Under the pieces are notes generated by a model. It was given only the letters and a program-made list of their open reading frames with translations, did no database searches and was not told where the DNA came from. A program made the translations under genes and the position numbers. Source: a virus. Taken from it: a stretch of 64,000 nucleotides of DNA. The stretch is from IMG/VR virus record IMGVR_UViG_3300020156_000021, positions 108,910 to 172,909 of that record; one strand, given 5' to 3'. Below, piece by piece: positions 1-64,000 of the stretch (the stretch's first letter is position 1; each line of letters starts with the position of its first letter).

Positions 1-228
1 AGCTCCATAAGGATAATCTTCACCTATACAGTAACTAAAATCCTTACATTTTAAACAGACATCTTTTACATACTGATAACAATCATCACATTCGTATATA
101 TGATATATTTCTCCGTCTGAGCAAGCACTATCGTGTGCATATTCACTCTTATGTATAGTCTTACCGCATCCCTGGCATTTATGATCCTTACGAACTTTTA
201 CTCTTTTATATTCAATGAGTTCTGACAT
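1..228 (-). CDS. Cys-rich zinc-ribbon protein, C-terminus beyond window
   Basis: An open frame reads from an ATG at 226-228, behind a GGAGGTC ribosome site, to the window edge. At least 76 residues are visible. Four Cys-x2-Cys type pairs (CQGC, CDDC, CLKC plus single Cys and His) suggest two small zinc ribbons. No family is recognised. The protein is cut by the window boundary, so its length is unknown. It overlaps the end of the VbhA-like gene by 31 bases. Confidence 0.7.
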   Translation of the reverse strand, partial: MSELIEYKRVKVRKDHKCQGCGKTIHKSEYAHDSACSDGEIYHIYECDDCYQYVKDVCLKCKDFSYCIGEDYPYGA

Positions 229-425
229 AGTTTGACCTCCTTATCAATATATTTCTTCTTTATTTTAATAATTGCTTTTTCTACTTCTTCGCTAGAAACT
301 ATTCCAGCTAAAAATTCTCTACCCAATTGTTCCACTTCTTCTGAAGGGGTTAACCCTTCTATTAATAATGTTACATTTATGTTGTTTATTATTTTATCAA
401 TTTCGTGTTGAGATAATTTCTTGAT
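198..425 (-). CDS. VbhA-like antitoxin domain protein (start codon unclear)
   Basis: The frame encodes about 75 residues with the pattern LTPSEEV-x8-FLAGIVSSEEV, which resembles the short helical antitoxin VbhA domain that inhibits Fic toxins. No Fic toxin is visible in the window. There is no ATG, GTG or TTG in frame after the upstream TGA. An AAGAAGGTGA ribosome site lies just before an ATC at 423-425, so a non-standard start or a sequence error must be assumed. Function is inferred from the motif only. Confidence 0.45.
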   Translation of the reverse strand: MKKLSQHEIDKIINNINVTLLIEGLTPSEEVEQLGREFLAGIVSSEEVEKAIIKIKKKYIDKEVKLCQNSLNIKE

Positions 426-455
426 ATAATATCACCTTCTTAAAAGTATATAGAA

Positions 456-662
456 TTACTCTTTTGTCACATCTTTATTCCAACATTCTTTACAAGTTAT
501 TCCTCTACATCCAATTGCCCAATTCATACCATTGTAAACATCATCATCAAAAAATGAGGATTCAATATCACTTTCTGGAAATTGAGAACCTAATACTGAT
601 GGACAATAATGGTTAATTTCTATTTCAATTCCTTTTTCTTTTGCTAATTCTACTCTAGTCAT
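456..662 (-). CDS. small hypothetical protein
   Basis: A 68-residue acidic protein with three cysteines near its end (CRGITCKEC). It starts with ATG behind GGAGG. No recognised family. It sits between the sigma factor gene and the VbhA-like gene in the same orientation. Confidence 0.6.
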   Translation of the reverse strand: MTRVELAKEKGIEIEINHYCPSVLGSQFPESDIESSFFDDDVYNGMNWAIGCRGITCKECWNKDVTKE

Positions 663-699
663 TTATTTTTACCTCCTATCATTGCATGAATAGTGTAAT

Positions 700-1296
700 T
701 TATGCACAAATTTTATTTGCTTCTTCTAAAATACTTTTTATACTTATTCTTATATATTCCCTTGAACAATTCAAGTCTCTGGCAATTTGAGCCTGTGATT
801 TCATTTGTAATGCATGTTGTAGTATTTCTTTTCTCTTTGGAGACAAATTACTATTTAACTTTCTTATAATTTCCTCTCTCTTATGTAATATTTCATCTTT
901 ATCACAATATGTTTCTTCAATATTTATTTTATCTTTAATAATATCTATTATCTGTAAACTTTCATCATCTTTCGATATAGTTTTATAAATTGATATGTTA
1001 TTTAAATTTACTGAATTATATTTCCGTCCTCTTAACGTAATCAACTTAATAATTGTTGTCTTTATACAGATATATGCTAATGTTGAAAATTCACAGTTTT
1101 TCTTTTCATCATATCGTTTCATAGCATCATATAACCCAATAATACCTTCTTGAATATAATCATCAGCATCATATGTGTCCATAAGATTTGAAAAATGCTT
1201 ATACATAACATCATAAACCAACTTAGTATTATCTCTGATAAAGTCATTAGTTTTATTTTTATCCTGTAAAATTTCTTTCATATTTATATGTTTCAT
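700..1296 (-). CDS. sigma-70 family RNA polymerase sigma factor (phage type)
   Basis: A 198-residue protein with a region 2 (about residues 40-90: DADDYIQEGIIGLYDAMKRY, then a FSTLAYICIKTTI core) and a region 4 helix-turn-helix (about 150-195: LSPKRKEIL, then QAQIARDLNCSREYIR). Region 3 is short, as in group 3 or 4 sigma factors. It would redirect host RNA polymerase to element promoters. The gene lies just downstream of the tRNA operon. It may drive a gene class other than the single-chain RNA polymerase at 54.4 kb, which is an inference. Confidence 0.88.
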   Translation of the reverse strand: MKHINMKEILQDKNKTNDFIRDNTKLVYDVMYKHFSNLMDTYDADDYIQEGIIGLYDAMKRYDEKKNCEFSTLAYICIKTTIIKLITLRGRKYNSVNLNNISIYKTISKDDESLQIIDIIKDKINIEETYCDKDEILHKREEIIRKLNSNLSPKRKEILQHALQMKSQAQIARDLNCSREYIRISIKSILEEANKICA

Positions 1297-1311
1297 AACT
1301 ATATTTCCTCA

Positions 1312-1398
1312 TTACATATTTTGAAGGTTATTCAAAGCGATACCTACAAACGCTTTTTGAACTATACATTGTACGTTCAATTGTGACGGTACAGACAT
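1312..1398 (-). CDS. possible 28-residue leader peptide after the tRNA cluster
   Basis: An ATG lies six bases after a GGAGG site at the 3' end of the tRNA-Gln gene and opens a 28-codon frame ending in TAA. CAGAC/GTCTG arms flank the ribosome site, so it could be held in a hairpin. The sequence shows no family. It could equally be a chance frame in the trailer of the tRNA transcript. Confidence 0.3.
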   Translation of the reverse strand: MSVPSQLNVQCIVQKAFVGIALNNLQNM

Positions 1399-1412
1399 AT
1401 CATTCCTCCGTC

Positions 1413-1490
1413 TGGCTGCCACTGATGGACTCGAACCACCGAAAATCCTGGAGTCAAATTCCAGTGCCTTACCAACTTGGCTAAGTGGCA
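1413..1490 (-). tRNA. tRNA-Gln (anticodon TTG)
   Basis: The minus strand folds as a cloverleaf. The acceptor TGCCACT/AGTGGCA is perfect, the D arm is GCC/GGC, the anticodon stem CTGGA/TCCAG has loop ATTTGAC giving anticodon TTG, and a GTTCGAGTC T arm is present. The 3' end is G followed by an encoded CCA. It would read CAA, a favoured codon in AT-rich genes. It is the last tRNA of the operon. Confidence 0.93.
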
Positions 1491-1497
1491 ATATTAA

Positions 1498-1588
1498 ATG
1501 GAGCAAATCATTCGGTTTATATACATTCTCTCGGACGCTTGAATTGCCATGTACACCGAATCGCTTTTTTCAGTAGTCCTCGCTCCAT
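1498..1588 (-). ncRNA. unassigned pseudoknotted RNA between two tRNAs
   Basis: The 98-base gap between tRNA-Lys and tRNA-Gln is highly structured. An outer 9-bp stem (1498-1506 with 1580-1588) encloses a 7-bp stem (1510-1516 with 1555-1561) stacked on a 6-bp stem (1521-1526 with 1549-1554). The apical loop carries GGAC-complementary bases (1533-1536) that can pair with 1576-1579 to form a pseudoknot. It has no anticodon arm or T loop, so it is not a tRNA. The identity is unknown; a small processed RNA or a ribozyme is possible. Confidence 0.5.
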
Positions 1589-1664
1589 TGGTCACTCATT
1601 GGAGATTCGAACTCCAGACCATTTGATTAAAAGTCAAATGCTCTACCAACTGAGCTAATGAGTG
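1589..1664 (-). tRNA. tRNA-Lys (anticodon TTT)
   Basis: A cloverleaf with acceptor CACTCAT/ATGAGTG, D arm AGCTC/GAGC, anticodon loop CTTTTAA giving TTT, and T loop GGAGTTCGAATCTCC. A discriminator A and CCA are encoded. It serves AAA codons, which are extremely common here. It is separated by three bases from tRNA-Leu. Confidence 0.95.
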
Positions 1665-1667
1665 ATA

Positions 1668-1755
1668 TGGTGCAGCTAAACGGACTTGAACCGTTACGGT
1701 ATCGCTACCAGAGGATTTTAAGTCCTCTGCGTACTGCCAATTTCGCCATAGCTGC
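1668..1755 (-). tRNA. tRNA-Leu (anticodon TAA)
   Basis: A class II tRNA of 88 bases. The acceptor is GCAGCTA/TAGCTGC, the anticodon loop CTTAAAA gives TAA, the variable arm is long (GGTAGCGATACC), the T loop is GTTCAAGTC, and ACCA is encoded. It reads TTA, the main leucine codon of AT-rich genes. It is the first gene of the tRNA operon. Confidence 0.95.
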
Positions 1756-1802
1756 ATTTTTATTCGCTTACCCCCTCACGAATATATTAACCCTAATCCT
1801 AT

Positions 1803-1854
1803 GTAAGTACCTTGAAGTACTTACCCATATATCCTCTTGGACAGAAGATATATC
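1803..1854 (-). other. two leader hairpins of the tRNA transcript
   Basis: A perfect 8-bp hairpin (GTAAGTAC/GTACTTAC, 1803-1824) is followed by an 11-bp hairpin with wobble pairs (1828-1854). Both lie between the promoter and tRNA-Leu and are probably processed off the precursor. A third weaker ATTCG/CGAAT arm pair lies at about 1760-1783. Confidence 0.5.
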
Positions 1855-1870
1855 GTTAATCCCTATTATC

Positions 1871-1899
1871 ATTATATATCTCTTACATTTCTTTGTCAA
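1871..1899 (-). promoter_or_regulatory. sigmaA-type promoter of the tRNA operon
   Basis: On the minus strand a perfect TTGACA (1894-1899) and a perfect TATAAT (1871-1876) are 17 bases apart. Transcription would run into tRNA-Leu, tRNA-Lys, the structured RNA and tRNA-Gln. It is the strongest promoter match in the window. Confidence 0.85.
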
Positions 1900-1917
1900 T
1901 ATTTATTTTATTATTAT

Positions 1918-2568
1918 TTAATCTTTTATTAAATATACTTTTGACTTAAAACTACCACTTTGGCTTATGAAAGTTGACAGAGTTGCAATATCTATTCTAC
2001 ACTTACCTTTTATTGCACTTCCAGTATCCCATGCTTCTACAATAATTCCTAATGATTCAATGTAAAACTTTTCTCCGAATGACCAATATAACGGATCAAT
2101 AGCTGCTGTCTCTCCAGGCACTATAGGTTTACCACTTGCTGTGATTCCTTTTTCAGATGAGCATTCTTTTTTATTAGGTGCATAATAAGTGCAAAGAAAA
2201 TCACCAACGAGAGTCATATTATCTCTATACCTATCATAGCTCCCTCTAGATACCTTTTTAGGTAATCTATAATTTTTAGGGGTTTTACCTGTACTCATAA
2301 ATTTCTTGACTGTGTTTTCAAGTTTTCCATTATGTAAAGACAAATCATTGCTTCGCTTTTGTTCCTTATTTAGTTGAATTCGTAAAACTTTATTGTCTTT
2401 ATTAAATTTATTTATTTCTCCATTTTGTATCTGTATTGTATTTATATGATTAGTGTTTTCATTAGATAATCTAATATTTATATTTGCAATATAAATTATC
2501 GCTACTAGTAATATTAAATTCATAATAAATAAACTAATTTGATTAAAATTCAATTTTCTCATTCGCAT
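1918..2568 (-). CDS. membrane-anchored 3D-domain cell-wall protein
   Basis: A 216-residue protein. Residues 8-32 form one hydrophobic anchor, 33-90 look like a coiled-coil stalk, and 125-215 match the 3D (Asp-Asp-Asp) double-psi barrel. The three signature parts are AIDPLYWSFGEKFYIE, VEAWDTGSAIKG and CRIDI. This fold is known from YabE, MltA-like and Rpf-linked murein hydrolases. The likely role is peptidoglycan cleavage, for instance during lysis or cell exit. It is followed immediately by the tRNA promoter. Confidence 0.8.
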   Translation of the reverse strand: MRMRKLNFNQISLFIMNLILLVAIIYIANINIRLSNENTNHINTIQIQNGEINKFNKDNKVLRIQLNKEQKRSNDLSLHNGKLENTVKKFMSTGKTPKNYRLPKKVSRGSYDRYRDNMTLVGDFLCTYYAPNKKECSSEKGITASGKPIVPGETAAIDPLYWSFGEKFYIESLGIIVEAWDTGSAIKGKCRIDIATLSTFISQSGSFKSKVYLIKD

Positions 2569-2576
2569 CTCCCTTA

Positions 2577-2753
2577 TTATTTTCTTTCGTTATCTTTTAC
2601 ACCTCTTCTAAAATTATCACAATTATATTTGCCGACAAAATCTTGCATTTCCAAAAGTGAACAACCAAGACACCTTTCACAGTCACAATCTGGCATTAGC
2701 TCTTGATAAATTATAAGTCTATAGGGTTTAGGTCTTTTCTTATTGTTTTCCAT
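2577..2753 (-). CDS. small Cys-rich protein
   Basis: 58 residues from the ATG eight bases behind GGAGGAG; an upstream in-frame TTG overlaps the ribosome site and is unlikely. A CDCERCLGC cluster and one later Cys suggest metal binding. No family is recognised. It is packed between the 3D protein and the exonuclease. Confidence 0.65.
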   Translation of the reverse strand: MENNKKRPKPYRLIIYQELMPDCDCERCLGCSLLEMQDFVGKYNCDNFRRGVKDNERK

Positions 2754-2772
2754 GATTCGCTCCTCCAATATT

Positions 2773-3393
2773 TTATTCTAATTGTATTAGTTTCATTATA
2801 CTCTTATATCTCAATCTACAAAACATTTTTATAAATATTCTAGATAAATATATAGCATCATTTATTGCTCTATGTTGCTTAATATCTATTGGTATCTTAT
2901 AATGTGTTAACATTCTTTTAAGTCCAATATCATTTCTTCCATATTGTCTACGATATATTTCATTAGCTTTCTTTTGTAAATTGATAATACTATCTAACCA
3001 AGGCACATATTCGAATCTAATTCTATGAAATTGAATGTTTTCAATTAAAACTTGTTTTTCTTCTCTACCCCAAACATAAATTATACAGCTTTCATTTCCT
3101 ATCCAATCTGTAAAACTTTTTAGAACCTTTCCAAAATATTGTCCTGTATATAAATCTTTTATTTTTATTTTTGTCATATCACTAATTTTAGGATGAAGCT
3201 TCATATATACATCAGGTCTAACAAATGATTGAAACTCCCCTATATTTTCTAAATCCTCATTAAGTTTAATAGCTCCTATTTCAATTATTTCTTGAGGTAC
3301 TATTTTATTTATTTCTCCTGGTAATAATCTTTTAGTAAGGGGATCAATTTTATATGGTTGATTCATTTCTAGGTCTAAAAAAATATATTGCAT
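2773..3393 (-). CDS. DEDDh 3'-5' exonuclease (DnaQ/RNase T family)
   Basis: A 206-residue exonuclease fold. Motif I is FLDLEMN (residues 5-11), followed by EIIEIGAI. A middle acidic residue lies in the WGREEKQVL part, and motif III HRAINDA sits at about residue 180. These supply the metal-binding acidic residues and the histidine of the DEDDh class. It resembles stand-alone KapD-type exonucleases. Likely role: trimming RNA or DNA 3' ends; the substrate is unknown. Confidence 0.83.
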   Translation of the reverse strand: MQYIFLDLEMNQPYKIDPLTKRLLPGEINKIVPQEIIEIGAIKLNEDLENIGEFQSFVRPDVYMKLHPKISDMTKIKIKDLYTGQYFGKVLKSFTDWIGNESCIIYVWGREEKQVLIENIQFHRIRFEYVPWLDSIINLQKKANEIYRRQYGRNDIGLKRMLTHYKIPIDIKQHRAINDAIYLSRIFIKMFCRLRYKSIMKLIQLE

Positions 3394-3442
3394 GTTATTA
3401 TCTCCTAGTTTTTATCTATAGTATTACCATATTAAAACAGAA

Positions 3443-3592
3443 TCATTCTTTGGTATTAACTTTGTCTTTTAAAATTTTAACACACTTTTTACATAACACT
3501 ATGATATTTATATTACTATCTGGCATAATACGATAGACATCAGTATAGCTACTACAATTATTACAAAAACCTTTTTCTTTAAAGATATTCAT
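3443..3592 (-). CDS. 49-residue zinc-ribbon protein
   Basis: ATG at 3592 behind GAGGATATT; ends in TGA. Two pairs, CNNC and CKKC, about 30 residues apart, form a typical mini zinc ribbon. No family assigned. Confidence 0.6.
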   Translation of the reverse strand: MNIFKEKGFCNNCSSYTDVYRIMPDSNINIIVLCKKCVKILKDKVNTKE

Positions 3593-3613
3593 AATATCCT
3601 CACTTTCACCAAT

Positions 3614-3787
3614 TTATTCATCTACACAAACTATTAATGGACAGTTTTTATCTCTACAATCAGCAAATCTATCTACCCATTGCTGCTCGACCCATAAACC
3701 TTTTGGCAAACAATAATTATCATAACAAAAATAACATTCTCCACAATTTTTAGGTAATTCATCTACAAAAATACGTATTAATTTCAT
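3614..3787 (-). CDS. small Cys-rich protein
   Basis: 57 residues from the ATG behind GGAGG; an upstream GTG would overlap that site. Cysteines occur as CGECYFC, CLPKG and CRDKNC, suggesting a metal site. Unknown function. Confidence 0.65.
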   Translation of the reverse strand: MKLIRIFVDELPKNCGECYFCYDNYCLPKGLWVEQQWVDRFADCRDKNCPLIVCVDE

Positions 3788-3821
3788 AATAACCTCCACT
3801 CATAACAAAAGCAATATTTTA

Positions 3822-4052
3822 TTAAATTATTTCGATTTCATATCTTTCTAATGAATTTTCCACAATATCATTTCTAACATACCAATATAATAGAAGTTGA
3901 TGAGAACCATCATCGGGATAAATCATAAATGCAGCAGGTACGTATTTAATAACTCCTTCTACCTTATATTCGTTATCTCTCTTATCAAAAATTTTAATAT
4001 GCTGTCCATCTTGTAATTCTATACCATTAATATCTTTTAATCCAACCTTCAT
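3822..4052 (-). CDS. YopX-like small protein
   Basis: 76 residues opening with LKDINGIELQDGQHIKIFD, the pattern of the phage YopX family (a request for a small beta-rich fold common in Firmicute phages). Function unknown. It supports a phage origin for the region. Confidence 0.55.
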   Translation of the reverse strand: MKVGLKDINGIELQDGQHIKIFDKRDNEYKVEGVIKYVPAAFMIYPDDGSHQLLLYWYVRNDIVENSLERYEIEII

Positions 4053-4075
4053 GTATTTTCTCCTTTACACCAAAT

Positions 4076-4285
4076 TTACTTTTCATCTAAATATATCTTT
4101 TTGCAAATATCACAAGTAACACTTTCAAGATTTCTCCATGTAATATTATTAGATTTACCTTCTCTGTTTATTACTCCATAAATCCATTCATGCCCACATA
4201 AACATTTATTTGCTGACTTTGTAATATGTCTTACTTGTGATATAACAATGGTGGGTATATCCCCATAATCATTTACCAAAACCAT
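4076..4285 (-). CDS. zinc-ribbon protein, cassette copy A
   Basis: 69 residues. I chose the ATG at 4283-4285 because GAGGTG lies just before it; longer readings would run through the upstream gene. Pairs CLCGHEW and CDICKK suggest a zinc ribbon. Its leader repeats the one before the gene at 7348-7689, and the gene upstream of each is a paralogue pair. Confidence 0.6.
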   Translation of the reverse strand: MVLVNDYGDIPTIVISQVRHITKSANKCLCGHEWIYGVINREGKSNNITWRNLESVTCDICKKIYLDEK

Positions 4286-4313
4286 CACCTCAATTGTACA
4301 CAAAATTCGTGTT

Positions 4314-4520
4314 TTATTTAAACTTTGAAAAATCGTGATAGTCAGGAATCTCAATCCATCGTTCTGCTTCTGCAATAGCATGTCTTACCAAAGATAAAAA
4401 TTGACCTCTATTCATGTCATTATAACCTAAATCAACCAGTTTATCACCTTTTGTTACTGCTCTTTCAGTGGCTACATATAAAGCGTGAACTAATTTTTCA
4501 ATAGTCTCTTTTGATCCCAT
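4314..4520 (-). CDS. hypothetical protein, paralogue of 7733-7927
   Basis: 68 residues starting at the ATG behind AAAGGGG. It shares long identical runs with the protein at 7733-7927 (for example DLGYNDMNRGQF and ETIEKLVHALYVAT). Mostly helical, no known family. The duplication of this gene plus its downstream leader is noted in the findings. Confidence 0.7.
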   Translation of the reverse strand: MGSKETIEKLVHALYVATERAVTKGDKLVDLGYNDMNRGQFLSLVRHAIAEAERWIEIPDYHDFSKFK

Positions 4521-4550
4521 TGTTGTACCCCTTTTCATAGAATTATGAAT

Positions 4551-4760
4551 TTATATCATTTCTCTTCCACCTATAGTGGCAAATATTTTTTGTATTTCAA
4601 TCTTTAAAAGTTCATAACATTCTTCACAACATTTGCCCAATTCCTTATTACCTAGTCCTCCCCTAATGCTTGCTTCAAATAAATCTGATTTATAAGTATT
4701 CTCATCAATTTTTGTTATTGTAGGTTTTATTTCTTTACCACAATGCATACATATATCCAT
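4551..4760 (-). CDS. zinc-finger protein
   Basis: 69 residues with CMHC near the start and CCEEC near the middle, a likely zinc site. Unknown function. Confidence 0.62.
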   Translation of the reverse strand: MDICMHCGKEIKPTITKIDENTYKSDLFEASIRGGLGNKELGKCCEECYELLKIEIQKIFATIGGREMI

Positions 4761-4808
4761 TTTTCACCCTCAATTTTATTTCTACCTAATTATTAATACT
4801 GTTTTAAT

Positions 4809-5714
4809 TTACATTTGTAACCCATCAAACCTATTAATCGAATTCTGCATTTCATATCTCATAAGATCAATCTCATTAATATTTGAACCAAAAACGGTAT
4901 TAAAAAACTGAACCAAATCATTATCAAAAACTATCTTAATTAACGATTGCATTTTATATTCCTTAAATATCTTTGCCCATTTAATACTCAATACATTTTT
5001 AGAAGTAAACTTATACCCCTTATGACTCAATTCTTCTTTTAACCATACCCCAAATTCTTTAGCTCTTTCAATACCATCTTGTTTCCAATACTCTTCTATC
5101 CTACCACTCTTTTTTAACATATATGGTTTAATTTCTGGATACGCATTATATATAGCCATATGCCAGGAGTTATTAAACAAAGTACTAATCATTCCACCTA
5201 GTTTATTATCCCTAAATACACTTTTATCAGATTCATTTATTATATCAGAATAACTCCATCCAATGTATTTATACATATAAATTGTACATTCTTTAGCTCC
5301 AATATAACTATTGCCTCCAATATCTTCTTTCCAAAAATTAAGTGGGAATTTATCTAACTCTCCTTCTAACACTTTTTTATAAACTCTTACTTCAAAGGAT
5401 TCATCTTTTTCCAATATATCTTCTAATTCTTCAATGGTAGTATCTTTCTTAGTCTTAAATAAATACTCTTCAGATTCTTCATTAACTGGATAAACAGTTA
5501 TAATAACCTTTTCATCTTCTAAAGTTTCATCAACAACAAAATATGTCTTCTCACTTTTATAAATTGCAACAGTATCAGTTTGTTGCTTATCAAGTTTTGC
5601 AGAACCAAAATCATATCTTATTTCTTCAGCAATCTGATCTCCATCAATATTTCCGTTGTTTACAAATCGTTCATACCATCTTATTTTTGCATGGTTAGTT
5701 ACTTCAATTTTCAT
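4809..5714 (-). CDS. hypothetical protein with DUF4258-like N-terminus and DUF4046-like middle
   Basis: 301 residues. The ATG at 5712-5714 fits the GGAGGG site; an upstream ATG touches that site. The first 40 residues (TNHAKIRWYERF) resemble DUF4258, and YKKVLEGELDKFPLNFW resembles the DUF4046 signature seen in Bacillus and its phages. Both matches are from memory. No catalytic motif is visible. It is one of the longer genes of this block. Confidence 0.6.
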   Translation of the reverse strand: MKIEVTNHAKIRWYERFVNNGNIDGDQIAEEIRYDFGSAKLDKQQTDTVAIYKSEKTYFVVDETLEDEKVIITVYPVNEESEEYLFKTKKDTTIEELEDILEKDESFEVRVYKKVLEGELDKFPLNFWKEDIGGNSYIGAKECTIYMYKYIGWSYSDIINESDKSVFRDNKLGGMISTLFNNSWHMAIYNAYPEIKPYMLKKSGRIEEYWKQDGIERAKEFGVWLKEELSHKGYKFTSKNVLSIKWAKIFKEYKMQSLIKIVFDNDLVQFFNTVFGSNINEIDLMRYEMQNSINRFDGLQM

Positions 5715-5783
5715 GTATAACATCCCTCCATCATATATTATACACAAAAATACATATTTCCCTCAATGTTAAAAATTATATAC

Positions 5784-6482
5784 TCATTCAGTATCATGCT
5801 GCTTTATATATTTAATAATATCATCAAAACATGTTTCTCTTATTGTATATACCCTTTGTTCATGATAATGGTTTGTATTTCCTAAATAATTTTTATGCCA
5901 TAATATTATGTCAGTCCCGTCTAAATTTAATAGCCATTCTGCTATGGGCGTAATAATATATATAGATTTATTTACTATTTTACATCTAAAGCCATATTCA
6001 TTACACATTTTTATTATATTTTCTTCACTATAAGACACTTTATTGTAAATACTTGTTAATAATCTTTCAGATATTCTCTGAAAATTATTATTACTCCAAT
6101 TACCACTAATCTTTTGTTTTGAGAAAACATAAATATAGTCATCATTTATATATTCAATATTTTTAATTCGTAAATTAGTTTCTCCTATACAAAAAATATC
6201 TCCAATTTTAAATTTAGGATTCCACCAACTAGGTAGCTCTTTATTTAATGATGAAACTACTATATCCCTCTGTCTACTAAGAGTAGATTCCAACTCTTGT
6301 TCTGGTACTTTAACAAATCTCTTTTCTTCCCAACTATTATCAATGAATCTTATAAGAGAATAATATATTATATGACTTCCTTCATCATAATCAAGTATAA
6401 TTTCTCTTTTGATTATTTTTACAAGATTATTTCCATATATAAATTCTTGACTAATATTATATTTAGGTAATGGTAATTCCAC
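5784..6482 (-). CDS. hypothetical protein with a C-terminal domain shared with 13605-13868
   Basis: 232 residues. Residues about 145-230 (SEENIIKMCNEYGFRCKIVNKSIYI onward, in short form) align along their length with the 87-residue protein at 13605-13868: same spacing of EYGFRCKI / KYNYKCRI, IYIITP / VYITSL and a closing KYIKQHD / QIHKHD. The N-terminal part is unassigned. Confidence 0.6.
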   Translation of the reverse strand: MELPLPKYNISQEFIYGNNLVKIIKREIILDYDEGSHIIYYSLIRFIDNSWEEKRFVKVPEQELESTLSRQRDIVVSSLNKELPSWWNPKFKIGDIFCIGETNLRIKNIEYINDDYIYVFSKQKISGNWSNNNFQRISERLLTSIYNKVSYSEENIIKMCNEYGFRCKIVNKSIYIITPIAEWLLNLDGTDIILWHKNYLGNTNHYHEQRVYTIRETCFDDIIKYIKQHDTE

Positions 6483-6531
6483 TTATATCAAAATCCTTTC
6501 TAATATATTATGACCAATTGATGTTTTTGTT

Positions 6532-6732
6532 TTAACCCCTTAAAGGTAATCTTACTTCAATATAATTTTTTCTGTTTCCATGACTATGATATTTTTTACC
6601 TCCAGTTAACGGACAACAATGAGGCTTTGTTTTACCTTTAAATATCGGAACATCTTTACATTCTTTATTTTTACATGTATAAGCATTAAAGAAATCCAAA
6701 AATTCTCCATACTCACATTCACTACATTTCAT
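6532..6732 (-). CDS. zinc-ribbon protein
   Basis: 66 residues with CSEC, CKNKEC and a CC pair, and several histidines near the end. Probably a metal-binding mini protein; no family known. Confidence 0.62.
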   Translation of the reverse strand: MKCSECEYGEFLDFFNAYTCKNKECKDVPIFKGKTKPHCCPLTGGKKYHSHGNRKNYIEVRLPLRG

Positions 6733-6773
6733 ACTACTATCCTTTCATAATTGAATCTACATTTTGTAATTAT

Positions 6774-6902
6774 TCATTTATTTTTAATCCAATCTTTAAA
6801 TAATTGTTGTTGAAGTTCTATTATTTCATGCGTAAGTTTATCTCTTTCGGTTAGTTTTTCTGCCAGTAGGCTTTGCATTTTTCCTCTTTCCTCTTCACTC
6901 AT
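6774..6902 (-). CDS. 42-residue coiled-coil peptide
   Basis: ATG at 6902 with an AGGAG site; the whole peptide is charged and helical (heptad-like Leu/Ile spacing). Too short for a family call. Confidence 0.5.
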   Translation of the reverse strand: MSEEERGKMQSLLAEKLTERDKLTHEIIELQQQLFKDWIKNK

Positions 6903-6929
6903 TTTATACACTCCTTTTTAATAAAATGT

Positions 6930-7169
6930 CTAATTGGTTTCAATCAATGGTTTCCAAGATAAAACCGCACTTCTAAAGAATATATCAGGATCACCATCAC
7001 TTTTTACACGCATATCTCCAACTATTTGACCAATAACTACAAATTCATCCATCATTAATTTACAACGCAAGTACACATCTTTGAAATCTTTTGGTGGATT
7101 TTCTTTTACTGAAATCCAACCATCTTCTAATAACTTATTATCATGTGTTCCATTTGCAATAAATCCCAT
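6930..7169 (-). CDS. DUF551-like phage protein
   Basis: 79 residues with the DUF551 layout: DGWISVKENPPKDFKDVYLRC near the start (in short form WISVKENPP) and a closing SWKPL. DUF551 proteins are common in phages, function unknown. A second one lies at 27045-27344. Confidence 0.6.
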   Translation of the reverse strand: MGFIANGTHDNKLLEDGWISVKENPPKDFKDVYLRCKLMMDEFVVIGQIVGDMRVKSDGDPDIFFRSAVLSWKPLIETN

Positions 7170-7222
7170 AATAACCTCCTTAACTATTCACGAAATACCG
7201 ATTTTATTTCACTAATAATTTT

Positions 7223-7330
7223 AATATATCCTGCCATCTATAGCAGTATGGTACGATGACCTCCAGCCATCCTTCAATGACTTTGAACTAGGTTATTGGC
7301 TTCTTCTGTTCGCCTAATGCCGGATATATT
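7223..7330 (-). ncRNA. candidate structured RNA in a gene-free gap
   Basis: A perfect 9-bp closing stem (7223-7231 with 7322-7330) bounds a 108-base segment with no open frame. Inside are an AUUAGG/CCUAGU stem and a twice-repeated GATGGC. G+C is visibly higher than in the neighbouring gaps. The class is unknown; it may be a leader element for the gene at 6930-7169. Confidence 0.35.
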
Positions 7331-7347
7331 GTTAACAAATCCCCGTT

Positions 7348-7689
7348 TTATCTCAATTTATATCTTATATATTCTATAACATCTTCTTGCCTATACCAAG
7401 TATCTTCCCAATAATGTATTCCTAATTCCTGCCTTGCCCTACCAAACACACATTGATGTTCTATATAAACTTTATAAGGATTATGTTTATTCGGATCATA
7501 AGTTATAGTCATATTATAATAATTGTAATCTACAAACATCATTATATAATTTTGTTCAGTATCAAGTTTATTATCAAAGTTATAGGTTGCTTTTACGGGC
7601 TTTTTATCACTATTCCAACTTGGTTTAGCCTTTTTCCTGTTTAAATGCCCTATTATCTTATCAAAATATTTTTCACTACTATCTATCAT
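7348..7689 (-). CDS. hypothetical protein, cassette copy B
   Basis: 113 residues. The ATG at 7687-7689 follows GAGGG; the longer reading would overlap the upstream gene. Basic, with several Trp and Tyr residues. Not clearly related to the Cys-rich gene in the matching position of copy A, though the leaders match. Confidence 0.6.
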   Translation of the reverse strand: MIDSSEKYFDKIIGHLNRKKAKPSWNSDKKPVKATYNFDNKLDTEQNYIMMFVDYNYYNMTITYDPNKHNPYKVYIEHQCVFGRARQELGIHYWEDTWYRQEDVIEYIRYKLR

Positions 7690-7732
7690 CTTAACCCTCA
7701 CATAATACAAAATCGCTGTTTTATTTAAACTT

Positions 7733-7927
7733 TTAAAAATCATTATAATCAGGAATGTCTATCCAATGTTTAGCTTCATAAACGGCATCATTAACTAAAT
7801 GTAAAAACTGTCCTCTATTCATATCATTATAGCCTAAGTCAACTAACTTATCGCCTTTTGATACTGCTCTATCGGTAGCTACGTATAATGCATGAACTAA
7901 CTTTTCAATTGTCTCTTTTGCATCCAT
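7733..7927 (-). CDS. hypothetical protein, paralogue of 4314-4520
   Basis: 64 residues, about two-thirds identical by eye to the protein at 4314-4520. GGAG-type site before the ATG. Helical; unknown role. Confidence 0.7.
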   Translation of the reverse strand: MDAKETIEKLVHALYVATDRAVSKGDKLVDLGYNDMNRGQFLHLVNDAVYEAKHWIDIPDYNDF

Positions 7928-7969
7928 TTAAAAAACTCCTTCTAACTTAATATAGATTATAAGTTTGGT

Positions 7970-8149
7970 TTACTTTTTAATATAAGGTTTAAGTATTTCA
8001 TCTATTTCTTTTTGACTTACTCCATTAAGTAAATCTGTCCATCCATGAAATATTTTACTTTCTAAATCGGTCATTCTTCTACCTCGAATAACATATTCAC
8101 GTTCTTCACAATATATTTTTCTAAGTAACTTTCTATCATTACAATTCAT
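7970..8149 (-). CDS. hypothetical protein
   Basis: 59 residues starting at the ATG behind AAAGGTGAG. Charged and helical. The next upstream ATG would begin within the tail of the broken gene at 8178-8610 and lacks a site. Confidence 0.55.
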   Translation of the reverse strand: MNCNDRKLLRKIYCEEREYVIRGRRMTDLESKIFHGWTDLLNGVSQKEIDEILKPYIKK

Positions 8150-8177
8150 TATCTCACCTTTATTCCAAATAGCAGTT

Positions 8178-8610
8178 TCATCCAAAAACGACCTTATTAT
8201 GTTTTATAACTTTATTCCAATAACCGTAAGGAAAACTCCAGAATTTATGATTATTAGGAATACACTCATCAATACATCTAGTACCCTTATAATAATCTTT
8301 CTCAGCATGAACACACGTATTACTAGAACTAATATGAGCATATTTTTCGTGTTTTACTATATTCTCAAGCTCTTTTAATGTAATATTATCTTTAAGATTC
8401 TCATGATCTTTAAATGCTTTACCTATAGAATCAAAAGATAATTTATTTCGTATATACCATTTTAAGATTTCTTTTTTATCTTCAACTCTTAAATTCTTCT
8501 AAATAATATCTCAAAGGTCTATTCTTTTCATTAATTTCAAATTGATCAAGTTTAAATTTCCCAATTTGCCCTGGCTTCAAATATTTATACATTTCAAAAT
8601 ACATTTTCAT
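8178..8610 (-). pseudogene. frameshifted gene
   Basis: ATG at 8610 behind GGAGG opens a frame that stops at 8482-8484 after 42 codons (ending YYLEEFKS). A second frame, readable from about 8495, continues with VEDKKEILKWYIRNK and runs for about 100 more codons to the TGA at 8178-8180. One frameshift near 8485-8495 would join both into a protein of about 145 residues. There is no classical slippery site at the junction, so decay or a sequence error is likelier than programmed shifting. Confidence 0.6.
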
Positions 8611-8645
8611 ATCCTCCAATATCATGATGAAAAGTTGCTTTCATC

Positions 8646-8933
8646 TTAATCATTATTTACAATAAGTAAATCGAGAACTTCTTTCAATTTATTGTTAAGC
8701 ATATTTTTTGTATCATTCTTAAGGTCCATATCTTCTGTCAAAGTTTCAATAATACCATTAATTGCATTAATATAATCTGTTTCTGCAATATACTTTTTAA
8801 AACAAATCATATCATTACTAATATGCAATTCTAATGGATCGCCCTCTTTAATATTGAAAGTCCTCCTGATTTCCTTCGGTATAACTACTCTACCTAAATC
8901 GTCAATTCTTCTAATAATACCTGTATTATTCAT
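8646..8933 (-). CDS. AbrB/SpoVT-family transition regulator
   Basis: 95 residues. The first 50 match the SpoVT-AbrB swapped-hairpin DNA-binding domain: GIIRRIDDLGRVVIPKEIRR then NIKEGDPLEL. The rest is a helical tail. Expected to bind AT-rich promoter DNA as a dimer or tetramer. It may act on host or element promoters. Confidence 0.88.
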   Translation of the reverse strand: MNNTGIIRRIDDLGRVVIPKEIRRTFNIKEGDPLELHISNDMICFKKYIAETDYINAINGIIETLTEDMDLKNDTKNMLNNKLKEVLDLLIVNND

Positions 8934-9004
8934 ATTAAATATTTCCTCCTCTTTTAATAAAATGCAAATTTCAAATCAATATGTATAGGGGTATATCTCA
9001 ACCC

Positions 9005-9175
9005 CTATTCAATTTCATCCTCCATAACATATACAGTCTCGCCATTAACATCCAATTCTACAACTTGATCTTCTTCATATAAATTTGTTACTATTCCTTT
9101 TGTCCCTTCTACCAAGCCTGTATCTGCCGCATTGTCAACAGTAGTCTCAACTTCCTGACCAATTTCAAACTTCAT
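9005..9175 (-). CDS. 56-residue acidic protein
   Basis: ATG at 9175 behind GGAGG, TAG stop at 9005. Repeated short beta patterns (EIGQEVETT, GIVTNLYEEDQVVEL) look like a small SH3-like or KOW-like barrel. Function unknown. First gene after promoter 9227-9255. Confidence 0.55.
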   Translation of the reverse strand: MKFEIGQEVETTVDNAADTGLVEGTKGIVTNLYEEDQVVELDVNGETVYVMEDEIE

Positions 9176-9226
9176 AGCTATACCTCCTATTATATCATGG
9201 ATAACCTTTATTTACCACCTAATATT

Positions 9227-9255
9227 ATCTTATCATGTTACTGCTTTTTTGTCAA
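9227..9255 (-). promoter_or_regulatory. sigmaA-type promoter
   Basis: TTGACA (9250-9255) and TAAGAT (9227-9232) are 17 bases apart on the minus strand, with an AATATTAAAATAA stretch just upstream. It faces the 9005-9175 gene and the AbrB gene. Confidence 0.75.
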
Positions 9256-9284
9256 CATTTATTTTAATATTATTATAAACAAAA

Positions 9285-9491
9285 TTATTTCTTTATATAC
9301 TCTTCTGCTGCTTTTTTGCATTCTTCAAAATCCTCATAAAATGACGATTGATACTGCCTCTCATCTTTAAAAATTACTTGAAAATGATACTGATGATTTA
9401 AACATTTAATTTTAACTACACAATTTTTATTTCTGCCAACCCATGTTCTGTATAAATGTCTCTTTTTAATTTCTTTGAATCTCATTAGCAT
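9285..9491 (-). CDS. hypothetical protein, tandem paralogue of 9554-9829
   Basis: 68 residues, very basic. Shares MRFKEIKKRHLYRTWVGR-like opening, a YHFQV core and a closing CKKAAEEYIKK with its neighbour. AP2-like or double-stranded-RNA-like folds are possible but unproven. Confidence 0.55.
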   Translation of the reverse strand: MLMRFKEIKKRHLYRTWVGRNKNCVVKIKCLNHQYHFQVIFKDERQYQSSFYEDFEECKKAAEEYIKK

Positions 9492-9526
9492 TCAACCCTT
9501 TGTCGTTTCTATATATATTCGACAAA

Positions 9527-9555
9527 ATGATAAAAAATAAAGGGGTAATGCCCCT
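9527..9555 (-). terminator. Rho-independent terminator
   Basis: On the minus strand AGGGG-CATTA-CCCCT is followed by TTATTTTTTATC, at the end of the 9554-9829 gene. This is a standard stem and U-tract. Confidence 0.65.
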
Positions 9556-9829
9556 ATAAATTTTTCTTGTACCATTTTTCAAGAGCATCTTTACATGCTT
9601 CATATGTATCAAAATTAATTCCTTCGTCTAGACTATTATATTTAATACAATCACTATTAAGTAAATTTTTTCTTTTTTGTTCGGTACAAGAAATTGAAAA
9701 ATGATAAAAACCATTCAATTGTAATGCACTCTTTGGCGTATGGTGTATATATGCAATTATCCCTGTTTTCCGGCTCTTGTTGAACCACGTTTCTCTAAAA
9801 TCCCATTTTTTTATCTTTCTGAACACCAT
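9554..9829 (-). CDS. hypothetical protein, tandem paralogue of 9285-9491
   Basis: 91 residues from the ATG nine bases after GGGAG. Related to the next gene by the pattern FRKIKKWDFRETW, YHFSI and CKDALEKWYKK, with a 25-residue insertion. Tandem duplication is likely. Confidence 0.55.
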   Translation of the reverse strand: MVFRKIKKWDFRETWFNKSRKTGIIAYIHHTPKSALQLNGFYHFSISCTEQKRKNLLNSDCIKYNSLDEGINFDTYEACKDALEKWYKKNL

Positions 9830-9913
9830 CAATATCATCTCCCTAACTTATGTATGACTCTCTAAGATGATATTGCTTAACGCCAAAGAAATATGTATAG
9901 ACGGAATAACCGT

Positions 9914-10309
9914 CTAAATAATTTGCTTAATTAATTGTTTTACAACATCAAGAGCATCAATGGTTATTTGTGATAATTCACTATTCATTTCAATATCATA
10001 AAATCGGTTATTATCTTGTTTAAGCTGATCCTGTATTTTATTAAGCATAACCCCTATATCATTATCATTCAACCCTTCTTTTGTATTAATAACGTAATTG
10101 TCTTCACTGTCTCGTAAAAGCTGGTCTAAAGTTATGTGAAAATAATCAGCTATTACCATAAGTCTTTCTAAATTAACAGTTTTGAAATCTTTACGTTTCC
10201 GTAATTCTAAAAGCCAATCTCCAGGTAAGCCTAACTTTTTTCCAAAGTCAGCATAATTTTTACAATCTGCTCTTTCCCTTAATATATCGAGTTTATCTCC
10301 AAATTCCAT
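9914..10309 (-). CDS. XRE-type helix-turn-helix regulator
   Basis: 131 residues from the ATG behind GGATGGTG. Residues 5-60 (YADFGKKLGLPGDWLLELRKR, then LERLMVIADYFHITLDQLL) form an XRE helix-turn-helix. The tail is acidic and helical. It is the last gene of the operon with the recombinase-fold and DGQHR proteins, so it may take part in lysogeny control. The SPbeta yopQ-yopR-yopS order is recalled as similar. Confidence 0.78.
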   Translation of the reverse strand: MEFGDKLDILRERADCKNYADFGKKLGLPGDWLLELRKRKDFKTVNLERLMVIADYFHITLDQLLRDSEDNYVINTKEGLNDNDIGVMLNKIQDQLKQDNNRFYDIEMNSELSQITIDALDVVKQLIKQII

Positions 10310-10320
10310 AACACACCATC

Positions 10321-10713
10321 CTATTGCCATTTATTGTTTGTGTAGCTAAAAGAGTTTTTTAATTTATTTTTTGTGAACACTAAAGTCAGTCGTTCAGTCG
10401 AAAATATTAAAGATTCAGGGTTTAACCATTCTTCATTACTATCTTCTAAATTACATAAATACCAATCACTTGGTTGATTAACAATAGTAACTAAACTTCC
10501 TATTCCCTTATCAATACTTTTTAACAATCGGTAATTAGTTTTTCTTAATAATTCATTTAGCACATTAAATCCTTCTTCTTTAATTAAATCATCTAGCACA
10601 TCTATTTGAGCATTAATTCCGACTATTGTCTTATTTGTATAACCCTTTTGTGTAAGACCTTCTTTAATATGATTTAATATCTTTCGCTTATATAGCATTG
10701 TTTCTAATATCAT
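10321..10713 (-). CDS. hypothetical protein of the control operon
   Basis: 130 residues starting at the ATG behind GAGTGGTG; it overlaps nothing and lies three bases from the recombinase-fold gene. No family recognised. Mostly helical N-terminus with a beta-rich tail. Confidence 0.6.
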   Translation of the reverse strand: MILETMLYKRKILNHIKEGLTQKGYTNKTIVGINAQIDVLDDLIKEEGFNVLNELLRKTNYRLLKSIDKGIGSLVTIVNQPSDWYLCNLEDSNEEWLNPESLIFSTERLTLVFTKNKLKNSFSYTNNKWQ

Positions 10714-10715
10714 AA

Positions 10716-11702
10716 TCACCACTCCAATGCTAAGTATTGTTGTACAAGGTCTTTTAAATTGTAAACATATCTTGTCGGATCACCACTACCATAATCATAT
10801 CTTTCACAAATTTTAATATAATCTTCAATCTCAAGACTACCTTTTTCTGCTAACATTTGTTTTGCCATAGTAATCATGCCGGAAAAATATAGTGAATTAA
10901 TAGTAAGGTATTTATTACCTACATATCCTTGAATTCTATGCATCCTTGAGTTAAGCATTACAGGATTAAACAAATCATATTTGTTTTTCCCTGGCACACG
11001 AAAAACATAATTCCCAACTTTATTTACATAATTTTTCTTAATAGGCACTTTTACATTAGTTGTTTCTTCTCCATTATTTCCAATATATTCTTCGTCTTGC
11101 TGCGCTCTATAAAATAAATCCATTGTATTATCACTTACTTGAATTACTCTTATTTCTCCATTGTTTTTCTGAAGAATTAATCTATTATTCTTAAAATCAA
11201 CACTCTTTTCATCTATTTGAAGATTAATTATTTCTTCACAAGTAGCATCTTTTTGTGTTCTTCCCCTAATTCCCTGATATGCAGCTTCCAAAATCGCTTT
11301 ATCTTGATAATTTATTAGTTTAACTTGATATTCTTTTAGTTGTTCAGGACTTGTATAACGATATTTTAAAGCTTGTAAATTGACAAAATTTCCAGCTTCT
11401 TCGATAGTAAATGTTGCCAACCGATTCTCCATATGTGAAACTAAACCTTTATCAATACAAAAATCTATATATTTACGTAGAATAGACAAATTTTTTGCTA
11501 TAGTTCTTGTACTAGTATTTTTAAATTGCATTGCAACCATTTCTCTTAATTCAGAGTGCGACATATTGTATATGCTTTTACCTATAGTATCTTCATAATC
11601 ATCAGCCAGACGTAAAATAAATGTCATGGATTGAGCCGTACCTGTTGGTTTTGTTTCTAAAAATTCATTTTTTATATCAGATTGAACTTTAAATTCTATC
11701 AT
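10716..11702 (-). CDS. tyrosine-recombinase-fold protein lacking catalytic residues (MrpR/YopR-like)
   Basis: 328 residues. Residues about 25-95 form a core-binding helical domain, and from about 135 the catalytic-domain pattern LEAAYQGIRGRTQKD appears with the first Arg. The His-x-x-Arg box and the tyrosine nucleophile are not found where expected. SPbeta YopR (MrpR) is a known repressor with a dead integrase fold of about the same length. I infer a repressor role. The gene overlaps the DGQHR gene by four bases, so the pair is translationally coupled. Confidence 0.6.
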   Translation of the reverse strand: MIEFKVQSDIKNEFLETKPTGTAQSMTFILRLADDYEDTIGKSIYNMSHSELREMVAMQFKNTSTRTIAKNLSILRKYIDFCIDKGLVSHMENRLATFTIEEAGNFVNLQALKYRYTSPEQLKEYQVKLINYQDKAILEAAYQGIRGRTQKDATCEEIINLQIDEKSVDFKNNRLILQKNNGEIRVIQVSDNTMDLFYRAQQDEEYIGNNGEETTNVKVPIKKNYVNKVGNYVFRVPGKNKYDLFNPVMLNSRMHRIQGYVGNKYLTINSLYFSGMITMAKQMLAEKGSLEIEDYIKICERYDYGSGDPTRYVYNLKDLVQQYLALEW

Positions 11703-13039
11703 AACACTATTCCCTCCTTAAATAGATTATATAATTTATATCTTAATGTCTTGTTAGCATCTCCTGTACCTATCAATCCGATATCTCTCCACAAGGTATT
11801 GTTTTTGTCGAAATCAATAGAATCCATTTTATGTTTAAGAAGTTCTTTCCAATCTTTATTACCATATAAAGCTTTAGATAAAGCAATATAACCATAAAAT
11901 ATGTTTTTATGATTAATATTGCTTGATTCTTTAATCTGATATGGCTTCACAATAAACTCATCAGTATATAAACCCATAAGATAATCAGTAACTTCTATTA
12001 TCCATCTAGCAATATTTCTGATATTGATACCGACTTTTAACTCATCTTCATAATTTTCCTTTATTGCATGGGCAATAATACTCTTTTTTGTTAAAGCACG
12101 ATTTAATTTAATATAAGAATCATCATCCTTCATAACTTTAGCAAGTTCAGACAATCTGTCATCCATAATAGCATCTACAATAAGATTTTCCGACTTATTA
12201 TAGTCTTTGGATTCAATATATTCTCGTTTAATAGGTTTTTGTTTATCAATTTCAACCATATAATCATGAGCTTCTTTTTCGGTCATATTTGTAATTGTCA
12301 TTTGCCAGTTAAATTGGATATTAGAATTATTTTCGCAAGCCAAAGCACTAGCAACTTTTCTATGATAACCATCTATAATATTAATAAAACTACCTTCTTC
12401 TATAGTCAAGGTTCTATTTTTACTATTATATATAATTCTATCTTCACCAGTACGTAAAACATTTAACTTAATGGTTGTTGGAAATTGTTTACCATCTAAA
12501 AGTCTTTCTTTGATTTCATTAACCTTATTTGTATCTAAATTTATTTTTTCTCCTGCTACAGTTATCTTAGGATTACGCTGTGTTCTGAAATTATATATTA
12601 ATAAATTTTCAGCATCTAATTTATTCAATTGTTGTATCGACATTACAAATTGCCAAGTCTTCTCATTAACCTGCTGTACATCTTCAAAAACAATAGGATA
12701 TATGTTTTTCGATGTAGATACTTCTTCTTTATATCCCTTCCACTTATCACATTCAACCTTAGTAAAATAATCTTCAACATTTATTTCAATGTCTGTTTTA
12801 CCTTTCAAGGCATTACTAAGAGAATAAGTGAATAGAAATAAAAATCTAATATCTTCTTCACTATCAGTTAATGTATTTAAATCCAATCGTTCTGAAAATG
12901 CCCAGGAAGCCCTTAAAGCATTCAACCCTCTGGACTTAAATTCATCACCGATAGCTTGTTTAACATCATTCATATATCCTATTTCAGTAATTATATTTCT
13001 AAGTCGTTCTTTTAATTGTGTCTCTTTTTCTTTTAACAT
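11699..13039 (-). CDS. DGQHR/DndB-like protein
   Basis: 446 residues from the ATG behind GGGTGG; an upstream GTG overlaps that site. The signature is IIDGYHRKVASALA at about residue 225, a variant of the DGQHR box found in DndB and ParB-like proteins. DndB is a regulator of phosphorothioate DNA modification, but no dndA, C, D or E set lies next to it. First gene of an operon behind promoter 13079-13107; SPbeta yopQ is of similar length and position, recalled only. Confidence 0.6.
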   Translation of the reverse strand: MLKEKETQLKERLRNIITEIGYMNDVKQAIGDEFKSRGLNALRASWAFSERLDLNTLTDSEEDIRFLFLFTYSLSNALKGKTDIEINVEDYFTKVECDKWKGYKEEVSTSKNIYPIVFEDVQQVNEKTWQFVMSIQQLNKLDAENLLIYNFRTQRNPKITVAGEKINLDTNKVNEIKERLLDGKQFPTTIKLNVLRTGEDRIIYNSKNRTLTIEEGSFINIIDGYHRKVASALACENNSNIQFNWQMTITNMTEKEAHDYMVEIDKQKPIKREYIESKDYNKSENLIVDAIMDDRLSELAKVMKDDDSYIKLNRALTKKSIIAHAIKENYEDELKVGINIRNIARWIIEVTDYLMGLYTDEFIVKPYQIKESSNINHKNIFYGYIALSKALYGNKDWKELLKHKMDSIDFDKNNTLWRDIGLIGTGDANKTLRYKLYNLFKEGIVL

Positions 13040-13078
13040 GAAAAAATCCACCCACTCTCAATAATTATATTATGTATT

Positions 13079-13107
13079 ATCTTAGCATAATTGTGCCCTA
13101 GAGTCAA
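13079..13107 (-). promoter_or_regulatory. promoter of the control operon
   Basis: TTGACT (13102-13107) and TAAGAT (13079-13084), spacing 17, on the minus strand, 40 bases before the DGQHR gene. Confidence 0.7.
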
Positions 13108-13131
13108 TGGATTTATTCATTATTTTATCAT

Positions 13132-13389
13132 TTAGCACTTTTGTACAATTATTTCCCCAAAAGGTATATCTATTAAGCTAACCTCCATTATACTAAAACT
13201 AATAATTAATTTGATTTTATTGCTGATTTGTTGCAATCTATGTAGTATGTTTTGTACTTCATTTATATCTGCATATAATCTTAATCCATCACAACGTCCA
13301 GTACAGCTTATGTATATCCACTTATTGTTATCCCTTTGGTATGATCTTTGAGATGCATAATTCCCTCGATTGTCTTTAATACAGTACAT
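13132..13389 (-). CDS. hypothetical protein
   Basis: 85 residues from the ATG behind GAAAGGAG. It opens with a YCIKDNRGNYASQ beta pattern. Similar in style to the YIYIKDNKGNWNQW opening of the protein at 52565-52807, which may reflect a shared small fold. Confidence 0.55.
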   Translation of the reverse strand: MYCIKDNRGNYASQRSYQRDNNKWIYISCTGRCDGLRLYADINEVQNILHRLQQISNKIKLIISFSIMEVSLIDIPFGEIIVQKC

Positions 13390-13429
13390 TATTTTTTTCT
13401 CCTTTCTGCAGAACATGTGTTCGTAATAT

Positions 13430-13458
13430 TATTGTAGCAGACCTCCCCTTTAAAATCA
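13430..13458 (-). promoter_or_regulatory. promoter before 13132-13389
   Basis: TTGATT (13453-13458) and TACAAT (13430-13435), spacing 17, minus strand. Confidence 0.6.
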
Positions 13459-13604
13459 AGTAGTGAAAAATTTTTTATTTGTGAAAACATATTTTCATTT
13501 TACTCCCTAATTATTATAATAACAATACTAACCTATCGACATGATTCGACATTTTATGCGTTATTTTTGTACTATTTTGTTTACATTTCTTCATTTGTAA
13601 ACAA

Positions 13605-13868
13605 TTATATACAACACCTTCTACCTAATTTATTCATATCATGTTTATGTATTTGATAAAAAATATCTGAAATTTGTTCTGATTTATATTGTACATGAGA
13701 TTGATTTATATTGTGCTTTTTGTTAAAATGTCTTAAAATCAACTTTTGTCTATATTCTTCAATAATCCATTCATCAAATAGAGATGTGATATATACTGCA
13801 TTTGGAAATATACGACATTTATAATTGTATTTTTCACAACTATCTTTTATTTCCTTTTTGCTCCACAT
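13605..13868 (-). CDS. single-domain protein related to C-terminus of 5784-6482
   Basis: 87 residues behind a GGGTGG site. It aligns over its length with the last 85 residues of the 232-residue protein at 5784-6482, so it is a stand-alone form of that domain. Function unknown. Confidence 0.6.
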   Translation of the reverse strand: MWSKKEIKDSCEKYNYKCRIFPNAVYITSLFDEWIIEEYRQKLILRHFNKKHNINQSHVQYKSEQISDIFYQIHKHDMNKLGRRCCI

Positions 13869-13900
13869 TTAAACCACCCTTTTGTATATAATAATTTACT

Positions 13901-14662
13901 TTATCTTTTTTTCGTTATCCAAAAACGACAATTAATTTTTTCATCACTATTATATTTTCCCCTATAAAAATCTAATACTCTGTCAGTTTCATTATTGCTA
14001 TTAAGTTTAAAATGTTCTACAATAGTAAAACCTGTTTTATTTAGCACCTCTGCTACCTCTTCTAATGTCGGGAAATAAAAGTATATATTACCTTCAGATA
14101 CACTATCTATATAATCGCCGTAATCTTCAATTCTTTTATCTTGTTCTCCCTTACACCATTTATCCAGTTCTAATTTCCAAAACCAGTTATATTCTTTTCG
14201 GATTCTACGATCATCTGTTGTAAAAATAAAAATACCTTGTTTTTTAAGTACGCGATTAACTTCTTGCAATACTCGTTTTCTATTTTCTCTTCCTGGTATT
14301 AGAACAAGTCCATTAAAAGAAAAAATAACAGCATCAAAAAAGTCATTTTCAAATTCGATTTGCGTAGCGTTATTGCATTTATAAATTATATTATAATTTC
14401 TTTCTTTTACAATATTCCTTGCCTTTTCAATCAATTGTTCACAAATATCAATACCAAATAAATGTTTATATTCATCTTGATATAAACCAACGCTCACTCT
14501 ACCTGCTCCACAACCAATATCTAATATATTAGCTTCTTTATTTATATATTTATTAAATATTTTCTTTTCCGTATTCCATAAACCAACATCAGATACAGCA
14601 TTAATATATTCTTTACAAACATCTGGTTGAGCAAAATAATCATTCATATAGTTACTATCCAT
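13901..14662 (-). CDS. class I SAM-dependent methyltransferase
   Basis: 253 residues. Motif I is ILDIGCGAGRVSVGL (about residues 46-60), the acidic residue after strand 2 lies in FGIDIC, and motif post-II lies in DAVIFSFNGL. The layout is that of the Methyltransf_11/25 group of small-molecule or protein methyltransferases. There is no target-recognition domain for DNA. Substrate unknown. Confidence 0.85.
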   Translation of the reverse strand: MDSNYMNDYFAQPDVCKEYINAVSDVGLWNTEKKIFNKYINKEANILDIGCGAGRVSVGLYQDEYKHLFGIDICEQLIEKARNIVKERNYNIIYKCNNATQIEFENDFFDAVIFSFNGLVLIPGRENRKRVLQEVNRVLKKQGIFIFTTDDRRIRKEYNWFWKLELDKWCKGEQDKRIEDYGDYIDSVSEGNIYFYFPTLEEVAEVLNKTGFTIVEHFKLNSNNETDRVLDFYRGKYNSDEKINCRFWITKKR

Positions 14663-14688
14663 ACTTTTACCTCACAACTTATTTTATG

Positions 14689-14718
14689 ATTATAGGGAGA
14701 AAAAATTCTCCCTATAAT
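14689..14718. terminator. 12-bp hairpin after the peptide gene
   Basis: A perfect stem (14689-14700 with 14707-14718) with a six-base loop sits between the 22-residue peptide gene and the methyltransferase. There is no clear U-tract on either strand, so it may end or stabilise the transcript. Confidence 0.5.
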
Positions 14719-14729
14719 TAACAGCTTGT

Positions 14730-14798
14730 TTACCTGCCCTTTGGGGGTCTAGGCTTCTGAGGTGTAGGAGGACCGAGTCTCTTTTCTTCACTAAACAT
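14730..14798 (-). CDS. 22-residue proline-rich peptide gene
   Basis: ATG at 14798 lies eight bases after GAAAGGAG; stop TAA at 14730. The peptide is charged at the start and then proline- and Lys/Arg-rich (LGPPTPQKPRPPKGR). It has no hydrophobic export signal. It directly follows the TPR protein gene and is followed by a strong hairpin. The position recalls peptide-receptor pairs such as Rap-Phr, but export is not evident. Confidence 0.55.
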   Translation of the reverse strand: MFSEEKRLGPPTPQKPRPPKGR

Positions 14799-14834
14799 GG
14801 TGTTTTCTCCTTTCGTTACTTTATTTATAAATGC

Positions 14835-15434
14835 TTAGACTGTTTGAGAACACTCAAGCAATTTATTTGTAAGTTCAACCTTAGTTTTTTTATTGTAAAT
14901 TTTATTGATGTAAATTTGTGCATTTAAATATTCATTATTATTTATACAAATAATACACATATCTGCGTTTATTTCATCAACTCGTCCTTTGGGAAAATCA
15001 AATCCCATTAATTTAGAATATATTTCCTTTGCTTTAGCAATATCGTTTAGCAAATAAGCTTTATGAAATAACGTTTGAAATAACCATTCAGAATTTTCTA
15101 TTTCTGCGCAACTTTTTATAGTTTCATTAATATATTTTAATGCTTGCTCAAGATCATATGTTTCATAACACCAGCTTAATAACCAATATGTCCTAATCCT
15201 TTCATATACAAAACTTACATAACTTAATGCTCTATGACCATACTTAATACTATTTTTTATATCATGTAGATAAAAGAAACAGTAAGCCATCATGAAGTTA
15301 CAAAAATAAAGTATTGAATAATCTTTTTTGTTCTTTATTTTTTGTAATAATATTTTTGTTTTTTCCAGGCAATTTAAGTATTCATCCTTACCAAACAATT
15401 TACGTATTTCTTCCAGTTCTTCGTTATACATCAT
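14835..15434 (-). CDS. TPR-repeat protein without DNA-binding domain
   Basis: 199 residues made of about four or five paired helices of TPR type (for example YFCNFMMAYCFFYLHDIKNS, YLLSWCYETYDLEQALKYI-like units, AYLLNDIAKAKEIY). It lacks the N-terminal helix-turn-helix found in most RRNPP receptors and is half their length. It lies 20 bases after the MazF gene and 36 bases before the small peptide gene. Likely a peptide- or protein-binding scaffold; the partner is not known. Confidence 0.65.
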   Translation of the reverse strand: MMYNEELEEIRKLFGKDEYLNCLEKTKILLQKIKNKKDYSILYFCNFMMAYCFFYLHDIKNSIKYGHRALSYVSFVYERIRTYWLLSWCYETYDLEQALKYINETIKSCAEIENSEWLFQTLFHKAYLLNDIAKAKEIYSKLMGFDFPKGRVDEINADMCIICINNNEYLNAQIYINKIYNKKTKVELTNKLLECSQTV

Positions 15435-15453
15435 TGCAACCCCCTATTTTGTT

Positions 15454-16029
15454 TTAACTACATTTAACCATTCTTTCAGGGGCGATAATGTTTTTATATT
15501 TTGAATATACCTTATTATAATCATAACCATATTTTTTACAATAAGTACGGAATTCGTCCATTAAAGCTTTTCTGACGCTATTTCCATCAAAACCTGTTAT
15601 GCCAAGTATTTGTAATTGTTGATACATTTTAGTGTTATCTTCTATCGCCTTAACAAATTGTGCTACCTTATTCAAGCTAAACGGCTCGACTAATGCCATT
15701 TGTACTTGTATTGCTCTATCTACTCTTTCCATCACTCCTTGTGTGCATTCTCCTACTTTCATTATTAAACGTTCTTTACTGATTGGCATACTTGCCTCAA
15801 CTAATGCCATTGATTGTTTTTTTAGTCCACATTCTTCTCCTAAAAGTACATGAGTTTTTTGATCGGTTTTTTTCAATATACTAGTCACTGGAATACCTGT
15901 TATTGCCGGACTAAACTGATTTGCTAACTCATTTGATGAAACTATTATTGGTCTTTGGCCACCCTGTTCACCAGGTAGTTCACCTTCTTTTAAGTTAGCT
16001 ATAAAAATATCTCCCCTATGCACTTCCAT
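15454..16029 (-). CDS. MazF/PemK-like endoribonuclease toxin with C-terminal extension
   Basis: 191 residues. Residues 1-115 match MazF: RGDIFIANL, QGGQRPIIVSSNE, ITGIPVTS and the ALVEAS part. About 70 extra residues form a helical tail. No MazE-type antitoxin is next to it; the following TPR protein takes that place. First gene behind promoter 16103-16131. Either a solo toxin or a toxin controlled by the TPR protein. Confidence 0.82.
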   Translation of the reverse strand: MEVHRGDIFIANLKEGELPGEQGGQRPIIVSSNELANQFSPAITGIPVTSILKKTDQKTHVLLGEECGLKKQSMALVEASMPISKERLIMKVGECTQGVMERVDRAIQVQMALVEPFSLNKVAQFVKAIEDNTKMYQQLQILGITGFDGNSVRKALMDEFRTYCKKYGYDYNKVYSKYKNIIAPERMVKCS

Positions 16030-16102
16030 TAATCACCACTCCCATCATTATTGTAACCTCAACTCCTTTTACTTTTTATCCATATTTCGTTTGGTAATTA
16101 TT

Positions 16103-16131
16103 ATTATAATATTAATATAATTGTTTGTCAA
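16103..16131 (-). promoter_or_regulatory. promoter of mazF-TPR-peptide operon
   Basis: Perfect TTGACA (16126-16131) and perfect TATAAT (16103-16108), spacing 17, minus strand. Confidence 0.8.
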
Positions 16132-16149
16132 GTAGTTTTTTATAAATGT

Positions 16150-17025
16150 TCAATCATTTATTCCTCCAAAAGTTACAGCATTTGCACATTCTTTTAATTG
16201 TTCATCATCAACATGAATATACAAGCGTGTTGTTTTTATATTATTATGTCCAAGAATTTCTTGTAAAGCAGCAAGAGATATTTTTTTTGCTGCTTTAGTA
16301 GCATAAGTATGTCTTAAAATATGTGGATTTCGCTTATTTTTTGGTATTCCAGCTTCCTTACAATAATTTTGAATTATTAAATCAATAGTAGATGTAGATA
16401 TTTGGCCTTGTGCTGTTGTGAACAAATAATTTGATGTATTTTTTCTTACTTTTAAATAATCATTTATTGCATTTACTGCAATGTTATTTATATAAAGATT
16501 TTGCTCTTTTTTCCCTTTTCGAATAATTTTTATATAATTTCCATTAAAATCTGTTAATAACAAATTTCTTGCTTCTGATTTCCTTAAACCAATATTTAGA
16601 TACAAAAGAATAATGGCTCTATTCCTAATACCTATTTCACTCTGATCTTTATAAATTACTCTTACTAATCTATCAGATTCATTTTGAGTCAATACTTCCC
16701 TTTCCTTCTTATCTATTTTTGGCACTTTTATTTTAAGAGTTGGATTTATACTTATAATCTTTTTAACTTCATTACAGTACCAAAAAAATTTTTTTAAGGT
16801 ACATATTCTTCTTGCTCTAGTAGATGCTATATTATCTATACTTTTTAAATGATATATATAATCTCTGATATCATCCTCAGTTATAGCCGTAACATCTTTA
16901 TTAATCCAATCAAAAAACATTTTTAAATCATGATTATAAGATAATATTGTATCTTCACTTTTATTCTCTTCTACGTCTAAATAATTTAAAAATCTCTCTG
17001 CTATTTCCGGCACTTCATACTTCAT
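16150..17025 (-). CDS. tyrosine recombinase / integrase
   Basis: 291 residues of XerC/D type. A SAM-like core-binding domain spans 1-90. The catalytic set is complete: Arg in GLRKSE, Lys in IRKGKKEQ, HILRHTYAT box, LGHNNIKTT and the nucleophile Tyr in RLYIHV. It could integrate the element or resolve dimers. It is also the only intact recombinase in the window and so a candidate for the inversion at 53.1 kb, although no link is shown. Confidence 0.92.
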   Translation of the reverse strand: MKYEVPEIAERFLNYLDVEENKSEDTILSYNHDLKMFFDWINKDVTAITEDDIRDYIYHLKSIDNIASTRARRICTLKKFFWYCNEVKKIISINPTLKIKVPKIDKKEREVLTQNESDRLVRVIYKDQSEIGIRNRAIILLYLNIGLRKSEARNLLLTDFNGNYIKIIRKGKKEQNLYINNIAVNAINDYLKVRKNTSNYLFTTAQGQISTSTIDLIIQNYCKEAGIPKNKRNPHILRHTYATKAAKKISLAALQEILGHNNIKTTRLYIHVDDEQLKECANAVTFGGIND

Positions 17026-17113
17026 ACTATTTCATCTCCACTTTTGATGAAAATCTCATTTTATTCAAATATACATTGTAACTTTTACTTCAATCGTAGC
17101 ATGAGGATATAAC

Positions 17114-17491
17114 TTAAATATATCTTCTAATATTTTGCCACAATTCTTTATCACCATTATCTTTATATTCAACAAATCCAATGACATATTCATCATCATT
17201 TTGTCCATGAATAGGATTCTCAAAATTATCAATAAAATTGCCTGAACTATCGACCCATCCCCAACCAAAATCATCTTTAAATTCTTTTTCTCCTGATTCT
17301 TTTCCTGTCCATATATAAGGTTTCATTATTCTAAAAATTGCTTCTTCCTCAAATCTTTTATCAATAATCATACATAAATATGATCTATTAGAATTATAAA
17401 TACCCTTCTCGTTCTCGTCTCTTAAAGTACAATCATGAATAGGGAATTTATTGTTTATACTTTTATATATATCTTTTAAATTATTTATCAT
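17114..17491 (-). CDS. hypothetical protein
   Basis: 125 residues with GWGWVDSSGNFIDNF and aromatic-rich beta segments. No family recognised. Follows promoter 17514-17542. Confidence 0.6.
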   Translation of the reverse strand: MINNLKDIYKSINNKFPIHDCTLRDENEKGIYNSNRSYLCMIIDKRFEEEAIFRIMKPYIWTGKESGEKEFKDDFGWGWVDSSGNFIDNFENPIHGQNDDEYVIGFVEYKDNGDKELWQNIRRYI

Positions 17492-17513
17492 TACTCATAT
17501 CTCCTTCATATCC

Positions 17514-17542
17514 TTATATTACCATGGTTAAATGCTCTTGTC
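17514..17542 (-). promoter_or_regulatory. promoter before 17114-17491
   Basis: TTGACA (17537-17542) and TAATAT (17514-17519), spacing 17, minus strand. Confidence 0.6.
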
Positions 17543-17578
17543 AATATATTATTTTATTTATTTTACTACTTTTATAAT

Positions 17579-17598
17579 AACCAGCAAATATGCTGGTT
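17579..17598 (-). terminator. hairpin at the end of 17597-18121
   Basis: AACCAGCA/TGCTGGTT, 8 bp with a 4-base loop, overlaps the stop codon. The following ATTATAAAAG is only weakly U-rich. Confidence 0.45.
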
Positions 17599-18121
17599 AT
17601 ATTTCCTTAATCAGTATTTCTATCTCATACTTTTGATCTTTTATCAGAGTATTAGCAATACTATTTATACGTGCTTGAGCTTCTTCACCCAGGACTTCTT
17701 TCTTGAGTAAGATGCTATACTCTGATTCATTAACCTTAATAGGCTCTGGTTTTACTTCAGCTACAGACTCAACCATTTCCTCTTTCATATCTGTAATAGA
17801 TTCAAGTTGTTTTTCTTCTTTTGGTTTACGATTATATTGCCTTTTTGGTTTTATAAGCTGAATAGTAGGTACTTCAGGCTGAGTAGATTCTTCTTTTACT
17901 ACTTGTTTAGCTTCTTCCTGTACTTCTTCTTTTTTAGTTCTTCCAATATGCTCACCTAATGCATATTTACGAACTCCATTAATAACCGCAATCGTAGCTA
18001 CGCCAAGTTTTTTAGCTAACTCTTTATCATCAGAATATTTACTATGTAGTTCTTTCCATACTTCTACTTTTTTATCTTCTGATAAACCCTTTAATTCTTC
18101 GTATGTAATATCCTCGTACAT
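17597..18121 (-). CDS. HTH-like protein with low-complexity linker
   Basis: 174 residues. The first 55 (DDKELAKKLGVATIAVINGVRKYALG) look like a small helix-turn-helix. Residues about 65-130 are a Lys/Glu/Pro-rich linker, and the tail is helical. Possibly a DNA-binding adaptor. Confidence 0.55.
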   Translation of the reverse strand: MYEDITYEELKGLSEDKKVEVWKELHSKYSDDKELAKKLGVATIAVINGVRKYALGEHIGRTKKEEVQEEAKQVVKEESTQPEVPTIQLIKPKRQYNRKPKEEKQLESITDMKEEMVESVAEVKPEPIKVNESEYSILLKKEVLGEEAQARINSIANTLIKDQKYEIEILIKEI

Positions 18122-18196
18122 AATATCACTCCTTATATAATATTTACTTACATTATATACAAGAGTATATCCATAAACAAGAGATATTAAACAATA

Positions 18197-18346
18197 TTAT
18201 GCAAATTCCTCAAAGCAATCTTCTAGAAAACATATATTTAATACTTTTGGAGTGGTTTCATATATCATCTTCAAACAATCTGCACATATTTCTTTACCAC
18301 AGTACTTTATAGTTGCTTTTGTAGGGTTTTGACAAGCATAACACAT
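18197..18346 (-). CDS. 49-residue zinc-finger protein
   Basis: ATG at 18346; CYAC, CGKEICADC and two later Cys suggest a treble-clef or B-box-like site. Ribosome site is weak (GGGGTATAGTT). Confidence 0.5.
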   Translation of the reverse strand: MCYACQNPTKATIKYCGKEICADCLKMIYETTPKVLNICFLEDCFEEFA

Positions 18347-18369
18347 AACTATACCCCACTATTATATTA

Positions 18370-18525
18370 TTAATTTAAAATATATCTCATTCTGATTTCT
18401 AGGTTGCTAATTCCTTCTTTTAAAAGGTGTCTATTTCTCTGGTATGTTGAGCATTTTATTTTTTGCGTACAGCAATTACAATTTGCCGAACAAATACAAT
18501 GGATTGCTTTTGATTTTGGGATCAT
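18370..18525 (-). CDS. 51-residue Cys-rich protein
   Basis: ATG at 18525; CICSANCNCC cluster near the start then a basic helix. No strong ribosome site. Unknown. Confidence 0.4.
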   Translation of the reverse strand: MIPKSKAIHCICSANCNCCTQKIKCSTYQRNRHLLKEGISNLEIRMRYILN

Positions 18526-18559
18526 AAACAGCACCGCCTATTTAAACCAAATTAGAATT

Positions 18560-18730
18560 CTATTTTAATAATTTCAAAATACAAATAGCTAATATTGCAC
18601 CTATAATTTTTTGTAATAACCCGTAAACAAATAGATTTTCTTTGAATGGAATTACTATTATTGCTCCTAATAATATAGTTAAAATAATAATAAACAATAA
18701 AATATAATTTTCCCTTTTCATTATAGCCAT
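18560..18730 (-). CDS. small membrane protein
   Basis: 56 residues from the ATG behind GGAGGAAC. Two hydrophobic segments (about 9-28 and 36-54) predict two membrane helices. The longer reading overlaps the upstream gene. Confidence 0.6.
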   Translation of the reverse strand: MAIMKRENYILLFIIILTILLGAIIVIPFKENLFVYGLLQKIIGAILAICILKLLK

Positions 18731-18764
18731 AATTTGTTCCTCCACTTTAACCCAAAGCACAATT

Positions 18765-18968
18765 CTATAATGATATATCTTCAAGCAACATATAACTCGA
18801 CTTTAAATCAATCCTATAGTCATCCTTGTTTCCATAAGTACCTTTAACCAACAATTCAGCCTGATACATTGTCTGTGCTTTAACTTTTACATAACAAGGA
18901 ATAAATATATCGTTATAACCATATTCTCCTTCATTTTTCTTTAAAAGTTTAATCATAAAATAATGCAT
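18765..18968 (-). CDS. hypothetical protein
   Basis: 67 residues, with an FIPCYVKVKAQTMYQAELLVKG-like beta-helix pattern (short form YVKVKAQTMYQAE). Behind AGGAGG. Unknown. Confidence 0.6.
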   Translation of the reverse strand: MHYFMIKLLKKNEGEYGYNDIFIPCYVKVKAQTMYQAELLVKGTYGNKDDYRIDLKSSYMLLEDISL

Positions 18969-19029
18969 AATAAACCTCCTAAAAAATCATTAGAAAACAC
19001 ATATTTGATTTCAAGTTTATATTTATGTA

Positions 19030-19617
19030 TTAATTTTTACCTTTATATTCTCCATAATATTCTTGTCTTGCTTTGCTTGCCGCACTACCTGCTTCATGTA
19101 CATCATCAAAATAACCAACAATTATAGTTTTATAGTTTTTACAAAGAGATACCTGCCATTTTTCTAAATTACTATTCCAAAATACATTCCTATAACCTGA
19201 TTGATTATTAGAATTTCGTGATTTTCTATTTGTAGAATTATTATAATGCTCAGTTATTGTTAAGTTCTCTTTCCTATTATCTAGCTGATTATGGTTTTTA
19301 TGATCTACCACATATCCATCAGAAGCCTTCATAATGAATTTGTGCATTAATATTGTTTCTTCATGATACTTTTCGTTTTCTGTTTGATGATGATATATTA
19401 TAGCTCTGGCATAATACCCCTTCGTACATTTATCATATCTTACATGTCAACTCAAATCTGCTTCAATAAATCGTGGTAAATCCTCGGTATCAATTAAAAT
19501 TACAAACCTTTCACTTTTTCTATTAATAACAATAATTTTTGTAATTTTACCTTCAATTATATAATCCTTTCTGAAACCGAATTTTCTAGGTATTAATATT
19601 CCTTTCCATATTTTAAC
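19030..19617 (-). pseudogene. decayed HNH homing endonuclease with AP2-like tail
   Basis: The part from 19347 down encodes the HNH core VVDHKNHNQLDNRKENL and an AP2-like tail GYRNVFWNSNLEKWQV. Upstream, the same frame carries GYYARAIIYHHQ and FGFRKDYIIEG but is cut by one in-frame TGA at about 19446-19448, where family members usually have Trp, and no start codon is found before the TGA near 19623. The gene is therefore probably dead, or only its C-terminal half is made. Confidence 0.65.
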
Positions 19618-19645
19618 TTGAGATCATATACTTCTTTTGTAATAA

Positions 19646-20101
19646 CTATGCAAACTTGTATTTTTTACGTTCTGTTTGCTTCTGTTTAAAATCTCTCAAT
19701 ATATTTTCAAATTTATTATCCTTTTTACCTATTAGCGCAGTAACATTAGTCAAATCAGAATTTCTAACATTGTATATTGGATTGTCTTGCCTATCTTGTG
19801 CTTTTTCAAGAGAGACTTCATAATTATCCATCTGTTTTTTCATATTATGAGTTCTCATTCTTAATTTTTCTAAGTTATATAATTCATTCTTTATTTTGCG
19901 TCTTTCAATCCTTAAATCTTTCAAAGTTTTAGCAAGATAATAACCTCTTGCAGCATCAAAACTTTCACTTTCAATCATATGTAAAATATCCTGCTGTAAA
20001 TTATTATATTTAATCTCTTCTTTTTTATAATGTTCATAATCTACATCAATTTGAATAAATGTTGCTTCAAGAGACTCCAAATACTTTTTTGCCTTACACA
20101 T
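19646..20101 (-). CDS. coiled-coil hypothetical protein
   Basis: 151 residues from the ATG behind GGGGTG. Almost entirely charged helix with heptads. Possibly structural or an adaptor. Confidence 0.6.
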   Translation of the reverse strand: MCKAKKYLESLEATFIQIDVDYEHYKKEEIKYNNLQQDILHMIESESFDAARGYYLAKTLKDLRIERRKIKNELYNLEKLRMRTHNMKKQMDNYEVSLEKAQDRQDNPIYNVRNSDLTNVTALIGKKDNKFENILRDFKQKQTERKKYKFA

Positions 20102-20113
20102 ACTAAACACCCC

Positions 20114-20377
20114 TTACCTCATTGTAGTAAAATAAGTTGCATGATGGGTAAATATTTCCCATATAAATCCCCAAGTTATCATTGCTGCTATCAAATACCC
20201 TACAGCTTCTTGTAATTTGTGTTTCAGTCTGTATATTTTTCTTTTGTTATTCTTTAATTGTAGAAATTTTTCATCGTCACAGTTAGAGCAGATATAACGT
20301 TCTAACTTTACTCCGTTTTCTTTGTATATCTCGCCTGTTCTTTGGTATTCTCCGGCTTTACAATTGCTACACTTCAT
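20114..20377 (-). CDS. zinc-ribbon membrane protein
   Basis: 87 residues from the ATG behind GGAGG. CSNC and CSNC pairs 30 residues apart form a zinc ribbon; residues about 62-80 are a hydrophobic segment. Possibly a membrane-tethered zinc ribbon. Confidence 0.6.
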   Translation of the reverse strand: MKCSNCKAGEYQRTGEIYKENGVKLERYICSNCDDEKFLQLKNNKRKIYRLKHKLQEAVGYLIAAMITWGFIWEIFTHHATYFTTMR

Positions 20378-20393
20378 ATGTATTACCTCCATA

Positions 20394-20603
20394 TCAATTA
20401 TATTGATATTTTATACCTGCTTCTTTAAGTAAACGTTTTGCCATTGGTCTACAGAGTTCTGTTCTATGTTCACACAAAGTTATAATATGTATATTACCTG
20501 GTTTAGTATATGTAATGTGTGATCCCTTTTGGTGCTTCGGTATCCATCCATTGTGTATATGTAAGTCCCCTAGTTGCTTCGCCGTTAAGCCTTGCATTCG
20601 CAT
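20394..20603 (-). CDS. HicA-like mRNA interferase toxin
   Basis: 69 residues with the HicA fold pattern: a GWIPKHQKGSHITY core containing the catalytic His, IHIITLCEHRTEL and LLKEAGI at the end. HicA is a dsRBD-like ribonuclease. No HicB antitoxin is next to it, which is unusual. It has its own promoter at 20628-20656. Confidence 0.82.
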   Translation of the reverse strand: MRMQGLTAKQLGDLHIHNGWIPKHQKGSHITYTKPGNIHIITLCEHRTELCRPMAKRLLKEAGIKYQYN

Positions 20604-20627
20604 ATATTTGACCTCCTTACATTTATA

Positions 20628-20656
20628 AGTATATCACTCATTTTTGTATTTGTCAA
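20628..20656 (-). promoter_or_regulatory. promoter of hicA-like gene
   Basis: TTGACA (20651-20656) and TATACT (20628-20633), spacing 17, minus strand. Confidence 0.75.
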
Positions 20657-20764
20657 TTATTTATTTTATTATTATGACGAAATATGAATCCCATCAAGTT
20701 GTTATTTATTTGCATAATTTATAGCGTTTTTGTGCATTAGTAATAACATGATAAAAAGATTAAT

Positions 20765-20953
20765 TTATTCACAATCATCTTCCTCATATAAAAACACTTC
20801 ATTATCTGCCGCAGGTTCATTATTGTCAGCACATTTTTCATAGTAGTCATAATATTCTTTGTTTTGTTCATTCATAATTTTTTGTGCGAATTCTTTATCA
20901 TTTGTCCTAAATATTTCAATACCTTGACTCACTAAAACATATTGTTTAGACAT
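20765..20953 (-). CDS. small acidic protein
   Basis: 62 residues, strongly acidic C-terminus. ATG behind AAAGGAG. Unknown. Confidence 0.6.
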   Translation of the reverse strand: MSKQYVLVSQGIEIFRTNDKEFAQKIMNEQNKEYYDYYEKCADNNEPAADNEVFLYEEDDCE

Positions 20954-20991
20954 CTTATCTCCTTTCTATGTGATGAAATGAGTATTTGGAT

Positions 20992-21144
20992 TTAATCCTT
21001 CTTTTCTTGTTCTGCTTTCAACAGAACTAATTCTTCTGCAATATCACCAATAAAGTATTTATAAAAATCGCTTTTATCTTCTATTATTGCTTCTTTTAAT
21101 TTATCTATCTGTTTGAGTAATTTTTCTTTTCTTTCAGATTCCAT
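20992..21144 (-). CDS. 50-residue helical protein
   Basis: ATG at 21144 behind AGGAG. Charged coiled-coil-like sequence. Unknown. Confidence 0.5.
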   Translation of the reverse strand: MESERKEKLLKQIDKLKEAIIEDKSDFYKYFIGDIAEELVLLKAEQEKKD

Positions 21145-21180
21145 TTTTAACTCCTGTTTGAATCATATCAAAGTATGATG

Positions 21181-21381
21181 TTAATCTTTAATTTCATCTA
21201 ATCTTCCTATCAGTTCATACAACTTAATTTCTTGTGCATTTAGTTCTCTTCTCTTAATGTTTAGATCATGAATCTTATCATAACTTCCGTTATTCATAGC
21301 CTCTTTAAGTTTCTTTTCTACTTTATCAGCTTCTATTGCTAATTTTTCTGCTTCTTTTCTAAGCCAATTATCAATATTCAT
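21181..21381 (-). CDS. coiled-coil protein
   Basis: 66 residues from the ATG behind GAAAGGAAG. Helical with heptad spacing. Unknown. Confidence 0.55.
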   Translation of the reverse strand: MNIDNWLRKEAEKLAIEADKVEKKLKEAMNNGSYDKIHDLNIKRRELNAQEIKLYELIGRLDEIKD

Positions 21382-21441
21382 AAAACCCTTCCTTTCAATA
21401 TGTTGATCAAACTGCACTTTCATTACTATTTAATTTAAAAA

Positions 21442-21720
21442 TTATTTATTGTGTTTTTCTTTCCATTCCTCATAAGATAATGTTTCTTTACAGTTATTCT
21501 CTGCCTTTTCTACATATTTTTCATATTCAATATTTTTATTTATTAAAGGATATCCTAAAGTCATATAGTAAGCTAATTTTTCTGCTAAAATATCATTAAA
21601 CTTTTTATCAGATGTAGTCAATGTAAAAACTAACTTTTCTGTTTTGTCTTTATAATCCCATAATATCGTCCACAATTCTAAAATATCATTTTCTTGCTTT
21701 ATATACATTGCCTTGATCAT
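21442..21720 (-). CDS. hypothetical protein
   Basis: 92 residues, aromatic-rich N-terminal half then a charged helix. GAAAGGATGG site. Unknown. Confidence 0.58.
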   Translation of the reverse strand: MIKAMYIKQENDILELWTILWDYKDKTEKLVFTLTTSDKKFNDILAEKLAYYMTLGYPLINKNIEYEKYVEKAENNCKETLSYEEWKEKHNK

Positions 21721-21761
21721 TTTAGAATACCATCCTTTCTACTAATTCTATTTACACAAAA

Positions 21762-21926
21762 CTACATTTTTATCTCGACTTCTTCAATATACAAATTATT
21801 AATATCAAGAGAGAATTCTTTAATTAATTCTTCTATTCTGTTTTCTGCCTGCTCTCTCGTCCCATACACTCCGCAATATTCAAAGTCTGTATTTCTATTT
21901 CTTTCTAAAACAACATAAACTATCAT
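21762..21926 (-). CDS. 54-residue protein
   Basis: ATG at 21926 behind AGGAGG. VYVVLERN then GVYGTREQAENRI-like pattern, common in tiny phage proteins that begin with a beta strand and carry one helix. Unknown. Confidence 0.55.
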   Translation of the reverse strand: MIVYVVLERNRNTDFEYCGVYGTREQAENRIEELIKEFSLDINNLYIEEVEIKM

Positions 21927-21961
21927 AATTAATCCTCCTAACTTGTGATAGATTTACTTTT

Positions 21962-22141
21962 TCATGCACTTTTTAAAGGGCAATCTTTTATACATCCTTC
22001 TTCTGGGCATCTTGGAGTAAAACCTATAGCCTGACACTGATATACACTTTCATCATAAAAGTTTTTAGCTGTTGGTCTACTCAGCATACATTTTTTACAT
22101 TCTGGTTTATCTGTAAATTCTAATTCTAAAATATATTTCAT
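21962..22141 (-). CDS. Cys-rich protein
   Basis: 59 residues from the ATG behind AAGGAGTGG. CKKC and four spread Cys (CQAIG, CPEEGC, CPL) suggest two metal sites. Confidence 0.62.
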   Translation of the reverse strand: MKYILELEFTDKPECKKCMLSRPTAKNFYDESVYQCQAIGFTPRCPEEGCIKDCPLKSA

Positions 22142-22169
22142 AAAATCCACTCCTTAACTTTGATTGAAA

Positions 22170-22376
22170 TCACTCTTTGATCTTAACCTTAGTTTTAGGC
22201 AGTTGCATTAAATATTCTCTTCCTCTTTTCTTAGTTTCACCAAATAAATATTCTTGTATGTCTTTTTCATGTATCAAACATCGGAAAATATCTTCAGCAT
22301 TTCTTTCGCTCATTCCCAATTCCTTTACCATTTTATCAAGAAACATTTCTACTCCAATTTTAGTTATATCTTGCAT
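22170..22376 (-). CDS. small helical protein
   Basis: 68 residues, with ELGMSERNAEDIFRCL; a helix-turn-helix is possible. Follows promoter 22413-22441. Confidence 0.55.
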   Translation of the reverse strand: MQDITKIGVEMFLDKMVKELGMSERNAEDIFRCLIHEKDIQEYLFGETKKRGREYLMQLPKTKVKIKE

Positions 22377-22412
22377 TTCTCAACACTCCTTTTACTAATT
22401 TATTACAATTAT

Positions 22413-22441
22413 AGTGTAGCACAAAGCAAAGCATCTGTCAA
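22413..22441 (-). promoter_or_regulatory. promoter before 22170-22376
   Basis: TTGACA (22436-22441) and TACACT (22413-22418), spacing 17, minus strand. Confidence 0.65.
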
Positions 22442-22499
22442 TATTTATTATTATTTATTTTAACATTTTTATGCATGATATAAATTTCCAGCTCTTTAT

Positions 22500-22883
22500 T
22501 TACTCACTCAAATATCTAATACGTTCTATCTCCAATTTCCCTGTTTCTACAAGAAACTCTACAAACTTTTTATCTGCCCATTCTACATACTCATTGCCAG
22601 GATCAAATACAGTTCCATCATTTAATTTATATAATAGACGACTATACCCTTCTCCCATAATATATCCAAAAGACACATTAAAATATTTAGCTAATGCGTT
22701 GACATGAATTATGGGTAATCTTTTTGCTTCATTCTTGAGATATGTTTGCAATCGTTTTTTAGGTATGCCTGTTCCTTTTAATACGTCATCAATTGTTACA
22801 TTTCTGTCTTTCATAAGGTCTGGCAAAACTTTATATAATGGAACTTCATACTCTTCTTGAGTAATTTGATTATTATCAGACAT
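22500..22883 (-). CDS. XRE-like regulator
   Basis: 127 residues. Residues 15-80 carry a helix-turn-helix (NVTIDDVLKGTGIPKKRLQTYL then VNALAKYFNVSFGYIMGE-type). Tail of about 45 residues is acidic and aromatic. Has its own promoter at 22912-22940. Probably a phage repressor-type protein. Confidence 0.75.
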   Translation of the reverse strand: MSDNNQITQEEYEVPLYKVLPDLMKDRNVTIDDVLKGTGIPKKRLQTYLKNEAKRLPIIHVNALAKYFNVSFGYIMGEGYSRLLYKLNDGTVFDPGNEYVEWADKKFVEFLVETGKLEIERIRYLSE

Positions 22884-22911
22884 AATAACCCTCCTAATAA
22901 CTCATGAAATT

Positions 22912-22940
22912 ATTATATAATAACTTCCAGTAAAAGTCAA
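22912..22940 (-). promoter_or_regulatory. promoter of the XRE-like gene
   Basis: TTGACT (22935-22940) and perfect TATAAT (22912-22917), spacing 17, minus strand. Confidence 0.7.
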
Positions 22941-22984
22941 TTGCAGGTAATCTCCTATTTCTATATTAATATAAAATTCGCCTT

Positions 22985-23176
22985 TTATAAAGATTCTAAA
23001 ATCCACATATTATCTGATTTATTACCACAAACACAACAAGTATAATAATTCCCTTTACCTAATACAGAAGAAAATCCACCTAGTTTAAAATTTTTAGGTA
23101 TTTTATTTTGCTCTTCACATTTATCACACATTGTAATAAAATTTTTAGTATAGTCTTTTTTCTTCAATTTCATCAT
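22985..23176 (-). CDS. zinc-ribbon protein
   Basis: 63 residues with CDKC and CCVCG, a standard zinc ribbon spacing. Unknown. Confidence 0.62.
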   Translation of the reverse strand: MMKLKKKDYTKNFITMCDKCEEQNKIPKNFKLGGFSSVLGKGNYYTCCVCGNKSDNMWILESL

Positions 23177-23219
23177 CTCCTATTTTAATACAAATTCCGT
23201 CTTTTATCATATTCTGTTG

Positions 23220-23375
23220 TTAATCAATTAAACTATTAAGAGAATTACAATATGCTAACGCCTCTGCTTTAGTCTTAAAAATCGCAGAACAAAATTTTTC
23301 ATAAAACAATACGTCGGCATTAACTCCTTCTTTGACTACAAACCTTACGCCTGTATATGCAACCCCGTACAACAT
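23220..23375 (-). CDS. 51-residue protein
   Basis: ATG at 23375 behind GGAAGG. Beta strands then an ALAYCNSL helix. Unknown. Confidence 0.5.
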   Translation of the reverse strand: MLYGVAYTGVRFVVKEGVNADVLFYEKFCSAIFKTKAEALAYCNSLNSLID

Positions 23376-23416
23376 TTTAAATCCTTCCTTTCATTTAATC
23401 CAAATTCACATTCTAT

Positions 23417-23662
23417 TCAGATCCCTACAACTTTTCTATTGTAATATACTAAATCTTCTTCTCTTCCTGTGTCTTCAACTTCATGCGGTAAACCTAACGC
23501 CTCAATTTCTGATATTTCTCCGCAATGTTCAGAAAATAATTTACTACCTTTTTGTATTTCCTTAATAAACTTTTTAGGAACAGAATAAAACCCACTCATA
23601 CCAACCTTTTTGTTATAGCCACAAACACAATATTCCTTCCTTGTGACAATGCCGTTTAACAT
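23417..23662 (-). CDS. hypothetical protein
   Basis: 81 residues behind GGAGG. Contains YCVCGYNKK and a SEHCG pair. Unknown. Confidence 0.58.
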   Translation of the reverse strand: MLNGIVTRKEYCVCGYNKKVGMSGFYSVPKKFIKEIQKGSKLFSEHCGEISEIEALGLPHEVEDTGREEDLVYYNRKVVGI

Positions 23663-23674
23663 TTCAATTCCCTC

Positions 23675-23881
23675 CTAATTATTTTTAGTTTCTGTTATCT
23701 CTCTAAACTGCCATCTTCCACCTTTGACTACTACAATGTATCTATCCAGGTACTTTTTTTTAAGTGTGTTATACACCTTGTTGTCCTCTGTTATTATATA
23801 TCCTGTTGAGTAAAAGTATTTGTTAATACCGTCCTCTAACTTCTCTTTTGATATGTCAGAGCCTACACATTTTGTTTTCAT
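23675..23881 (-). CDS. hypothetical protein
   Basis: 68 residues, basic. Unknown. Confidence 0.55.
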   Translation of the reverse strand: MKTKCVGSDISKEKLEDGINKYFYSTGYIITEDNKVYNTLKKKYLDRYIVVVKGGRWQFREITETKNN

Positions 23882-23901
23882 GTTAGTCTCCTGTTATGTT
23901 G

Positions 23902-24195
23902 TTATTCTGTAGCGTATTTAATGGCCTGTAATACTGTAAAAGGTTCGGGTATTCTTTCCCACTCTCTAATTACATTCCCCTCTAAATCTTCTGCCCTGCC
24001 CATATGAGGAAAATCTGGTTCAATGTCAATTACTGCGTTCCATATTGTTTTCATTTGACCATCAGGATTAATTATATAGTGTGCAATTTCATCCCATTGG
24101 TCAAACGTAGGTTTATTGATGTATTTTTTAATTTCCTTCTTCATAATTGGAGACATTTTACCAAACATATTTTCACAATTATCAAGTGCTTTCAT
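23902..24195 (-). CDS. hypothetical protein
   Basis: 97 residues, helical N-terminus (KPTFDQWDEIAHYIIN) and a Pro/Glu-rich middle. An ATAACAGGAG leader belongs to the next gene down. Unknown. Confidence 0.6.
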   Translation of the reverse strand: MKALDNCENMFGKMSPIMKKEIKKYINKPTFDQWDEIAHYIINPDGQMKTIWNAVIDIEPDFPHMGRAEDLEGNVIREWERIPEPFTVLQAIKYATE

Positions 24196-24238
24196 TTATT
24201 ACACTTCCTTTCTGTTAATATGAATTAACCATTTTGAG

Positions 24239-24373
24239 TCAATTTTCAATTTCTGATTCCCAATTATCACAACAAATTTCAGTCATATTCTTTTGCCCTT
24301 TAGGACACAAGCAATTCCACATCCATTTATTTTCTAACCATTTACAATTTTCACATTCTTTTTGTTTTTTCAT
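24239..24373 (-). CDS. 44-residue Cys-rich protein
   Basis: ATG at 24373 behind GGGGG. CENCKW and CLCP plus CC form a likely zinc site. Unknown. Confidence 0.52.
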   Translation of the reverse strand: MKKQKECENCKWLENKWMWNCLCPKGQKNMTEICCDNWESEIEN

Positions 24374-24410
24374 AACAACCCCCTAAAATCAATACCAAAT
24401 ATCGTTTTGA

Positions 24411-24662
24411 TCACAATTTCTTTTTATCCAACGCAGCCATAAGTTTCTTTTTTAGTTCACCTTTAAATTCATCCTTTATATCATATACCAGTTCGGTAAT
24501 CGTTTCACTAATAACCTCTTCTATTTCAGAATTGCAGAAATACCATTCCTTACAATTTTCGATTTCATCTTTAAAACTATTAATTAGTATTTCTTTGAAT
24601 GCCTGTTTTATTTCTTTTTGTTCTTCTGAAGTAAAGATTGTTATTATATTATTCATAATCAT
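24411..24662 (-). CDS. helical hypothetical protein
   Basis: 83 residues, charged helical. Overlaps the end of the upstream gene by a few bases (coupled translation). A second ATG six bases on is also possible. Confidence 0.58.
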   Translation of the reverse strand: MIMNNIITIFTSEEQKEIKQAFKEILINSFKDEIENCKEWYFCNSEIEEVISETITELVYDIKDEFKGELKKKLMAALDKKKL

Positions 24663-24855
24663 TTATCCTTTCTAATAATAATTGTTTAATTACCCTTATG
24701 CTATCTGGAACCGTATTATCATATACTATCATTTCGTTTGTTTCTGTTCGATTATCACAGTTGTTAACAAAACAATATATATTATACACATTTTGTCTAA
24801 CCGAATTTATATCTTTTAATGCTGTTTCTATTTGTTTTTTAGTTAACTCCGTCAT
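24649..24855 (-). CDS. hypothetical protein
   Basis: 68 residues from the ATG behind AAGGAGG; an upstream TTG overlaps that site. Unknown. Confidence 0.58.
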   Translation of the reverse strand: MTELTKKQIETALKDINSVRQNVYNIYCFVNNCDNRTETNEMIVYDNTVPDSIRVIKQLLLERINDYE

Positions 24856-24869
24856 GATTAACCTCCTTA

Positions 24870-25010
24870 TCAAGCATGAAAATCCACAATCACATCTGAT
24901 TCAATTTCATCTGGTTCTATAATAATACCATCTGAGTTTAATAAAACATAACCTTTTCTTTTAAGATAATTAATAATATATTCTTTATCCACTTTCATTA
25001 AGTTTGACAT
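24870..25010 (-). CDS. 46-residue protein
   Basis: ATG at 25010 behind GGAGGG. Short helix then beta pattern with an acidic tail. Unknown. Confidence 0.5.
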   Translation of the reverse strand: MSNLMKVDKEYIINYLKRKGYVLLNSDGIIIEPDEIESDVIVDFHA

Positions 25011-25056
25011 AGTTCCCTCCTAATATGTTATAAATCCTTTCTTTTGTCACATTATA

Positions 25057-25305
25057 TTAATATCCGAATGCGTTTATCTGTGAAGCTATAGCAACACAAT
25101 CATAATGATATTCTGGTGCTGTTCTATAAACTTCATCTATTCCAGTCGATACATCTATAATCCTAAATACTTTAGCTGTATTTGCTATAGTTTTCAAATA
25201 TTCTAAATCATTACTCAGTATTAGTTGCTTCCACTTATAAGAATAATTATATGTACTAACTAGCTCAAGTCTTTCTAGAATATATCTATACTTTGTTTTT
25301 CTCAT
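25057..25305 (-). CDS. hypothetical protein
   Basis: 82 residues, rich in Tyr. Follows promoter 25341-25369. Unknown. Confidence 0.58.
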   Translation of the reverse strand: MRKTKYRYILERLELVSTYNYSYKWKQLILSNDLEYLKTIANTAKVFRIIDVSTGIDEVYRTAPEYHYDCVAIASQINAFGY

Positions 25306-25340
25306 TTTATATCACTACCAATATTTTTTATTTTAATATT

Positions 25341-25369
25341 ATTATATAATAGTAAAATAAATTCGTCAA
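25341..25369 (-). promoter_or_regulatory. promoter before 25057-25305
   Basis: TTGACG (25364-25369) and perfect TATAAT (25341-25346), spacing 17, minus strand. Confidence 0.65.
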
Positions 25370-25373
25370 GCAC

Positions 25374-25562
25374 TTACAGTAATTTTGATAGTAATTCTAT
25401 TTCCATCTTTTCACGATCACACCATTGATGTTTTAAACACTTATCTCTATCATACGTACAATTAAAACACATGCATTGTTTACACATATTCGTAGGCTCT
25501 TTATTATCTTGAAACTCTGCACAATCATGACAATTAGTGTATTGTTCTCTCCAATCATCCAT
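25374..25562 (-). CDS. Cys-rich protein
   Basis: 62 residues with nine Cys in pairs (CHDC, CKQCMCFNC, CLKH, C), likely two or three metal sites. GGAGGTG site. Its stop lies just upstream of promoter 25341-25369. Confidence 0.62.
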   Translation of the reverse strand: MDDWREQYTNCHDCAEFQDNKEPTNMCKQCMCFNCTYDRDKCLKHQWCDREKMEIELLSKLL

Positions 25563-25636
25563 ATAAAAATAAACACCTCCATATTTTGACCAAACTACTG
25601 TTTTATGTTGTTATGTATTGGGGATTACTCCCCCTA

Positions 25637-25870
25637 TTAATACTCACCGCATATTGCTCTGCTCATTCTTTCTAAAAGTTTGTTTAATTCCCTATCATCA
25701 GACAATGCCTTATCATAGTAGCATTTGTTTTCAAGGTATACGTACAATTCAGACATTACAATATCCTTTTGTTCCTTATGCCATTTTAAATCTGATATAA
25801 TTTCCTTCAACCTTTTAAACTCATTTTCCACTTCATCAAATACTTTGTATTCCACACAACCTATTTTCAT
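25637..25870 (-). CDS. helical hypothetical protein
   Basis: 77 residues, mainly coiled-coil. A GGGG/CCCC hairpin follows the stop. Unknown. Confidence 0.58.
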   Translation of the reverse strand: MKIGCVEYKVFDEVENEFKRLKEIISDLKWHKEQKDIVMSELYVYLENKCYYDKALSDDRELNKLLERMSRAICGEY

Positions 25871-25931
25871 TATACAACCTCCTTATTATAATATATAATA
25901 AGAGACATTTAAATGAAATCATGGTTTTGTG

Positions 25932-26120
25932 TTAATCTGCAATATTTGTATTAATTAATTTTTTAAGTTCTACCATAGTCCCATGAGGCAAGCTATTTAT
26001 TAAACTGTTATATAAATTTCCTGCTTCTTTTTTGTAATCTACATCAATTTCACTACGAACAATTTTTATTTTTCGAGAACATCCTAGTTTAGTATGTAAT
26101 TCAATACTGTTATCAAACAT
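25932..26120 (-). CDS. small hypothetical protein
   Basis: 62 residues; C-terminal NSLPHGTMVELKKLI helix. ATAACAGGAGGG leader. Unknown. Confidence 0.58.
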   Translation of the reverse strand: MFDNSIELHTKLGCSRKIKIVRSEIDVDYKKEAGNLYNSLINSLPHGTMVELKKLINTNIAD

Positions 26121-26149
26121 AATACCCTCCTGTTATAGCCTGTCGGCTG

Positions 26150-26341
26150 TTATATGACTTCCATTAACCTATTCTTTAAATCATTAATAACATTTGTATA
26201 AGAATCAATCCTAGTTTTTATACAAGCAGTTTGTGTTGTATTCATTCTATTGACTTTTGCTTCTATCTCAATTGTCAATCTATTAACTTCAATCTCCAAC
26301 TCCTTGATATACTCTTCAACTTTTATTCTTATGTCCGACAT
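26150..26341 (-). CDS. coiled-coil protein
   Basis: 63 residues with clear heptads. ATAACAGAAAGGAG leader belongs to this gene. Unknown. Confidence 0.58.
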   Translation of the reverse strand: MSDIRIKVEEYIKELEIEVNRLTIEIEAKVNRMNTTQTACIKTRIDSYTNVINDLKNRLMEVI

Positions 26342-26380
26342 GATTTGCTCCTTTCTGTTATGATGAAATAATTGTTTTAT

Positions 26381-26557
26381 TTAAGCTTCTATTCTTTCCC
26401 AATTAATAAAATTATCAGTCCTATGTGACATTAAATAATGTCCAAGAATAGTATACACATCTACTCTCCCATTGTGCTGATTCTCTACTATGTATTTATC
26501 ACCCTTAGTTAATCCTCCCTCATTGGTATTAGCTACTACCTTATATTTATCATACAT
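26381..26557 (-). CDS. 58-residue protein
   Basis: ATG at 26557 behind AGGAG with an ATAACAGA leader. Beta-rich (KYKVVANT, GDKYIVENQHNGRVDVY in short pieces), SH3-like fold possible. Unknown. Confidence 0.55.
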   Translation of the reverse strand: MYDKYKVVANTNEGGLTKGDKYIVENQHNGRVDVYTILGHYLMSHRTDNFINWERIEA

Positions 26558-26589
26558 AATTTTTACTCCTTTCTGTTATGATAAAATTG

Positions 26590-26739
26590 TTAGTTGATGT
26601 TAATATTAATTATAACATCAAACCATTTATTACACTTTTTATTCTGACATTTTGCATTAACAGTCCAATCGTTAAGTTTTACAGTTTGTTTATTTCCACA
26701 ATGAAGGCACATTATAATTATTCTTTCTCTGTCTGGCAT
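26590..26739 (-). CDS. 49-residue zinc-ribbon protein
   Basis: ATG at 26739 behind GAAAGGATG. CLHCGNK and CQNKKCNKW resemble the Com-like zinc ribbon used in translational control by Mu-like phages, recalled only. Confidence 0.55.
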   Translation of the reverse strand: MPDRERIIIMCLHCGNKQTVKLNDWTVNAKCQNKKCNKWFDVIINININ

Positions 26740-26820
26740 ATTCTACATCCTTTCTATTTAAATCAAACCATCTTTTCATGCAATCTATTCTGGCTGCTGT
26801 TATACTAATTTTACCATATA

Positions 26821-27027
26821 TTAATCAAAATATATATAATAAACTTCTCCTTCTTCTTCCGGTTCTCCTGAAGTAAATTCAATACCAAGTAAATCAAGAA
26901 AATCAAATATAAGTTGATATGCTTCTGCATTTTCTGTTTGAATTTCTCCATTGTCCACCCATACGATGTCTGTTATTGTCTCTTTTTCATTTGCCTTATT
27001 GATTAAGTCAATAACCATTTGTTTCAT
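26821..27027 (-). CDS. small acidic protein
   Basis: 68 residues with acidic tail (GEPEEEGEVYYIYFD). GGAGG site. Unknown. Confidence 0.6.
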   Translation of the reverse strand: MKQMVIDLINKANEKETITDIVWVDNGEIQTENAEAYQLIFDFLDLLGIEFTSGEPEEEGEVYYIYFD

Positions 27028-27044
27028 TTATAATACCTCCACAA

Positions 27045-27344
27045 TTATTTTATGTTTGTATTATTAAAATTTAAAAATCCTTCCATATATGGTTTTGGAT
27101 TTTCCATCCATGCTATTACATTATTTGTTCTATCTTGTCCTATGTCATATAATCTTTCGCCTGTTATACTCATGACAGTATATGTGTCACAAACATTCTG
27201 CCGAATATTATCAATAAACCTCTGTCTATCAGAATACCAGAACAATTCCATTATATATCTTTGTTGGTCTTTTACTTCTACGGTACAAAGATACCATCCA
27301 TCATCTTTTGGCATAGAAGTATTAAATAAATTCCACATAATCAT
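27045..27344 (-). CDS. DUF551-like phage protein
   Basis: 99 residues (or 97 from the third codon). DDGWYLCTVEV near the start and VIAWMENPKPY near the end match the DUF551 pattern, as in 6930-7169. Preceded by the repeated CAATTGGACGGTTTT leader that also stands before the next upstream gene. Confidence 0.62.
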   Translation of the reverse strand: MIMWNLFNTSMPKDDGWYLCTVEVKDQQRYIMELFWYSDRQRFIDNIRQNVCDTYTVMSITGERLYDIGQDRTNNVIAWMENPKPYMEGFLNFNNTNIK

Positions 27345-27380
27345 TTCTCCTTCCTGTTATTGAATAAAACCGTCCAATTG

Positions 27381-27563
27381 TTAAATCTGTTTACATTGAT
27401 ACTCCCAAAAACCATTCCAATCTAATTTTCCAAAACCTCTTGTTAATGTATCTGCAATGCTTGTTGAATACCCTATTTCTATATTATTACATTTAATGTA
27501 TTCTTCCTGTTCTGCTATCGTCATACTATCCCACTCTTCAATACTAATTTTATACTTAGACAC
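27381..27563 (-). CDS. 60-residue protein
   Basis: Behind GGAGG; EEWDSMTIAEQEEYIK helix then aromatic tail. Unknown. Confidence 0.58.
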   Translation of the reverse strand: MSKYKISIEEWDSMTIAEQEEYIKCNNIEIGYSTSIADTLTRGFGKLDWNGFWEYQCKQI

Positions 27564-27619
27564 TTTTCCAACCTCCTATCTATTATAAATATGTTACAAA
27601 ACCGTCCAATTGTTCAAAC

Positions 27620-27796
27620 TCACAACAAGTTATATAGTACTATGAGGAATTTATTTATAAACAAATGATTGTTTTTATCGTCATTGCTCATATTTGCATA
27701 TATGTTGTGTAATGCAGTTATTCCTACAGGAATATTTTTATGAAGTCTCTTTGCCTCCAATGTGATTTCTTCAAACTTCCTTTCAAATGCATTCAT
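27620..27796 (-). CDS. 58-residue helical protein
   Basis: ATG at 27796 behind GGAGG. Amphipathic helices, no family. Confidence 0.52.
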   Translation of the reverse strand: MNAFERKFEEITLEAKRLHKNIPVGITALHNIYANMSNDDKNNHLFINKFLIVLYNLL

Positions 27797-27856
27797 ACTT
27801 TTACCTCCTGTTTTGTTATTTTAATATTGACACCAATCTGTTCATTTGTTATATTA

Positions 27857-28141
27857 TTAATAAGCACATACTAAATCATATATACCATATGAGAAAAACG
27901 TTCCGTCTTCAGAAAATGCTTGAATCATATATTCACACTCATGACATTTTCCGCACATATCTTTATTAGGACATTCTGATTTATCACGTAATTGATATTC
28001 AAGATTCATGTCTTTTAGTAAATGTGGTGTTATACATTTATAAACTTTTGCATTTTCTTTTCCAAATTGAATTATATCTTCATATACCGAGAACTCTTTT
28101 CCTTCTGCTTTGTCTAAAAATTCTTTTACCTTATTATTCAT
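27857..28141 (-). CDS. hypothetical protein with Cys cluster
   Basis: 94 residues with CPNKDMCGKCHEC at about residue 58-70, a likely zinc knuckle. Unknown. Confidence 0.6.
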   Translation of the reverse strand: MNNKVKEFLDKAEGKEFSVYEDIIQFGKENAKVYKCITPHLLKDMNLEYQLRDKSECPNKDMCGKCHECEYMIQAFSEDGTFFSYGIYDLVCAY

Positions 28142-28159
28142 ATCTCTATACCCCTTCTG

Positions 28160-28687
28160 TTATATCAACCAAACTAACATATCTTTACTTACCTTATCAA
28201 TTGCACCATTAATATTTTCTTTTACTGTTTGAATCATCATTGATCTAATATGTAATACTGCACTTTCTTTTCTTCCGGCATAGTCTTCAATATCCTTAAT
28301 TGTTATAGTTGCAAAATCCCTGTCCTCTAGCTGTTCAAGGATACCGCCACAATCGACCTTGTAAGTTGAAAAGCTTTGAGGCTTATCTGCAAATTTTTGT
28401 TCCATTGCTTCATAATATGCCTGGTTAATTGGATGAATATTGAATACTTTACGTCTAAACTCCATTGCTTTATCGTAGTTGTCTGACTTTGTGTACTTGT
28501 ATTCAAAATGTGAAGTATCAAGCTGCAATTCTGCTATACGATCTTTAATTACCTGTTTGGTTGTAGCTACTGTGTGATTAAGTCCTAAATTGTCGCATAC
28601 CTCTGTATAACGCTTTGACTTCTTGACAGCATCTACAAATTGTTGATATGTAACTGCTCTCCTACCTATCATTACTGCCTGTTCCAT
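28160..28687 (-). CDS. DNA-binding-like protein
   Basis: 175 residues. Residues 12-60 (FVDAVKKSKRYTEVCDNLGL then IKDRIAELQLDTSHFEYK) match the helical DNA-binding module that precedes HNH domains in many phage endonucleases, ending in the typical LDTSHF. No HNH follows. Probably a regulator or remnant. First gene behind promoter 28733-28761. Confidence 0.6.
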   Translation of the reverse strand: MEQAVMIGRRAVTYQQFVDAVKKSKRYTEVCDNLGLNHTVATTKQVIKDRIAELQLDTSHFEYKYTKSDNYDKAMEFRRKVFNIHPINQAYYEAMEQKFADKPQSFSTYKVDCGGILEQLEDRDFATITIKDIEDYAGRKESAVLHIRSMMIQTVKENINGAIDKVSKDMLVWLI

Positions 28688-28732
28688 AACTCATACCATC
28701 CTTTCAATTATTTTCTTTGTTTCTATGATATA

Positions 28733-28761
28733 AGTATAGCAAATTTCCGTTTTATTGTCAA
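28733..28761 (-). promoter_or_regulatory. promoter before 28160-28687
   Basis: TTGACA (28756-28761) and TATACT (28733-28738), spacing 17, minus strand. Confidence 0.72.
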
Positions 28762-28789
28762 TAGGTTTTGCAAATTATTTATTTTATGT

Positions 28790-29158
28790 TTATGCTAACA
28801 ATTTTTTAATTTCCGTCCCAAATTTGTAATTCTTTCCATCTGATCCTTTAGCTAACACAGGCATGGTTCTAGCTGAAGATTTAAAACCGTATAAAGTAAA
28901 TGTTTTGCCAGACATTGTAAACTTCTTTCCATAATCTTCAGGTTTAAAACCATATAGAAAAGCATATTTTTCAAATTCAGATTGCTCAAAAGACTTGCCA
29001 TTTACTTCTTTCTTGGATACCTGTAAATCAAGATTAAAACTATCATTAGTGTATTTAATTTTACCAGCTTTTATATTGACATTATATTTCTGTGCAATTG
29101 CCTGTAAAGCCTGTTCAGATTCTATTCTAAACGATTCAAACTGTTGTTTTGTAAACAT
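28790..29158 (-). CDS. phage hypothetical protein
   Basis: 122 residues from the ATG behind GGAGAG. The DYGKKFTMSGKTFTLYGFKSSARTMPVLAK stretch (in short form KTFTLYGFKSSARTMPV) is a pattern I recall from several Firmicute phage proteins of unknown role. SDGKNYKF near the end. Confidence 0.62.
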   Translation of the reverse strand: MFTKQQFESFRIESEQALQAIAQKYNVNIKAGKIKYTNDSFNLDLQVSKKEVNGKSFEQSEFEKYAFLYGFKPEDYGKKFTMSGKTFTLYGFKSSARTMPVLAKGSDGKNYKFGTEIKKLLA

Positions 29159-29239
29159 GATAAACACTCTCCTTTATTGTTTACATATTTTTACTGTACT
29201 CAAAATTATACTTTGGTTTAAACCTTGTGAAATTATATG

Positions 29240-29425
29240 CTACCATCTTATGCCGTTCCCAAATTGTATTTGTTCTAAATGATGATATGCTCTGTCCTCT
29301 GTCCAACCATATTTTTCAACCATAATTTTTAAAGCACAATCACCACAATATGTATCTTTACTATCATAAAATATTTCTTTTTCTTTTATAAATTTACCAC
29401 ACTTTTTACATCTGCATTTACTCAT
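29240..29425 (-). CDS. zinc-ribbon protein
   Basis: 61 residues from the ATG behind GAGG. CRCKKCGKF and CGDC give a zinc ribbon; the tail EDRAYHHLEQIQFG is helical. The longer reading overlaps the upstream gene. Confidence 0.6.
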   Translation of the reverse strand: MSKCRCKKCGKFIKEKEIFYDSKDTYCGDCALKIMVEKYGWTEDRAYHHLEQIQFGNGIRW

Positions 29426-29426
29426 A

Positions 29427-29678
29427 TTAAATCCTCTTTCCATTAACTTCGCAACTATCTTGATAAACTTCTTCAAACCACGCTTGTATTATTTCTCCAT
29501 TATCAGTGAATTCAATGTTAAACAATTCCCCTTTAATTTCTTCGTCTACATCTGTTACTTCATTTAATACAATAAACTTCCTACCGATTGATTCTTCATA
29601 TTGTTCATATGGAGTCCAAAAAGATTCCCTTAATTTATAATTTACTCTCTGTTCTACTGTTAACATTTTATTTTCCAC
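29427..29678 (-). CDS. hypothetical protein
   Basis: 83 residues, acidic. One base separates it from the next gene. Unknown. Confidence 0.58.
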   Translation of the reverse strand: MENKMLTVEQRVNYKLRESFWTPYEQYEESIGRKFIVLNEVTDVDEEIKGELFNIEFTDNGEIIQAWFEEVYQDSCEVNGKRI

Positions 29679-29722
29679 CTTTCAATTATTTTTTAAATTT
29701 ATTGAATCAACACCTTGTTTCA

Positions 29723-29959
29723 TCACAACCGATAATTTATAAATTCATCTTCTTCAGGTAAATTAGTTGTCACGTTGGCAATAAATAAACCTTCCTCATT
29801 CACTATCCTAGCTGATATATTTATTTCATTTCCATCTTCATCCCATCCCTTTATACCTTTTTCTAAATATAAATCCCATCCTTTTTCAATAGCTTCATCA
29901 ATAAACCTTTGATGTTGTTCTGTTACGCCCTTCATTGTTTCAGGATTATATCTTTTCAT
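29723..29959 (-). CDS. hypothetical protein
   Basis: 78 residues from the ATG behind AAAGGGG. The longer reading overlaps the upstream gene and lacks a site. Unknown. Confidence 0.58.
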   Translation of the reverse strand: MKRYNPETMKGVTEQHQRFIDEAIEKGWDLYLEKGIKGWDEDGNEINISARIVNEEGLFIANVTTNLPEEDEFINYRL

Positions 29960-30005
29960 ATTTTTATCCCCTTTCTTTTTACAAAAATTGTCCCATTTCA
30001 GTTCA

Positions 30006-30578
30006 TTAATCTTCATTATCTTTTTTCCAATTAGTAAATTCTTCACCTTTGCCATTTAGATAAATTTCTGTTGCATCGTCAAAATACCATGCTCTACTTT
30101 CCCAGTATTCTGATCCACTTTCCGTTGTTACCCAAGTTCCTTTGCACAGTTTAGTATAATTTGTACACATATCTTCGTCAATGTAATGGTATTCCGGGTA
30201 ATTTTCATCTTCTTTTACTGCATCTGTCGGACATTCCGCTAAAATATCCCCTTCGTCCATATCTGCAAATGCTACTTTTTTTGCTTCATCCCAACTATTT
30301 GCTTCAACCTTGTAAACCTGACTTATACATTCTCCTATTGATTGGTAATAATATGTTTTTACTTTACTTTTTTTCCAAATAGATGTCCCTTCCATGCCCT
30401 TAAGAAACATATACTCATTAAGTTCTTCCGCAGTATCACAATTTGTGTGATAATAATATTCGCCGTTTATCTTTTTGAGACATTCTGTATCAAATAATCC
30501 TGATTCAAGTTCATAATCTTCAATTTTTAAAGTTGCAATCTCTTTACTGTCATTGATTGCTGTTATTATAAGTTTCAT
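30006..30578 (-). CDS. acidic hypothetical protein
   Basis: 190 residues, rich in Asp/Glu, Tyr and Trp. WDEAKKVAFADMDEGDIL resembles a short helix-strand unit seen in other element proteins. Unknown. Confidence 0.6.
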   Translation of the reverse strand: MKLIITAINDSKEIATLKIEDYELESGLFDTECLKKINGEYYYHTNCDTAEELNEYMFLKGMEGTSIWKKSKVKTYYYQSIGECISQVYKVEANSWDEAKKVAFADMDEGDILAECPTDAVKEDENYPEYHYIDEDMCTNYTKLCKGTWVTTESGSEYWESRAWYFDDATEIYLNGKGEEFTNWKKDNED

Positions 30579-30636
30579 AGTAACCCTTCTTTCCGGCTGT
30601 TATCAGCCTAAATATTTAATCCAATATCTTACTCTA

Positions 30637-30909
30637 TTAAATCATAAACTTAGCAAAACCATCTACAGATTCAAAATAATCCCATTCATCTGGAGTGTTA
30701 TACTTAGAGCTTTCATAAAGTTCCATTAACTCTTTTTTGTTATCAATTTTATATCCTTTTTCTTCGGCTTCAGAAATACAGGCAGGTAAACTTATTATTA
30801 AATCTTCTGCCAACCATCCTTCACCGTCTTCATAAAAAACATTTCCCTGTGTATCTATTACTGCTATCCCATAACCACCATTTGATTTTACTGTAATAAC
30901 CATCTTCAT
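30637..30909 (-). CDS. hypothetical protein
   Basis: 90 residues; SNGGYGIAVIDTQGNVFYE opening, acidic. Unknown. Confidence 0.6.
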   Translation of the reverse strand: MKMVITVKSNGGYGIAVIDTQGNVFYEDGEGWLAEDLIISLPACISEAEEKGYKIDNKKELMELYESSKYNTPDEWDYFESVDGFAKFMI

Positions 30910-30949
30910 AAAAATTTCCTCCTTAATTTGATAAAATTCACCATTGCTG

Positions 30950-31219
30950 TTATAATATACTATAGTTTGGTTCTATATTTTCTAAAATAGATTCAAAATC
31001 AATATTTTTATAATCAAAATTTTTATCTATTAACAATATTGATTCATCCGGCATCCATTGTACAGGGTAGTTTAAATTTTCCATTTTAATATTAAAGCGT
31101 TTTACTATATCTTCAGCAATGATTTCCGCTTGTTCATCTGTTATATCTTCGCCATAGTAATCAGAATTTGATAACTCTGTCCACGAAAACTTACTTCCCA
31201 TTATTACCTTTTTAACCAT
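30950..31219 (-). CDS. hypothetical protein
   Basis: 89 residues; DITDEQAEIIAEDIVKRF helix. Unknown. Confidence 0.58.
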   Translation of the reverse strand: MVKKVIMGSKFSWTELSNSDYYGEDITDEQAEIIAEDIVKRFNIKMENLNYPVQWMPDESILLIDKNFDYKNIDFESILENIEPNYSIL

Positions 31220-31239
31220 TAAATAAAACCTCCTTTAAA

Positions 31240-31389
31240 CTAAACCTTTAAATAACAATCTTCATTTTCCAGATCAATTATCGGGTGCGTAGTTCCTCCA
31301 TTGCCTGTTGTTACGGCTTTACACATATAGATATAACCATCCTTATCTTCATGGGATATTGTGCATTTAGAACAATCTTTACATTTCAT
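31240..31389 (-). CDS. 49-residue zinc-ribbon protein
   Basis: ATG at 31389; CKDCSKC, C and C at wider spacing. Behind promoter 31443-31471. Confidence 0.55.
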   Translation of the reverse strand: MKCKDCSKCTISHEDKDGYIYMCKAVTTGNGGTTHPIIDLENEDCYLKV

Positions 31390-31442
31390 ACCGTCAACCG
31401 CCTTTCATATTCGTAAAATAATTTATTTACCTTACATTATTA

Positions 31443-31471
31443 ATTGTACTCCTATTCTTTCACGTTGTCAA
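31443..31471 (-). promoter_or_regulatory. promoter before 31240-31389
   Basis: TTGACA (31466-31471) and TACAAT (31443-31448), spacing 17, minus strand. Confidence 0.7.
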
Positions 31472-31493
31472 CTATTTTATTCGTATTTCCATA

Positions 31494-31757
31494 CTAATTT
31501 TTTAGTAGTTCTGTTATGGGTATTTGCAGTAAATCACAAAGTTTTAAAGCTGTTTCAAATGTCGGTATATTAAATTTATCTGATTTTCTCCAACCATATA
31601 TAGTCTGATCTGTTACCCTCATTTTTTCAGCAATGAATTTATTCTTGTATCCCGAAGCATCTATATGATATACAAGATTACTTTGTATAATTTTACGGTC
31701 TATTGTGTTATACTTCGACATTAATTCAATTAGTTGTTTCTGCTCATCCAGTGTCAT
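31494..31757 (-). CDS. XRE-type helix-turn-helix protein
   Basis: 87 residues; GYKNKFIAEKMRVTDQTIYGWRK then FETALKLCDLLQIPITELL is a full XRE helix-turn-helix. Next upstream of the region of the DUF262 gene, in the same direction. Likely a small repressor. Confidence 0.78.
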   Translation of the reverse strand: MTLDEQKQLIELMSKYNTIDRKIIQSNLVYHIDASGYKNKFIAEKMRVTDQTIYGWRKSDKFNIPTFETALKLCDLLQIPITELLKN

Positions 31758-31848
31758 GCTGTTATACCTCCATTAGTATTTATGTTACTGATTATATTAT
31801 ATCAAAATACCATCTATAAAGCTACCATAATATGTATAGTAGTTTTAT

Positions 31849-31868
31849 AAAGGGTATTTCTACCCTTT
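31849..31868. terminator. hairpin at the end of the DUF262 gene
   Basis: AAAGGGTA/TACCCTTT, 8 bp, loop of four, immediately after the stop. No U-tract on the minus strand. Confidence 0.45.
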
Positions 31869-31870
31869 TG

Positions 31871-33010
31871 TTATATAGTACAGGAATAAGCTTCAGTTAC
31901 CTCATGCGGTAAATATCTTGCAGATTCTTCCCATTCATCATCCGAAACATTGTCGTAAGTTTTTGACTCTGGTCTAATTACTTTTAGTTCCGGCTGTTTC
32001 TGTTCTTTTTTGAAATATGCCTTGTAATCTTCTGTTATAGCTGTTATACGTTTCTTGACGTTTTCAGCCTTTGCGGAACTACTTCCGGCTGCTGTGTTAT
32101 AAGTTTCACTTGTTGTAGCTGATTTTTTGCCGTTGAAGAAACTCATTACGAATTCGGATAACTGATCTACATTTATATTGTCATTTATTGATTGTATTGC
32201 TACAGGTACTAAAGACAATAAATGTGTACGTGTTATGATTCTTTTTGCAACTTTGCCGGATTCCTTATCCCCTACGCTGTTAATGTCGTTGTAAACATTG
32301 AATATTACATCATATGCCTTTGTAATCTGTTCCGCTTGCTGTTCTGTTATGTCAGCTTGTTCAATTAATGGACGGATAGACTTTGTTTCAAATGATGGAC
32401 TATCACTGTTAAGCAATGCCCAGGACTTGATAACTATATCCTCATTGGTATATTTATTGAGTGCTTTTTCTGTTAAGGCAGAAGTAAATATTTCATGTTG
32501 ACCGATTTCTTTTATTGTATCAATACTCTTTGCCTTTACCCTGGTTAGTTCAATTGCTGACAAGGGTTTTCCATTGTTGAGCCGGAAAAACATTTCTGTT
32601 ATTTCATCGTCTGTAATACCATCAAAGTAATATACTGTTAGGCTATAGTCTTTTATAGTATCTTGTAATTCTTCCGGCAATTGTTCAAAAGTTTTACCGT
32701 TAATATCAATTGTTTCATCTGATTCTGCTGTTACCTCTGGCACTCCTTTTATAGTGTATTTACCATTGATATAATCGGCTATAGCGTTTGATCTCTGTTT
32801 TCCATCTAAAAATTGATACAAGTTTTCATCTTTAGCTGCATAAAATGCCGGGATGGGATACCCTTCAATCATACTATGTATTAGCAAAGATTTTCTGTTA
32901 TTATCCCAACATAGACCCCTTTGAATTGCATTATCAAACTTAATACTTTCTTTCTCCATCATCTTTACAAGCTGTTTTGCTGACCATTGGATATTAGCTT
33001 TTTTTAACAT
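31871..33010 (-). CDS. DUF262 family protein (GmrS-like NTPase/ParB fold)
   Basis: 379 residues. The ParB/Srx-like core is clear: IQRGLCWDNNRKSLLIHSMIEGYPIPAFY (in short form WDNNRKSLLIHS), then QFLDGKQRSNAIADYI with the DGKQR box, and ELTRVKAK. DUF262 forms the N-terminal half of GmrSD-type restriction of modified DNA and of other nucleotide-hydrolysing proteins. No DUF1524 nuclease half is present, so a role in restriction, anti-restriction or DNA binding cannot be told. Behind an ATAACAGGAGG leader. Confidence 0.82.
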   Translation of the reverse strand: MLKKANIQWSAKQLVKMMEKESIKFDNAIQRGLCWDNNRKSLLIHSMIEGYPIPAFYAAKDENLYQFLDGKQRSNAIADYINGKYTIKGVPEVTAESDETIDINGKTFEQLPEELQDTIKDYSLTVYYFDGITDDEITEMFFRLNNGKPLSAIELTRVKAKSIDTIKEIGQHEIFTSALTEKALNKYTNEDIVIKSWALLNSDSPSFETKSIRPLIEQADITEQQAEQITKAYDVIFNVYNDINSVGDKESGKVAKRIITRTHLLSLVPVAIQSINDNINVDQLSEFVMSFFNGKKSATTSETYNTAAGSSSAKAENVKKRITAITEDYKAYFKKEQKQPELKVIRPESKTYDNVSDDEWEESARYLPHEVTEAYSCTI

Positions 33011-33098
33011 TGTATTACCCTCCTGTTATAATTTATTTTATTAATACCTTTTATAAAACCACCACAACAAATATTTAAATCTGTTATAGTGATTTTAT

Positions 33099-33116
33099 AA
33101 AGGGGATTAACCCTTT
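33099..33116. terminator. hairpin at the end of 33123-34001
   Basis: AAAGGG/CCCTTT with a 6-base loop beside the stop codon, no clear U-tract. Confidence 0.4.
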
Positions 33117-33122
33117 AAGATT

Positions 33123-34001
33123 TTATCCGGCTACTTCCTGCAATTCGTTTGATAGGTCGTAAATATCACCGTCATAAATTTTATTAAGTTTTTCAAGCTG
33201 TTTTTTGCACTTACGATATATTTTTTCTGCTGTTCTGCTGTCTGTATCGTAACCAAATTCAGAGCAAAAATTTTCAAAAGAATAACTTCCGCTTATTGCA
33301 TCCGTTACAAAACAATAGAACGCATTTAATATATCGTATTCCCTGTTAAGCTCTGGATGTGTCATGCTTGCCCAAAATTCAAACGTGATCTTGTTGCTTG
33401 TCTCTGTATTGGTTACTGTTACCATATGATTATTGAAGTTATCGCTTGACCATTCTGCTTTTTTTGTGCCTTTGTAGCTGGCTTTAACCTGGAACTGTTT
33501 AAATGTTGCCGTATTGGTTTTCTGTTCTGTGTGTTCCGGCTTGTTATACTTCTCAAAGATAGAAATGATCTGTGTTATAACTTCCTCCGGCAAAGGTTCA
33601 ACAAGCCAGGAACTACCATATTTATAACCATTCGGGCATTTTCCCGTTTCAATTGTTGCAAGTTTTGGTAAATTACAATTAAATGCTGTTTGATGAATAC
33701 ATGCTGCTTTCATGTCATTAAGATGCCATTTTTCCCATATTGCCGTTATAGTCTGCAAGTCACTTTCAGAAATAAATAATTCCTTATAATTATTAATATC
33801 GGCAATTTCTTCCCTGTTTTGTCCTCCGTTACTGCACATAGATAATGTTTTATAACCTGATATTGTTTCATGTGTTGTTGTCTGTGCTGTTCTTGTTTCT
33901 GCTTCTTGATTAATTTCAAGTTCAACATACATTTTTTTACCTGTGTTTTTAATTCCTACATAAAGCTTTTTGTTATAGATTGTTTTAGTATCGTTATACA
34001 T
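33123..34001 (-). CDS. hypothetical protein
   Basis: 292 residues. The C-terminal half (ITFEFWASMTHPELNREYDILNAFYCFV in short pieces, then FCSEFGYDTDSRTAEKIYRKC) is a pattern I recall from Firmicute phage and plasmid proteins of unknown role. Thr-rich N-terminal half. Immediately upstream of the DUF262 gene and probably in one operon with it. Confidence 0.6.
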   Translation of the reverse strand: MYNDTKTIYNKKLYVGIKNTGKKMYVELEINQEAETRTAQTTTHETISGYKTLSMCSNGGQNREEIADINNYKELFISESDLQTITAIWEKWHLNDMKAACIHQTAFNCNLPKLATIETGKCPNGYKYGSSWLVEPLPEEVITQIISIFEKYNKPEHTEQKTNTATFKQFQVKASYKGTKKAEWSSDNFNNHMVTVTNTETSNKITFEFWASMTHPELNREYDILNAFYCFVTDAISGSYSFENFCSEFGYDTDSRTAEKIYRKCKKQLEKLNKIYDGDIYDLSNELQEVAG

Positions 34002-34100
34002 TGTATTATACCTCCATTTGTTACCTGCTGTTAATACAGTTCAGGATTTACACAAATTTTTGTAAGGAAGAAGGGAAGAATCACTTCCCCTATTATGCTG

Positions 34101-34403
34101 TTATTCTTCGCTTATTTCTTTTTCGTCTTCCTCTGTTTCCTCTTCTTGACATTCACAAGTTTCACCAGATTCAAAAAGCTCACCACAATCTGGACATTCT
34201 TCTTTTCCAATCCATTCTAAAACGGTTTCAAAATCAAACCAGAATAAGTCGTTTAATTCGGTTTCGCTCATTCCATCGGGATAAGTGTCTTCTAGCATTG
34301 ATTCAATTTGATCTAATTCTTTTGAGGTTAATTTTTCGGCTCTGTCTTTTGCTCCACTCCAGAATTCAAAATTTGAAAGACTTTCTTCTTTGTAAAGTTT
34401 CAT
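34101..34403 (-). CDS. hypothetical protein with acidic tail
   Basis: 100 residues; NFEFWSGAKDRAEKLTSKELDQIE and ELNDLFWFDFETVLEWIG are recalled from other phage proteins of unknown role. CPDCGELF and CEC make a zinc ribbon, then a Glu/Asp tail. Behind promoter 34468-34496. Confidence 0.62.
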   Translation of the reverse strand: MKLYKEESLSNFEFWSGAKDRAEKLTSKELDQIESMLEDTYPDGMSETELNDLFWFDFETVLEWIGKEECPDCGELFESGETCECQEEETEEDEKEISEE

Positions 34404-34467
34404 TGTTAAAACTCCTTTTAGACTGCTTGCCTTTTCGGTTCAAGTCTTATGTCTTAACTACTCTTTA

Positions 34468-34496
34468 AGTATATCACCATTCTTTTAGTATTGCAA
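34468..34496 (-). promoter_or_regulatory. promoter before 34101-34403
   Basis: TTGCAA (34491-34496) and TATACT (34468-34473), spacing 17, minus strand. A TAGTATTGCAATACTA palindrome surrounds the -35 box and could be an operator. Confidence 0.65.
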
Positions 34497-34509
34497 TACT
34501 ATTTTTATA

Positions 34510-34908
34510 GTATTTTACTTATATTATACTGGTTTATTCTGGTTTTACTCTGTTTATCTCCTATTTGCTAAGTTTTTCTTTATTTTCCTACTGTAATTAA
34601 ATGGTTTTTATTTGGTTTTAGCTTTGCCGGATATCCTCCAGTAATATCTTATATAGTATATCAATAATTATTGTACTGCCTATATCGGCTCAATATAAGA
34701 TTGATATAAAATTATAAGGATAACTTACTTTTTGATGCTCCAAGTTTAAGCTAAAACCTTACAAGGTATATTTAATCAACATAGTATATTAGTAATATTA
34801 TAGTAGCTTAAAACTGCAAATATACCTTTTAAGATAGATTTCCGGCTGATTTTAAATATTGATTCAAAAACAACAATTTTATCAAAACAGAAAACCCTTT
34901 TTAGGCTC
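34510..34908. other. gene-free gap
   Basis: About 400 bases, very AT-rich, with no frame over 30 codons behind a ribosome site on either strand. It holds several short ATAT dyads. I see no known element. Confidence 0.4.
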
Positions 34909-35436
34909 TTATAAAATTGTTTTAATCTCGTTATATTCATTATCCAATACAAACACGTTGAAAAGTATCCCATGCTCTGATTCATAACTAAAGGCTGTTT
35001 GCATTGCTTCATTTTCTGAATTAGCTGTAAATACTTCCATTGCATCTTCATCAGCATATAAGGCTTTATATGTTTTTGTGTTGTCTGTTTTATTGTTGAA
35101 TATCACTGATTCTTCATAATATTTAAATTGTCTGCGTTCCCCATCATTTACTGGTAATTCTATTCTAAAAATAAAATCATATTTTTCAGTATCATTATTA
35201 AATCTAGCGCATACTATCATATTACATTGTCCGTTATCTTCTATTATTTCAACGGTATTTGAATTATATTTCTGTGCAAATTCTTTTACTAATGATTTAA
35301 AGGATTTATAAGTCATGCAAGCATTAAAGCCAAATATGTAATTACTATTATTCACCTTGAAAAGCTTTGGAGAGTGGTTTCCTCTATAATTTTCGGTTTT
35401 GTCTTCAATCCATTTAATTCTTACCATTGTTTTCAC
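34909..35436 (-). CDS. hypothetical protein
   Basis: 175 residues behind AGGAG. Mixed alpha/beta, with FGFNACMTYKSFKSLVKEF and VCARFNNDTEKYDFIFRIELP parts. No family. Behind promoter 35471-35498. Confidence 0.6.
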   Translation of the reverse strand: MKTMVRIKWIEDKTENYRGNHSPKLFKVNNSNYIFGFNACMTYKSFKSLVKEFAQKYNSNTVEIIEDNGQCNMIVCARFNNDTEKYDFIFRIELPVNDGERRQFKYYEESVIFNNKTDNTKTYKALYADEDAMEVFTANSENEAMQTAFSYESEHGILFNVFVLDNEYNEIKTIL

Positions 35437-35470
35437 TCCTTTAATAATATAATTTATTACTATGTTTATT

Positions 35471-35498
35471 ATTATACTCTCTTTAGAAAAGAATGCAA
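35471..35498 (-). promoter_or_regulatory. promoter before 34909-35436
   Basis: TTGCAT (35493-35498) and perfect TATAAT (35471-35476), spacing 16, minus strand. Confidence 0.62.
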
Positions 35499-35533
35499 TA
35501 CTTTTAACAAATTTATTTTAATATTTATTTAGC

Positions 35534-35563
35534 ACAAAAAGACTTGGTTTTTACCAAGTCTTT
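35534..35563 (-). terminator. Rho-independent terminator
   Basis: A perfect 11-bp stem (35538-35548 with 35553-35563) is followed on the minus strand by TTGT. It closes the transcript of 35588-36086. Confidence 0.7.
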
Positions 35564-35587
35564 ACAGTACACAAAAGGCTGATTCTA

Positions 35588-35731
35588 TCAAATTGGTTTA
35601 AAATGTTCTTTAAATTCGAATAATGTAATACATTGACCACCTAAAAACCATGTTGTTTTGCCTATTGAATAGGTTGCTTCGTCTCCTGTTTTATAATCTC
35701 TCCAATCTTTAATGCAAATACATTTCTTCAT
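35588..35731 (-). CDS. 47-residue protein
   Basis: ATG at 35731 behind GGAGG. KKCICIKDWRDYKTGD opening. Unknown. Confidence 0.52.
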   Translation of the reverse strand: MKKCICIKDWRDYKTGDEATYSIGKTTWFLGGQCITLFEFKEHFKPI

Positions 35732-35785
35732 AATAATTTATACCTCCATATATTCCTTTATTTTACAGTACACAAATGCAAAATT

Positions 35786-35956
35786 CTATACACCCTGATT
35801 ATTAATATACTTAAATATTTCCTCAATCAATTCCAGTTTGCCACAATTCCAACTATCAGAACACATTGACATTTTAATCTCGGTATTACATTCATTTTCT
35901 TTTTGTGTCAAAAATTCAATTAGCTTTTGTTTATCTATTGTTTCTGCTGTCTGCAT
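35786..35956 (-). CDS. 56-residue protein
   Basis: ATG at 35956 lies inside the end of the next upstream gene (coupled translation). Helical with three Cys. Unknown. Confidence 0.52.
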   Translation of the reverse strand: MQTAETIDKQKLIEFLTQKENECNTEIKMSMCSDSWNCGKLELIEEIFKYINNQGV

Positions 35957-36086
35957 CCCTTTCAGCCTCCATCATAGTTGAATAACTAGCATATGCAAAA
36001 CCGCTTTTAATATCAGTATGGAAAACACAATATGCGCCTGATTCCTCATCATATTCAGCAAAATAATATCCTTTTTTCATATTCAT
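35931..36086 (-). CDS. 51-residue protein
   Basis: ATG at 36086 behind GGAGG. AEYDEESGAYCVF pattern of a small beta-hairpin. Overlaps the next gene by 26 bases. Unknown. Confidence 0.52.
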   Translation of the reverse strand: MNMKKGYYFAEYDEESGAYCVFHTDIKSGFAYASYSTMMEAERDADSRNNR

Positions 36087-36127
36087 AACCTCCTTAAATT
36101 TTGTACATAAATAGACTATTTTATCAA

Positions 36128-36316
36128 CTATTCATCAATCGTATAAAAATCCCACATATGACCGCATTTATTGCACAGACAGGCATATTCTTTTTCTGTA
36201 CGATTTCCGGCTACATTGTAATCAATATCTTTACTTTCTCCACACTCTGGACAAGTTAATGCCGTCTCCCTGTCTGCTATCTCGTTATCGCTGCCAAGAT
36301 GATAATATCTTATCAT
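36128..36316 (-). CDS. zinc-ribbon protein
   Basis: 62 residues from ATG at 36316. CPECGES and CNKCGHMW are a typical TFIIS/RPB9-like zinc ribbon. Unknown role. Behind promoter 36357-36384. Confidence 0.62.
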   Translation of the reverse strand: MIRYYHLGSDNEIADRETALTCPECGESKDIDYNVAGNRTEKEYACLCNKCGHMWDFYTIDE

Positions 36317-36356
36317 TAATAACACCACCTATTAATAAAATAATGTCTATACTTAT

Positions 36357-36384
36357 ATTATACACAATTCCAGCAAGTATGCAA
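36357..36384 (-). promoter_or_regulatory. promoter before 36128-36316
   Basis: TTGCAT (36379-36384) and perfect TATAAT (36357-36362), spacing 16, minus strand. Nearly the same boxes as the promoter at 35471-35498. Confidence 0.62.
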
Positions 36385-36517
36385 TAGGTTAATAAAATAA
36401 ATTTACATCGGTAATATGCTAGTTATTTGACCATATACGGCTTTAACCTGGACTATGGTATAAGTATATCACAGCGCCAAAACAAACGAAAACAAGGCTG
36501 TTTTTCGCTCATTCTAT

Positions 36518-36549
36518 AAGCAAAACAAAAGCCGGAATGATCTCCAGCT
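36518..36549 (-). terminator. Rho-independent terminator
   Basis: AGCTGG/CCGGCT stem (36544-36549 with 36530-36535) followed by TTTTGTTTTG on the minus strand, just after the stop of 36555-36806. Confidence 0.65.
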
Positions 36550-36554
36550 GTCTG

Positions 36555-36806
36555 TTATGCTAACTTATAGGTTATTATTATGTCTTGTATATAATCATTT
36601 ATTTCTTCTTCAGTGGCTTTTCTATGGAAAATATAATTTTCTTTACTGATATTATCCCAATAATAGGCAATTCCCCACTCATTCTGCATTTTAACTATTC
36701 TACCATTAGACATTTTACAAGCTAATTCCATAGCGTTGTAAATTTCTCCAATGGTAGCAGCCTGATCCTTTGCTAATGCTATCAGCTTATTTATTTTATT
36801 TGCCAT
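36555..36806 (-). CDS. hypothetical protein
   Basis: 83 residues from the ATG behind ATAACAGGAGG. The longer reading overlaps the upstream gene. Helical N-terminus, then KMQNEWGIAYYW. Unknown. Confidence 0.6.
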   Translation of the reverse strand: MANKINKLIALAKDQAATIGEIYNAMELACKMSNGRIVKMQNEWGIAYYWDNISKENYIFHRKATEEEINDYIQDIIITYKLA

Positions 36807-36868
36807 AACAAAACCTCCTGTTATATTAATGTTATGAAATTTGTTTTCTATAAAAAGTAAAGAAGGGA

Positions 36869-37387
36869 TTAACCCTTCCATACATTTATTAATGTCCTAT
36901 AGTGTAATCTTTGTATATTGTAGCCTCCAGCAATTATTGTATCAATACTTACAGTATTTTTATCACATTTTATTAATCCGTCAATATTACCTTTGCCATT
37001 CCAACTACAGCGAATTACTTCTACTATTTTACCGCCTTTTGCTTCAACCTTTTTAATAAATGCCTGATATTGGATTTCCATTTCTTTGTCAATGTCTTTA
37101 ATTATCTCGTCCATAGTATAACATTGTATTAATTTTCTTTCATATCCTTTTAGTTTTCTTTCGTCCCAATACTGATTAGTACCATATAGTTTATTGTGTA
37201 ATTGTATTGCTTCAGGTGTCCATGTATTTCTATTAACTTTTTCGCCGTATAACTTTTGATATTCTTTGTATTGGTTTACTGTCTTTTCGTATTCTTCTTT
37301 TAATGGTTTATAGTGTTTAATTTCTGATTCTTTCCACCTGCTTAATAATTCTTCTAATGGTTCAAGTCCTTTAACATGGTTAGTCAT
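36869..37387 (-). CDS. hypothetical protein
   Basis: 172 residues; coiled-coil N-terminal 60 residues then an alpha/beta tail (KGGKIVEVIRCSWNGKGNIDG). A GAAGGG/CCCTTC hairpin overlaps the stop. Behind promoter 37426-37454. Confidence 0.6.
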   Translation of the reverse strand: MTNHVKGLEPLEELLSRWKESEIKHYKPLKEEYEKTVNQYKEYQKLYGEKVNRNTWTPEAIQLHNKLYGTNQYWDERKLKGYERKLIQCYTMDEIIKDIDKEMEIQYQAFIKKVEAKGGKIVEVIRCSWNGKGNIDGLIKCDKNTVSIDTIIAGGYNIQRLHYRTLINVWKG

Positions 37388-37425
37388 TTAAAGCACCTCT
37401 TTCAATATGTAATAATCACAATATA

Positions 37426-37454
37426 ATACTAACATAAGCATACCTATATGTCAA
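37426..37454 (-). promoter_or_regulatory. promoter before 36869-37387
   Basis: TTGACA (37449-37454) and TAGTAT (37426-37431), spacing 17, minus strand. Confidence 0.65.
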
Positions 37455-37544
37455 TATAATATTAAAATAAATTTTTGCATTATTAATAACGCTTTATAAT
37501 TCGTTTTAAGCGTTCCCGTACTCCAATAATAGAATTATACTATA

Positions 37545-37582
37545 AACCAAAATAAAAAGAAAATAACCGCCTTTTTAGCGGT
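37545..37582 (-). terminator. Rho-independent terminator
   Basis: ACCGC/GCGGT stem with a 7-base loop (37566-37582) followed by a T-rich run on the minus strand, after the stop of 37620-37763. Confidence 0.65.
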
Positions 37583-37619
37583 CACAATATGCGATAAATT
37601 CGTCATTTTATCAAATGTT

Positions 37620-37763
37620 TTATTCTTCATAAATTTCAGTTACATTTGCTATTTCTGATTTTCCTACAGATTCTAAACCTATAAAACAATGAAGTTCATT
37701 TTCATATATATACATATTATCACAAAAAATAGATTCTCCCTTTTTTAAATCAACTCTAATCAT
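37620..37763 (-). CDS. 47-residue protein
   Basis: ATG at 37763 follows only a weak GAAAGGA site. Beta-rich, acidic. Last gene before a terminator. Confidence 0.5.
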   Translation of the reverse strand: MIRVDLKKGESIFCDNMYIYENELHCFIGLESVGKSEIANVTEIYEE

Positions 37764-37785
37764 ATGAGCAAATCCTTTCTTTATT

Positions 37786-37980
37786 TTACCCTATTATATC
37801 ATTAATTGGATACCATATATTTAAACTGCTTGATCTTCTTGCATCCTGTAAATTTTCCGGCATTGATATTATTGTATTTACAGTATATTCACAATTACCA
37901 TTTAACCACAAAATAATTCTATTATCAGACTCAATAAATATATATGTGTTTCCATCTTCATCAATAAATTTTTTTATCAT
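37786..37980 (-). CDS. hypothetical protein
   Basis: 64 residues from the ATG behind AGGAGG. KKFIDEDGNTYIFIESDN hairpin pattern. Unknown. Confidence 0.58.
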   Translation of the reverse strand: MIKKFIDEDGNTYIFIESDNRIILWLNGNCEYTVNTIISMPENLQDARRSSSLNIWYPINDIIG

Positions 37981-38039
37981 ATCAAAACCTCCTAAAATTT
38001 TACTATACATCAAATACCAGTTTTATGCAAACAATTGTT

Positions 38040-38384
38040 CTATTTCTTTATATATTCTTTTCTTATAGCTATTGCATCAGGACTATTATTAATAAAATAT
38101 TCCTGCATTATATAAAGTTTTTTCCATGTTTCTTCTTTTGCTTTTCCTCTTCCTGATCTTCTCCAGCTTATTCTTAAATTATCCTTTTTAAAGTCTTTAT
38201 CATCAATCCTACCAAAAACAGATTCCCAACCATTTAAAGGACTATTCATATATTCAAGATAATTATTCTGATTGTTATATTCTTTGACTTTTGCCATGAT
38301 GTAACCATCATTATAAACTGTTGTGACTTCAATTATAAAATCTTTGTCAATTTTCATGGTTAATGTTTCTTGCATGTTCTTCAT
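38040..38384 (-). CDS. hypothetical protein
   Basis: 114 residues behind GGAGG. WRRSGRGKAKEETWKK basic patch. Unknown. Confidence 0.6.
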   Translation of the reverse strand: MKNMQETLTMKIDKDFIIEVTTVYNDGYIMAKVKEYNNQNNYLEYMNSPLNGWESVFGRIDDKDFKKDNLRISWRRSGRGKAKEETWKKLYIMQEYFINNSPDAIAIRKEYIKK

Positions 38385-38475
38385 ACCTCCTGATTTATTA
38401 TACTAATATTATATACTATTAAAATAAAAATTACAACTAAAATCATTCGACAAGTTTCGACATAAAATCAAGTTT

Positions 38476-38817
38476 TCATTCAAACTTCTTCTTGATTTCA
38501 TATCCATGCATTTGATAATAATATCCTAAATTTGTTCTATGTCTTATGTCCTTTGGTAATTTCATTCGCCAATTATAAATTTCAAAATCCTGAGCAACAT
38601 TATAATTATATTGTTTGAATTTGTGGTATGTAAATGCTAAATAACCATAGCCATAAAAATATAATGGAAAACAATCATTGCCTAAAATATAATCCTCTGC
38701 TTCTTTTATACAACTAAAGTAAATTTTGTAGAATATTTTATCCGTATGATTTATTTCATACAATATTATTCTTTTAAATTCAATTTCACAGTCTAATAAA
38801 TATGTAACATCTATCAT
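38476..38817 (-). CDS. hypothetical protein
   Basis: 113 residues, rich in Tyr and Phe. Unknown. Confidence 0.58.
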   Translation of the reverse strand: MIDVTYLLDCEIEFKRIILYEINHTDKIFYKIYFSCIKEAEDYILGNDCFPLYFYGYGYLAFTYHKFKQYNYNVAQDFEIYNWRMKLPKDIRHRTNLGYYYQMHGYEIKKKFE

Positions 38818-38820
38818 AAT

Positions 38821-39045
38821 TTAACTCCTGTTTATTTCTTGGATATTTTCTAATTGTTTAATCTCTTCTAAATACATTTGAATACCTTCGTCAGTATTTT
38901 CATTATATTCTTTAATGTATTTATTTGCTTTTGTAGTAGCCTCAATAAGATTTTTAGCTTTAACTTTTTCTAAATAGATACCACAGGACGCTCCGCTATC
39001 ACTTTCGGCACTCATAGCAAAAATGTATGTATTTTTATTGCTCAT
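38821..39045 (-). CDS. hypothetical protein
   Basis: 74 residues; FAMSAESDSGASCGIYLEKVKAKN (short form AESDSGASCGIY) then helix. Three bases from the next gene. Unknown. Confidence 0.58.
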   Translation of the reverse strand: MSNKNTYIFAMSAESDSGASCGIYLEKVKAKNLIEATTKANKYIKEYNENTDEGIQMYLEEIKQLENIQEINRS

Positions 39046-39069
39046 TGATATTCTCCTATTCCAAAATGT

Positions 39070-39240
39070 TTAATAATCCATGCCATAATCAGATAACTCT
39101 TCCGGTTTAATTGTACCACTTTCCAAACACACAATTAGACATTCAAATTGTTTAACTCCATCTTCTCCTAATGCGTAAGAATCCTTTATATATTCTTTTT
39201 CATGCTTATAACAATAATCAATAGCTTCTTGTTTAGTCAT
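39070..39240 (-). CDS. 56-residue helical protein
   Basis: ATG at 39240 lies inside the end of the upstream gene (coupled). TKQEAIDYCYKHEKEYIKD. Unknown. Confidence 0.54.
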   Translation of the reverse strand: MTKQEAIDYCYKHEKEYIKDSYALGEDGVKQFECLIVCLESGTIKPEELSDYGMDY

Positions 39241-39574
39241 TTATGTTTACCTTCCTTTTACTAAACTCTTCCCTCATCATATTAATTGATTCCTGTACAT
39301 TTTCATCTAAATTCAGGACACCAACTTCGCATAAACCTTGAATGGTATTATAGTAATATTGAAGCCTAGCATTATTTATTGTAGAAAGAAAATATTTGCC
39401 TTCCCAGTGCTTATTATCTTCTTTCCTTTTACGGACTTCTTCTTCGACTTGTTTAATGATATTTTCAGTATTTTTCTCATAATTTAGTAACCCGTACAAT
39501 TCTAACAATTCATTGTTGGACAACTCAGATATTTCATTATTAATAGAATGTTTTAATAAACGTAATTTTAACAT
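39233..39574 (-). CDS. helical hypothetical protein
   Basis: 113 residues, charged helices. Overlaps the next gene by 8 bases. Unknown. Confidence 0.58.
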   Translation of the reverse strand: MLKLRLLKHSINNEISELSNNELLELYGLLNYEKNTENIIKQVEEEVRKRKEDNKHWEGKYFLSTINNARLQYYYNTIQGLCEVGVLNLDENVQESINMMREEFSKRKVNIND

Positions 39575-39621
39575 TATTTTTATAATCCTCCTTATTATAA
39601 CGCTTAGTTTTATAGCCTGTT

Positions 39622-39807
39622 TTACATACGTGATTTTTCTTCACACAATCTAACATATTCTTTTATGGTTTTAGGTTTCGGGCAATCTTCCAATGGTTTT
39701 AATCCTACAGGCATACCCATAATATTATATGTAATAGTTTTATATCCTAAAGTACAAGAATTAAACCTTATATTTAACGCCTTACACTCTAAACATGATT
39801 TTTTCAT
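39622..39807 (-). CDS. Cys-containing small protein
   Basis: 61 residues with CLECKALNIRFNSC and DCPKP, a pattern seen in several short proteins of this element. Unknown. Confidence 0.58.
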   Translation of the reverse strand: MKKSCLECKALNIRFNSCTLGYKTITYNIMGMPVGLKPLEDCPKPKTIKEYVRLCEEKSRM

Positions 39808-39810
39808 TCT

Positions 39811-40026
39811 TTATGCTCCTATTTTAATTATTTCACACTCTGAGCCTTCAGGAATTTCCCATACTTGTTTTTGTTTCTTTGGTACATATATAAGTATAAC
39901 ATTATTTTCTATGCCGTAAAACCTTGTATTTTTAGTTATAGATTCTCCTGCCTTGTTAAGATATGTAACTTTAACTTTATCACCTTTTAAAAGGTTTCTA
40001 ACGTCATTTAAAGTTATTTTATTCAT
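39811..40026 (-). CDS. hypothetical beta-rich protein
   Basis: 71 residues; LLKGDKVKVTYLNKAGE and a KQKQVWEIPEGSE end suggest a small SH3-like barrel. A 7-bp hairpin (40062-40084) stands just upstream, at the end of the neighbouring gene. Confidence 0.58.
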   Translation of the reverse strand: MNKITLNDVRNLLKGDKVKVTYLNKAGESITKNTRFYGIENNVILIYVPKKQKQVWEIPEGSECEIIKIGA

Positions 40027-40061
40027 GTTTATTTCCTCCTTATATTTATATTATGTTTTTA

Positions 40062-40084
40062 AGAGGGATTTTTATTATCCCTCT
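40062..40084. terminator. gene-end hairpin
   Basis: AGAGGGA/TCCCTCT across the stop codon of 40075-40422. No U-tract. Confidence 0.4.
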
Positions 40085-40422
40085 ATGAATTCAAAAAAGC
40101 TATTTAATGCATCGTTAACGGTTTCTGTATCTTCTGCTTGTGCTACTTTTCTTCTGTCGTATTCTTCATTCATTTTTAAAGCTTCTTCATGTCTTTTTTC
40201 TATGTATTTTTTATATTGTTCATCTTTGCTTTGTTGTGCTTTTCGCTTTGCATTTTCAATTCTTTTTAACGCTCTTTGTTCGGCTTTGGATTGCTTTACT
40301 GTATCAATTTCTATATATCCTTTACCTTGACATTTAAAGCAAACACCATTAGCAATATGGTCATAATGGTTTATATATCCTTTTCCCATGCATTGAGTAC
40401 ACATTGATTTTATTATTGCCAT
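40075..40422 (-). CDS. DnaJ-like zinc motif protein
   Basis: 115 residues. CTQCMGKGY and CFKCQGKGY are two CxxCxGxG motifs as in the DnaJ cysteine-rich domain, enough for one zinc. The rest is a charged helix. No J domain. Perhaps an adaptor for protein folding or a zinc scaffold. Confidence 0.65.
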   Translation of the reverse strand: MAIIKSMCTQCMGKGYINHYDHIANGVCFKCQGKGYIEIDTVKQSKAEQRALKRIENAKRKAQQSKDEQYKKYIEKRHEEALKMNEEYDRRKVAQAEDTETVNDALNSFFEFIEG

Positions 40423-40520
40423 ATTCGCTCAACTCCTTAATAATTACTATAATATAATTATAAATCACAAAATAATATTTGTAAATAGTATTTCTGAAAA
40501 TAATTATATTATTCTTTAAT

Positions 40521-40551
40521 AAATAAAAAAGAGAGTCTTTCCGGCTCTCTC
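40521..40551 (-). terminator. Rho-independent terminator (second of two)
   Basis: GAGAG/CTCTC stem followed on the minus strand by TTTTTTATTT. It lies 60 bases after another terminator, so read-through of the first is caught. Confidence 0.65.
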
Positions 40552-40579
40552 AAATAACATGATAAAAGTTATATTTGGT

Positions 40580-40608
40580 GTAATAAAAAAGAGTCTTTAC
40601 AGACTCTT
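40580..40608 (-). terminator. Rho-independent terminator (first of two)
   Basis: Perfect 8-bp stem AAGAGTCT/AGACTCTT with a four-base loop, followed by TTTTTT on the minus strand, overlapping the stop of 40607-40870. Confidence 0.75.
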
Positions 40609-40870
40609 AATTGCTGAATATTAGCCTTTTTCTTGTTGTCGTCCTAAAATCACGGATACCATTAAAAATGATATCTATACTTGGCTCATACTGGTAAGCA
40701 TCTTTGTAAAAAATATAATCATGTAAGGTTCTATCGAAAACTGTAATTTTTGTTGTTGGTTCTTTTGTCAGTCCATCAATTAAAGTAATAACTTCCTCGA
40801 GCGTCTTAACTTCTTTTTCCCATCCATAACCAGTTGGTGCTGAGATATAATCTACACTATATTTTTCCAT
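40607..40870 (-). CDS. hypothetical protein
   Basis: 87 residues; KEVKTLEEVITLIDGLTKEPTTKITVFDR is an alpha/beta unit. Behind GGAGG. Unknown. Confidence 0.58.
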   Translation of the reverse strand: MEKYSVDYISAPTGYGWEKEVKTLEEVITLIDGLTKEPTTKITVFDRTLHDYIFYKDAYQYEPSIDIIFNGIRDFRTTTRKRLIFSN

Positions 40871-40959
40871 TTGTCAAAACCTCCATAAAATATTTACCTA
40901 TATATAATATACTACTAATATAAATAATATTCAAGCATTTTAAAAAATATTTTTGGCAA

Positions 40960-40985
40960 AAATAAAAGAGCTTTATACAAGCTCT
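40960..40985 (-). terminator. Rho-independent terminator
   Basis: AGAGC/GCTCT stem (40967-40971 with 40981-40985) followed by TTTATTTTT on the minus strand, after the 33-residue membrane peptide gene. Confidence 0.6.
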
Positions 40986-41008
40986 AAAAAAATATCTGCA
41001 TGAAATGC

Positions 41009-41110
41009 TTATTTTAAAACAAAGTAAGTAACTATTACAAAAAGTATAACGATAAATATCCAGTACTTAAAAGTACTATCATTAAACAGTTTTTGTAAAA
41101 ATATTTTCAT
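41009..41110 (-). CDS. 33-residue membrane peptide
   Basis: ATG at 41110 behind GAAGGTG. Residues 14-32 are one hydrophobic helix. Possibly a toxin-like, holin-like or regulatory membrane peptide; no family can be given at this length. Confidence 0.52.
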   Translation of the reverse strand: MKIFLQKLFNDSTFKYWIFIVILFVIVTYFVLK

Positions 41111-41202
41111 TAGTTCACCTTCTTTACTTATAAATTATACCATACTATGATATAATATAGCAGAGGTTAAAAGGCTTTTATCCTTCTAACCTCCGAAAAA
41201 GC

Positions 41203-41370
41203 TTATTTCCGTTTCCTGTGCTGGTTTCGGGTTTTGGCTTTTTCTTTTTTAATGTCTGCTACTGTCTTATATGTATCAACTAGGTTTTTAAGTATTATAG
41301 TCATTAGTGAGATTAGAGACAGTATGTAAAACATTAATTGTGCTATTTGTAAGGCTTGTTGTATATTCAT
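41203..41370 (-). CDS. 55-residue single-pass membrane protein
   Basis: ATG at 41370 behind GGAGG. Hydrophobic residues 8-28 then a very basic tail (KKEKAKTRNQHRKRK). A stem (AGGTTA/TAACCT, 41163-41192) follows. Behind promoter 41418-41446. Confidence 0.55.
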   Translation of the reverse strand: MNIQQALQIAQLMFYILSLISLMTIILKNLVDTYKTVADIKKEKAKTRNQHRKRK

Positions 41371-41417
41371 TGTTGTAACCTCCTTCCTGAAGAATTCGGT
41401 TCTGCCTTACATTATTT

Positions 41418-41446
41418 ATTTTACTGCTTTAGTATAAATATGTCAA
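41418..41446 (-). promoter_or_regulatory. promoter before 41203-41370
   Basis: TTGACA (41441-41446) and TAAAAT (41418-41423), spacing 17, minus strand, with upstream AATATTA. Confidence 0.65.
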
Positions 41447-41803
41447 TAGATAATATTAAAATAAATGTTTTTAGTATGTTTACATAAATACATTTTAAGC
41501 TATAAAAACCTTGAAAGTATTGGTATTACTATGTTTGAGGTTAGTTTTATAACGGATAAATTAGTTTACGTAACAACATGAATTATATAAACCTGGATAT
41601 GCCTGTAAACGTCTAGGATTGATTTTAAGGTTTAGTAATATAATATGTATGACAAGTCTTAAAATGGATTTTAGAGGCATTGTAGTTGATTTTATTTATT
41701 TTATGATTATGCTGGTTTGGTATCGGATTGACAGGATTTTGGGGTCATAAAATGTTGTGTGTGACTCTATGAGTAGTAGAGAGGATTACTGTATATGTGA
41801 GGG
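41447..41803. other. gene-free GT-rich gap
   Basis: About 350 bases with no supported gene. The plus strand is G- and T-rich. It forms the left outer arm of the compositional mirror described in the findings. Confidence 0.4.
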
Positions 41804-41830
41804 TAAAAAAAATAAACCCGTGAGGGTTTA
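41804..41830 (-). terminator. Rho-independent terminator
   Basis: Perfect TAAACCC/GGGTTTA stem with loop GTGA and a long T-run on the minus strand, overlapping the stop of 41828-42031. Confidence 0.75.
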
Positions 41831-42031
41831 CTCTATAGGCTTTAATGTTTCAATATTTCTTAAATCTGTCCTATTTATTTGATATTTAAAACTTCTTCCT
41901 ATTGCTTTTTTAAATATTCCATCTTTTAATATTCCTTCTTGTACTGTGTGAGTTTTAAACTTGTTTTCACCTTCATCTAAAATCATAACAAGTTTACCCA
42001 TTGTGTTGAATGCTAACATTCCTTTATACAT
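41828..42031 (-). CDS. hypothetical protein
   Basis: 67 residues; KGMLAFNTMGKLVMILDEGENKF opening hairpin, basic tail. Behind promoter 42063-42092. Unknown. Confidence 0.58.
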   Translation of the reverse strand: MYKGMLAFNTMGKLVMILDEGENKFKTHTVQEGILKDGIFKKAIGRSFKYQINRTDLRNIETLKPIE

Positions 42032-42062
42032 TGTAAATACCTCCTTAATATTTATTGTCTAT

Positions 42063-42092
42063 ATCTTATCATAGGATAGTATTACCTGTCAA
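42063..42092 (-). promoter_or_regulatory. promoter before 41828-42031
   Basis: TTGACA (42087-42092) and TAAGAT (42063-42068), spacing 18, minus strand. Confidence 0.65.
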
Positions 42093-42197
42093 CAATTATT
42101 TTATGCTTTTGTGTGTTTGTGTGTTGTGATATTATCCAAAAATTACTATCATGGGTTATGCCTCTTTAATGGTATAATTGTTTGGTGTACCAGTAAT

Positions 42198-42335
42198 TTA
42201 ATACTTTTTATCATTGACGGTTACTGTGTATGGTATTTTTTTAGTTGTCAGTTGGTCAAGTCGTGCATATAGGACTATTTGCGCCAATGATTTATTAGTA
42301 ATGTGTAGGTAGTTAAGGATGTCTTGTTTTGTCAT
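42198..42335 (-). CDS. 45-residue HTH-like protein
   Basis: From the ATG behind AGGAGG; the longer frame lacks a site and would enter the promoter. TKQDILNYLHITNKSLAQIV looks like a small helix-turn-helix followed by a beta hairpin. It is the first minus-strand gene beside the divergence zone. Confidence 0.55.
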   Translation of the reverse strand: MTKQDILNYLHITNKSLAQIVLYARLDQLTTKKIPYTVTVNDKKY

Positions 42336-42369
42336 TGTGGGATAACCTCCTATATAATTGATTATATTT

Positions 42370-42398
42370 ATCTTATATCTATTGTGTGTAGTTGTCAA
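42370..42398 (-). promoter_or_regulatory. first minus-strand promoter at the divergence zone
   Basis: TTGACA (42393-42398) and TAAGAT (42370-42375), spacing 17. Confidence 0.7.
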
Positions 42399-42748
42399 GG
42401 GTTTTATGCGGTTTTTTTATTTTGTGAGTATTATATAGTAAGGATTTTTTATAGCTGATACTTCGGTAAATAATATTAGTGTATTAGGTTGGTTAGTACA
42501 GTAGTTAAGTAATTATATTATTGGGTTAGTTGTGGCTGTGCATATCGTATATATACAGTATATACTAATAAATACAGTTTAGTAAGTGTATCGGTATATC
42601 ATTATGATATATTATATGTTGTATAGTATTATATATAGTATATTATAAAATACTTCAATGGCTCAAACCCTGTTATATAGCCCGATATAGACGATATAAA
42701 CCTGTAAACATGCTCTACAACTGCGTTGTACGGTATCCTGGTATTAAT

Positions 42749-42780
42749 CTGATAAAAAGGATCAATTATCCTTTATCAGA
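42749..42780. repeat. long inverted repeat
   Basis: CTGATAAAAAGGAT and ATCCTTTATCAG face each other with a 5-base loop and one two-base bulge. It lies near the point where base composition switches. Confidence 0.55.
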
Positions 42781-43009
42781 GCAATAAAATATCATTTATT
42801 CACCCAATTATTACCGATTAATTACCATTTTTATTTATTCTGCTATTCTCCAATATCTATTAAATCACCTTCAAACCATTGATACAACTGCATTTCAAGC
42901 CTATTCGCCAAATAGTATATAATTGTGTATTATATACAGTTTTATAGATAGTGCCGGGTGGATTACAAAGTTTCATTGACTTTTTTCAATGACTTGGATA
43001 GCAGCACAT

Positions 43010-43026
43010 CTGGAAACACCTTCCAG
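43010..43026. repeat. perfect 6-bp hairpin
   Basis: CTGGAA-ACACC-TTCCAG. It is followed by an AAGCGAAGCGAA direct repeat at about 43031-43042. Confidence 0.4.
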
Positions 43027-43686
43027 TAGTAAGCGAAGCGAATCACATTTTTACTTAAAAAATACCTAAATTTTTTCGGTACTCAATTCGATAAAACCCA
43101 TTAAAATAGCACCCTACACAACCATCAAAATAATGTATTTATTTTAATACATAATAATTCTAACATCTCTAAAACCCAATAATACCAATACTTTCACAAC
43201 CATATTAATATCAATATTTAACCTCTACCCGACACCCAATAACCCACCTCTCCACCCTACTACCAAAATTCTCACCAAAGTATATATAAATATACCTTTT
43301 CGCCATATATTCAATAGTAAACCACGATATCAAAAATTCACACAATAATTTTACTTATATAAAAAATTAAAAACAATGACCAATAAATTTCAAAACAAAA
43401 AACTCAAAACTAAATTTTGCATAAATAATTTTGATATATTCTTTTACCTCTAACCACCAAACATCAACCAAGTTTTTCACTTCATAAAAGCTATTGCGTG
43501 ATATTTTACATTTCTTAGAAACTATATATCAATGATCTTATACCCTCTATCAAATTACTCTAGTCTTACAGACAGTACCCCTGATTGTTCCGCTAAAGCT
43601 CCACAATCTTCCCCTACAAGGGGATATTATAATTTTTTATTTTTTCTAATTGAAATATAGAAATATAAATATAACATAAATATATA

Positions 43687-43715
43687 TTGACTTATTTATT
43701 TTATTATTATATACT
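43687..43715 (+). promoter_or_regulatory. plus-strand promoter of the helicase block
   Basis: TTGACT (43687-43692) and TATACT (43710-43715), spacing 17, 55 bases before the small gene at 43771. Confidence 0.65.
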
Positions 43716-43770
43716 TAACTTATAGGAGTACTATAACCATTTATAAATATAGAAAGGAGGTAACCAACCA

Positions 43771-43914
43771 ATAACTATACACGATATATACATATCAGAT
43801 AAGGGTATCTTTACATTACTAGAGAAAGGAGTTATACATAGTACTGATGAGTTAAAGGATAAGAATAAATTAAATATGGCTGTTAAATTTTTTAAAACAA
43901 ATGAATTAAAATAA
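43771..43914 (+). CDS. 47-residue protein, possible ATA start
   Basis: A textbook AAAGGAGG (43753-43760) is followed ten bases later by ATA ACT ATA, opening a frame that ends at TAA 43914. No ATG, GTG or TTG is available before codon 35. The sequence looks coding (helical, ending DELKDKNKLNMAVKF). Either ATA starts translation or the start was lost by mutation. Confidence 0.4.
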   Translation: MTIHDIYISDKGIFTLLEKGVIHSTDELKDKNKLNMAVKFFKTNELK

Positions 43915-44107
43915 TAATATAATTTATTTTATATTCTCTTAGTCCTTTTAAGGAAAAAGTCTTGAAACCCTATTGAAATCAACACATTTTTTCAATTTTA
44001 GCAGATTGGAATTGCTAATCCGCTGAAATCAATGGTTTGAGTTTTTGGGCAAACGCCTAGTTAATGCCTGCAAAAAATCGAGTTAAATATAGGAGGTTTA
44101 ATTTTAA
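43915..44107 (+). other. leader of the helicase gene with hairpins
   Basis: 192 bases without a frame. AGC-A-GATT/AATC-C-GCT can pair around 44001-44024 and GGC-AAAC-GCC near 44059. It ends in AGGAGG before the TTG start of the next gene. Structure may control translation; no known riboswitch is recognised. Confidence 0.3.
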
Positions 44108-45322
44108 TTGGTAAAAATACATATAGTAGATGCTCCTTGTGGAGCAGGTAAGACATCTGGAGCAATTAACTTAATGGATAGTAACATTACAGAAAAATAT
44201 ATTTTTATAACACCATTTCTTAATGAAGTTAAAAGAATAAAGGATAATTGTCAAAAACGTAAATTTTATGAACCGCAAGAACAAGGAACAAAATTAAATG
44301 GTATGCATTGGTTAATATCAAATAAAAAAAATATTGCTTCCACACATGCTTTGTTTTTAAATTTTAATGACTATACAATTGATCTTGTTAAACAAGGTGA
44401 ATATACTCTTATTCTTGATGAAGTGGCTAATGTAGTTGAAATAATGGATATTACAAAAAAAGATTTAACCAATATTCTTGAAAATTATGCTCATGTGGAA
44501 GATGGATTATTAATTTGGGATGATATGGATTATGAAGGTAAATTTAGTGAAGTAATGAGAATGTCAATTAACAGATGTGTTGGTATATATGGAGAAACTG
44601 CTTTAATATGGTGTTTCCCTATAGAAATATTTAAAGCATTTAAAGAAGTTTATATATTGACATATATGTTTAATGCTCAGATTCAAAGATATTACTATGA
44701 TTTTTATAATGTGCAATATGATTATTTATTTGTTAGAAAAATAATGAATAATTATATTTTTACTAAAGAAACACAACATTATTCAAATTTAACAAATATA
44801 AAAGATAAAATTAATGTTTGTGATTATGAAAAATTAAATTTAATTGGTGATAGTGATACAGCATTAAGTGTATCTTGGTTTATTAGAGATAAGTTTAAAT
44901 CTAATAGACCTATGATTAATATTCTTAAAAAGAATCTATATAATTACTTTAAAAATGTATTAAAATCATCTTCAGACGCAAATATGTGGACTACATTTAA
45001 AGATTATAAAAAATATTTACAAGGAGCAGGTTATTCTAAAGGATTTATATCAGTTAATGCTAGAGCCACTAATGAATATAAAAATAAAACTTGTTTAGCT
45101 TATTGTGCTAATATTTTTATTAACCCAATATTGAAACAATTTTTTGAACAAAAAAATATTAAAGTGGATGAAGAAATTTATGCCTTATCCGAATTAATAC
45201 AATGGATATGGAGATCAGCAATAAGAGATGGTGATGATATTAATATTTATATTCCTTCATCAAGAATGAGAGAATTATTAATTGAATGGTTAAATAGTTT
45301 TAATAAAAATAATATATTATAA
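44108..45322 (+). CDS. helicase-like P-loop ATPase
   Basis: 404 residues from a TTG start behind AGGAGG. Walker A is APCGAGKTS (residues 8-16), Walker B is LILDEVA (about 100-106), and a later WIWRSAIRDGD resembles the arginine motif VI of superfamily 2 helicases. No zinc or accessory domain seen. Position next to the divergence zone suggests a replication or initiation role; that is inference. Confidence 0.7.
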   Translation: MVKIHIVDAPCGAGKTSGAINLMDSNITEKYIFITPFLNEVKRIKDNCQKRKFYEPQEQGTKLNGMHWLISNKKNIASTHALFLNFNDYTIDLVKQGEYTLILDEVANVVEIMDITKKDLTNILENYAHVEDGLLIWDDMDYEGKFSEVMRMSINRCVGIYGETALIWCFPIEIFKAFKEVYILTYMFNAQIQRYYYDFYNVQYDYLFVRKIMNNYIFTKETQHYSNLTNIKDKINVCDYEKLNLIGDSDTALSVSWFIRDKFKSNRPMINILKKNLYNYFKNVLKSSSDANMWTTFKDYKKYLQGAGYSKGFISVNARATNEYKNKTCLAYCANIFINPILKQFFEQKNIKVDEEIYALSELIQWIWRSAIRDGDDINIYIPSSRMRELLIEWLNSFNKNNIL

Positions 45323-45337
45323 TTAAAGGAGTACAAT

Positions 45338-46003
45338 ATGCCAAAATTGATTTATGGTTTTAAAAATAATAAACTACATCATATAGATTCTGTGAGTAAT
45401 GGAATTGATTGTGATTGCTTATGCCCTAATTGCGGAGATAAACTAATAGCTAAACAAAGAAAAATTTATGAACATCATTTTGCTCATGAATCTAAAGAAT
45501 GTGATATAAGTATTGCTCAAGAGACATCATTACATTATATGGCAAAAGAGATTCTGTCAGATTGTAAAACTATTAAATTACCAAAAATTAATGTAAAAGA
45601 TAAATATGCATTTTATACCATTGAACAATATAAGAATATTAATTTTAGTATTATTAGTAAAGATAGTTTGATATATCATATAGATACATATAAAGAAACA
45701 AATATAATTATTGATAATGTGATAGTCGAAAAATATTTACAAAATATTAAACCCGATATAATAATAGAATTTGAAGGTAGAAAAATTTTAATTGAGATTG
45801 CTGTAACTCATTTTATTGATGAAGTGAAAAAACAAAAAATTATTGAATTAGATATTCCTACTATTGAAATAGATTTATCAGAATATAAAGATAATATTAA
45901 TGATATTACATATGAAAATTTAAAAGAAATCCTTCTACATGATATAAATCATAAGCATTGGATATATTTTAAACAATATAATAATCATGTAAAATCCATA
46001 TAA
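45338..46003 (+). CDS. CoiA-like protein with zinc site and PD-(D/E)XK nuclease
   Basis: 221 residues. CLCPNCGDKLIAKQ and EHHFAHES form the CoiA-type zinc N-terminus; KPDIIIEFEGRKILIEIAVTH is the restriction-type active site (D, E-x-A). Competence protein CoiA and mobile-element homologues share this order. Likely a nuclease acting on incoming or replicating DNA. Sixteen bases from the helicase-like gene, so one operon. Confidence 0.78.
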   Translation: MPKLIYGFKNNKLHHIDSVSNGIDCDCLCPNCGDKLIAKQRKIYEHHFAHESKECDISIAQETSLHYMAKEILSDCKTIKLPKINVKDKYAFYTIEQYKNINFSIISKDSLIYHIDTYKETNIIIDNVIVEKYLQNIKPDIIIEFEGRKILIEIAVTHFIDEVKKQKIIELDIPTIEIDLSEYKDNINDITYENLKEILLHDINHKHWIYFKQYNNHVKSI

Positions 46004-46022
46004 TGAAATAATCAATAAACAA

Positions 46023-46502
46023 ATGCAATTATTTGATTATTGGATAAAAGAATTTAATTTAGAATATAGGAATATATATAATGATTATTGTTTAGAAAAA
46101 ACATATAAGCATATATCTGATTTTTGGAATAGACAATGGATATCTAAATATATGCCTATGCCTTGGTATATAAATTATCCTATTAATGGTGATATACTTT
46201 ATAATGGAGACAGACGTAGATGGCAAAGTATGATAATTAATAAAATTTATTTTAGTAAAAACAGCATTTTAATAGATGATATTGTAAACTATATAACTGA
46301 ACAAAAATTTTTAAAAATATTTGATACTAATTATAAAAATCCATATTATTATACATTGTCATTTGAAGATAGACAGAAAGGTTTAATGAAGAAAACGAAT
46401 AGATATCAAGTTATTCGAGATTATTATAAATTTTTAATTAATAATAATATAATTAATGCTAATGGTAAATTTAATATAAACAATAAACCCTGTAGCACTT
46501 AA
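46023..46502 (+). CDS. hypothetical protein
   Basis: 159 residues, Tyr/Asn rich, with NRYQVIRDYYKFLINNNII near the end, possibly a winged helix. Last gene of the plus block; no strong ribosome site, so it may be coupled to the CoiA-like gene. Its stop lies within the terminator stem. Confidence 0.6.
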   Translation: MQLFDYWIKEFNLEYRNIYNDYCLEKTYKHISDFWNRQWISKYMPMPWYINYPINGDILYNGDRRRWQSMIINKIYFSKNSILIDDIVNYITEQKFLKIFDTNYKNPYYYTLSFEDRQKGLMKKTNRYQVIRDYYKFLINNNIINANGKFNINNKPCST

Positions 46503-46512
46503 CTACAGGGTT
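46486..46512. terminator. convergent terminator
   Basis: A perfect 10-bp stem (46486-46495 with 46503-46512) between convergent gene blocks. The minus side is followed by a T-rich stretch; the plus side is not. Confidence 0.65.
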
Positions 46513-46541
46513 CTCCTACCCTATCTCTTACCACCAAATAA

Positions 46542-46862
46542 TCACCAAAACTTTAATTTTTCAATAAACATACCAATATTATTTATCTCCTCCCCTATTT
46601 TATTAAAACTATCAACCACCTCTTGTATTCCACCAGTACTCAATTTTAATAATGCTACAATAGGAATTCCAGCAAGACACCAACCACAAAAATTAATCAC
46701 TAAAGAAGCTTGTGGATTAATTTCTTCAGTTATTTTCTTTGCTAAAAACGTCATTCCTCTAATAGTAATAATAGATACAGTAAAACCAATTGCCTTTTTA
46801 GGATCAGTTAAACATGCTAATCCTAAAACAACACCTCCACCTATTAAAGCTGTCTCAATCAT
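46542..46862 (-). CDS. multi-pass membrane protein
   Basis: 106 residues with three or four hydrophobic segments (about 3-18, 26-42, 55-75). It is two bases from the small membrane gene upstream. Together they resemble SpoIIIAC/AD-type membrane pairs by size and hydrophobicity, or conjugation/secretion subunits. Confidence 0.6.
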   Translation of the reverse strand: MIETALIGGGVVLGLACLTDPKKAIGFTVSIITIRGMTFLAKKITEEINPQASLVINFCGWCLAGIPIVALLKLSTGGIQEVVDSFNKIGEEINNIGMFIEKLKFW

Positions 46863-46863
46863 A

Positions 46864-47058
46864 TCACCCTCCTAAAGAATTAAGAGCCTTGACAACTTTA
46901 ATAAATGCAGTTAAAGCCGTACAGATTATCAAACACACAGTCCCAAACGTGACATAGGTAGATTCAGTCTCTTTGTCTAAAGATTTTAATATTCCAGATG
47001 CTAAACCAGAAGCAACACTCATTGATGTCATTACTATTACAGTGGTAACTCCACTCAT
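46864..47058 (-). CDS. SpoIIIAC-like two-helix membrane protein
   Basis: 64 residues: helix 1 about 4-24, short polar loop LKSLDKETES, helix 2 about 34-56. This is the size and layout of the SpoIIIAC/AD family. Function in the element is unknown; a transport pore is an inference. Confidence 0.5.
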   Translation of the reverse strand: MSGVTTVIVMTSMSVASGLASGILKSLDKETESTYVTFGTVCLIICTALTAFIKVVKALNSLGG

Positions 47059-47113
47059 ACCCTATACCTCCCCCTATATTTACAAATTACAGGAAGGGGA
47101 ATTAACCCCTCCC

Positions 47114-47272
47114 CTATACTTTACAATTAACAGAAATATATTCTCTGGTATCTATATGTTTAAAATAATGTGTATTATCTTTGCTATACATATACATGTA
47201 TTGCTCACGTTCCTCGTCAGTATTAAAGCATTTCTCAAACACTTTTTGAGAATCAACAAATTGTAATTCCAT
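47114..47272 (-). CDS. 52-residue protein
   Basis: ATG at 47272 behind AGGAGG. Acidic and Tyr-rich, no family. An AGGGG/CCCCT hairpin (47092-47116) sits at its stop. Confidence 0.52.
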   Translation of the reverse strand: MELQFVDSQKVFEKCFNTDEEREQYMYMYSKDNTHYFKHIDTREYISVNCKV

Positions 47273-47281
47273 GATTTCCTC

Positions 47282-47539
47282 CTATGCTCTTTTTACCTTA
47301 TACTTTTTAATATCAATAACTTTTGCAACTTTAGTATGGTGCAGCACCTTATATCTTTTCCTCTTTTGCCGTTTCAGCATATCATCCAACATATAACCTA
47401 CCCTGTTGGATATTAACATTAGCACCTTACCGATAATTGATTTCTTTTTCCCATGTTTCCCTAATAGGAATTTTCCTACATTCCATGTCAATAGTACAAA
47501 CAAATATACTTTGACTAAGTTTATTAATAATTCCATCAT
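47282..47539 (-). CDS. basic membrane-anchored protein
   Basis: 85 residues; residues 5-24 hydrophobic, then a Lys/Arg-rich cytoplasmic part. Its ATG overlaps the TGA of the next upstream frame, typical of coupling. Unknown role, perhaps with the FtsK-type ATPase. Confidence 0.6.
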   Translation of the reverse strand: MMELLINLVKVYLFVLLTWNVGKFLLGKHGKKKSIIGKVLMLISNRVGYMLDDMLKRQKRKRYKVLHHTKVAKVIDIKKYKVKRA

Positions 47540-47751
47540 ATGCTTTGTTCTCCTTCCTCTTTAGTGTCATATTTCAAAAAAAGCCATAACAAAAAGATAA
47601 AATAAATTCCTAGTAATACACTCAGATTCCATGAAATATCAATACCAACCAGATTCAAGTTAATGAGTGCAATAACGATAGTAACGTGTGTTCGGATTAA
47701 TGATTCAACATTGACCGTAACTCTGCTACTAAATTTACTGCAAACAAGAAC
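47536..47751 (-). pseudogene. membrane protein frame without a start codon
   Basis: A 71-codon frame with two hydrophobic segments (INLNLVGIDISW and LLGIYFIFLLWLFL) ends in TGA overlapping the next ATG. No usable start lies between the preceding TAG and the coding part. It may be a 5'-truncated gene. Confidence 0.35.
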
Positions 47752-47996
47752 CTAAATAAGACTAATACCATATTTCACAAAACCAAGTATATTCCAAAAA
47801 TCACCTTATCCTTTGTACTGGCTTCTTAGATATGTATTGGTGGTTGCTTGTTTCGCAACGCACCTTGCACGTAATAGACTCATTAAAATTCGCTATTACT
47901 AACGAAAAATCAAAATGTTGATTTTACTTAATGTCCACTTATATAAACCATATAACCTACACTGAACCCACCAGTAATATGGGGTAGTCATATACT
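47752..47996. other. gene-free gap
   Basis: 245 bases between blocks. Two tiny frames of 30 and 25 codons lack ribosome sites. A GTTGC/GCAAC hairpin lies near 47852. No element recognised. Confidence 0.35.
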
Positions 47997-48617
47997 TTAA
48001 AGTATTATAGAACACAATGATTTTAAATTAGTTTTTACTTGAAGAACTTTTGTATTTTGTAGAGATACATTATTGAAATGTCTATCAGATACTATAAGGA
48101 CTTTAGGATAAAAGGTTTTATCTTTAGCAAGATAGTTTTGAACTTCACCTGTTGAATAGATTTCATCGTATTTTTCAAGCCTATGATGGTTATTTGAAGT
48201 CTGGACTTCAACAAAGAAGTAGCAACGTTTTCCCTTCTCATCTCCTAAATTATCTACGGTAAATTGAAGAAAGGCATCGCTTTTATATTTATTGTTGCAC
48301 CAGGATTTTTCTATTTCAAAACGTTCTACATTAAATCCCAAGTAGCGTATTTCAGCTAAAAGATTAAGCAAGACTAATCTATGATAACTAGGGTTACTTA
48401 TTTTATTTTCATTGTAGATATAGATATTTTTATTATTGGTTTCATCCTTTACGCATTTAATATAATCTTCTTTAAGAAGTTCTAACAACCTCTTTCTACA
48501 TACGGTATAACCATAATCACTAGGAAAAAATACTTTTTCTAAGATACCAACTGTGGCATACTTATAAGGCTCAAACCATTCCTTGATAAGTCTATTGTCC
48601 CTTTCAGTTATCGACAT
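47997..48617 (-). CDS. replication-relaxation family protein
   Basis: 206 residues. Residues 1-75 are a winged-helix domain (TERDNRLIKEWFEPYKYATVGIL opening in short form), and 110-200 an alpha/beta nuclease-like part with FFVEVQTSNNHHRLEKYDE. The family occurs next to FtsK/TraB-type ATPases on Firmicute plasmids and phages. Overlaps the ATPase gene by 14 bases. Confidence 0.68.
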   Translation of the reverse strand: MSITERDNRLIKEWFEPYKYATVGILEKVFFPSDYGYTVCRKRLLELLKEDYIKCVKDETNNKNIYIYNENKISNPSYHRLVLLNLLAEIRYLGFNVERFEIEKSWCNNKYKSDAFLQFTVDNLGDEKGKRCYFFVEVQTSNNHHRLEKYDEIYSTGEVQNYLAKDKTFYPKVLIVSDRHFNNVSLQNTKVLQVKTNLKSLCSIIL

Positions 48618-49893
48618 ACTGATCCTCCTCTATTAAGTTTACAACAGGATAGTGAGAATTTTTATTTCTTTGTTTCTTTGGTAGATTAACAACTTTAGTA
48701 ACTTTAGCCGGAGGTTGTTTTGTTTCAGTATCTTTGATTATAGAATCAATATCTATTTTTTTATGATTTGGGTCTGAATATGGTGGTTGTAAAAAATTAT
48801 TTAGCATTTGAGTAGTTAACAAAGGACTAAACAAATAATCCCTTTTCTCTCCACCGTTCTGACTATAAACAGCATATCTATCCATTAGTCCAACAGCACA
48901 ATTATCTCCCATAATAACTTCAGATGATATAGAATCATTAGCTCTGAATGATATTCTTACAGCAGCCATATTTTTTATTAGACTTGGAAGTTCATCTTTT
49001 ACTGTTTTTTGAACGCCAACTAATAAAAATATACCCATCTCCCTTCCTGCCTTACTAAGTTTTTTGCATATGTCTATTATCTCTTGCTTTTGTGTTTTTT
49101 CAGTCTCATTATCTGATTTGTCAGGTATCAAGAATGAAAATTCATCTATTACTACATAACAATAAGACATTTTACTTTTTGATATAGAGTTATACTCTAC
49201 AATATTAGTTGCTAAACCAGCTTCTCTTAGTTTTCCAATGACAGATTTTCTTTTACTGAGTTTGATTTCCATATATTTTAGTATGCTTAATATAGATTCG
49301 ATCTCAGTAGCATAATATTTTACCATTTTTGCATTTCTAAATTTAGAGAAACCATCCTTTACAGGATCAGCAAGGTATATTTCCACTTCGTTTATTTTAC
49401 ATGATAGTATCCATGATAAAATTATTAAATAAAGAAATCTTGTCTTTCCCGCTCCTGTAGCTCCTGCTAAAAGAAACATACAATAGTCATTACAATTGTT
49501 TTTGATAGGTTCTAATGAAAAATCTAAACCCAAATACATTTGCCAAGGTTTAATTTGAGGGTTTTCATAAGGGGTTTCTTCATCAAGAGCTTGGGTAACT
49601 ATTTTGATATTGGCATAATCTTTAAATGGTTGCATTTTCATTATCCATATGCAACATAAACCTTGTTGTATCTCTCCTATTTTCTTCTGAAACTCAGAAA
49701 AGAATAATCCAGGTTCTAGATTTAAGTAAGCTTTATACCCATAGTTGGTCTTTTCAATGATTTTAAGATTATAAGTACGGTTGAATTTATTATATAACCC
49801 TAACTCAAACATAAGCCTATAAAATTTTTCATAAAACTCAGCTTTTTCTTTTAGGAATACTTTCTTTTCATCAACCTTTTTCATTACAATCAC
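48604..49893 (-). CDS. FtsK/TraB-like DNA-translocating ATPase
   Basis: 429 residues. Walker A LLAGATGAGKTRFLY at about residue 145, Walker B YCYVVIDEFSFLI about 240, and LSKAGREMGIFLLVGVQK (arginine-finger/sensor region). No membrane helix in this protein; the small protein upstream supplies one. Members pump double-stranded DNA in conjugation (TcpA type) or segregation. Overlaps both neighbours. Confidence 0.83.
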   Translation of the reverse strand: MIVMKKVDEKKVFLKEKAEFYEKFYRLMFELGLYNKFNRTYNLKIIEKTNYGYKAYLNLEPGLFFSEFQKKIGEIQQGLCCIWIMKMQPFKDYANIKIVTQALDEETPYENPQIKPWQMYLGLDFSLEPIKNNCNDYCMFLLAGATGAGKTRFLYLIILSWILSCKINEVEIYLADPVKDGFSKFRNAKMVKYYATEIESILSILKYMEIKLSKRKSVIGKLREAGLATNIVEYNSISKSKMSYCYVVIDEFSFLIPDKSDNETEKTQKQEIIDICKKLSKAGREMGIFLLVGVQKTVKDELPSLIKNMAAVRISFRANDSISSEVIMGDNCAVGLMDRYAVYSQNGGEKRDYLFSPLLTTQMLNNFLQPPYSDPNHKKIDIDSIIKDTETKQPPAKVTKVVNLPKKQRNKNSHYPVVNLIEEDQYVDN

Positions 49894-50075
49894 CTTGAAA
49901 ATATAGTTGATTTAGATTTTATATTGGTTGTTTCCTTTTGTTTATTGAGTTTTACTATATAAGGTGTAAGATCGTTGTTTGCCTTGTGAAAAGCTTTCTT
50001 TTTTATATACCAAAACATAATAAAAGGGATTAAAATAAAGGGAAAATATTCAATATTTTTTAGTAAAAAGTCCAT
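49890..50075 (-). CDS. small membrane partner of the ATPase
   Basis: 61 residues; residues 10-26 hydrophobic, rest basic. Overlaps the ATPase start by four bases, so made together with it. Probably a membrane anchor. Confidence 0.58.
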   Translation of the reverse strand: MDFLLKNIEYFPFILIPFIMFWYIKKKAFHKANNDLTPYIVKLNKQKETTNIKSKSTIFSR

Positions 50076-50084
50076 AAAACCTCC

Positions 50085-50306
50085 TTATTTTATTAATTTC
50101 TGGATTTTTTGGTCATTTATCTGAGGTTTTTGAGAGACATTTAGAATTTGTATAATATCTTTAATAGAGTCAATAAATATTTTACCTTTATGTTCTTTAT
50201 AGAAAGACATAGCAGTTTTGGCTATCTTACTCCTACCATTAGAATCAAAATAGTTTAATAATTCACGTTCTTCTTCATCAAAAGATATGCTTCTTCTTTC
50301 GCTCAT
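50085..50306 (-). CDS. ParR-like partition adaptor
   Basis: 73 residues from the ATG behind AGGTG. The ATGA overlaps the stop of the actin-like gene. SISFDEEERELLNYFDSNGRSKIAKTAMSFY is a ribbon-helix-helix pattern, as in ParR and AlfB/AlpR. It would bind parC-type repeats and join DNA to filaments. Confidence 0.68.
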   Translation of the reverse strand: MSERRSISFDEEERELLNYFDSNGRSKIAKTAMSFYKEHKGKIFIDSIKDIIQILNVSQKPQINDQKIQKLIK

Positions 50307-51205
50307 AGATAAGCACCTGCCATTTCTCCCATTCCTATAGCAGCTAACATCTGTGCATTGTCCTGCAATTGTGCATTTGGAATGTAGTATTGGATATATT
50401 TTGCTAAAGTGATAGCACCAGCTCCTACCAAGATAACGTAAGGTATAGTATCTATAGACCATTTGAGTTTAAGATTCTTGTAAATCTTTTTACAATGCTC
50501 TAAGGCAATAGGTTTTATTATTTCTTCAATATCTATGATTTGTCCTTTGATAGATAAACCATTGGTGATAATATCAAACATATCTTCATAGGTACAATTA
50601 TATCCTGTTTCTGTAGTAATCCGTTCAGCCATATCTTTATAGACTTTAAGTACACCAAATTCGTCTGTAAACATATCAATCGGAGAATCGTCCTCAAACT
50701 CAATGCTATTTACTGTAATTCCACCTACATCTACGACCAGAACCTTTCTACCATTGAATTCTGGATAGTTGATTGCAAAATATGCCGTTGAACCCTCTGG
50801 TACTATCTCAAGGTTTTCAGCTTGTATTTTCTTATCTAATCCATTTACATTTACTAAAGTTAGTTCTGGTATTTTAAGATATTCTTTAAATAAGTTTACT
50901 GTTTTTGTGTTTTTCCACTGACTAGCTGGTAATCCTACAATTACGTTATCAAAAGTGTATTCTATTGTCCTAGCTTCATGAAATAAAGCATAAACAAAAT
51001 TAAGTTTGGTATTTTTATTGAGTGCTTTATTGATGTTGATTTCATAGTCTGCTTTGTCGTTTAATAATCCCATTGTATATTGCTTTCCTTCAAATCGCAT
51101 AATGTTATTGGACATACAGATGTTTTCACTAATGCCTGAAGGAAATATTAGTCCAGAATGTGTTTTAGTATAGGTTGTGCCTAAATCTATTCCGGCGTAA
51201 TTCAA
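50303..51205 (-). CDS. parM: actin-like ATPase for DNA segregation (ParM family)
   Basis: 300 residues with the actin/Hsp70 fold boxes: YAGIDLGTTYTKT (phosphate 1), VLVVDVGGITVNSIEF (phosphate 2) and VILVGAGAITLAKYI (adenosine). Length matches plasmid ParM/AlfA/Alp7A proteins. It forms dynamic filaments that push DNA copies apart. First gene of the cassette; promoter at 51282-51310 faces it. Its presence argues for a plasmid-like stage. Confidence 0.87.
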   Translation of the reverse strand: MNYAGIDLGTTYTKTHSGLIFPSGISENICMSNNIMRFEGKQYTMGLLNDKADYEININKALNKNTKLNFVYALFHEARTIEYTFDNVIVGLPASQWKNTKTVNLFKEYLKIPELTLVNVNGLDKKIQAENLEIVPEGSTAYFAINYPEFNGRKVLVVDVGGITVNSIEFEDDSPIDMFTDEFGVLKVYKDMAERITTETGYNCTYEDMFDIITNGLSIKGQIIDIEEIIKPIALEHCKKIYKNLKLKWSIDTIPYVILVGAGAITLAKYIQYYIPNAQLQDNAQMLAAIGMGEMAGAYL

Positions 51206-51281
51206 GATGATACCCCCTTTGTATGATTTTTTATGTATGTGGGAGATTGTAGTGGGATGTGAAGTAATACTTTGTAAGTAT

Positions 51282-51310
51282 AGTGTAACATTTTCCTTTT
51301 ACGGTGTCAA
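51282..51310 (-). promoter_or_regulatory. promoter of the parM-parR cassette
   Basis: TTGACA (51305-51310) and TACACT (51282-51287), spacing 17. The 75 bases between promoter and parM would be the usual place for parC; no perfect tandem repeat is visible there. Confidence 0.65.
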
Positions 51311-51395
51311 TATCCTTTTAACGAATTTTTTCTAGTTTTAAGTGTTGTTTATTTTTTCAGAGGAATAGTATATAATGGAATTGAGGAGAATATAT

Positions 51396-51596
51396 ATGAT
51401 AAGTTATAAAAAGCTACAGCATATATTAGTTGACAGAGAACTTAAACTTTCCAATATAGCAAAAGAATGTGGAGTTAGTTCCAGTGTAGTGACTAGGATT
51501 AACAACAATGAAAGTGTGGAGATCAAATCGTTAGAAAAAATATGTCTTTACCTTAATGTAAATATAGGAGATGTTTGTGATATTCAAAAGGAATAA
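51396..51596 (+). CDS. Cro/C1-type helix-turn-helix regulator
   Basis: 66 residues from the ATG behind GAGGAGA. ELKLSNIAKECGVSSSVVTRINN then SLEKICLYLNVNIGDVC is the YozG-type HTH. Divergent from parM, so it may control both promoters. Confidence 0.82.
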   Translation: MISYKKLQHILVDRELKLSNIAKECGVSSSVVTRINNNESVEIKSLEKICLYLNVNIGDVCDIQKE

Positions 51597-51626
51597 AAAT
51601 AATTTTATATAATATTAAAATAATTG

Positions 51627-51655
51627 TTGACATTATATTTATAACGTGATAAGAT
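51627..51655 (+). promoter_or_regulatory. tandem promoter 1
   Basis: TTGACA (51627-51632) and TAAGAT (51650-51655), spacing 17, with upstream AATATTAAAATAA. Confidence 0.7.
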
Positions 51656-51725
51656 TAAATTAGTGGCAGAGATATTTCTAAATTTCTCTTCTGAAAAATT
51701 TTAGATAATGTTAAAATAAATAATA

Positions 51726-51755
51726 TTGACAATGTTAGTAAAAATATGGTATGAT
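51726..51755 (+). promoter_or_regulatory. tandem promoter 2
   Basis: TTGACA (51726-51731) and TATGAT (51750-51755), spacing 18, with the same upstream stretch and the same ATTAAATTAG after the -10 box. A GGAAAGGAGG ribosome site follows at once but no start codon does. Confidence 0.68.
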
Positions 51756-51903
51756 TAAATTAGGAAAGGAGGTAAACATTTATTATATTAGGAAATTGTT
51801 TTAAATAAAAAATATGTAAGTCGAGTAATTTATCAAGTTCTATAAAATTATTTATCTAAATTAAATGTAGAATTTCTACAAGGATTTTAAGAAGGGAGAA
51901 AAT

Positions 51904-52266
51904 ATGTCGAGAGGAAGACAAAAAGGACAAGTAGTTGAACAGAAACCTAAAGGATATATACATATTAATGAAAAATTAAGAGTCAGAGTTGAAGAAGATT
52001 GCATCACCCTGGAAGAAAAGATTGGACAGGATATTTGGGGTAATTATAGGTATTACACTTCATGGGATAGTCTATTATCATCTCTTATTAGAAAATTCAC
52101 GACTGAAAAGTTAAGTAAGAAGGAAATCTATTCTTTTATAGAATTCAAAAAAGAATTAAAAGATTCCATTCAGGAAGTCAAGGGAATTCTTATTGGTGAA
52201 CTTGAGAGAGAAATGAAATCTGCCAGTGATGAAGTAAATGGTTATATTAAAAAATTCGTTAGGTAA
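51904..52266 (+). CDS. hypothetical protein
   Basis: 120 residues behind AAGGGAG. Basic N-terminus (SRGRQKGQVVEQK), then RVRVEEDCITLEEKIGQD and a long helix. No family. Perhaps nucleic-acid binding. Confidence 0.6.
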   Translation: MSRGRQKGQVVEQKPKGYIHINEKLRVRVEEDCITLEEKIGQDIWGNYRYYTSWDSLLSSLIRKFTTEKLSKKEIYSFIEFKKELKDSIQEVKGILIGELEREMKSASDEVNGYIKKFVR

Positions 52267-52430
52267 TTAAATATACATCAGAAAATTTATTTAAAAAAGA
52301 GTTAATTTATAGAAAATACCTTATGAATATAAATTATCAAAAATGATTAATTAAACATAATTAGACATGATTTAATGAAGTTTCCTTTAGATTTTATGCA
52401 TAATATTAATATAATTGTTGGAGGTTTCCT

Positions 52431-52565
52431 ATGAAAAGAAATTCAAGAAAATTAGTCAGTAATAATAAACTCACTCCACTATATTACAGCAAGTATGAAA
52501 ACGGTGAAATGAACGAATTTAGGAAGCAAATCAAAAATAAACAAATAAAGAAGGAGAATAATTGA
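52431..52565 (+). CDS. 44-residue basic peptide
   Basis: ATG behind GGAGG; very basic (KRNSRKLVSNNKL). Ends in TGATG overlapping the next start. Confidence 0.5.
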   Translation: MKRNSRKLVSNNKLTPLYYSKYENGEMNEFRKQIKNKQIKKENN

Positions 52566-52807
52566 TGGAGAAATATATATACATAAAAGATAATAAAGGT
52601 AATTGGAACCAATGGGTTGTGGATGATGATACAGGAATGTTTACATGTCGTGTTTCCTATTCAGGAGACAGAAATATCATAACAGATATATATAGATGTA
52701 AATGCTATTGTGAAGATAATAAACTTTATTCTTATGAAGTCAGGGATACAAAATATAATACAGGGAAGGTCGCTCTATCGAGTTTTGGTTATATAAAACT
52801 GGACTAA
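52565..52807 (+). CDS. hypothetical protein
   Basis: 80 residues from the ATG that overlaps the previous TGA. YIYIKDNKGNWNQWVVDDDTG opening hairpin, acidic. Coupled to the previous gene. Confidence 0.58.
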   Translation: MEKYIYIKDNKGNWNQWVVDDDTGMFTCRVSYSGDRNIITDIYRCKCYCEDNKLYSYEVRDTKYNTGKVALSSFGYIKLD

Positions 52808-52812
52808 GCTAA

Positions 52813-52977
52813 ATGGTAATACATATGGATAACGAAATGATATTCGGAAGTAATAATTACGATGTAGTTCAAAAAATGTATGAGGATTGGACTCAGTGTG
52901 GTAGTTGGGTTATGGGAAGGAAAATTGGTGTTAGAGATAGGTTGAGATGGGAATGTGAAAATGAGAAATTTGAATAA
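52813..52977 (+). CDS. 54-residue protein
   Basis: ATG five bases after the previous stop. NYDVVQKMYEDWTQCGSW, helical. Unknown. Confidence 0.48.
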   Translation: MVIHMDNEMIFGSNNYDVVQKMYEDWTQCGSWVMGRKIGVRDRLRWECENEKFE

Positions 52978-53029
52978 ATGTCAAATTTGGTTAAAAGTCA
53001 GATAATAATATTTTATTATGAGGTAGTTA

Positions 53030-53143
53030 ATGTTACCAGTATTTAAAGAATACATACAATTTCTAAAAGATAAAACTAATAATGATGATAAAACAGAGGT
53101 TTCATTCCAGGATTCTATATCATATGGTTCTTCTGATTTATAA
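53030..53143 (+). CDS. 5' stub of the PAPS-reductase-like gene (OFF state)
   Basis: ATG at 53030 behind GAGG (53019-53022). In the present orientation the frame runs through the left inverted repeat and ends at TAA 53141-53143 after 37 codons. With the segment 53092-53272 turned round, this same start leads without interruption into the gene ending at 54328. Confidence 0.7.
   Translation: MLPVFKEYIQFLKDKTNNDDKTEVSFQDSISYGSSDL
53092..53102. repeat. left 11-bp inverted repeat of the switch
   Basis: AACAGAGGTTT. Exact reverse complement of 53262-53272. It lies inside the reading frame and encodes T-E-V in the left flank. Confidence 0.85.
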
Positions 53144-53251
53144 GATTTTAAGGTTATTGATAAATCATTGCTTATAATTATTTTAATAACTTTATGCAGA
53201 TTTCCTTGTTTATCAAATGCCTTTATTATCTGATTATTTAACCAATAGTAA

Positions 53252-54328
53252 CCTTCACACAAAACCTCTGTTCGATTATCTTGCAGAATTAATCAATTAG
53301 AACAAGACAGTATTAAACTATTACAAGAATATGGCATTAATACCGATAGGACTATAGTTGATACTAATTCAACAGGTAAAGACAGTATGGTTAAAACTTA
53401 CTTGGCACAAAAAACAGGGTTGAATTTTACTACATATTTTAACGTCACCACAATGGATGTTGCTGACAGTAATATAATGGCTAAGGAATCACAATATAAG
53501 TTTATACATCCTGACAAAAAACTATGTGGGTTTTATAATTGGTCTAAGAAAGAAAATTTAATACCATCAAGATTAAATAGAGCTTGTTGTTTGTATTTCA
53601 AAGAAAATCCAACTATCTATAATTTTAATGATAAGGAAAAACTTCTTTTCCTGTTTGGAATGAGAAATGATGAAAGTAACAATAGATCAACTTATGGAGA
53701 TATATGGGTTAATGATAAGTGGGGTAAGAGTAGAGATTGGATAGGACTTTTACCCATAAGGGAATGGACTGATTTGGATATATGGTTATACATATTAAGA
53801 GAAGGAATAAAGATTAATCCTAAATATAAAAAGGGATATGATAGAGTAGGCTGCGGAATAGTATGTCCTAATTATTCAAAGTCCACCTGGGTTTTAGATA
53901 AATATTGGTATCCGAAATTGTATGATAGATGGCAAAAAAGACTTGAACAAGATTTTATAAATAATTATAAATGGATAATTATGAATTGTACTCTCAAAGA
54001 ATATATTCAAGAAGCATGGACAGGAGGGGTATATAGGGATGAACCAACATCAGAAGTAATTCAAGAATTTGCTGATTATAAAGGTATTACATACGATATA
54101 GCTGAAAAATATTTCATGAGAACTTGTATTAATGGATGTAAAAATAAAAGAGGAAATATAGTATCTATAAAAGACAAAGACACATTGGCAATGAACATGA
54201 AGATGTTTGGTAGAAATATTGATAAGTTTATGTGTAAGAAATGTTTATTGAAGTATTTCGGATGGACAAAAGAGGATTGGAATAACAAAGTAAAAGAATT
54301 TAAAGAAAGTGGATGCAAATTATTTTAA
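53252..54328 (+). CDS. PAPS-reductase / ATP-pyrophosphatase family protein, 5' end switched off
   Basis: The open frame from 53252 has no start codon before an internal ATG at 53387, which would lose the nucleotide loop. The full ON protein would be 432 residues from ATG 53030: N-terminal beta domain 1-85, linker helix NQLEQDSIKLLQEYG, PP-loop STGKDS (ON residues 114-119), LPIREWTDLDIWLYI substrate region, CGIVCPN, and a four-Cys knuckle (CINGC, CKKC) near the end. Family members reduce or transfer activated sulfur or adenylate nucleobases; DndC is one relative. Substrate unknown. Confidence 0.75.
   Translation, partial: PSHKTSVRLSCRINQLEQDSIKLLQEYGINTDRTIVDTNSTGKDSMVKTYLAQKTGLNFTTYFNVTTMDVADSNIMAKESQYKFIHPDKKLCGFYNWSKKENLIPSRLNRACCLYFKENPTIYNFNDKEKLLFLFGMRNDESNNRSTYGDIWVNDKWGKSRDWIGLLPIREWTDLDIWLYILREGIKINPKYKKGYDRVGCGIVCPNYSKSTWVLDKYWYPKLYDRWQKRLEQDFINNYKWIIMNCTLKEYIQEAWTGGVYRDEPTSEVIQEFADYKGITYDIAEKYFMRTCINGCKNKRGNIVSIKDKDTLAMNMKMFGRNIDKFMCKKCLLKYFGWTKEDWNNKVKEFKESGCKLF
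53262..53272. repeat. right 11-bp inverted repeat of the switch
   Basis: AAACCTCTGTT, reverse complement of 53092-53102, inside the reading frame. Confidence 0.85.
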
Positions 54329-54361
54329 ATTAATAATATAATAATTATTGGAGGTAATTGT

Positions 54362-57067
54362 TTGAAACCTGAAAACACATACATAATGAATTTAGAAGCT
54401 TGTTATATATATAAAGATATTATAGAAAATAAAAAAATAGAAAGTAAAAATAAAGATATAGTAAAATTATATTCAGCAACTATTCCTTATAGCCTCGAAA
54501 CTATAAGGATGGATGCTATATTTCCTGATACTTTTTATATGTTAAATGGTAAACAATATAGCAATAAAATTATTAATATAACTTTTGATAAACATTTAAC
54601 TAAATGGGATAAGGATTATGAATGGGAAGATGAAAATGGAGATATAATCAAAGGAAAAAGAATTACCGTTGCCAATAAAAAAAAGATACGAAAATATCTA
54701 TATTTAAATGGCTTTGTCATGGATGGGATTAAATATATTTTTTACAAGAGAGGATCAGGCAAAGCAAAAAACGGTTATGCATTATATATACAAGAATCCA
54801 TGAAACAAGAGTTAATAAAAAGAAGCAGATTAGGAATAGAATTTGTTAAGAATGAAGAACTGGATTTAACTTCTTTATTGGCATATGAATCTCTAGTTAC
54901 TTCTGGTATAGAGTTTACTATTAATTTAGACCCTAAAACAGAAATTCTTTTAATTGATGATATTTATGGATTGGAATTTGATAGTATAGCAAGTGTAACA
55001 AGAGAGATAGATGGTGAAATTGTAACTCAAAACGAAACAATAAATATAAAGAATTGCCTTACTGATGGACAGGGGTTATTAGATGAATCTGTTTTTGAGA
55101 CATATCAAAAAAGCAATAAGGGGTTTATGTTACTCAGAAATGATATGTTTAAATGTTGTGCGTTTAACACTAAATTACAACAATGGTTTCAAGCTAATAA
55201 AATAATAAAATTAAAGGATATGTTTGATAATGATTATGATGCAAATAAAATAAAATTAGTGACTACACCTAACTCATTAAAATTTCTTAAATTTGCTTAT
55301 AAGATGCCAAACCAAACACTAAAAGAATGTTATTCTTATTGGTTAGACAAAATTGATAATATATTTGGTGTTGTTAAATGTGACAAAGAAGGTAATTATG
55401 GTAATTATAACAGAACTACATATCAACTCTTAAATAGTATACCTAATTTAACGATTAATGATTTAATGGAGATTACAAAACTTGAAAGAGAATATGTAAT
55501 GCTTTTAAAAAATGATGATGCTGTATTTAAAAATTATCTTGGATGTGATGCAAAAAATTCTTTAAAAATAGAAAAAATGATTGAAGAAGACGAAGATGAT
55601 TTAAATTTATATGAAAACACTGAATTATTGAGTGCTTTATTATTAGTTAATTCAGATATTCAATATACAAAAAAATTTAAAAAGATGAAGAGTGATTTAA
55701 TAACTAATTACATAGGGCATTTAAGAGAAGGTAAGATTAGAATGAAAGATTCTAAATATGTTACTTTATTTTCGAATCCTTATGAAATGCTATTAGCTTC
55801 TATAGGGCAATATAACAATGAATCTATAATGAAGGGTAGAGAAATATATTGTAAATATTATAAAACTGGTCAAGAGTTTTGTGCCTCACGTAATCCTCAT
55901 ATAAATGCCGGAAATGTAATGCATACTAAAAATAAAGGGCATTTAGAATATAATATGTGGTTCAATTTCACTAATAATATATGTGCCATTAACTTTTTTG
56001 ATAATGATGCACCAGATAGGCTACAGGGGTGTGATACAGATAGTGACACGATTTTACTTAATCCTTCAGAAATATTATCTGCAAAAGCAAAGTATTGTGA
56101 AGAAAATTTTCCTACTCCGATTAACAAAGTTAAAGGAACAGTTAATCCAAGAAAATACAATATGAAAGAGTTACAGAAACTAGATTTTACTTTAAGTGAT
56201 AATTACATAGGGAGAATAGTTAATTTATCACAGATAATCAATTCATATTTGAATGATGCTATTAGTAAAGATAAACCACAAGAAGAAATTAATGAATTAT
56301 ATCAAGCAAGTAGTAAATTATCTAGTTTAAGTCAAATAGAAATTGATAAAAGTAAAAAGATTTTTGATAATGTTAATATGCATAAAGAATTAAGTAAAAT
56401 CAGAGAAATTAGTTATTTAAGATATGTGCAAGAAAAAGATAGATATGATCAAATGGCTGATAAAATGATTGTTCCTAGTTTCTTTAAGATGATTTCAGAT
56501 GCTAATGAATATAGAATATTTGAAAAGTTTAATACGCCTTTGGATATATTACAAGATGTTTTAGTATTTGATGTTTCAAACTATCCTAAAGATGAAAGAA
56601 ATATAGAATTTAAAGATTTGTTAGTACAATCTAAAGACTTAGAAGGTAGATATAGACAGCAAAGTGCAGAAGCAATTTTTAAAATTATAGAAAAGTGCGG
56701 AAAAAAAATAAATGGATTAAAGGTAAAAACCTCCATTTTAAACGATAAGGCTAAAAAAACTGTTGAAAGGAAATCAAAACATACCGCAATTGAAGAATTA
56801 AAAAAATTAAATCCAAGTGATTCAACTATATTATCAGTATTAAAACAATGTTTTGGTACTAAAGATGAAGATAAATTAGGATTTAAAAAGTATAGTATGT
56901 TAACTTTAAATTTATTATTTATTGCAAAAAAGATACAAGTATTAAGATGTTTTAAAAATAATAATTCAAACGATGATATTTTAATAAAAATAAAAGAAGG
57001 ATATGATTTCGATATATTTGGGAACAAGTATCAAAAAGTAAAAATGACTTCAGATTTTACGGTTTAG
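54362..57067 (+). CDS. single-chain RNA polymerase of the YonO / QDE-1 (RdRp-like) type
   Basis: 901 residues from a TTG start behind GGAGG. Landmarks of the two-barrel RdRp-like polymerases: LTDGQGLLDESVF (DG-x-G at 235-238), MLLRNDMFKCC (259-264), ASRNPHINAG (R510), and the metal triad GCDTDSDTILL with D558, D560 and D562. Cellular and eukaryotic relatives read D-x-D-G-D; here Ser replaces Gly. SPbeta YonO, a DNA-dependent polymerase, is recalled as about 905 residues, the same size. It probably transcribes late genes of this element. Long, AT-rich, no sign of decay. Confidence 0.75.
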   Translation: MKPENTYIMNLEACYIYKDIIENKKIESKNKDIVKLYSATIPYSLETIRMDAIFPDTFYMLNGKQYSNKIINITFDKHLTKWDKDYEWEDENGDIIKGKRITVANKKKIRKYLYLNGFVMDGIKYIFYKRGSGKAKNGYALYIQESMKQELIKRSRLGIEFVKNEELDLTSLLAYESLVTSGIEFTINLDPKTEILLIDDIYGLEFDSIASVTREIDGEIVTQNETINIKNCLTDGQGLLDESVFETYQKSNKGFMLLRNDMFKCCAFNTKLQQWFQANKIIKLKDMFDNDYDANKIKLVTTPNSLKFLKFAYKMPNQTLKECYSYWLDKIDNIFGVVKCDKEGNYGNYNRTTYQLLNSIPNLTINDLMEITKLEREYVMLLKNDDAVFKNYLGCDAKNSLKIEKMIEEDEDDLNLYENTELLSALLLVNSDIQYTKKFKKMKSDLITNYIGHLREGKIRMKDSKYVTLFSNPYEMLLASIGQYNNESIMKGREIYCKYYKTGQEFCASRNPHINAGNVMHTKNKGHLEYNMWFNFTNNICAINFFDNDAPDRLQGCDTDSDTILLNPSEILSAKAKYCEENFPTPINKVKGTVNPRKYNMKELQKLDFTLSDNYIGRIVNLSQIINSYLNDAISKDKPQEEINELYQASSKLSSLSQIEIDKSKKIFDNVNMHKELSKIREISYLRYVQEKDRYDQMADKMIVPSFFKMISDANEYRIFEKFNTPLDILQDVLVFDVSNYPKDERNIEFKDLLVQSKDLEGRYRQQSAEAIFKIIEKCGKKINGLKVKTSILNDKAKKTVERKSKHTAIEELKKLNPSDSTILSVLKQCFGTKDEDKLGFKKYSMLTLNLLFIAKKIQVLRCFKNNNSNDDILIKIKEGYDFDIFGNKYQKVKMTSDFTV

Positions 57068-57123
57068 TGTCATAAAGTAAAATTTATAGCCTTTAAATGT
57101 AGTTATATCAAGGGTTTCAAAAT

Positions 57124-57151
57124 TTGCTATCTTCCTTGTATATGATATAAT
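57124..57151 (+). promoter_or_regulatory. promoter before the small basic protein and PIN-PhoH
   Basis: TTGCTA (57124-57129) and perfect TATAAT (57146-57151), spacing 16. Confidence 0.6.
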
Positions 57152-57169
57152 ATTAAAATAACTATTTAT

Positions 57170-57406
57170 ATGGTATGGCATGTTGTGAAACACCCCTCTG
57201 CCCCCTATTTAAAATTCAACAAAAGGAAGTGTATAAACTACTTGAAACCAATATCTAAAGAACAATATTTGTTTTTAGCTGATAATGGATATCTTAAACA
57301 AGAAAAAGGTAGATATCCTGATTTATCATTGACATCAAAGCACAAAAATGCAAAACGCAAACACAGATATATACCAGATTATATTTTTTACAGGTATTTC
57401 GGTTGA
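57170..57406 (+). CDS. small basic protein
   Basis: Up to 78 residues, Lys/His/Tyr rich (SKHKNAKRKHRYIPDYIF). The first ATG lies only about 12 bases after the likely transcript start and has no ribosome site; a TTG at 57242 (54 residues) behind AAAAGGAAG is the likelier start. Function unknown, nucleic-acid binding possible. Confidence 0.52.
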   Translation: MVWHVVKHPSAPYLKFNKRKCINYLKPISKEQYLFLADNGYLKQEKGRYPDLSLTSKHKNAKRKHRYIPDYIFYRYFG

Positions 57407-57446
57407 GGTCGGCAACCACACACAATAAAACCGAAAGGTTGAGTTT

Positions 57447-58616
57447 ATGCAAAGAATAATTGTAGACACCAATGTTCTGATAGATGGTCTGCAAGTTTAT
57501 GATTTTGAAAAGATCTATATACCTTCTGTAGTACTTGATGAACTAGATAATTTAAAAAGAAATAAAGACTTTGAATTAGCATATAAAGCAAAAGAAGCAA
57601 TTAAGATGCTTGAAGGATCAGATAATATAGAAGTAAGGTGGGAAAATTTATATAGTGTTCCTTTGGAATTTAGTAATGATAATAAAATAATATCCTTCGC
57701 TAAAGATGTATTTATGTTTGACAAGGAGTGTGTATTTCTTTCAAATGATTATAATGTGAGATTAAAAGCTAAACATTTAGGGATACCTTGTGAGAGTTAT
57801 AATCAAGATAATAATAACAAAGTTTATAAAGGTTATAAAGAAGTAGTATTAAGTGATTTAGAATTGGCTTGTTTTTATGAAGAATGTAAAGCTAACAAAT
57901 GGGATTTAATTGAGAATGAATATCTTATCATAAAAAATGAAAATATTGAAACGGTAGACGTTAGAAGGTGGACTTCAAAGGGTTTTGTTGAATTAAAAAC
58001 GCCTAATATTAAAGGAATTAAATCAAAGAATGATCTTCAGTTGTGTGCATTTGATTTGATGAATTCAAATATACCAATAAAGATATTATTGGGGAAACCT
58101 GGGAGTGGTAAGACATTTATTAATCTAAAATCTGCTTTGTATTTTTTAGATAAAGGTAAATACCAGAGAATTATTTATATACGTAATCCTATAGGTAAAG
58201 GTGAATCCATAGGGTTTTTACCAGGTACACAATTGGAGAAACTTGAACCGTTTGCACAGGCTATTATTGACAACCTAGAAATGGGTGAAGCGCAATTTAA
58301 ACAAATGATTTCTCAAGAAAGATTGCAATTTGACTGTCCATATTTTTTAAAAGGAGCAAGTAAAGATGCAAGTTGGTTTTTGGTTGATGAAGCCGAGGAT
58401 TTGGACGTAGAAACATTAAGATTAATTGGTACTAGACTTGCTAAAGATAGTGTAATTTGCTTTTCTGGTGATTTATATCAAACTGAAAAGAAATATAAAA
58501 ATAATAATGGATTGACTAGTTTTATAGAAAAGTTTAAAGGTAATCCTCTTGTTGGAATTGTAAAACTTGATGAAGATGTTAGGTCTGAAGTTAGTAAATT
58601 GTTTGGTGATTTATAA
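57447..58616 (+). CDS. PIN-PhoH protein (PhoH2 type)
   Basis: 389 residues. N-terminal PIN nuclease: IIVDTNVLIDGL (acidic residue near 7), VVLDELDNL, and FLSNDYNVRLKA. C-terminal PhoH ATPase: Walker A GKPGSGKT (216-223), RNPIGKGESIGFLPG, and Walker B WFLVDEAEDL, then GDLYQTEKK. PhoH2 proteins are reported RNA helicase/ribonucleases. Probably helps RNA turnover during infection. Starts at ATG behind AAAGG. Confidence 0.9.
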   Translation: MQRIIVDTNVLIDGLQVYDFEKIYIPSVVLDELDNLKRNKDFELAYKAKEAIKMLEGSDNIEVRWENLYSVPLEFSNDNKIISFAKDVFMFDKECVFLSNDYNVRLKAKHLGIPCESYNQDNNNKVYKGYKEVVLSDLELACFYEECKANKWDLIENEYLIIKNENIETVDVRRWTSKGFVELKTPNIKGIKSKNDLQLCAFDLMNSNIPIKILLGKPGSGKTFINLKSALYFLDKGKYQRIIYIRNPIGKGESIGFLPGTQLEKLEPFAQAIIDNLEMGEAQFKQMISQERLQFDCPYFLKGASKDASWFLVDEAEDLDVETLRLIGTRLAKDSVICFSGDLYQTEKKYKNNNGLTSFIEKFKGNPLVGIVKLDEDVRSEVSKLFGDL

Positions 58617-58869
58617 AATTTAATACAAACTTTATATTTTATCAAATGTTTGTTGCTACTCGATATGCAACTAAAATAAGGTCGAGTTCAAATTAAGGCT
58701 TTTACGCCAGTGATTTAAATTTTTAGACAAAGGCAATTTATCCAGAAGTGACAGATTTATATGTATGGGGAGTTTTATTATATGTACTCTCCCCTTATAT
58801 CATCTGCTGTCTGCATGAGGATAAGTGGATGAAAATATATTTTATTAATAATTTTTAGGAGGATTTTTT
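58617..58869 (+). other. structured gap before hsp20
   Basis: No gene. An H-type pseudoknot (58652-58656 with 58667-58671; loop 58659-58663 with 58682-58686) is followed by a long hairpin, GGGGAG/CTCCCC (58767-58772 with 58789-58794) nested in CAGAT/ATCTG arms. The hairpin lacks a U-tract. It may be a regulatory leader of the Hsp20 gene. Confidence 0.45.
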
Positions 58870-59232
58870 ATGGGAGATTTTTTTGACTATTTCTTTGGAT
58901 TTGACAGAAGCTTTAATTATGACAGCCTTGGGATGAGAACTTATAAGCATATTTCTAAAGATGATGAAGAAATTTTAGCAGTAAATGTTGCTGGTTTTTC
59001 GGAAGAAGATATTGAACTTGAACCAGAAACTATGGGTAACACTGACTATCTTTATATTAAAGGTACACCTAAAGATGGAGTGAAAGATTATATAGCACCT
59101 TTGAATATTAGATTTGTAATTAAACCTAATATGATTGGTGAAATATCTGGGAAGGTAATTGATGGTATGTTGTATATTACAGCTACTAAGAAAACAGCAA
59201 AACCTAATGTGAAGATAAATTTTAAGAAGTAA
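58870..59232 (+). CDS. Hsp20 / alpha-crystallin small heat-shock protein
   Basis: 120 residues behind AGGAGG. The crystallin core runs from about 35 (ILAVNVAGFSEEDIEL) to 115 (GKVIDGMLYITATKK). The C-terminal I-x-I anchor is missing or reduced (VKINFKK). A chaperone holding unfolded proteins, here perhaps for virion proteins. Confidence 0.85.
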   Translation: MGDFFDYFFGFDRSFNYDSLGMRTYKHISKDDEEILAVNVAGFSEEDIELEPETMGNTDYLYIKGTPKDGVKDYIAPLNIRFVIKPNMIGEISGKVIDGMLYITATKKTAKPNVKINFKK

Positions 59233-59278
59233 ATTTAAGACAACTAAATAATGTTAATATAATAAATAAATTATGAAT

Positions 59279-59500
59279 GGGTGTCATATTGATATGATGC
59301 CGTCCTCATGGAACTTTCAAAGGAAAGTTTTCTTGGACTTTAGTGAAAGGTTTGCACGTTTCAACCTGAAAAACGTGCGTATATGGAAATTAAGGGGAAG
59401 AATCAACCCACGCTGACAAGGCATTGGTAGATGGTGTGAGTCCATCAATTTCCAAACAAAATATAAAGGTCGTAAGAGTAGGGGTCTTCCCTGCTCTATT
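59279..59500 (+). ncRNA. multi-stem structured RNA or leader
   Basis: Five clear local stems in 220 bases: GGTGTCATA/TATGATGCC (59280-59288 with 59293-59301), AACTTTC/GAAAGTT (59312-59318 with 59323-59329), GCACGTTT/AAACGTGC (59354-59361 with 59371-59378), TGGAAATT/AATTTCCA (59384-59391 with 59447-59454) enclosing GATGG/CCATC, and AGAGTAGGG/CCCTGCTCT (59475-59483 with 59489-59497) followed by ATTTTC. The last stem can alternate with CTCTA/TAGAG just before the next ribosome site. No known class recognised. Confidence 0.5.
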
Positions 59501-59528
59501 TTCATATTTTAGAGTAGTGGAGGATTGA

Positions 59529-60725
59529 ATGGAAAGATATAAACGAAAAGAATCTGAAAATAAAATTGATTATCTTTTACGTTTAGTTGCAATTAAACTT
59601 GAAGAAAAACCAGATGATTTAGAATGGTCTGATATAGTAAATTATTGTGGTTTTAGTTGCCATTATGATTCACTAAGAAAAGCAATGCAACCAGAAGAGT
59701 ATGGAGCATATTCTATCTATAAATATTTAAAAGAAAAAATAATTAATGAAACAATAACAGATGATAAAATATTAAAGGAATATGAGTTGAAACGCATTGA
59801 ATTGGAAAAGGAAAAACAAAAATTCTTTGACCAAAGAGTTTCTTATAAAAAATTAATTCGGGATGATACTAGACAAGATGAAATATATGATATTATTCAA
59901 AATTCAATTATTAATGGAGATTTGCCAAAATTAGAATATGAATATCATACTATAGAATATAGTGATAATGATTTATATATCTCTTTGAATGACCTTCATT
60001 TTGGTGCAGATATTAATAATGCATGGAATACCTATAATTCAGATATTTGTAAACAAAGATTAAATGAATATATAGATAAAATACTAGAAATTAAAGCATT
60101 ACACAATTCTGAAAATTGCTATGTTTGTGCTAACGGTGATCTCATAAATGGAAATATACATCCGAGTGTTCTTATATCAAATAAGGAAAATATGATAGAA
60201 CAAATCATGGGAGTATCTGAATATATATCTGAGTTTCTTGCAATATTAAGTAAGCATTTTGGTAATGTTGTATTCACTGAAGTGTCTGGCAATCATTCCA
60301 GATTAGGAACAAAAGATGATAGTTTGAAATCAGAACGTCTTGATGACTTAATTCCTTGGTATATAAAAGCTAGATTACAAAATATTAATAATATTATTTT
60401 TACTAAAAATATAGATACGACAATGTCTATTATAGATATTCGTGGTAAAAAATATTTACAAATACATGGAGATTATGATAGTGGTAAATCAGCTAAACAA
60501 GCTAGTGCATTAATGTCTGGCGAAAATATTTATGCAATTTGCTGTGGACATTTACATCATAATTCAACTGATTTTGTTGATAATATTAAAATAATTATGG
60601 CTGGTTCATTTTTAGGTATGGATGATTTCTGTATCACAAAGAGAATTATAGGTAAACCGCAACAAGTAGTTTGTGTATGTAATGAAAATGGTGTTAAGTG
60701 TATATATGATGTAGTTTTCAATTAA
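59529..60725 (+). CDS. calcineurin-like metallophosphoesterase
   Basis: 398 residues. Residues 150-390 are the fold: NDLHFGAD (D-x-H), CANGDLINGN (GD), SGNHSRLG (GNH), and CCGHLHHNS (GHxH). The N-terminal 145 residues are helical, with KERYKRKESE and a small HTH-like start. It resembles phage SbcD-like or DNA-repair phosphoesterases. Behind GGAGG after the structured leader. Confidence 0.85.
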   Translation: MERYKRKESENKIDYLLRLVAIKLEEKPDDLEWSDIVNYCGFSCHYDSLRKAMQPEEYGAYSIYKYLKEKIINETITDDKILKEYELKRIELEKEKQKFFDQRVSYKKLIRDDTRQDEIYDIIQNSIINGDLPKLEYEYHTIEYSDNDLYISLNDLHFGADINNAWNTYNSDICKQRLNEYIDKILEIKALHNSENCYVCANGDLINGNIHPSVLISNKENMIEQIMGVSEYISEFLAILSKHFGNVVFTEVSGNHSRLGTKDDSLKSERLDDLIPWYIKARLQNINNIIFTKNIDTTMSIIDIRGKKYLQIHGDYDSGKSAKQASALMSGENIYAICCGHLHHNSTDFVDNIKIIMAGSFLGMDDFCITKRIIGKPQQVVCVCNENGVKCIYDVVFN

Positions 60726-60758
60726 TAATATAACCAGAAGGGTTAAACTGGTGTCCTT

Positions 60759-61340
60759 ATGGATTTGATTTTACAATCTCCTAATAATTTAGCAATTGAA
60801 ATGAAAATATCTTCTGCTTTAAAATATAGACGAATATATCTTTCGGATGAAGTGGAAAGAGATACTATATTTGAAGTTCTTTATTTTTTAGATAGATTAC
60901 GTGATATTGATAGAAAAATGGGAACGAAAGAAGATATTGAAATAATTATAGATAGTTATGGAGGCACAATTTATAATGGTTTAAGCCTAATTTCTAAGGT
61001 TGAGCAATTACGTGATGAAGGTTATAAAATTATAACTACAGTCTCAGGCGTAAGTATGTCTATGGGATTTCTAATTTTAATATGTTCAAGTGAACGTAGG
61101 GCTTATAGATATAGTACTTTATTAGCGCATCAACCTTCATGCTGGACAGGTGGAACACTTAAAGACCTAGAAGATGAAGTTATTGAATTACAGAGATTAT
61201 GGAGTCTAACAAAATATCTTGTTTTAAAATATACAAAAATTCCTGAATCTAAACTTGATGAAGTGAAAGAAAAGAAACAAGATTGGATACTTGATGCTCA
61301 GAAAGCTTTAGAGTTAGGTGTAGTTGATAAAATTTTATAA
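60759..61340 (+). CDS. ClpP-like serine protease
   Basis: 193 residues with IIIDSYGGTIYNGLSLIS, the nucleophile in GVSMSMG (Ser101), and LLAHQPS (His124). The order is that of ClpP/phage prohead-type proteases. It may mature virion proteins or act with a host Clp ATPase. No ATPase partner here. Weak ribosome site (GGTG). Confidence 0.85.
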   Translation: MDLILQSPNNLAIEMKISSALKYRRIYLSDEVERDTIFEVLYFLDRLRDIDRKMGTKEDIEIIIDSYGGTIYNGLSLISKVEQLRDEGYKIITTVSGVSMSMGFLILICSSERRAYRYSTLLAHQPSCWTGGTLKDLEDEVIELQRLWSLTKYLVLKYTKIPESKLDEVKEKKQDWILDAQKALELGVVDKIL

Positions 61341-61357
61341 TAATTAAGGAGATTTTT

Positions 61358-61726
61358 ATGGATGAGAAAGAATTAATTTATACTCCTGAAAATCAAAATG
61401 AAGAAATAGTTAGTATTCCTTTAAATAGTGACGTATCTGAATGTAATTATGATATTATAATTCCTCCTTTTGAATTAAATACTGATAGTATTAGTGATGC
61501 TCAATTTGACGAAAAAGAATTCAAAAAAGGAATCAAGGATATTTCATTTATTTGTGGTCAGATAACAGGTTTAATTAATTGTGGGATAAGTCCTATAGAA
61601 GCATTAGGATTTGTGGTTAATAGAGAAACTATACAACATAATTTAGATTCCGCAAAAATTAGTAAAGAAATGAATATTGAAGTAGCTAAACATCAATCAA
61701 TTCAACTGGATAAAACTCAATTATAA
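61358..61726 (+). CDS. hypothetical protein
   Basis: 122 residues, acidic first half. GLINCGISPIEALGFVVNRETIQHN looks like a helical adaptor end. Behind AAGGAG, just after the protease gene; could be its adaptor. Confidence 0.6.
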   Translation: MDEKELIYTPENQNEEIVSIPLNSDVSECNYDIIIPPFELNTDSISDAQFDEKEFKKGIKDISFICGQITGLINCGISPIEALGFVVNRETIQHNLDSAKISKEMNIEVAKHQSIQLDKTQL

Positions 61727-61756
61727 GAAATTGTAAAATAAATTTAAGGAGATTTT

Positions 61757-62296
61757 ATGAATAAAAATCCAATAACTCTAAATGAAATTGAACAAGTTAT
61801 TGATAATGCTATTGATGATAATAAATCATTCTTCTTTGCTTGTGATGCTATTTTAGCTTCGTATATTGAGGAATATTTATTTGAAGAATTTGGTATAGAG
61901 AATGAGTGTGAAGAAACAGACGTAAGTGAATATTATGTTAGCTCTCTCCCCTCTTATAACGATGAACCTTATAGGTTGTTTATAGAAAGTGCAAAAGGTA
62001 ATAGTGGTAAATATAAAATGTCTGATCTTGATGGATGTAGCTATTATATATTTTTAGATATGCCTTTGAGAGATGCTCAAAATAATTTATTTGGTGAAAA
62101 GTTTGGGTATTTTGAATTGGTTGATGAGGATGATATAGAAGATGAAGATTGTGATGGAGACTGTATAGAGTGCAAAGTTAATAAGTATGCAGAATTGCTT
62201 CAGGAAAATTGTTGCCCGACATGTACTAAGAATATATTGCTAAGTTATCTTGATGAAGTACTAGATAAGATAGAATCTGAAGATGACGAAGATTAA
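61757..62296 (+). CDS. acidic hypothetical protein with Cys knuckle
   Basis: 179 residues, very acidic at the end; CDGDCIEC and CCPTC form a likely metal site. Unknown. Confidence 0.6.
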   Translation: MNKNPITLNEIEQVIDNAIDDNKSFFFACDAILASYIEEYLFEEFGIENECEETDVSEYYVSSLPSYNDEPYRLFIESAKGNSGKYKMSDLDGCSYYIFLDMPLRDAQNNLFGEKFGYFELVDEDDIEDEDCDGDCIECKVNKYAELLQENCCPTCTKNILLSYLDEVLDKIESEDDED

Positions 62297-62318
62297 ATAA
62301 TTAATATTTGTAGGTATA

Positions 62319-62370
62319 AAAGAAGTAAATATATGGTGGGGTATTCTCCCACCTACTTCTTTATTTTTAT
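62319..62370 (+). terminator. Rho-independent terminator
   Basis: Outer AAAGAAGTA/TACTTCTTT and inner GGTGGG/CCCACC stems followed by ATTTTTAT, downstream of 61757-62296. Confidence 0.75.
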
Positions 62371-62399
62371 GTGAAAAATAAAAATAAAGGGGAATTTAA

Positions 62400-63383
62400 A
62401 TGAGCAAATATACATATCAAGAAGTTAAAAATTATATTGAAAATGAAAGTAATAGTAATTGTAAGCTTATTAGTAATGAAAATGCATATAAAAATGTAAA
62501 GGAAAAAATTACAATACTTTGCCATTGTGGAAATGAATTTAAAACTACATTTGAAAAATTTAAATACAGAAATAAAAGACAATGCAATAGTTGCTCCAAA
62601 GCATCTGCAATCACGAAATTAAAAGAATATTATGCAAATGATAATTTCAAGAAGCCAAAAAAAGTTACTAATAATATTAAAATAAAAAGCATTAAAATTA
62701 ACGCAAAAAATAATATTGACAAAAGAAAAACAAATTTAAGAAACATTAGTTTGAGAAAAAATAACGAACAATTTCGTAAAGAAGTTTATAATTTATTAGG
62801 CGATGAATACACGATATTGAGTGAATATATTACTAGAAAAATAAAGGTATTAATTCGTCATAATATATGCCATCATGAATATTACGTTACTCCGTATAAT
62901 TTATTACATGGTACTAAATGCCCTTTATGTAGTAAAAAGAAACGTAATAAGCATTATAAATGGAGAAATGGTATTACCTCTATCTATAAATATCTTAGAC
63001 AAGAGATAGAAAGTTGGAAAATTAAAATTTTTAAATATTATGACAATAAGTGTGTAATATCTGGAAGTACACAATCAGTATATGTACATCATTTAATTAA
63101 TTTTTATACTATATTATATAATATTCTTGATAAATTTGATTTGGAAAGAAAAAATATTGGTGCATATTCAGAAGAAGAATTAAATATTATTAAAAATAAT
63201 TTTCTTGACGAGCATACAATTTATATTGGTGTATGTGTTCATAAAAAATTACATAGATTATTTCATAAATTATATGGTAGATTTAACAATACCCCTGAAC
63301 AATTTGATGAATTCAAACATCGTTGTAAACTAGGAGAATTTTATGATTTCTTTAAAGAAAATAATTTAAATTTAGTAATATAA
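62400..63383 (+). CDS. HNH endonuclease with zinc ribbons
   Basis: 327 residues. Two zinc ribbons at residues 40-70 (CHCGNEF, CNSCS) and 155-180 (CHHEYYVTPYNLLHGTKCPLC). The HNH core lies at about 220-300: CVISGSTQSVYVHHLINF and VHKKLHRLFHK. Such proteins spread as homing endonucleases. Follows a terminator and a GGGGAATTTAA site. Confidence 0.78.
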   Translation: MSKYTYQEVKNYIENESNSNCKLISNENAYKNVKEKITILCHCGNEFKTTFEKFKYRNKRQCNSCSKASAITKLKEYYANDNFKKPKKVTNNIKIKSIKINAKNNIDKRKTNLRNISLRKNNEQFRKEVYNLLGDEYTILSEYITRKIKVLIRHNICHHEYYVTPYNLLHGTKCPLCSKKKRNKHYKWRNGITSIYKYLRQEIESWKIKIFKYYDNKCVISGSTQSVYVHHLINFYTILYNILDKFDLERKNIGAYSEEELNIIKNNFLDEHTIYIGVCVHKKLHRLFHKLYGRFNNTPEQFDEFKHRCKLGEFYDFFKENNLNLVI

Positions 63384-63390
63384 TTTTTGT

Positions 63391-63420
63391 AGAATAAGTT
63401 ATTCTATTTTTAGAATAACT
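63391..63420 (+). repeat. perfect 12-bp hairpin
   Basis: ATAAGTTATTCT/AGAATAACTTAT with a six-base loop just after the HNH gene. No U-tract. Confidence 0.5.
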
Positions 63421-63480
63421 TATATGTGCAAAAATGTGTTTAAAATTGAGATTTTGTTAAAAGTTAAAAAGTTTATTTGA

Positions 63481-63540
63481 AGAGAATGCGGTTTTAGGGT
63501 AGCTCCCTATTCTCCTGTACGTATTCTCTTTTTATTTTTT
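63481..63540 (+). terminator. Rho-independent terminator
   Basis: AGAGAATGCG/CGTATTCTCT (63481-63490 with 63520-63529) with an inner TAGGG/CCCTA stem and a long T-run. Confidence 0.72.
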
Positions 63541-63591
63541 ATCTATTTTACAGGAGAAATTGTTATTTAAATCTTACAGGAGGAATAAAAA

Positions 63592-64000
63592 ATGTTGAAA
63601 AGTATAGAAATAGAAACCAAATTATATGGTAAAAAGATTAAATATTATGAAGAATTAGGATATATTTTACCAAAACATAAAACAAAAGATGGAATGAGAG
63701 TTCCTAAAAATTCAACGATTATTGTTAAAGTTGATGACTTACCACCCCAATCTCATGATTTAATACAAGTTATGTGTGATTATTGTGGAAAAATATATCC
63801 AACAAGATATGATGGTTATATAAAAAGAAAACAAAATGATATTAATTTAGATTGTTGCGATGAATGTAAATCCATAAAGAACAAAGAACTAAATTTATTA
63901 AGATATGGTGTTGAAAATCAATATCAAAGAAAAGAAATTATTAGAAAAATTGAAAATATAAATTTAGAAAAATACGGTACTAAATATCCAATGCAAAATC
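63592..64000 (+). CDS. endonuclease-associated zinc protein, 3' end beyond window
   Basis: 136 residues visible from the ATG behind AGGAGG. CDYCGKIY and CCDEC form a zinc ribbon; then LLRYGVENQYQ and LEKYGTKYPMQ, the repeated R/K-YG pattern seen in phage homing and Vsr-like proteins. Truncated by the window. Confidence 0.6.
   Translation, partial: MLKSIEIETKLYGKKIKYYEELGYILPKHKTKDGMRVPKNSTIIVKVDDLPPQSHDLIQVMCDYCGKIYPTRYDGYIKRKQNDINLDCCDECKSIKNKELNLLRYGVENQYQRKEIIRKIENINLEKYGTKYPMQN

Follow-up and report, generated by a model that had tools for sequence, protein, structure and literature searches.

Phase variation has been studied mostly in bacteria, as a means of phage evasion. On the phage side, the Gin and Cin systems of phages Mu and P1 are serine recombinases that act on 26-bp sites and swap the ends of tail fibres. 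The locus described here shares with them a phage-borne inversion that alters coding sequence but, unlike them, would switch a short stretch at the N-terminus of what is presumably an enzyme. Intragenic invertons have reportedly been described for bacterial genomes from long reads. As in our locus, short inverted repeats lie within coding sequence, and the protein is cut short or recoded when the segment inverts (Chanin et al. 2024 Nature, as cited in PMC11868660), although here the gene belongs to a phage and other members of its family use start-spanning segments or poly-G tracts. The RecV switches of C. difficile have repeats without a recognisable common sequence (PMC5386303), and in Ureaplasma an inversion at MBA/UU172 exchanges the N-terminal coding end (PMC3047005). 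Both resemble our case in the short segment, the short inverted repeats and the little sequence common among switches. In contrast to the C. difficile flagellar switch, a 154-bp non-coding element with 21-bp repeats (PMC5386303), the repeats in our gene family are 10 to 16 bp long and lie within or across the coding start. Finally, poly-G phase variation is known from Campylobacter phages (Sorensen et al. 2021 Cell Reports, cited in PMC11868660). There, hypermutable coding poly-G reportedly switches genes, as in a sister clade of our gene, but the genes switched encode receptor-binding proteins, whereas here they are DNA methyltransferase and PAPS reductase-like genes of elements from gut Clostridia.

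In our literature search, largely of freely accessible papers, neither inversion nor poly-G was found described for this PAPS reductase-like phage gene. Intragenic invertons and phage poly-G are each known; their occurrence at one phage gene appears to be new, and we set this phage-borne intragenic inverton apart because its relatives switch the same gene by start-spanning inversion and by poly-G. We consider it probable that this phage gene is phase-variable and was assembled in its OFF state, inverted by a tyrosine recombinase and likely involved in DNA-sulfur modification, which would serve population hedging.

An inverted N-terminal segment

The window, i.e., the whole 64,000-nucleotide stretch analysed here, comprises bases 108,910-172,909 of a 172,909-bp IMG/VR virus record (G000). 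The first-pass annotation had proposed that an 11-mer, AACAGAGGTTT at 53092-53102, and its reverse complement at 53262-53272 bound 181 bp whose inversion switches a PAPS-reductase-family gene, and these coordinates were confirmed (Table 1). So were the frame from ATG 53030, which stops after 37 codons as deposited, the GAGG site ahead of it, and the frame of 432 codons, from ATG 53030 to 54328, that results from inverting 53092-53272 on paper. The downstream frame had been called startless. This holds for the part ahead of the PP-loop but not for the rest, as there is one in-frame ATG, 53387, at the end of STGKDSM. Since this first in-frame start is already the end of the PP-loop, the OFF state would yield no PP-loop protein.

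Table 1. Features of the putative switch locus (window coordinates) and the corresponding sites in relatives (locus given instead of coordinates).
Feature	Location	Strand	Sequence or evidence
PAPS-reductase-superfamily gene, OFF as deposited	53030..54328	+	432 codons after paper flip
Likely ribosome-binding site, GAGG	53020..53023	+	sequence
Fixed 5' piece, ATG and codons 1 to about 20	53030..53091	+	LPVFKEYIQFL common to paralogue L002 and relative L056
Putative left inversion site	53089..53104	+	TAAAA-CAGAGG-TTTCA; exact repeat arm 53092-53102
Inverted segment, 181 bp with arms	53092..53272	-	minus strand encodes about 53 residues, N-terminal beta-sheet module
Putative right inversion site (minus-strand reading), partner of the left	53260..53275	-	TCGAA-CAGAGG-TTTTG; exact repeat arm 53262-53272
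Fixed body, PP-loop/PAPS_reduct domain and C-terminal region with cysteines	53273..54328	+	open frame
Tyrosine recombinase, one of three, possible trans-acting enzyme	16150..17025	-	Phage_integrase E 9.5e-30
Site frame	L124		TGAAA-GTAACG-TTTCC
Site frame	L128		TGAAA-CGAAAC-TTTCA
Site frame	L135		GGAAA-CCAATC-TTTCA
Site frame	L108		TGAAA-CCGAAA-TTTTA
Site frame	L129		TTAAA-GTTTGA-TTTTA
Breakpoint repeat	L121, L136		AATCCAATCTTTCA
Breakpoint repeat	L122		ATTTAATTCTATTC
Breakpoint repeat	L124		GTAACGTTTC
Breakpoint repeat	L128		AAACGAAACTTTCAT
Breakpoint repeat	L061, L129		AAAGTTTGATTTTATT

When homologues were searched against the window, three queries (L002, L035 and L046) matched the minus strand inside the segment, with E values of 5e-12, 6e-21 and 2e-21, respectively, and the plus strand outside it. 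The first-pass annotation had judged the restored N-terminus typical of the family, and had held that homologues lacking the 53-residue piece would point to a one-time inversion or an assembly artefact; every full-length homologue has the piece. The restored protein keeps 75 of the 75 columns that are invariant among 20 homologues which, together with the lone downstream start at ATG 53387, indicates that the gene is intact apart from the flip. Amino acid identity to L035 is 61% in the segment and 67% in the body, i.e., the segment is about as close as the rest, and therefore the window copy was well conserved until recently. At the level of the assembled sequence, the gene is inverted relative to all homologues, has an exact repeat at both breakpoints and is otherwise intact. 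The segment lies within the coding sequence, with exact inverted repeats at both ends, as an intragenic inverton would. The same record carries an intact paralogue (G000 78125-79405), 75% identical to the window gene; a shorter gene of the PAPS reductase-like kind (G000 74535-75437) is located close to this paralogue.

A repeat of this length means little by itself. Exact inverted repeats of at least 11 bp with loops of 50 to 1000 bp number 171 in the record, against 184 expected under a dinucleotide model, and we rejected the significance of the 11-bp repeat taken alone. Short inverted repeats flank every published microinversion (PMC8755829); together with the chance-level count, this means that the repeat on its own is no proof of a switch. 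The null hypothesis to beat is a one-off microinversion, by a template switch during replication or the repair of a break at an 11-bp repeat present by chance, that would have left a recent null allele instead of a switch, its loss tolerated through the intact paralogue or even favoured as useful. Several features of the locus agree with such an event. The repeat is absent from the paralogue and the nearest relatives (L002, L035, L091 and L116), its left arm falling within a 4-5-codon insertion missing from the latter. The breakpoints, at +62 and +232, differ from the positions used by relatives. A methyltransferase gene located beside the same downstream gene in another element (L076) has a premature TAA, and OFF is the only orientation known for the window phage, from one assembled record. 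No match to the locus was found in a nucleotide search of phage and plasmid collections, and an exact-pattern scan of IMG/VR for the left junction gave 20 chance matches, none of them related to the window. The search for further copies of the 11-mer that the annotation had recommended gave, in the 172,909-bp record, no exact copy and a single near-match with one mismatch.

Two features go beyond chance: the segment that the repeat delimits so exactly is one whose inversion makes a conserved gene whole again, and the repeat agrees in its sequence frame with the inversion sites of relatives. Because a lone 11-bp inverted repeat is at chance level here, the case for a switch rests on these relatives.

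Relatives with an inverted N-terminus or a poly-G tract

Scans of IMG/VR and GTDB genomes provided more than 30 homologues. The assumption that all of them were simply intact was dropped once poly-G tracts and opposite-strand N-termini appeared. In L121, L122/L123, L124, L128, L136 and L061/L129, the first 50 to 66 residues are encoded on the opposite strand, just 5' of the body. They make up five lineages besides the window, six counting it, and every inverted relative has exact inverted repeats of 10 to 16 bp at the breakpoints (Table 1). Flipping the segments on paper gives frames of 433 (L121, L122 and L124), 441 (L128) and 425 (L061/L129) amino acids; L136 becomes a 283-amino-acid protein, a shortened form that it has in common with L135, a relative in the ON orientation. 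Within a lineage the arms match over 10 to 16 bp; across lineages they do not, the longest match averaging 6.8 bp. In the L108-L136 group, all five lineages have their right arm at +149 to +168 and their left arm at -103 to -130, the ON members L135 and L108 included (in the latter, an 11-bp repeat at -103/+149, the position used by its relatives). Of the control stretches taken from these genes, 1.2% contain repeats of at least 11 bp and none contain repeats of at least 14 bp. The segment spans the start codon throughout this group (about -130 to +180), while that of the window is wholly intragenic (+62 to +243). The first-pass annotation had considered repeats inside the coding sequence unusual, which is only half right: a 2024 report already described invertons within genes, and the segments of most relatives span the start codon instead.

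One comparison is that between L135 (ON) and L136 (OFF). Their 2,344-bp body is 95.5% identical on the same strand, whereas a 311-bp segment, 95.2% identical, is on the opposite strand and ends at the repeats. The phages that carry them are mostly different outside the locus. What is seen is thus a single locus that two distinct phages carry in opposite orientations, and not a pair of clones. These comparisons support the earlier proposal of a phase-variable gene in the OFF state, and weigh against a one-off event: five further lineages have this module inverted, the arms have stayed matched and both orientations are represented. Neither is there any decay at the 75 invariant positions.

A second line of support comes from the sister clade, found in gut Clostridia and their phages (L005-L014, L036-L048, L065, L067 and L069), which switches the same gene by poly-G slippage. 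Here, a tract of 6 to 11 G at codons 39 to 42 sets the frame, open in L005 (11 G) and closed in L008, L009 and L014 (7 G); L005 and L008 are 99% identical despite their different tract lengths. No G or C tract of at least 6 bases was found in the window gene. Neighbours of the PAPS reductase-like gene, namely DNA adenine methylases (Dam and N6_N4_Mtase) and a C5 cytosine methylase, have G tracts as well, and that of the N6_N4 gene varies among near-identical contigs (8 G in L008 against 10 G in L009 and L014; 9 G in L006 against 7 G in L007). In a 133-kb contig (G010), all tracts of at least 8 bases fall in the cassette formed by the methyltransferase and PAPS reductase-like genes. Such differences in tract length fit phase-variable phage DNA modification, as would be expected. 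Taken together, the sequences of the relatives document both orientations of a homologous module, its recurrence in six lineages, and poly-G as an alternative means of switching.

Other observations were made on these loci. A cassette with Dam-type, D12-like, N6_N4 and C5 methyltransferase genes plus the PAPS reductase-like gene, each with a poly-G of 7 to 11, is present in L047 (7833-12583 in IMGVR_UViG_3300006139_000004) and in L069, a contig of Flintibacter muris DSM 110149. Eight relatives (L121, L122, L124, L128, L108, L110, L135 and L136) have a conserved palindrome, GTAATGTACATTAC or GTTATGTACATAAC, 20 to 60 bp 5' of the start, and a GTTTGCAAAC-like dyad further upstream. In those that are inverted, both elements fall within the segment that turns, and they are possibly an operator or a recombination accessory site. 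L135 (about 4810-5965) and L136 have an insert of ca. 1.15 kb in the gene body relative to L121, and the L135 insert had no Rfam match to a self-splicing intron. Arrays of repeats with a period of ca. 15 bp are located 3' of the gene in L061 (11437-11923) and L129 (5431-5697), with different lengths, judging from overlapping BLAST matches. The apparent inversion in L066, a 73%-identical homologue, was set aside, since it is a fold-back palindrome (25-168) at the end of a MAG contig and probably an assembly artefact.

Inversion sites and candidate recombinases

Although the arms are otherwise lineage-specific, the sites have a common frame, (T)GAAA-N6-TTTC(A) (Table 1). In tyrosine recombinases, the overlap has to be identical between partner sites but can otherwise be any sequence. 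The frame would look like tyrosine-recombinase half-sites around a free 6-bp overlap; the half-sites are partly conserved and the overlap is identical within each pair. A scoring pattern, TGAAA-N6-TTTCA, was drawn by eye from the relatives with the window left out. The window repeat scores 15 out of 20, the best of the 604 repeats (at least 10 bp, loops of 50 to 1000 bp) in its genome, and L129 and L108 score 16 and 15, respectively. When loops of up to 3000 bp are allowed, one other repeat outscores it and several tie. The fit to the frame of the relatives is a further point against a single accidental microinversion which, all considered, we regard as unlikely.

The higher-scoring repeat is also within the window, a 12-bp inverted repeat (11896-11907/13484-13495) spanning 1,600 bp, with a score of 17 (ATAAA-ATATGT-TTTTA/TGAAA-ATATGT-TTTCA), the best of 1,830 repeats with loops of up to 3 kb. 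One arm is in a gene of 450 amino acids, with a DGYHR motif and beside an MrpR-like gene, and the other is 5' of its start. This gene is intact as deposited, and the repeat is possibly a second switch, or due to chance.

The segment is probably flipped by a tyrosine recombinase, phage- or host-encoded, to judge from the site frame. The record encodes three tyrosine recombinases of the Phage_integrase type, one MrpR-like protein and one large serine recombinase. No recombinase adjoins the window gene, the nearest Phage_integrase match in the record being ca. 37 kb away, at 125110, and those of the relatives are likewise well outside the switched locus. A XerC-like enzyme (G000 22644-23708) has a counterpart with 52% identity in the L136 phage, and most phages with inverted loci encode distant relatives of it. 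The idea that XerC-like recombinases track the invertible state was rejected, as two phages of the poly-G type (G004 and G010) and phages lacking the repeat encode them too. We treat this enzyme as a candidate and nothing more; a flipping enzyme encoded by the host is possible too.

Likely role of the gene

The restored protein matches PAPS_reduct (PF01507) with 76.3 bits, against a curated cut-off of 22.5. An AlphaFold2 model of the intact paralogue (pLDDT of 91.5) has a PAPS reductase/CysD-type fold matching CysH and CysD structures, and in it the flipped segment corresponds to the N-terminal beta strands. The ECGxH motif of CysH is absent from the restored protein and the paralogue falls far below the NCBIfam cut-offs for CysH, i.e., it does not qualify as an assimilatory PAPS reductase. 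The best match in a library of defence proteins was BrxP (E value of 1.1e-25), over part of the length (residues 30-329 of 432 on positions 62-361 of the 779 in the profile). BrxP is used for DNA phosphorothioate modification in BREX type 4 (PMC12839542). Along with SspD and DndC, it is one of the PAPS reductase-like proteins of phosphorothioation systems, and its match includes part of the N-terminal module of the window protein which, unlike BrxP, has no DUF4007 fusion and stands alone in a phage. Among the Pfam-scanned neighbours (PhoH, FtsK-like, an actin-like protein and a 901-amino-acid protein without a Pfam match), no BREX or Dnd partner genes were found. DNA modification is the likeliest role because of the BrxP match and the methyltransferase cassette in the sister clade, and the restored protein is most likely a BrxP-like DNA-modifying sulfur enzyme of the phosphorothioation type, on homology grounds.

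The switch that we propose would work as follows. A recombinase, most likely a phage- or host-encoded one of the tyrosine type, would exchange strands between two short inverted sites. In each of them, two weak half-sites, approximately TGAAA and TTTCA, would flank a 6-bp overlap, CAGAGG in the window, that would be identical in both sites but free in sequence. In the ON orientation, the 53-codon beta-sheet module would connect codons 1-20 with the body in one 432-codon frame, while in the OFF orientation stop codons would follow codon 37 and no start would precede the PP-loop. Switching would let the phage population hedge between marked and unmarked DNA against hosts with differing restriction systems. 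Reversibility in the window phage, the class of the enzyme, the role in DNA modification and the benefit of bet-hedging are what we infer.

Instead of a random hedge, host conditions might set the switch, or the OFF state might be functional through a short regulatory N-terminal peptide. Whichever of the two mechanisms they use, the assembled relatives are in fact more often OFF than ON, but the 37-residue OFF peptide of the window has no homology to the OFF products of these relatives, whose lengths and frames differ, and we find this variant rather improbable. That the inverted piece is chimaeric and the real phage gene intact is hardly credible: although the record is a virus contig in IMG/VR and L066 shows how a palindrome can arise at a contig end, an 11-bp repeat is below any usual assembly word, so both junctions should be present in the reads, amplification chimaeras would seldom become the consensus at two matched breakpoints, and the same arrangement is found in several separate records.

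Under random switching of a DNA-modification gene, it is a phage gene, probably DNA-modifying, that is itself switched, and different lineages would have come to one ON/OFF result along separate routes, inversion in some and poly-G slippage in others. Convergence of this kind points to selection on phage DNA marks that is strong and fluctuating, and whether phages hedge their modification state becomes testable. The matched but lineage-specific repeats suggest a route to short, sequence-free switch sites that consensus searches miss. More tentatively, and as a conjecture on which we would not insist, this may be a contingency locus for phage DNA-sulfur modification that acquired ON/OFF control repeatedly and in two unrelated ways, through inversion by overlap-tolerant tyrosine recombinases (intragenic or start-spanning) and through poly-G slippage in a cassette of phase-variable methyltransferases, so that populations with mixed marks would escape host restriction or modification-sensing defences.

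The 901-amino-acid gene (54362-57067, phrog_8308), directly 3' of the window gene, is 78% identical at the DNA level in L076, where a methyltransferase gene with an in-frame TAA (2034-2792) replaces the PAPS reductase-like gene 5' of it.
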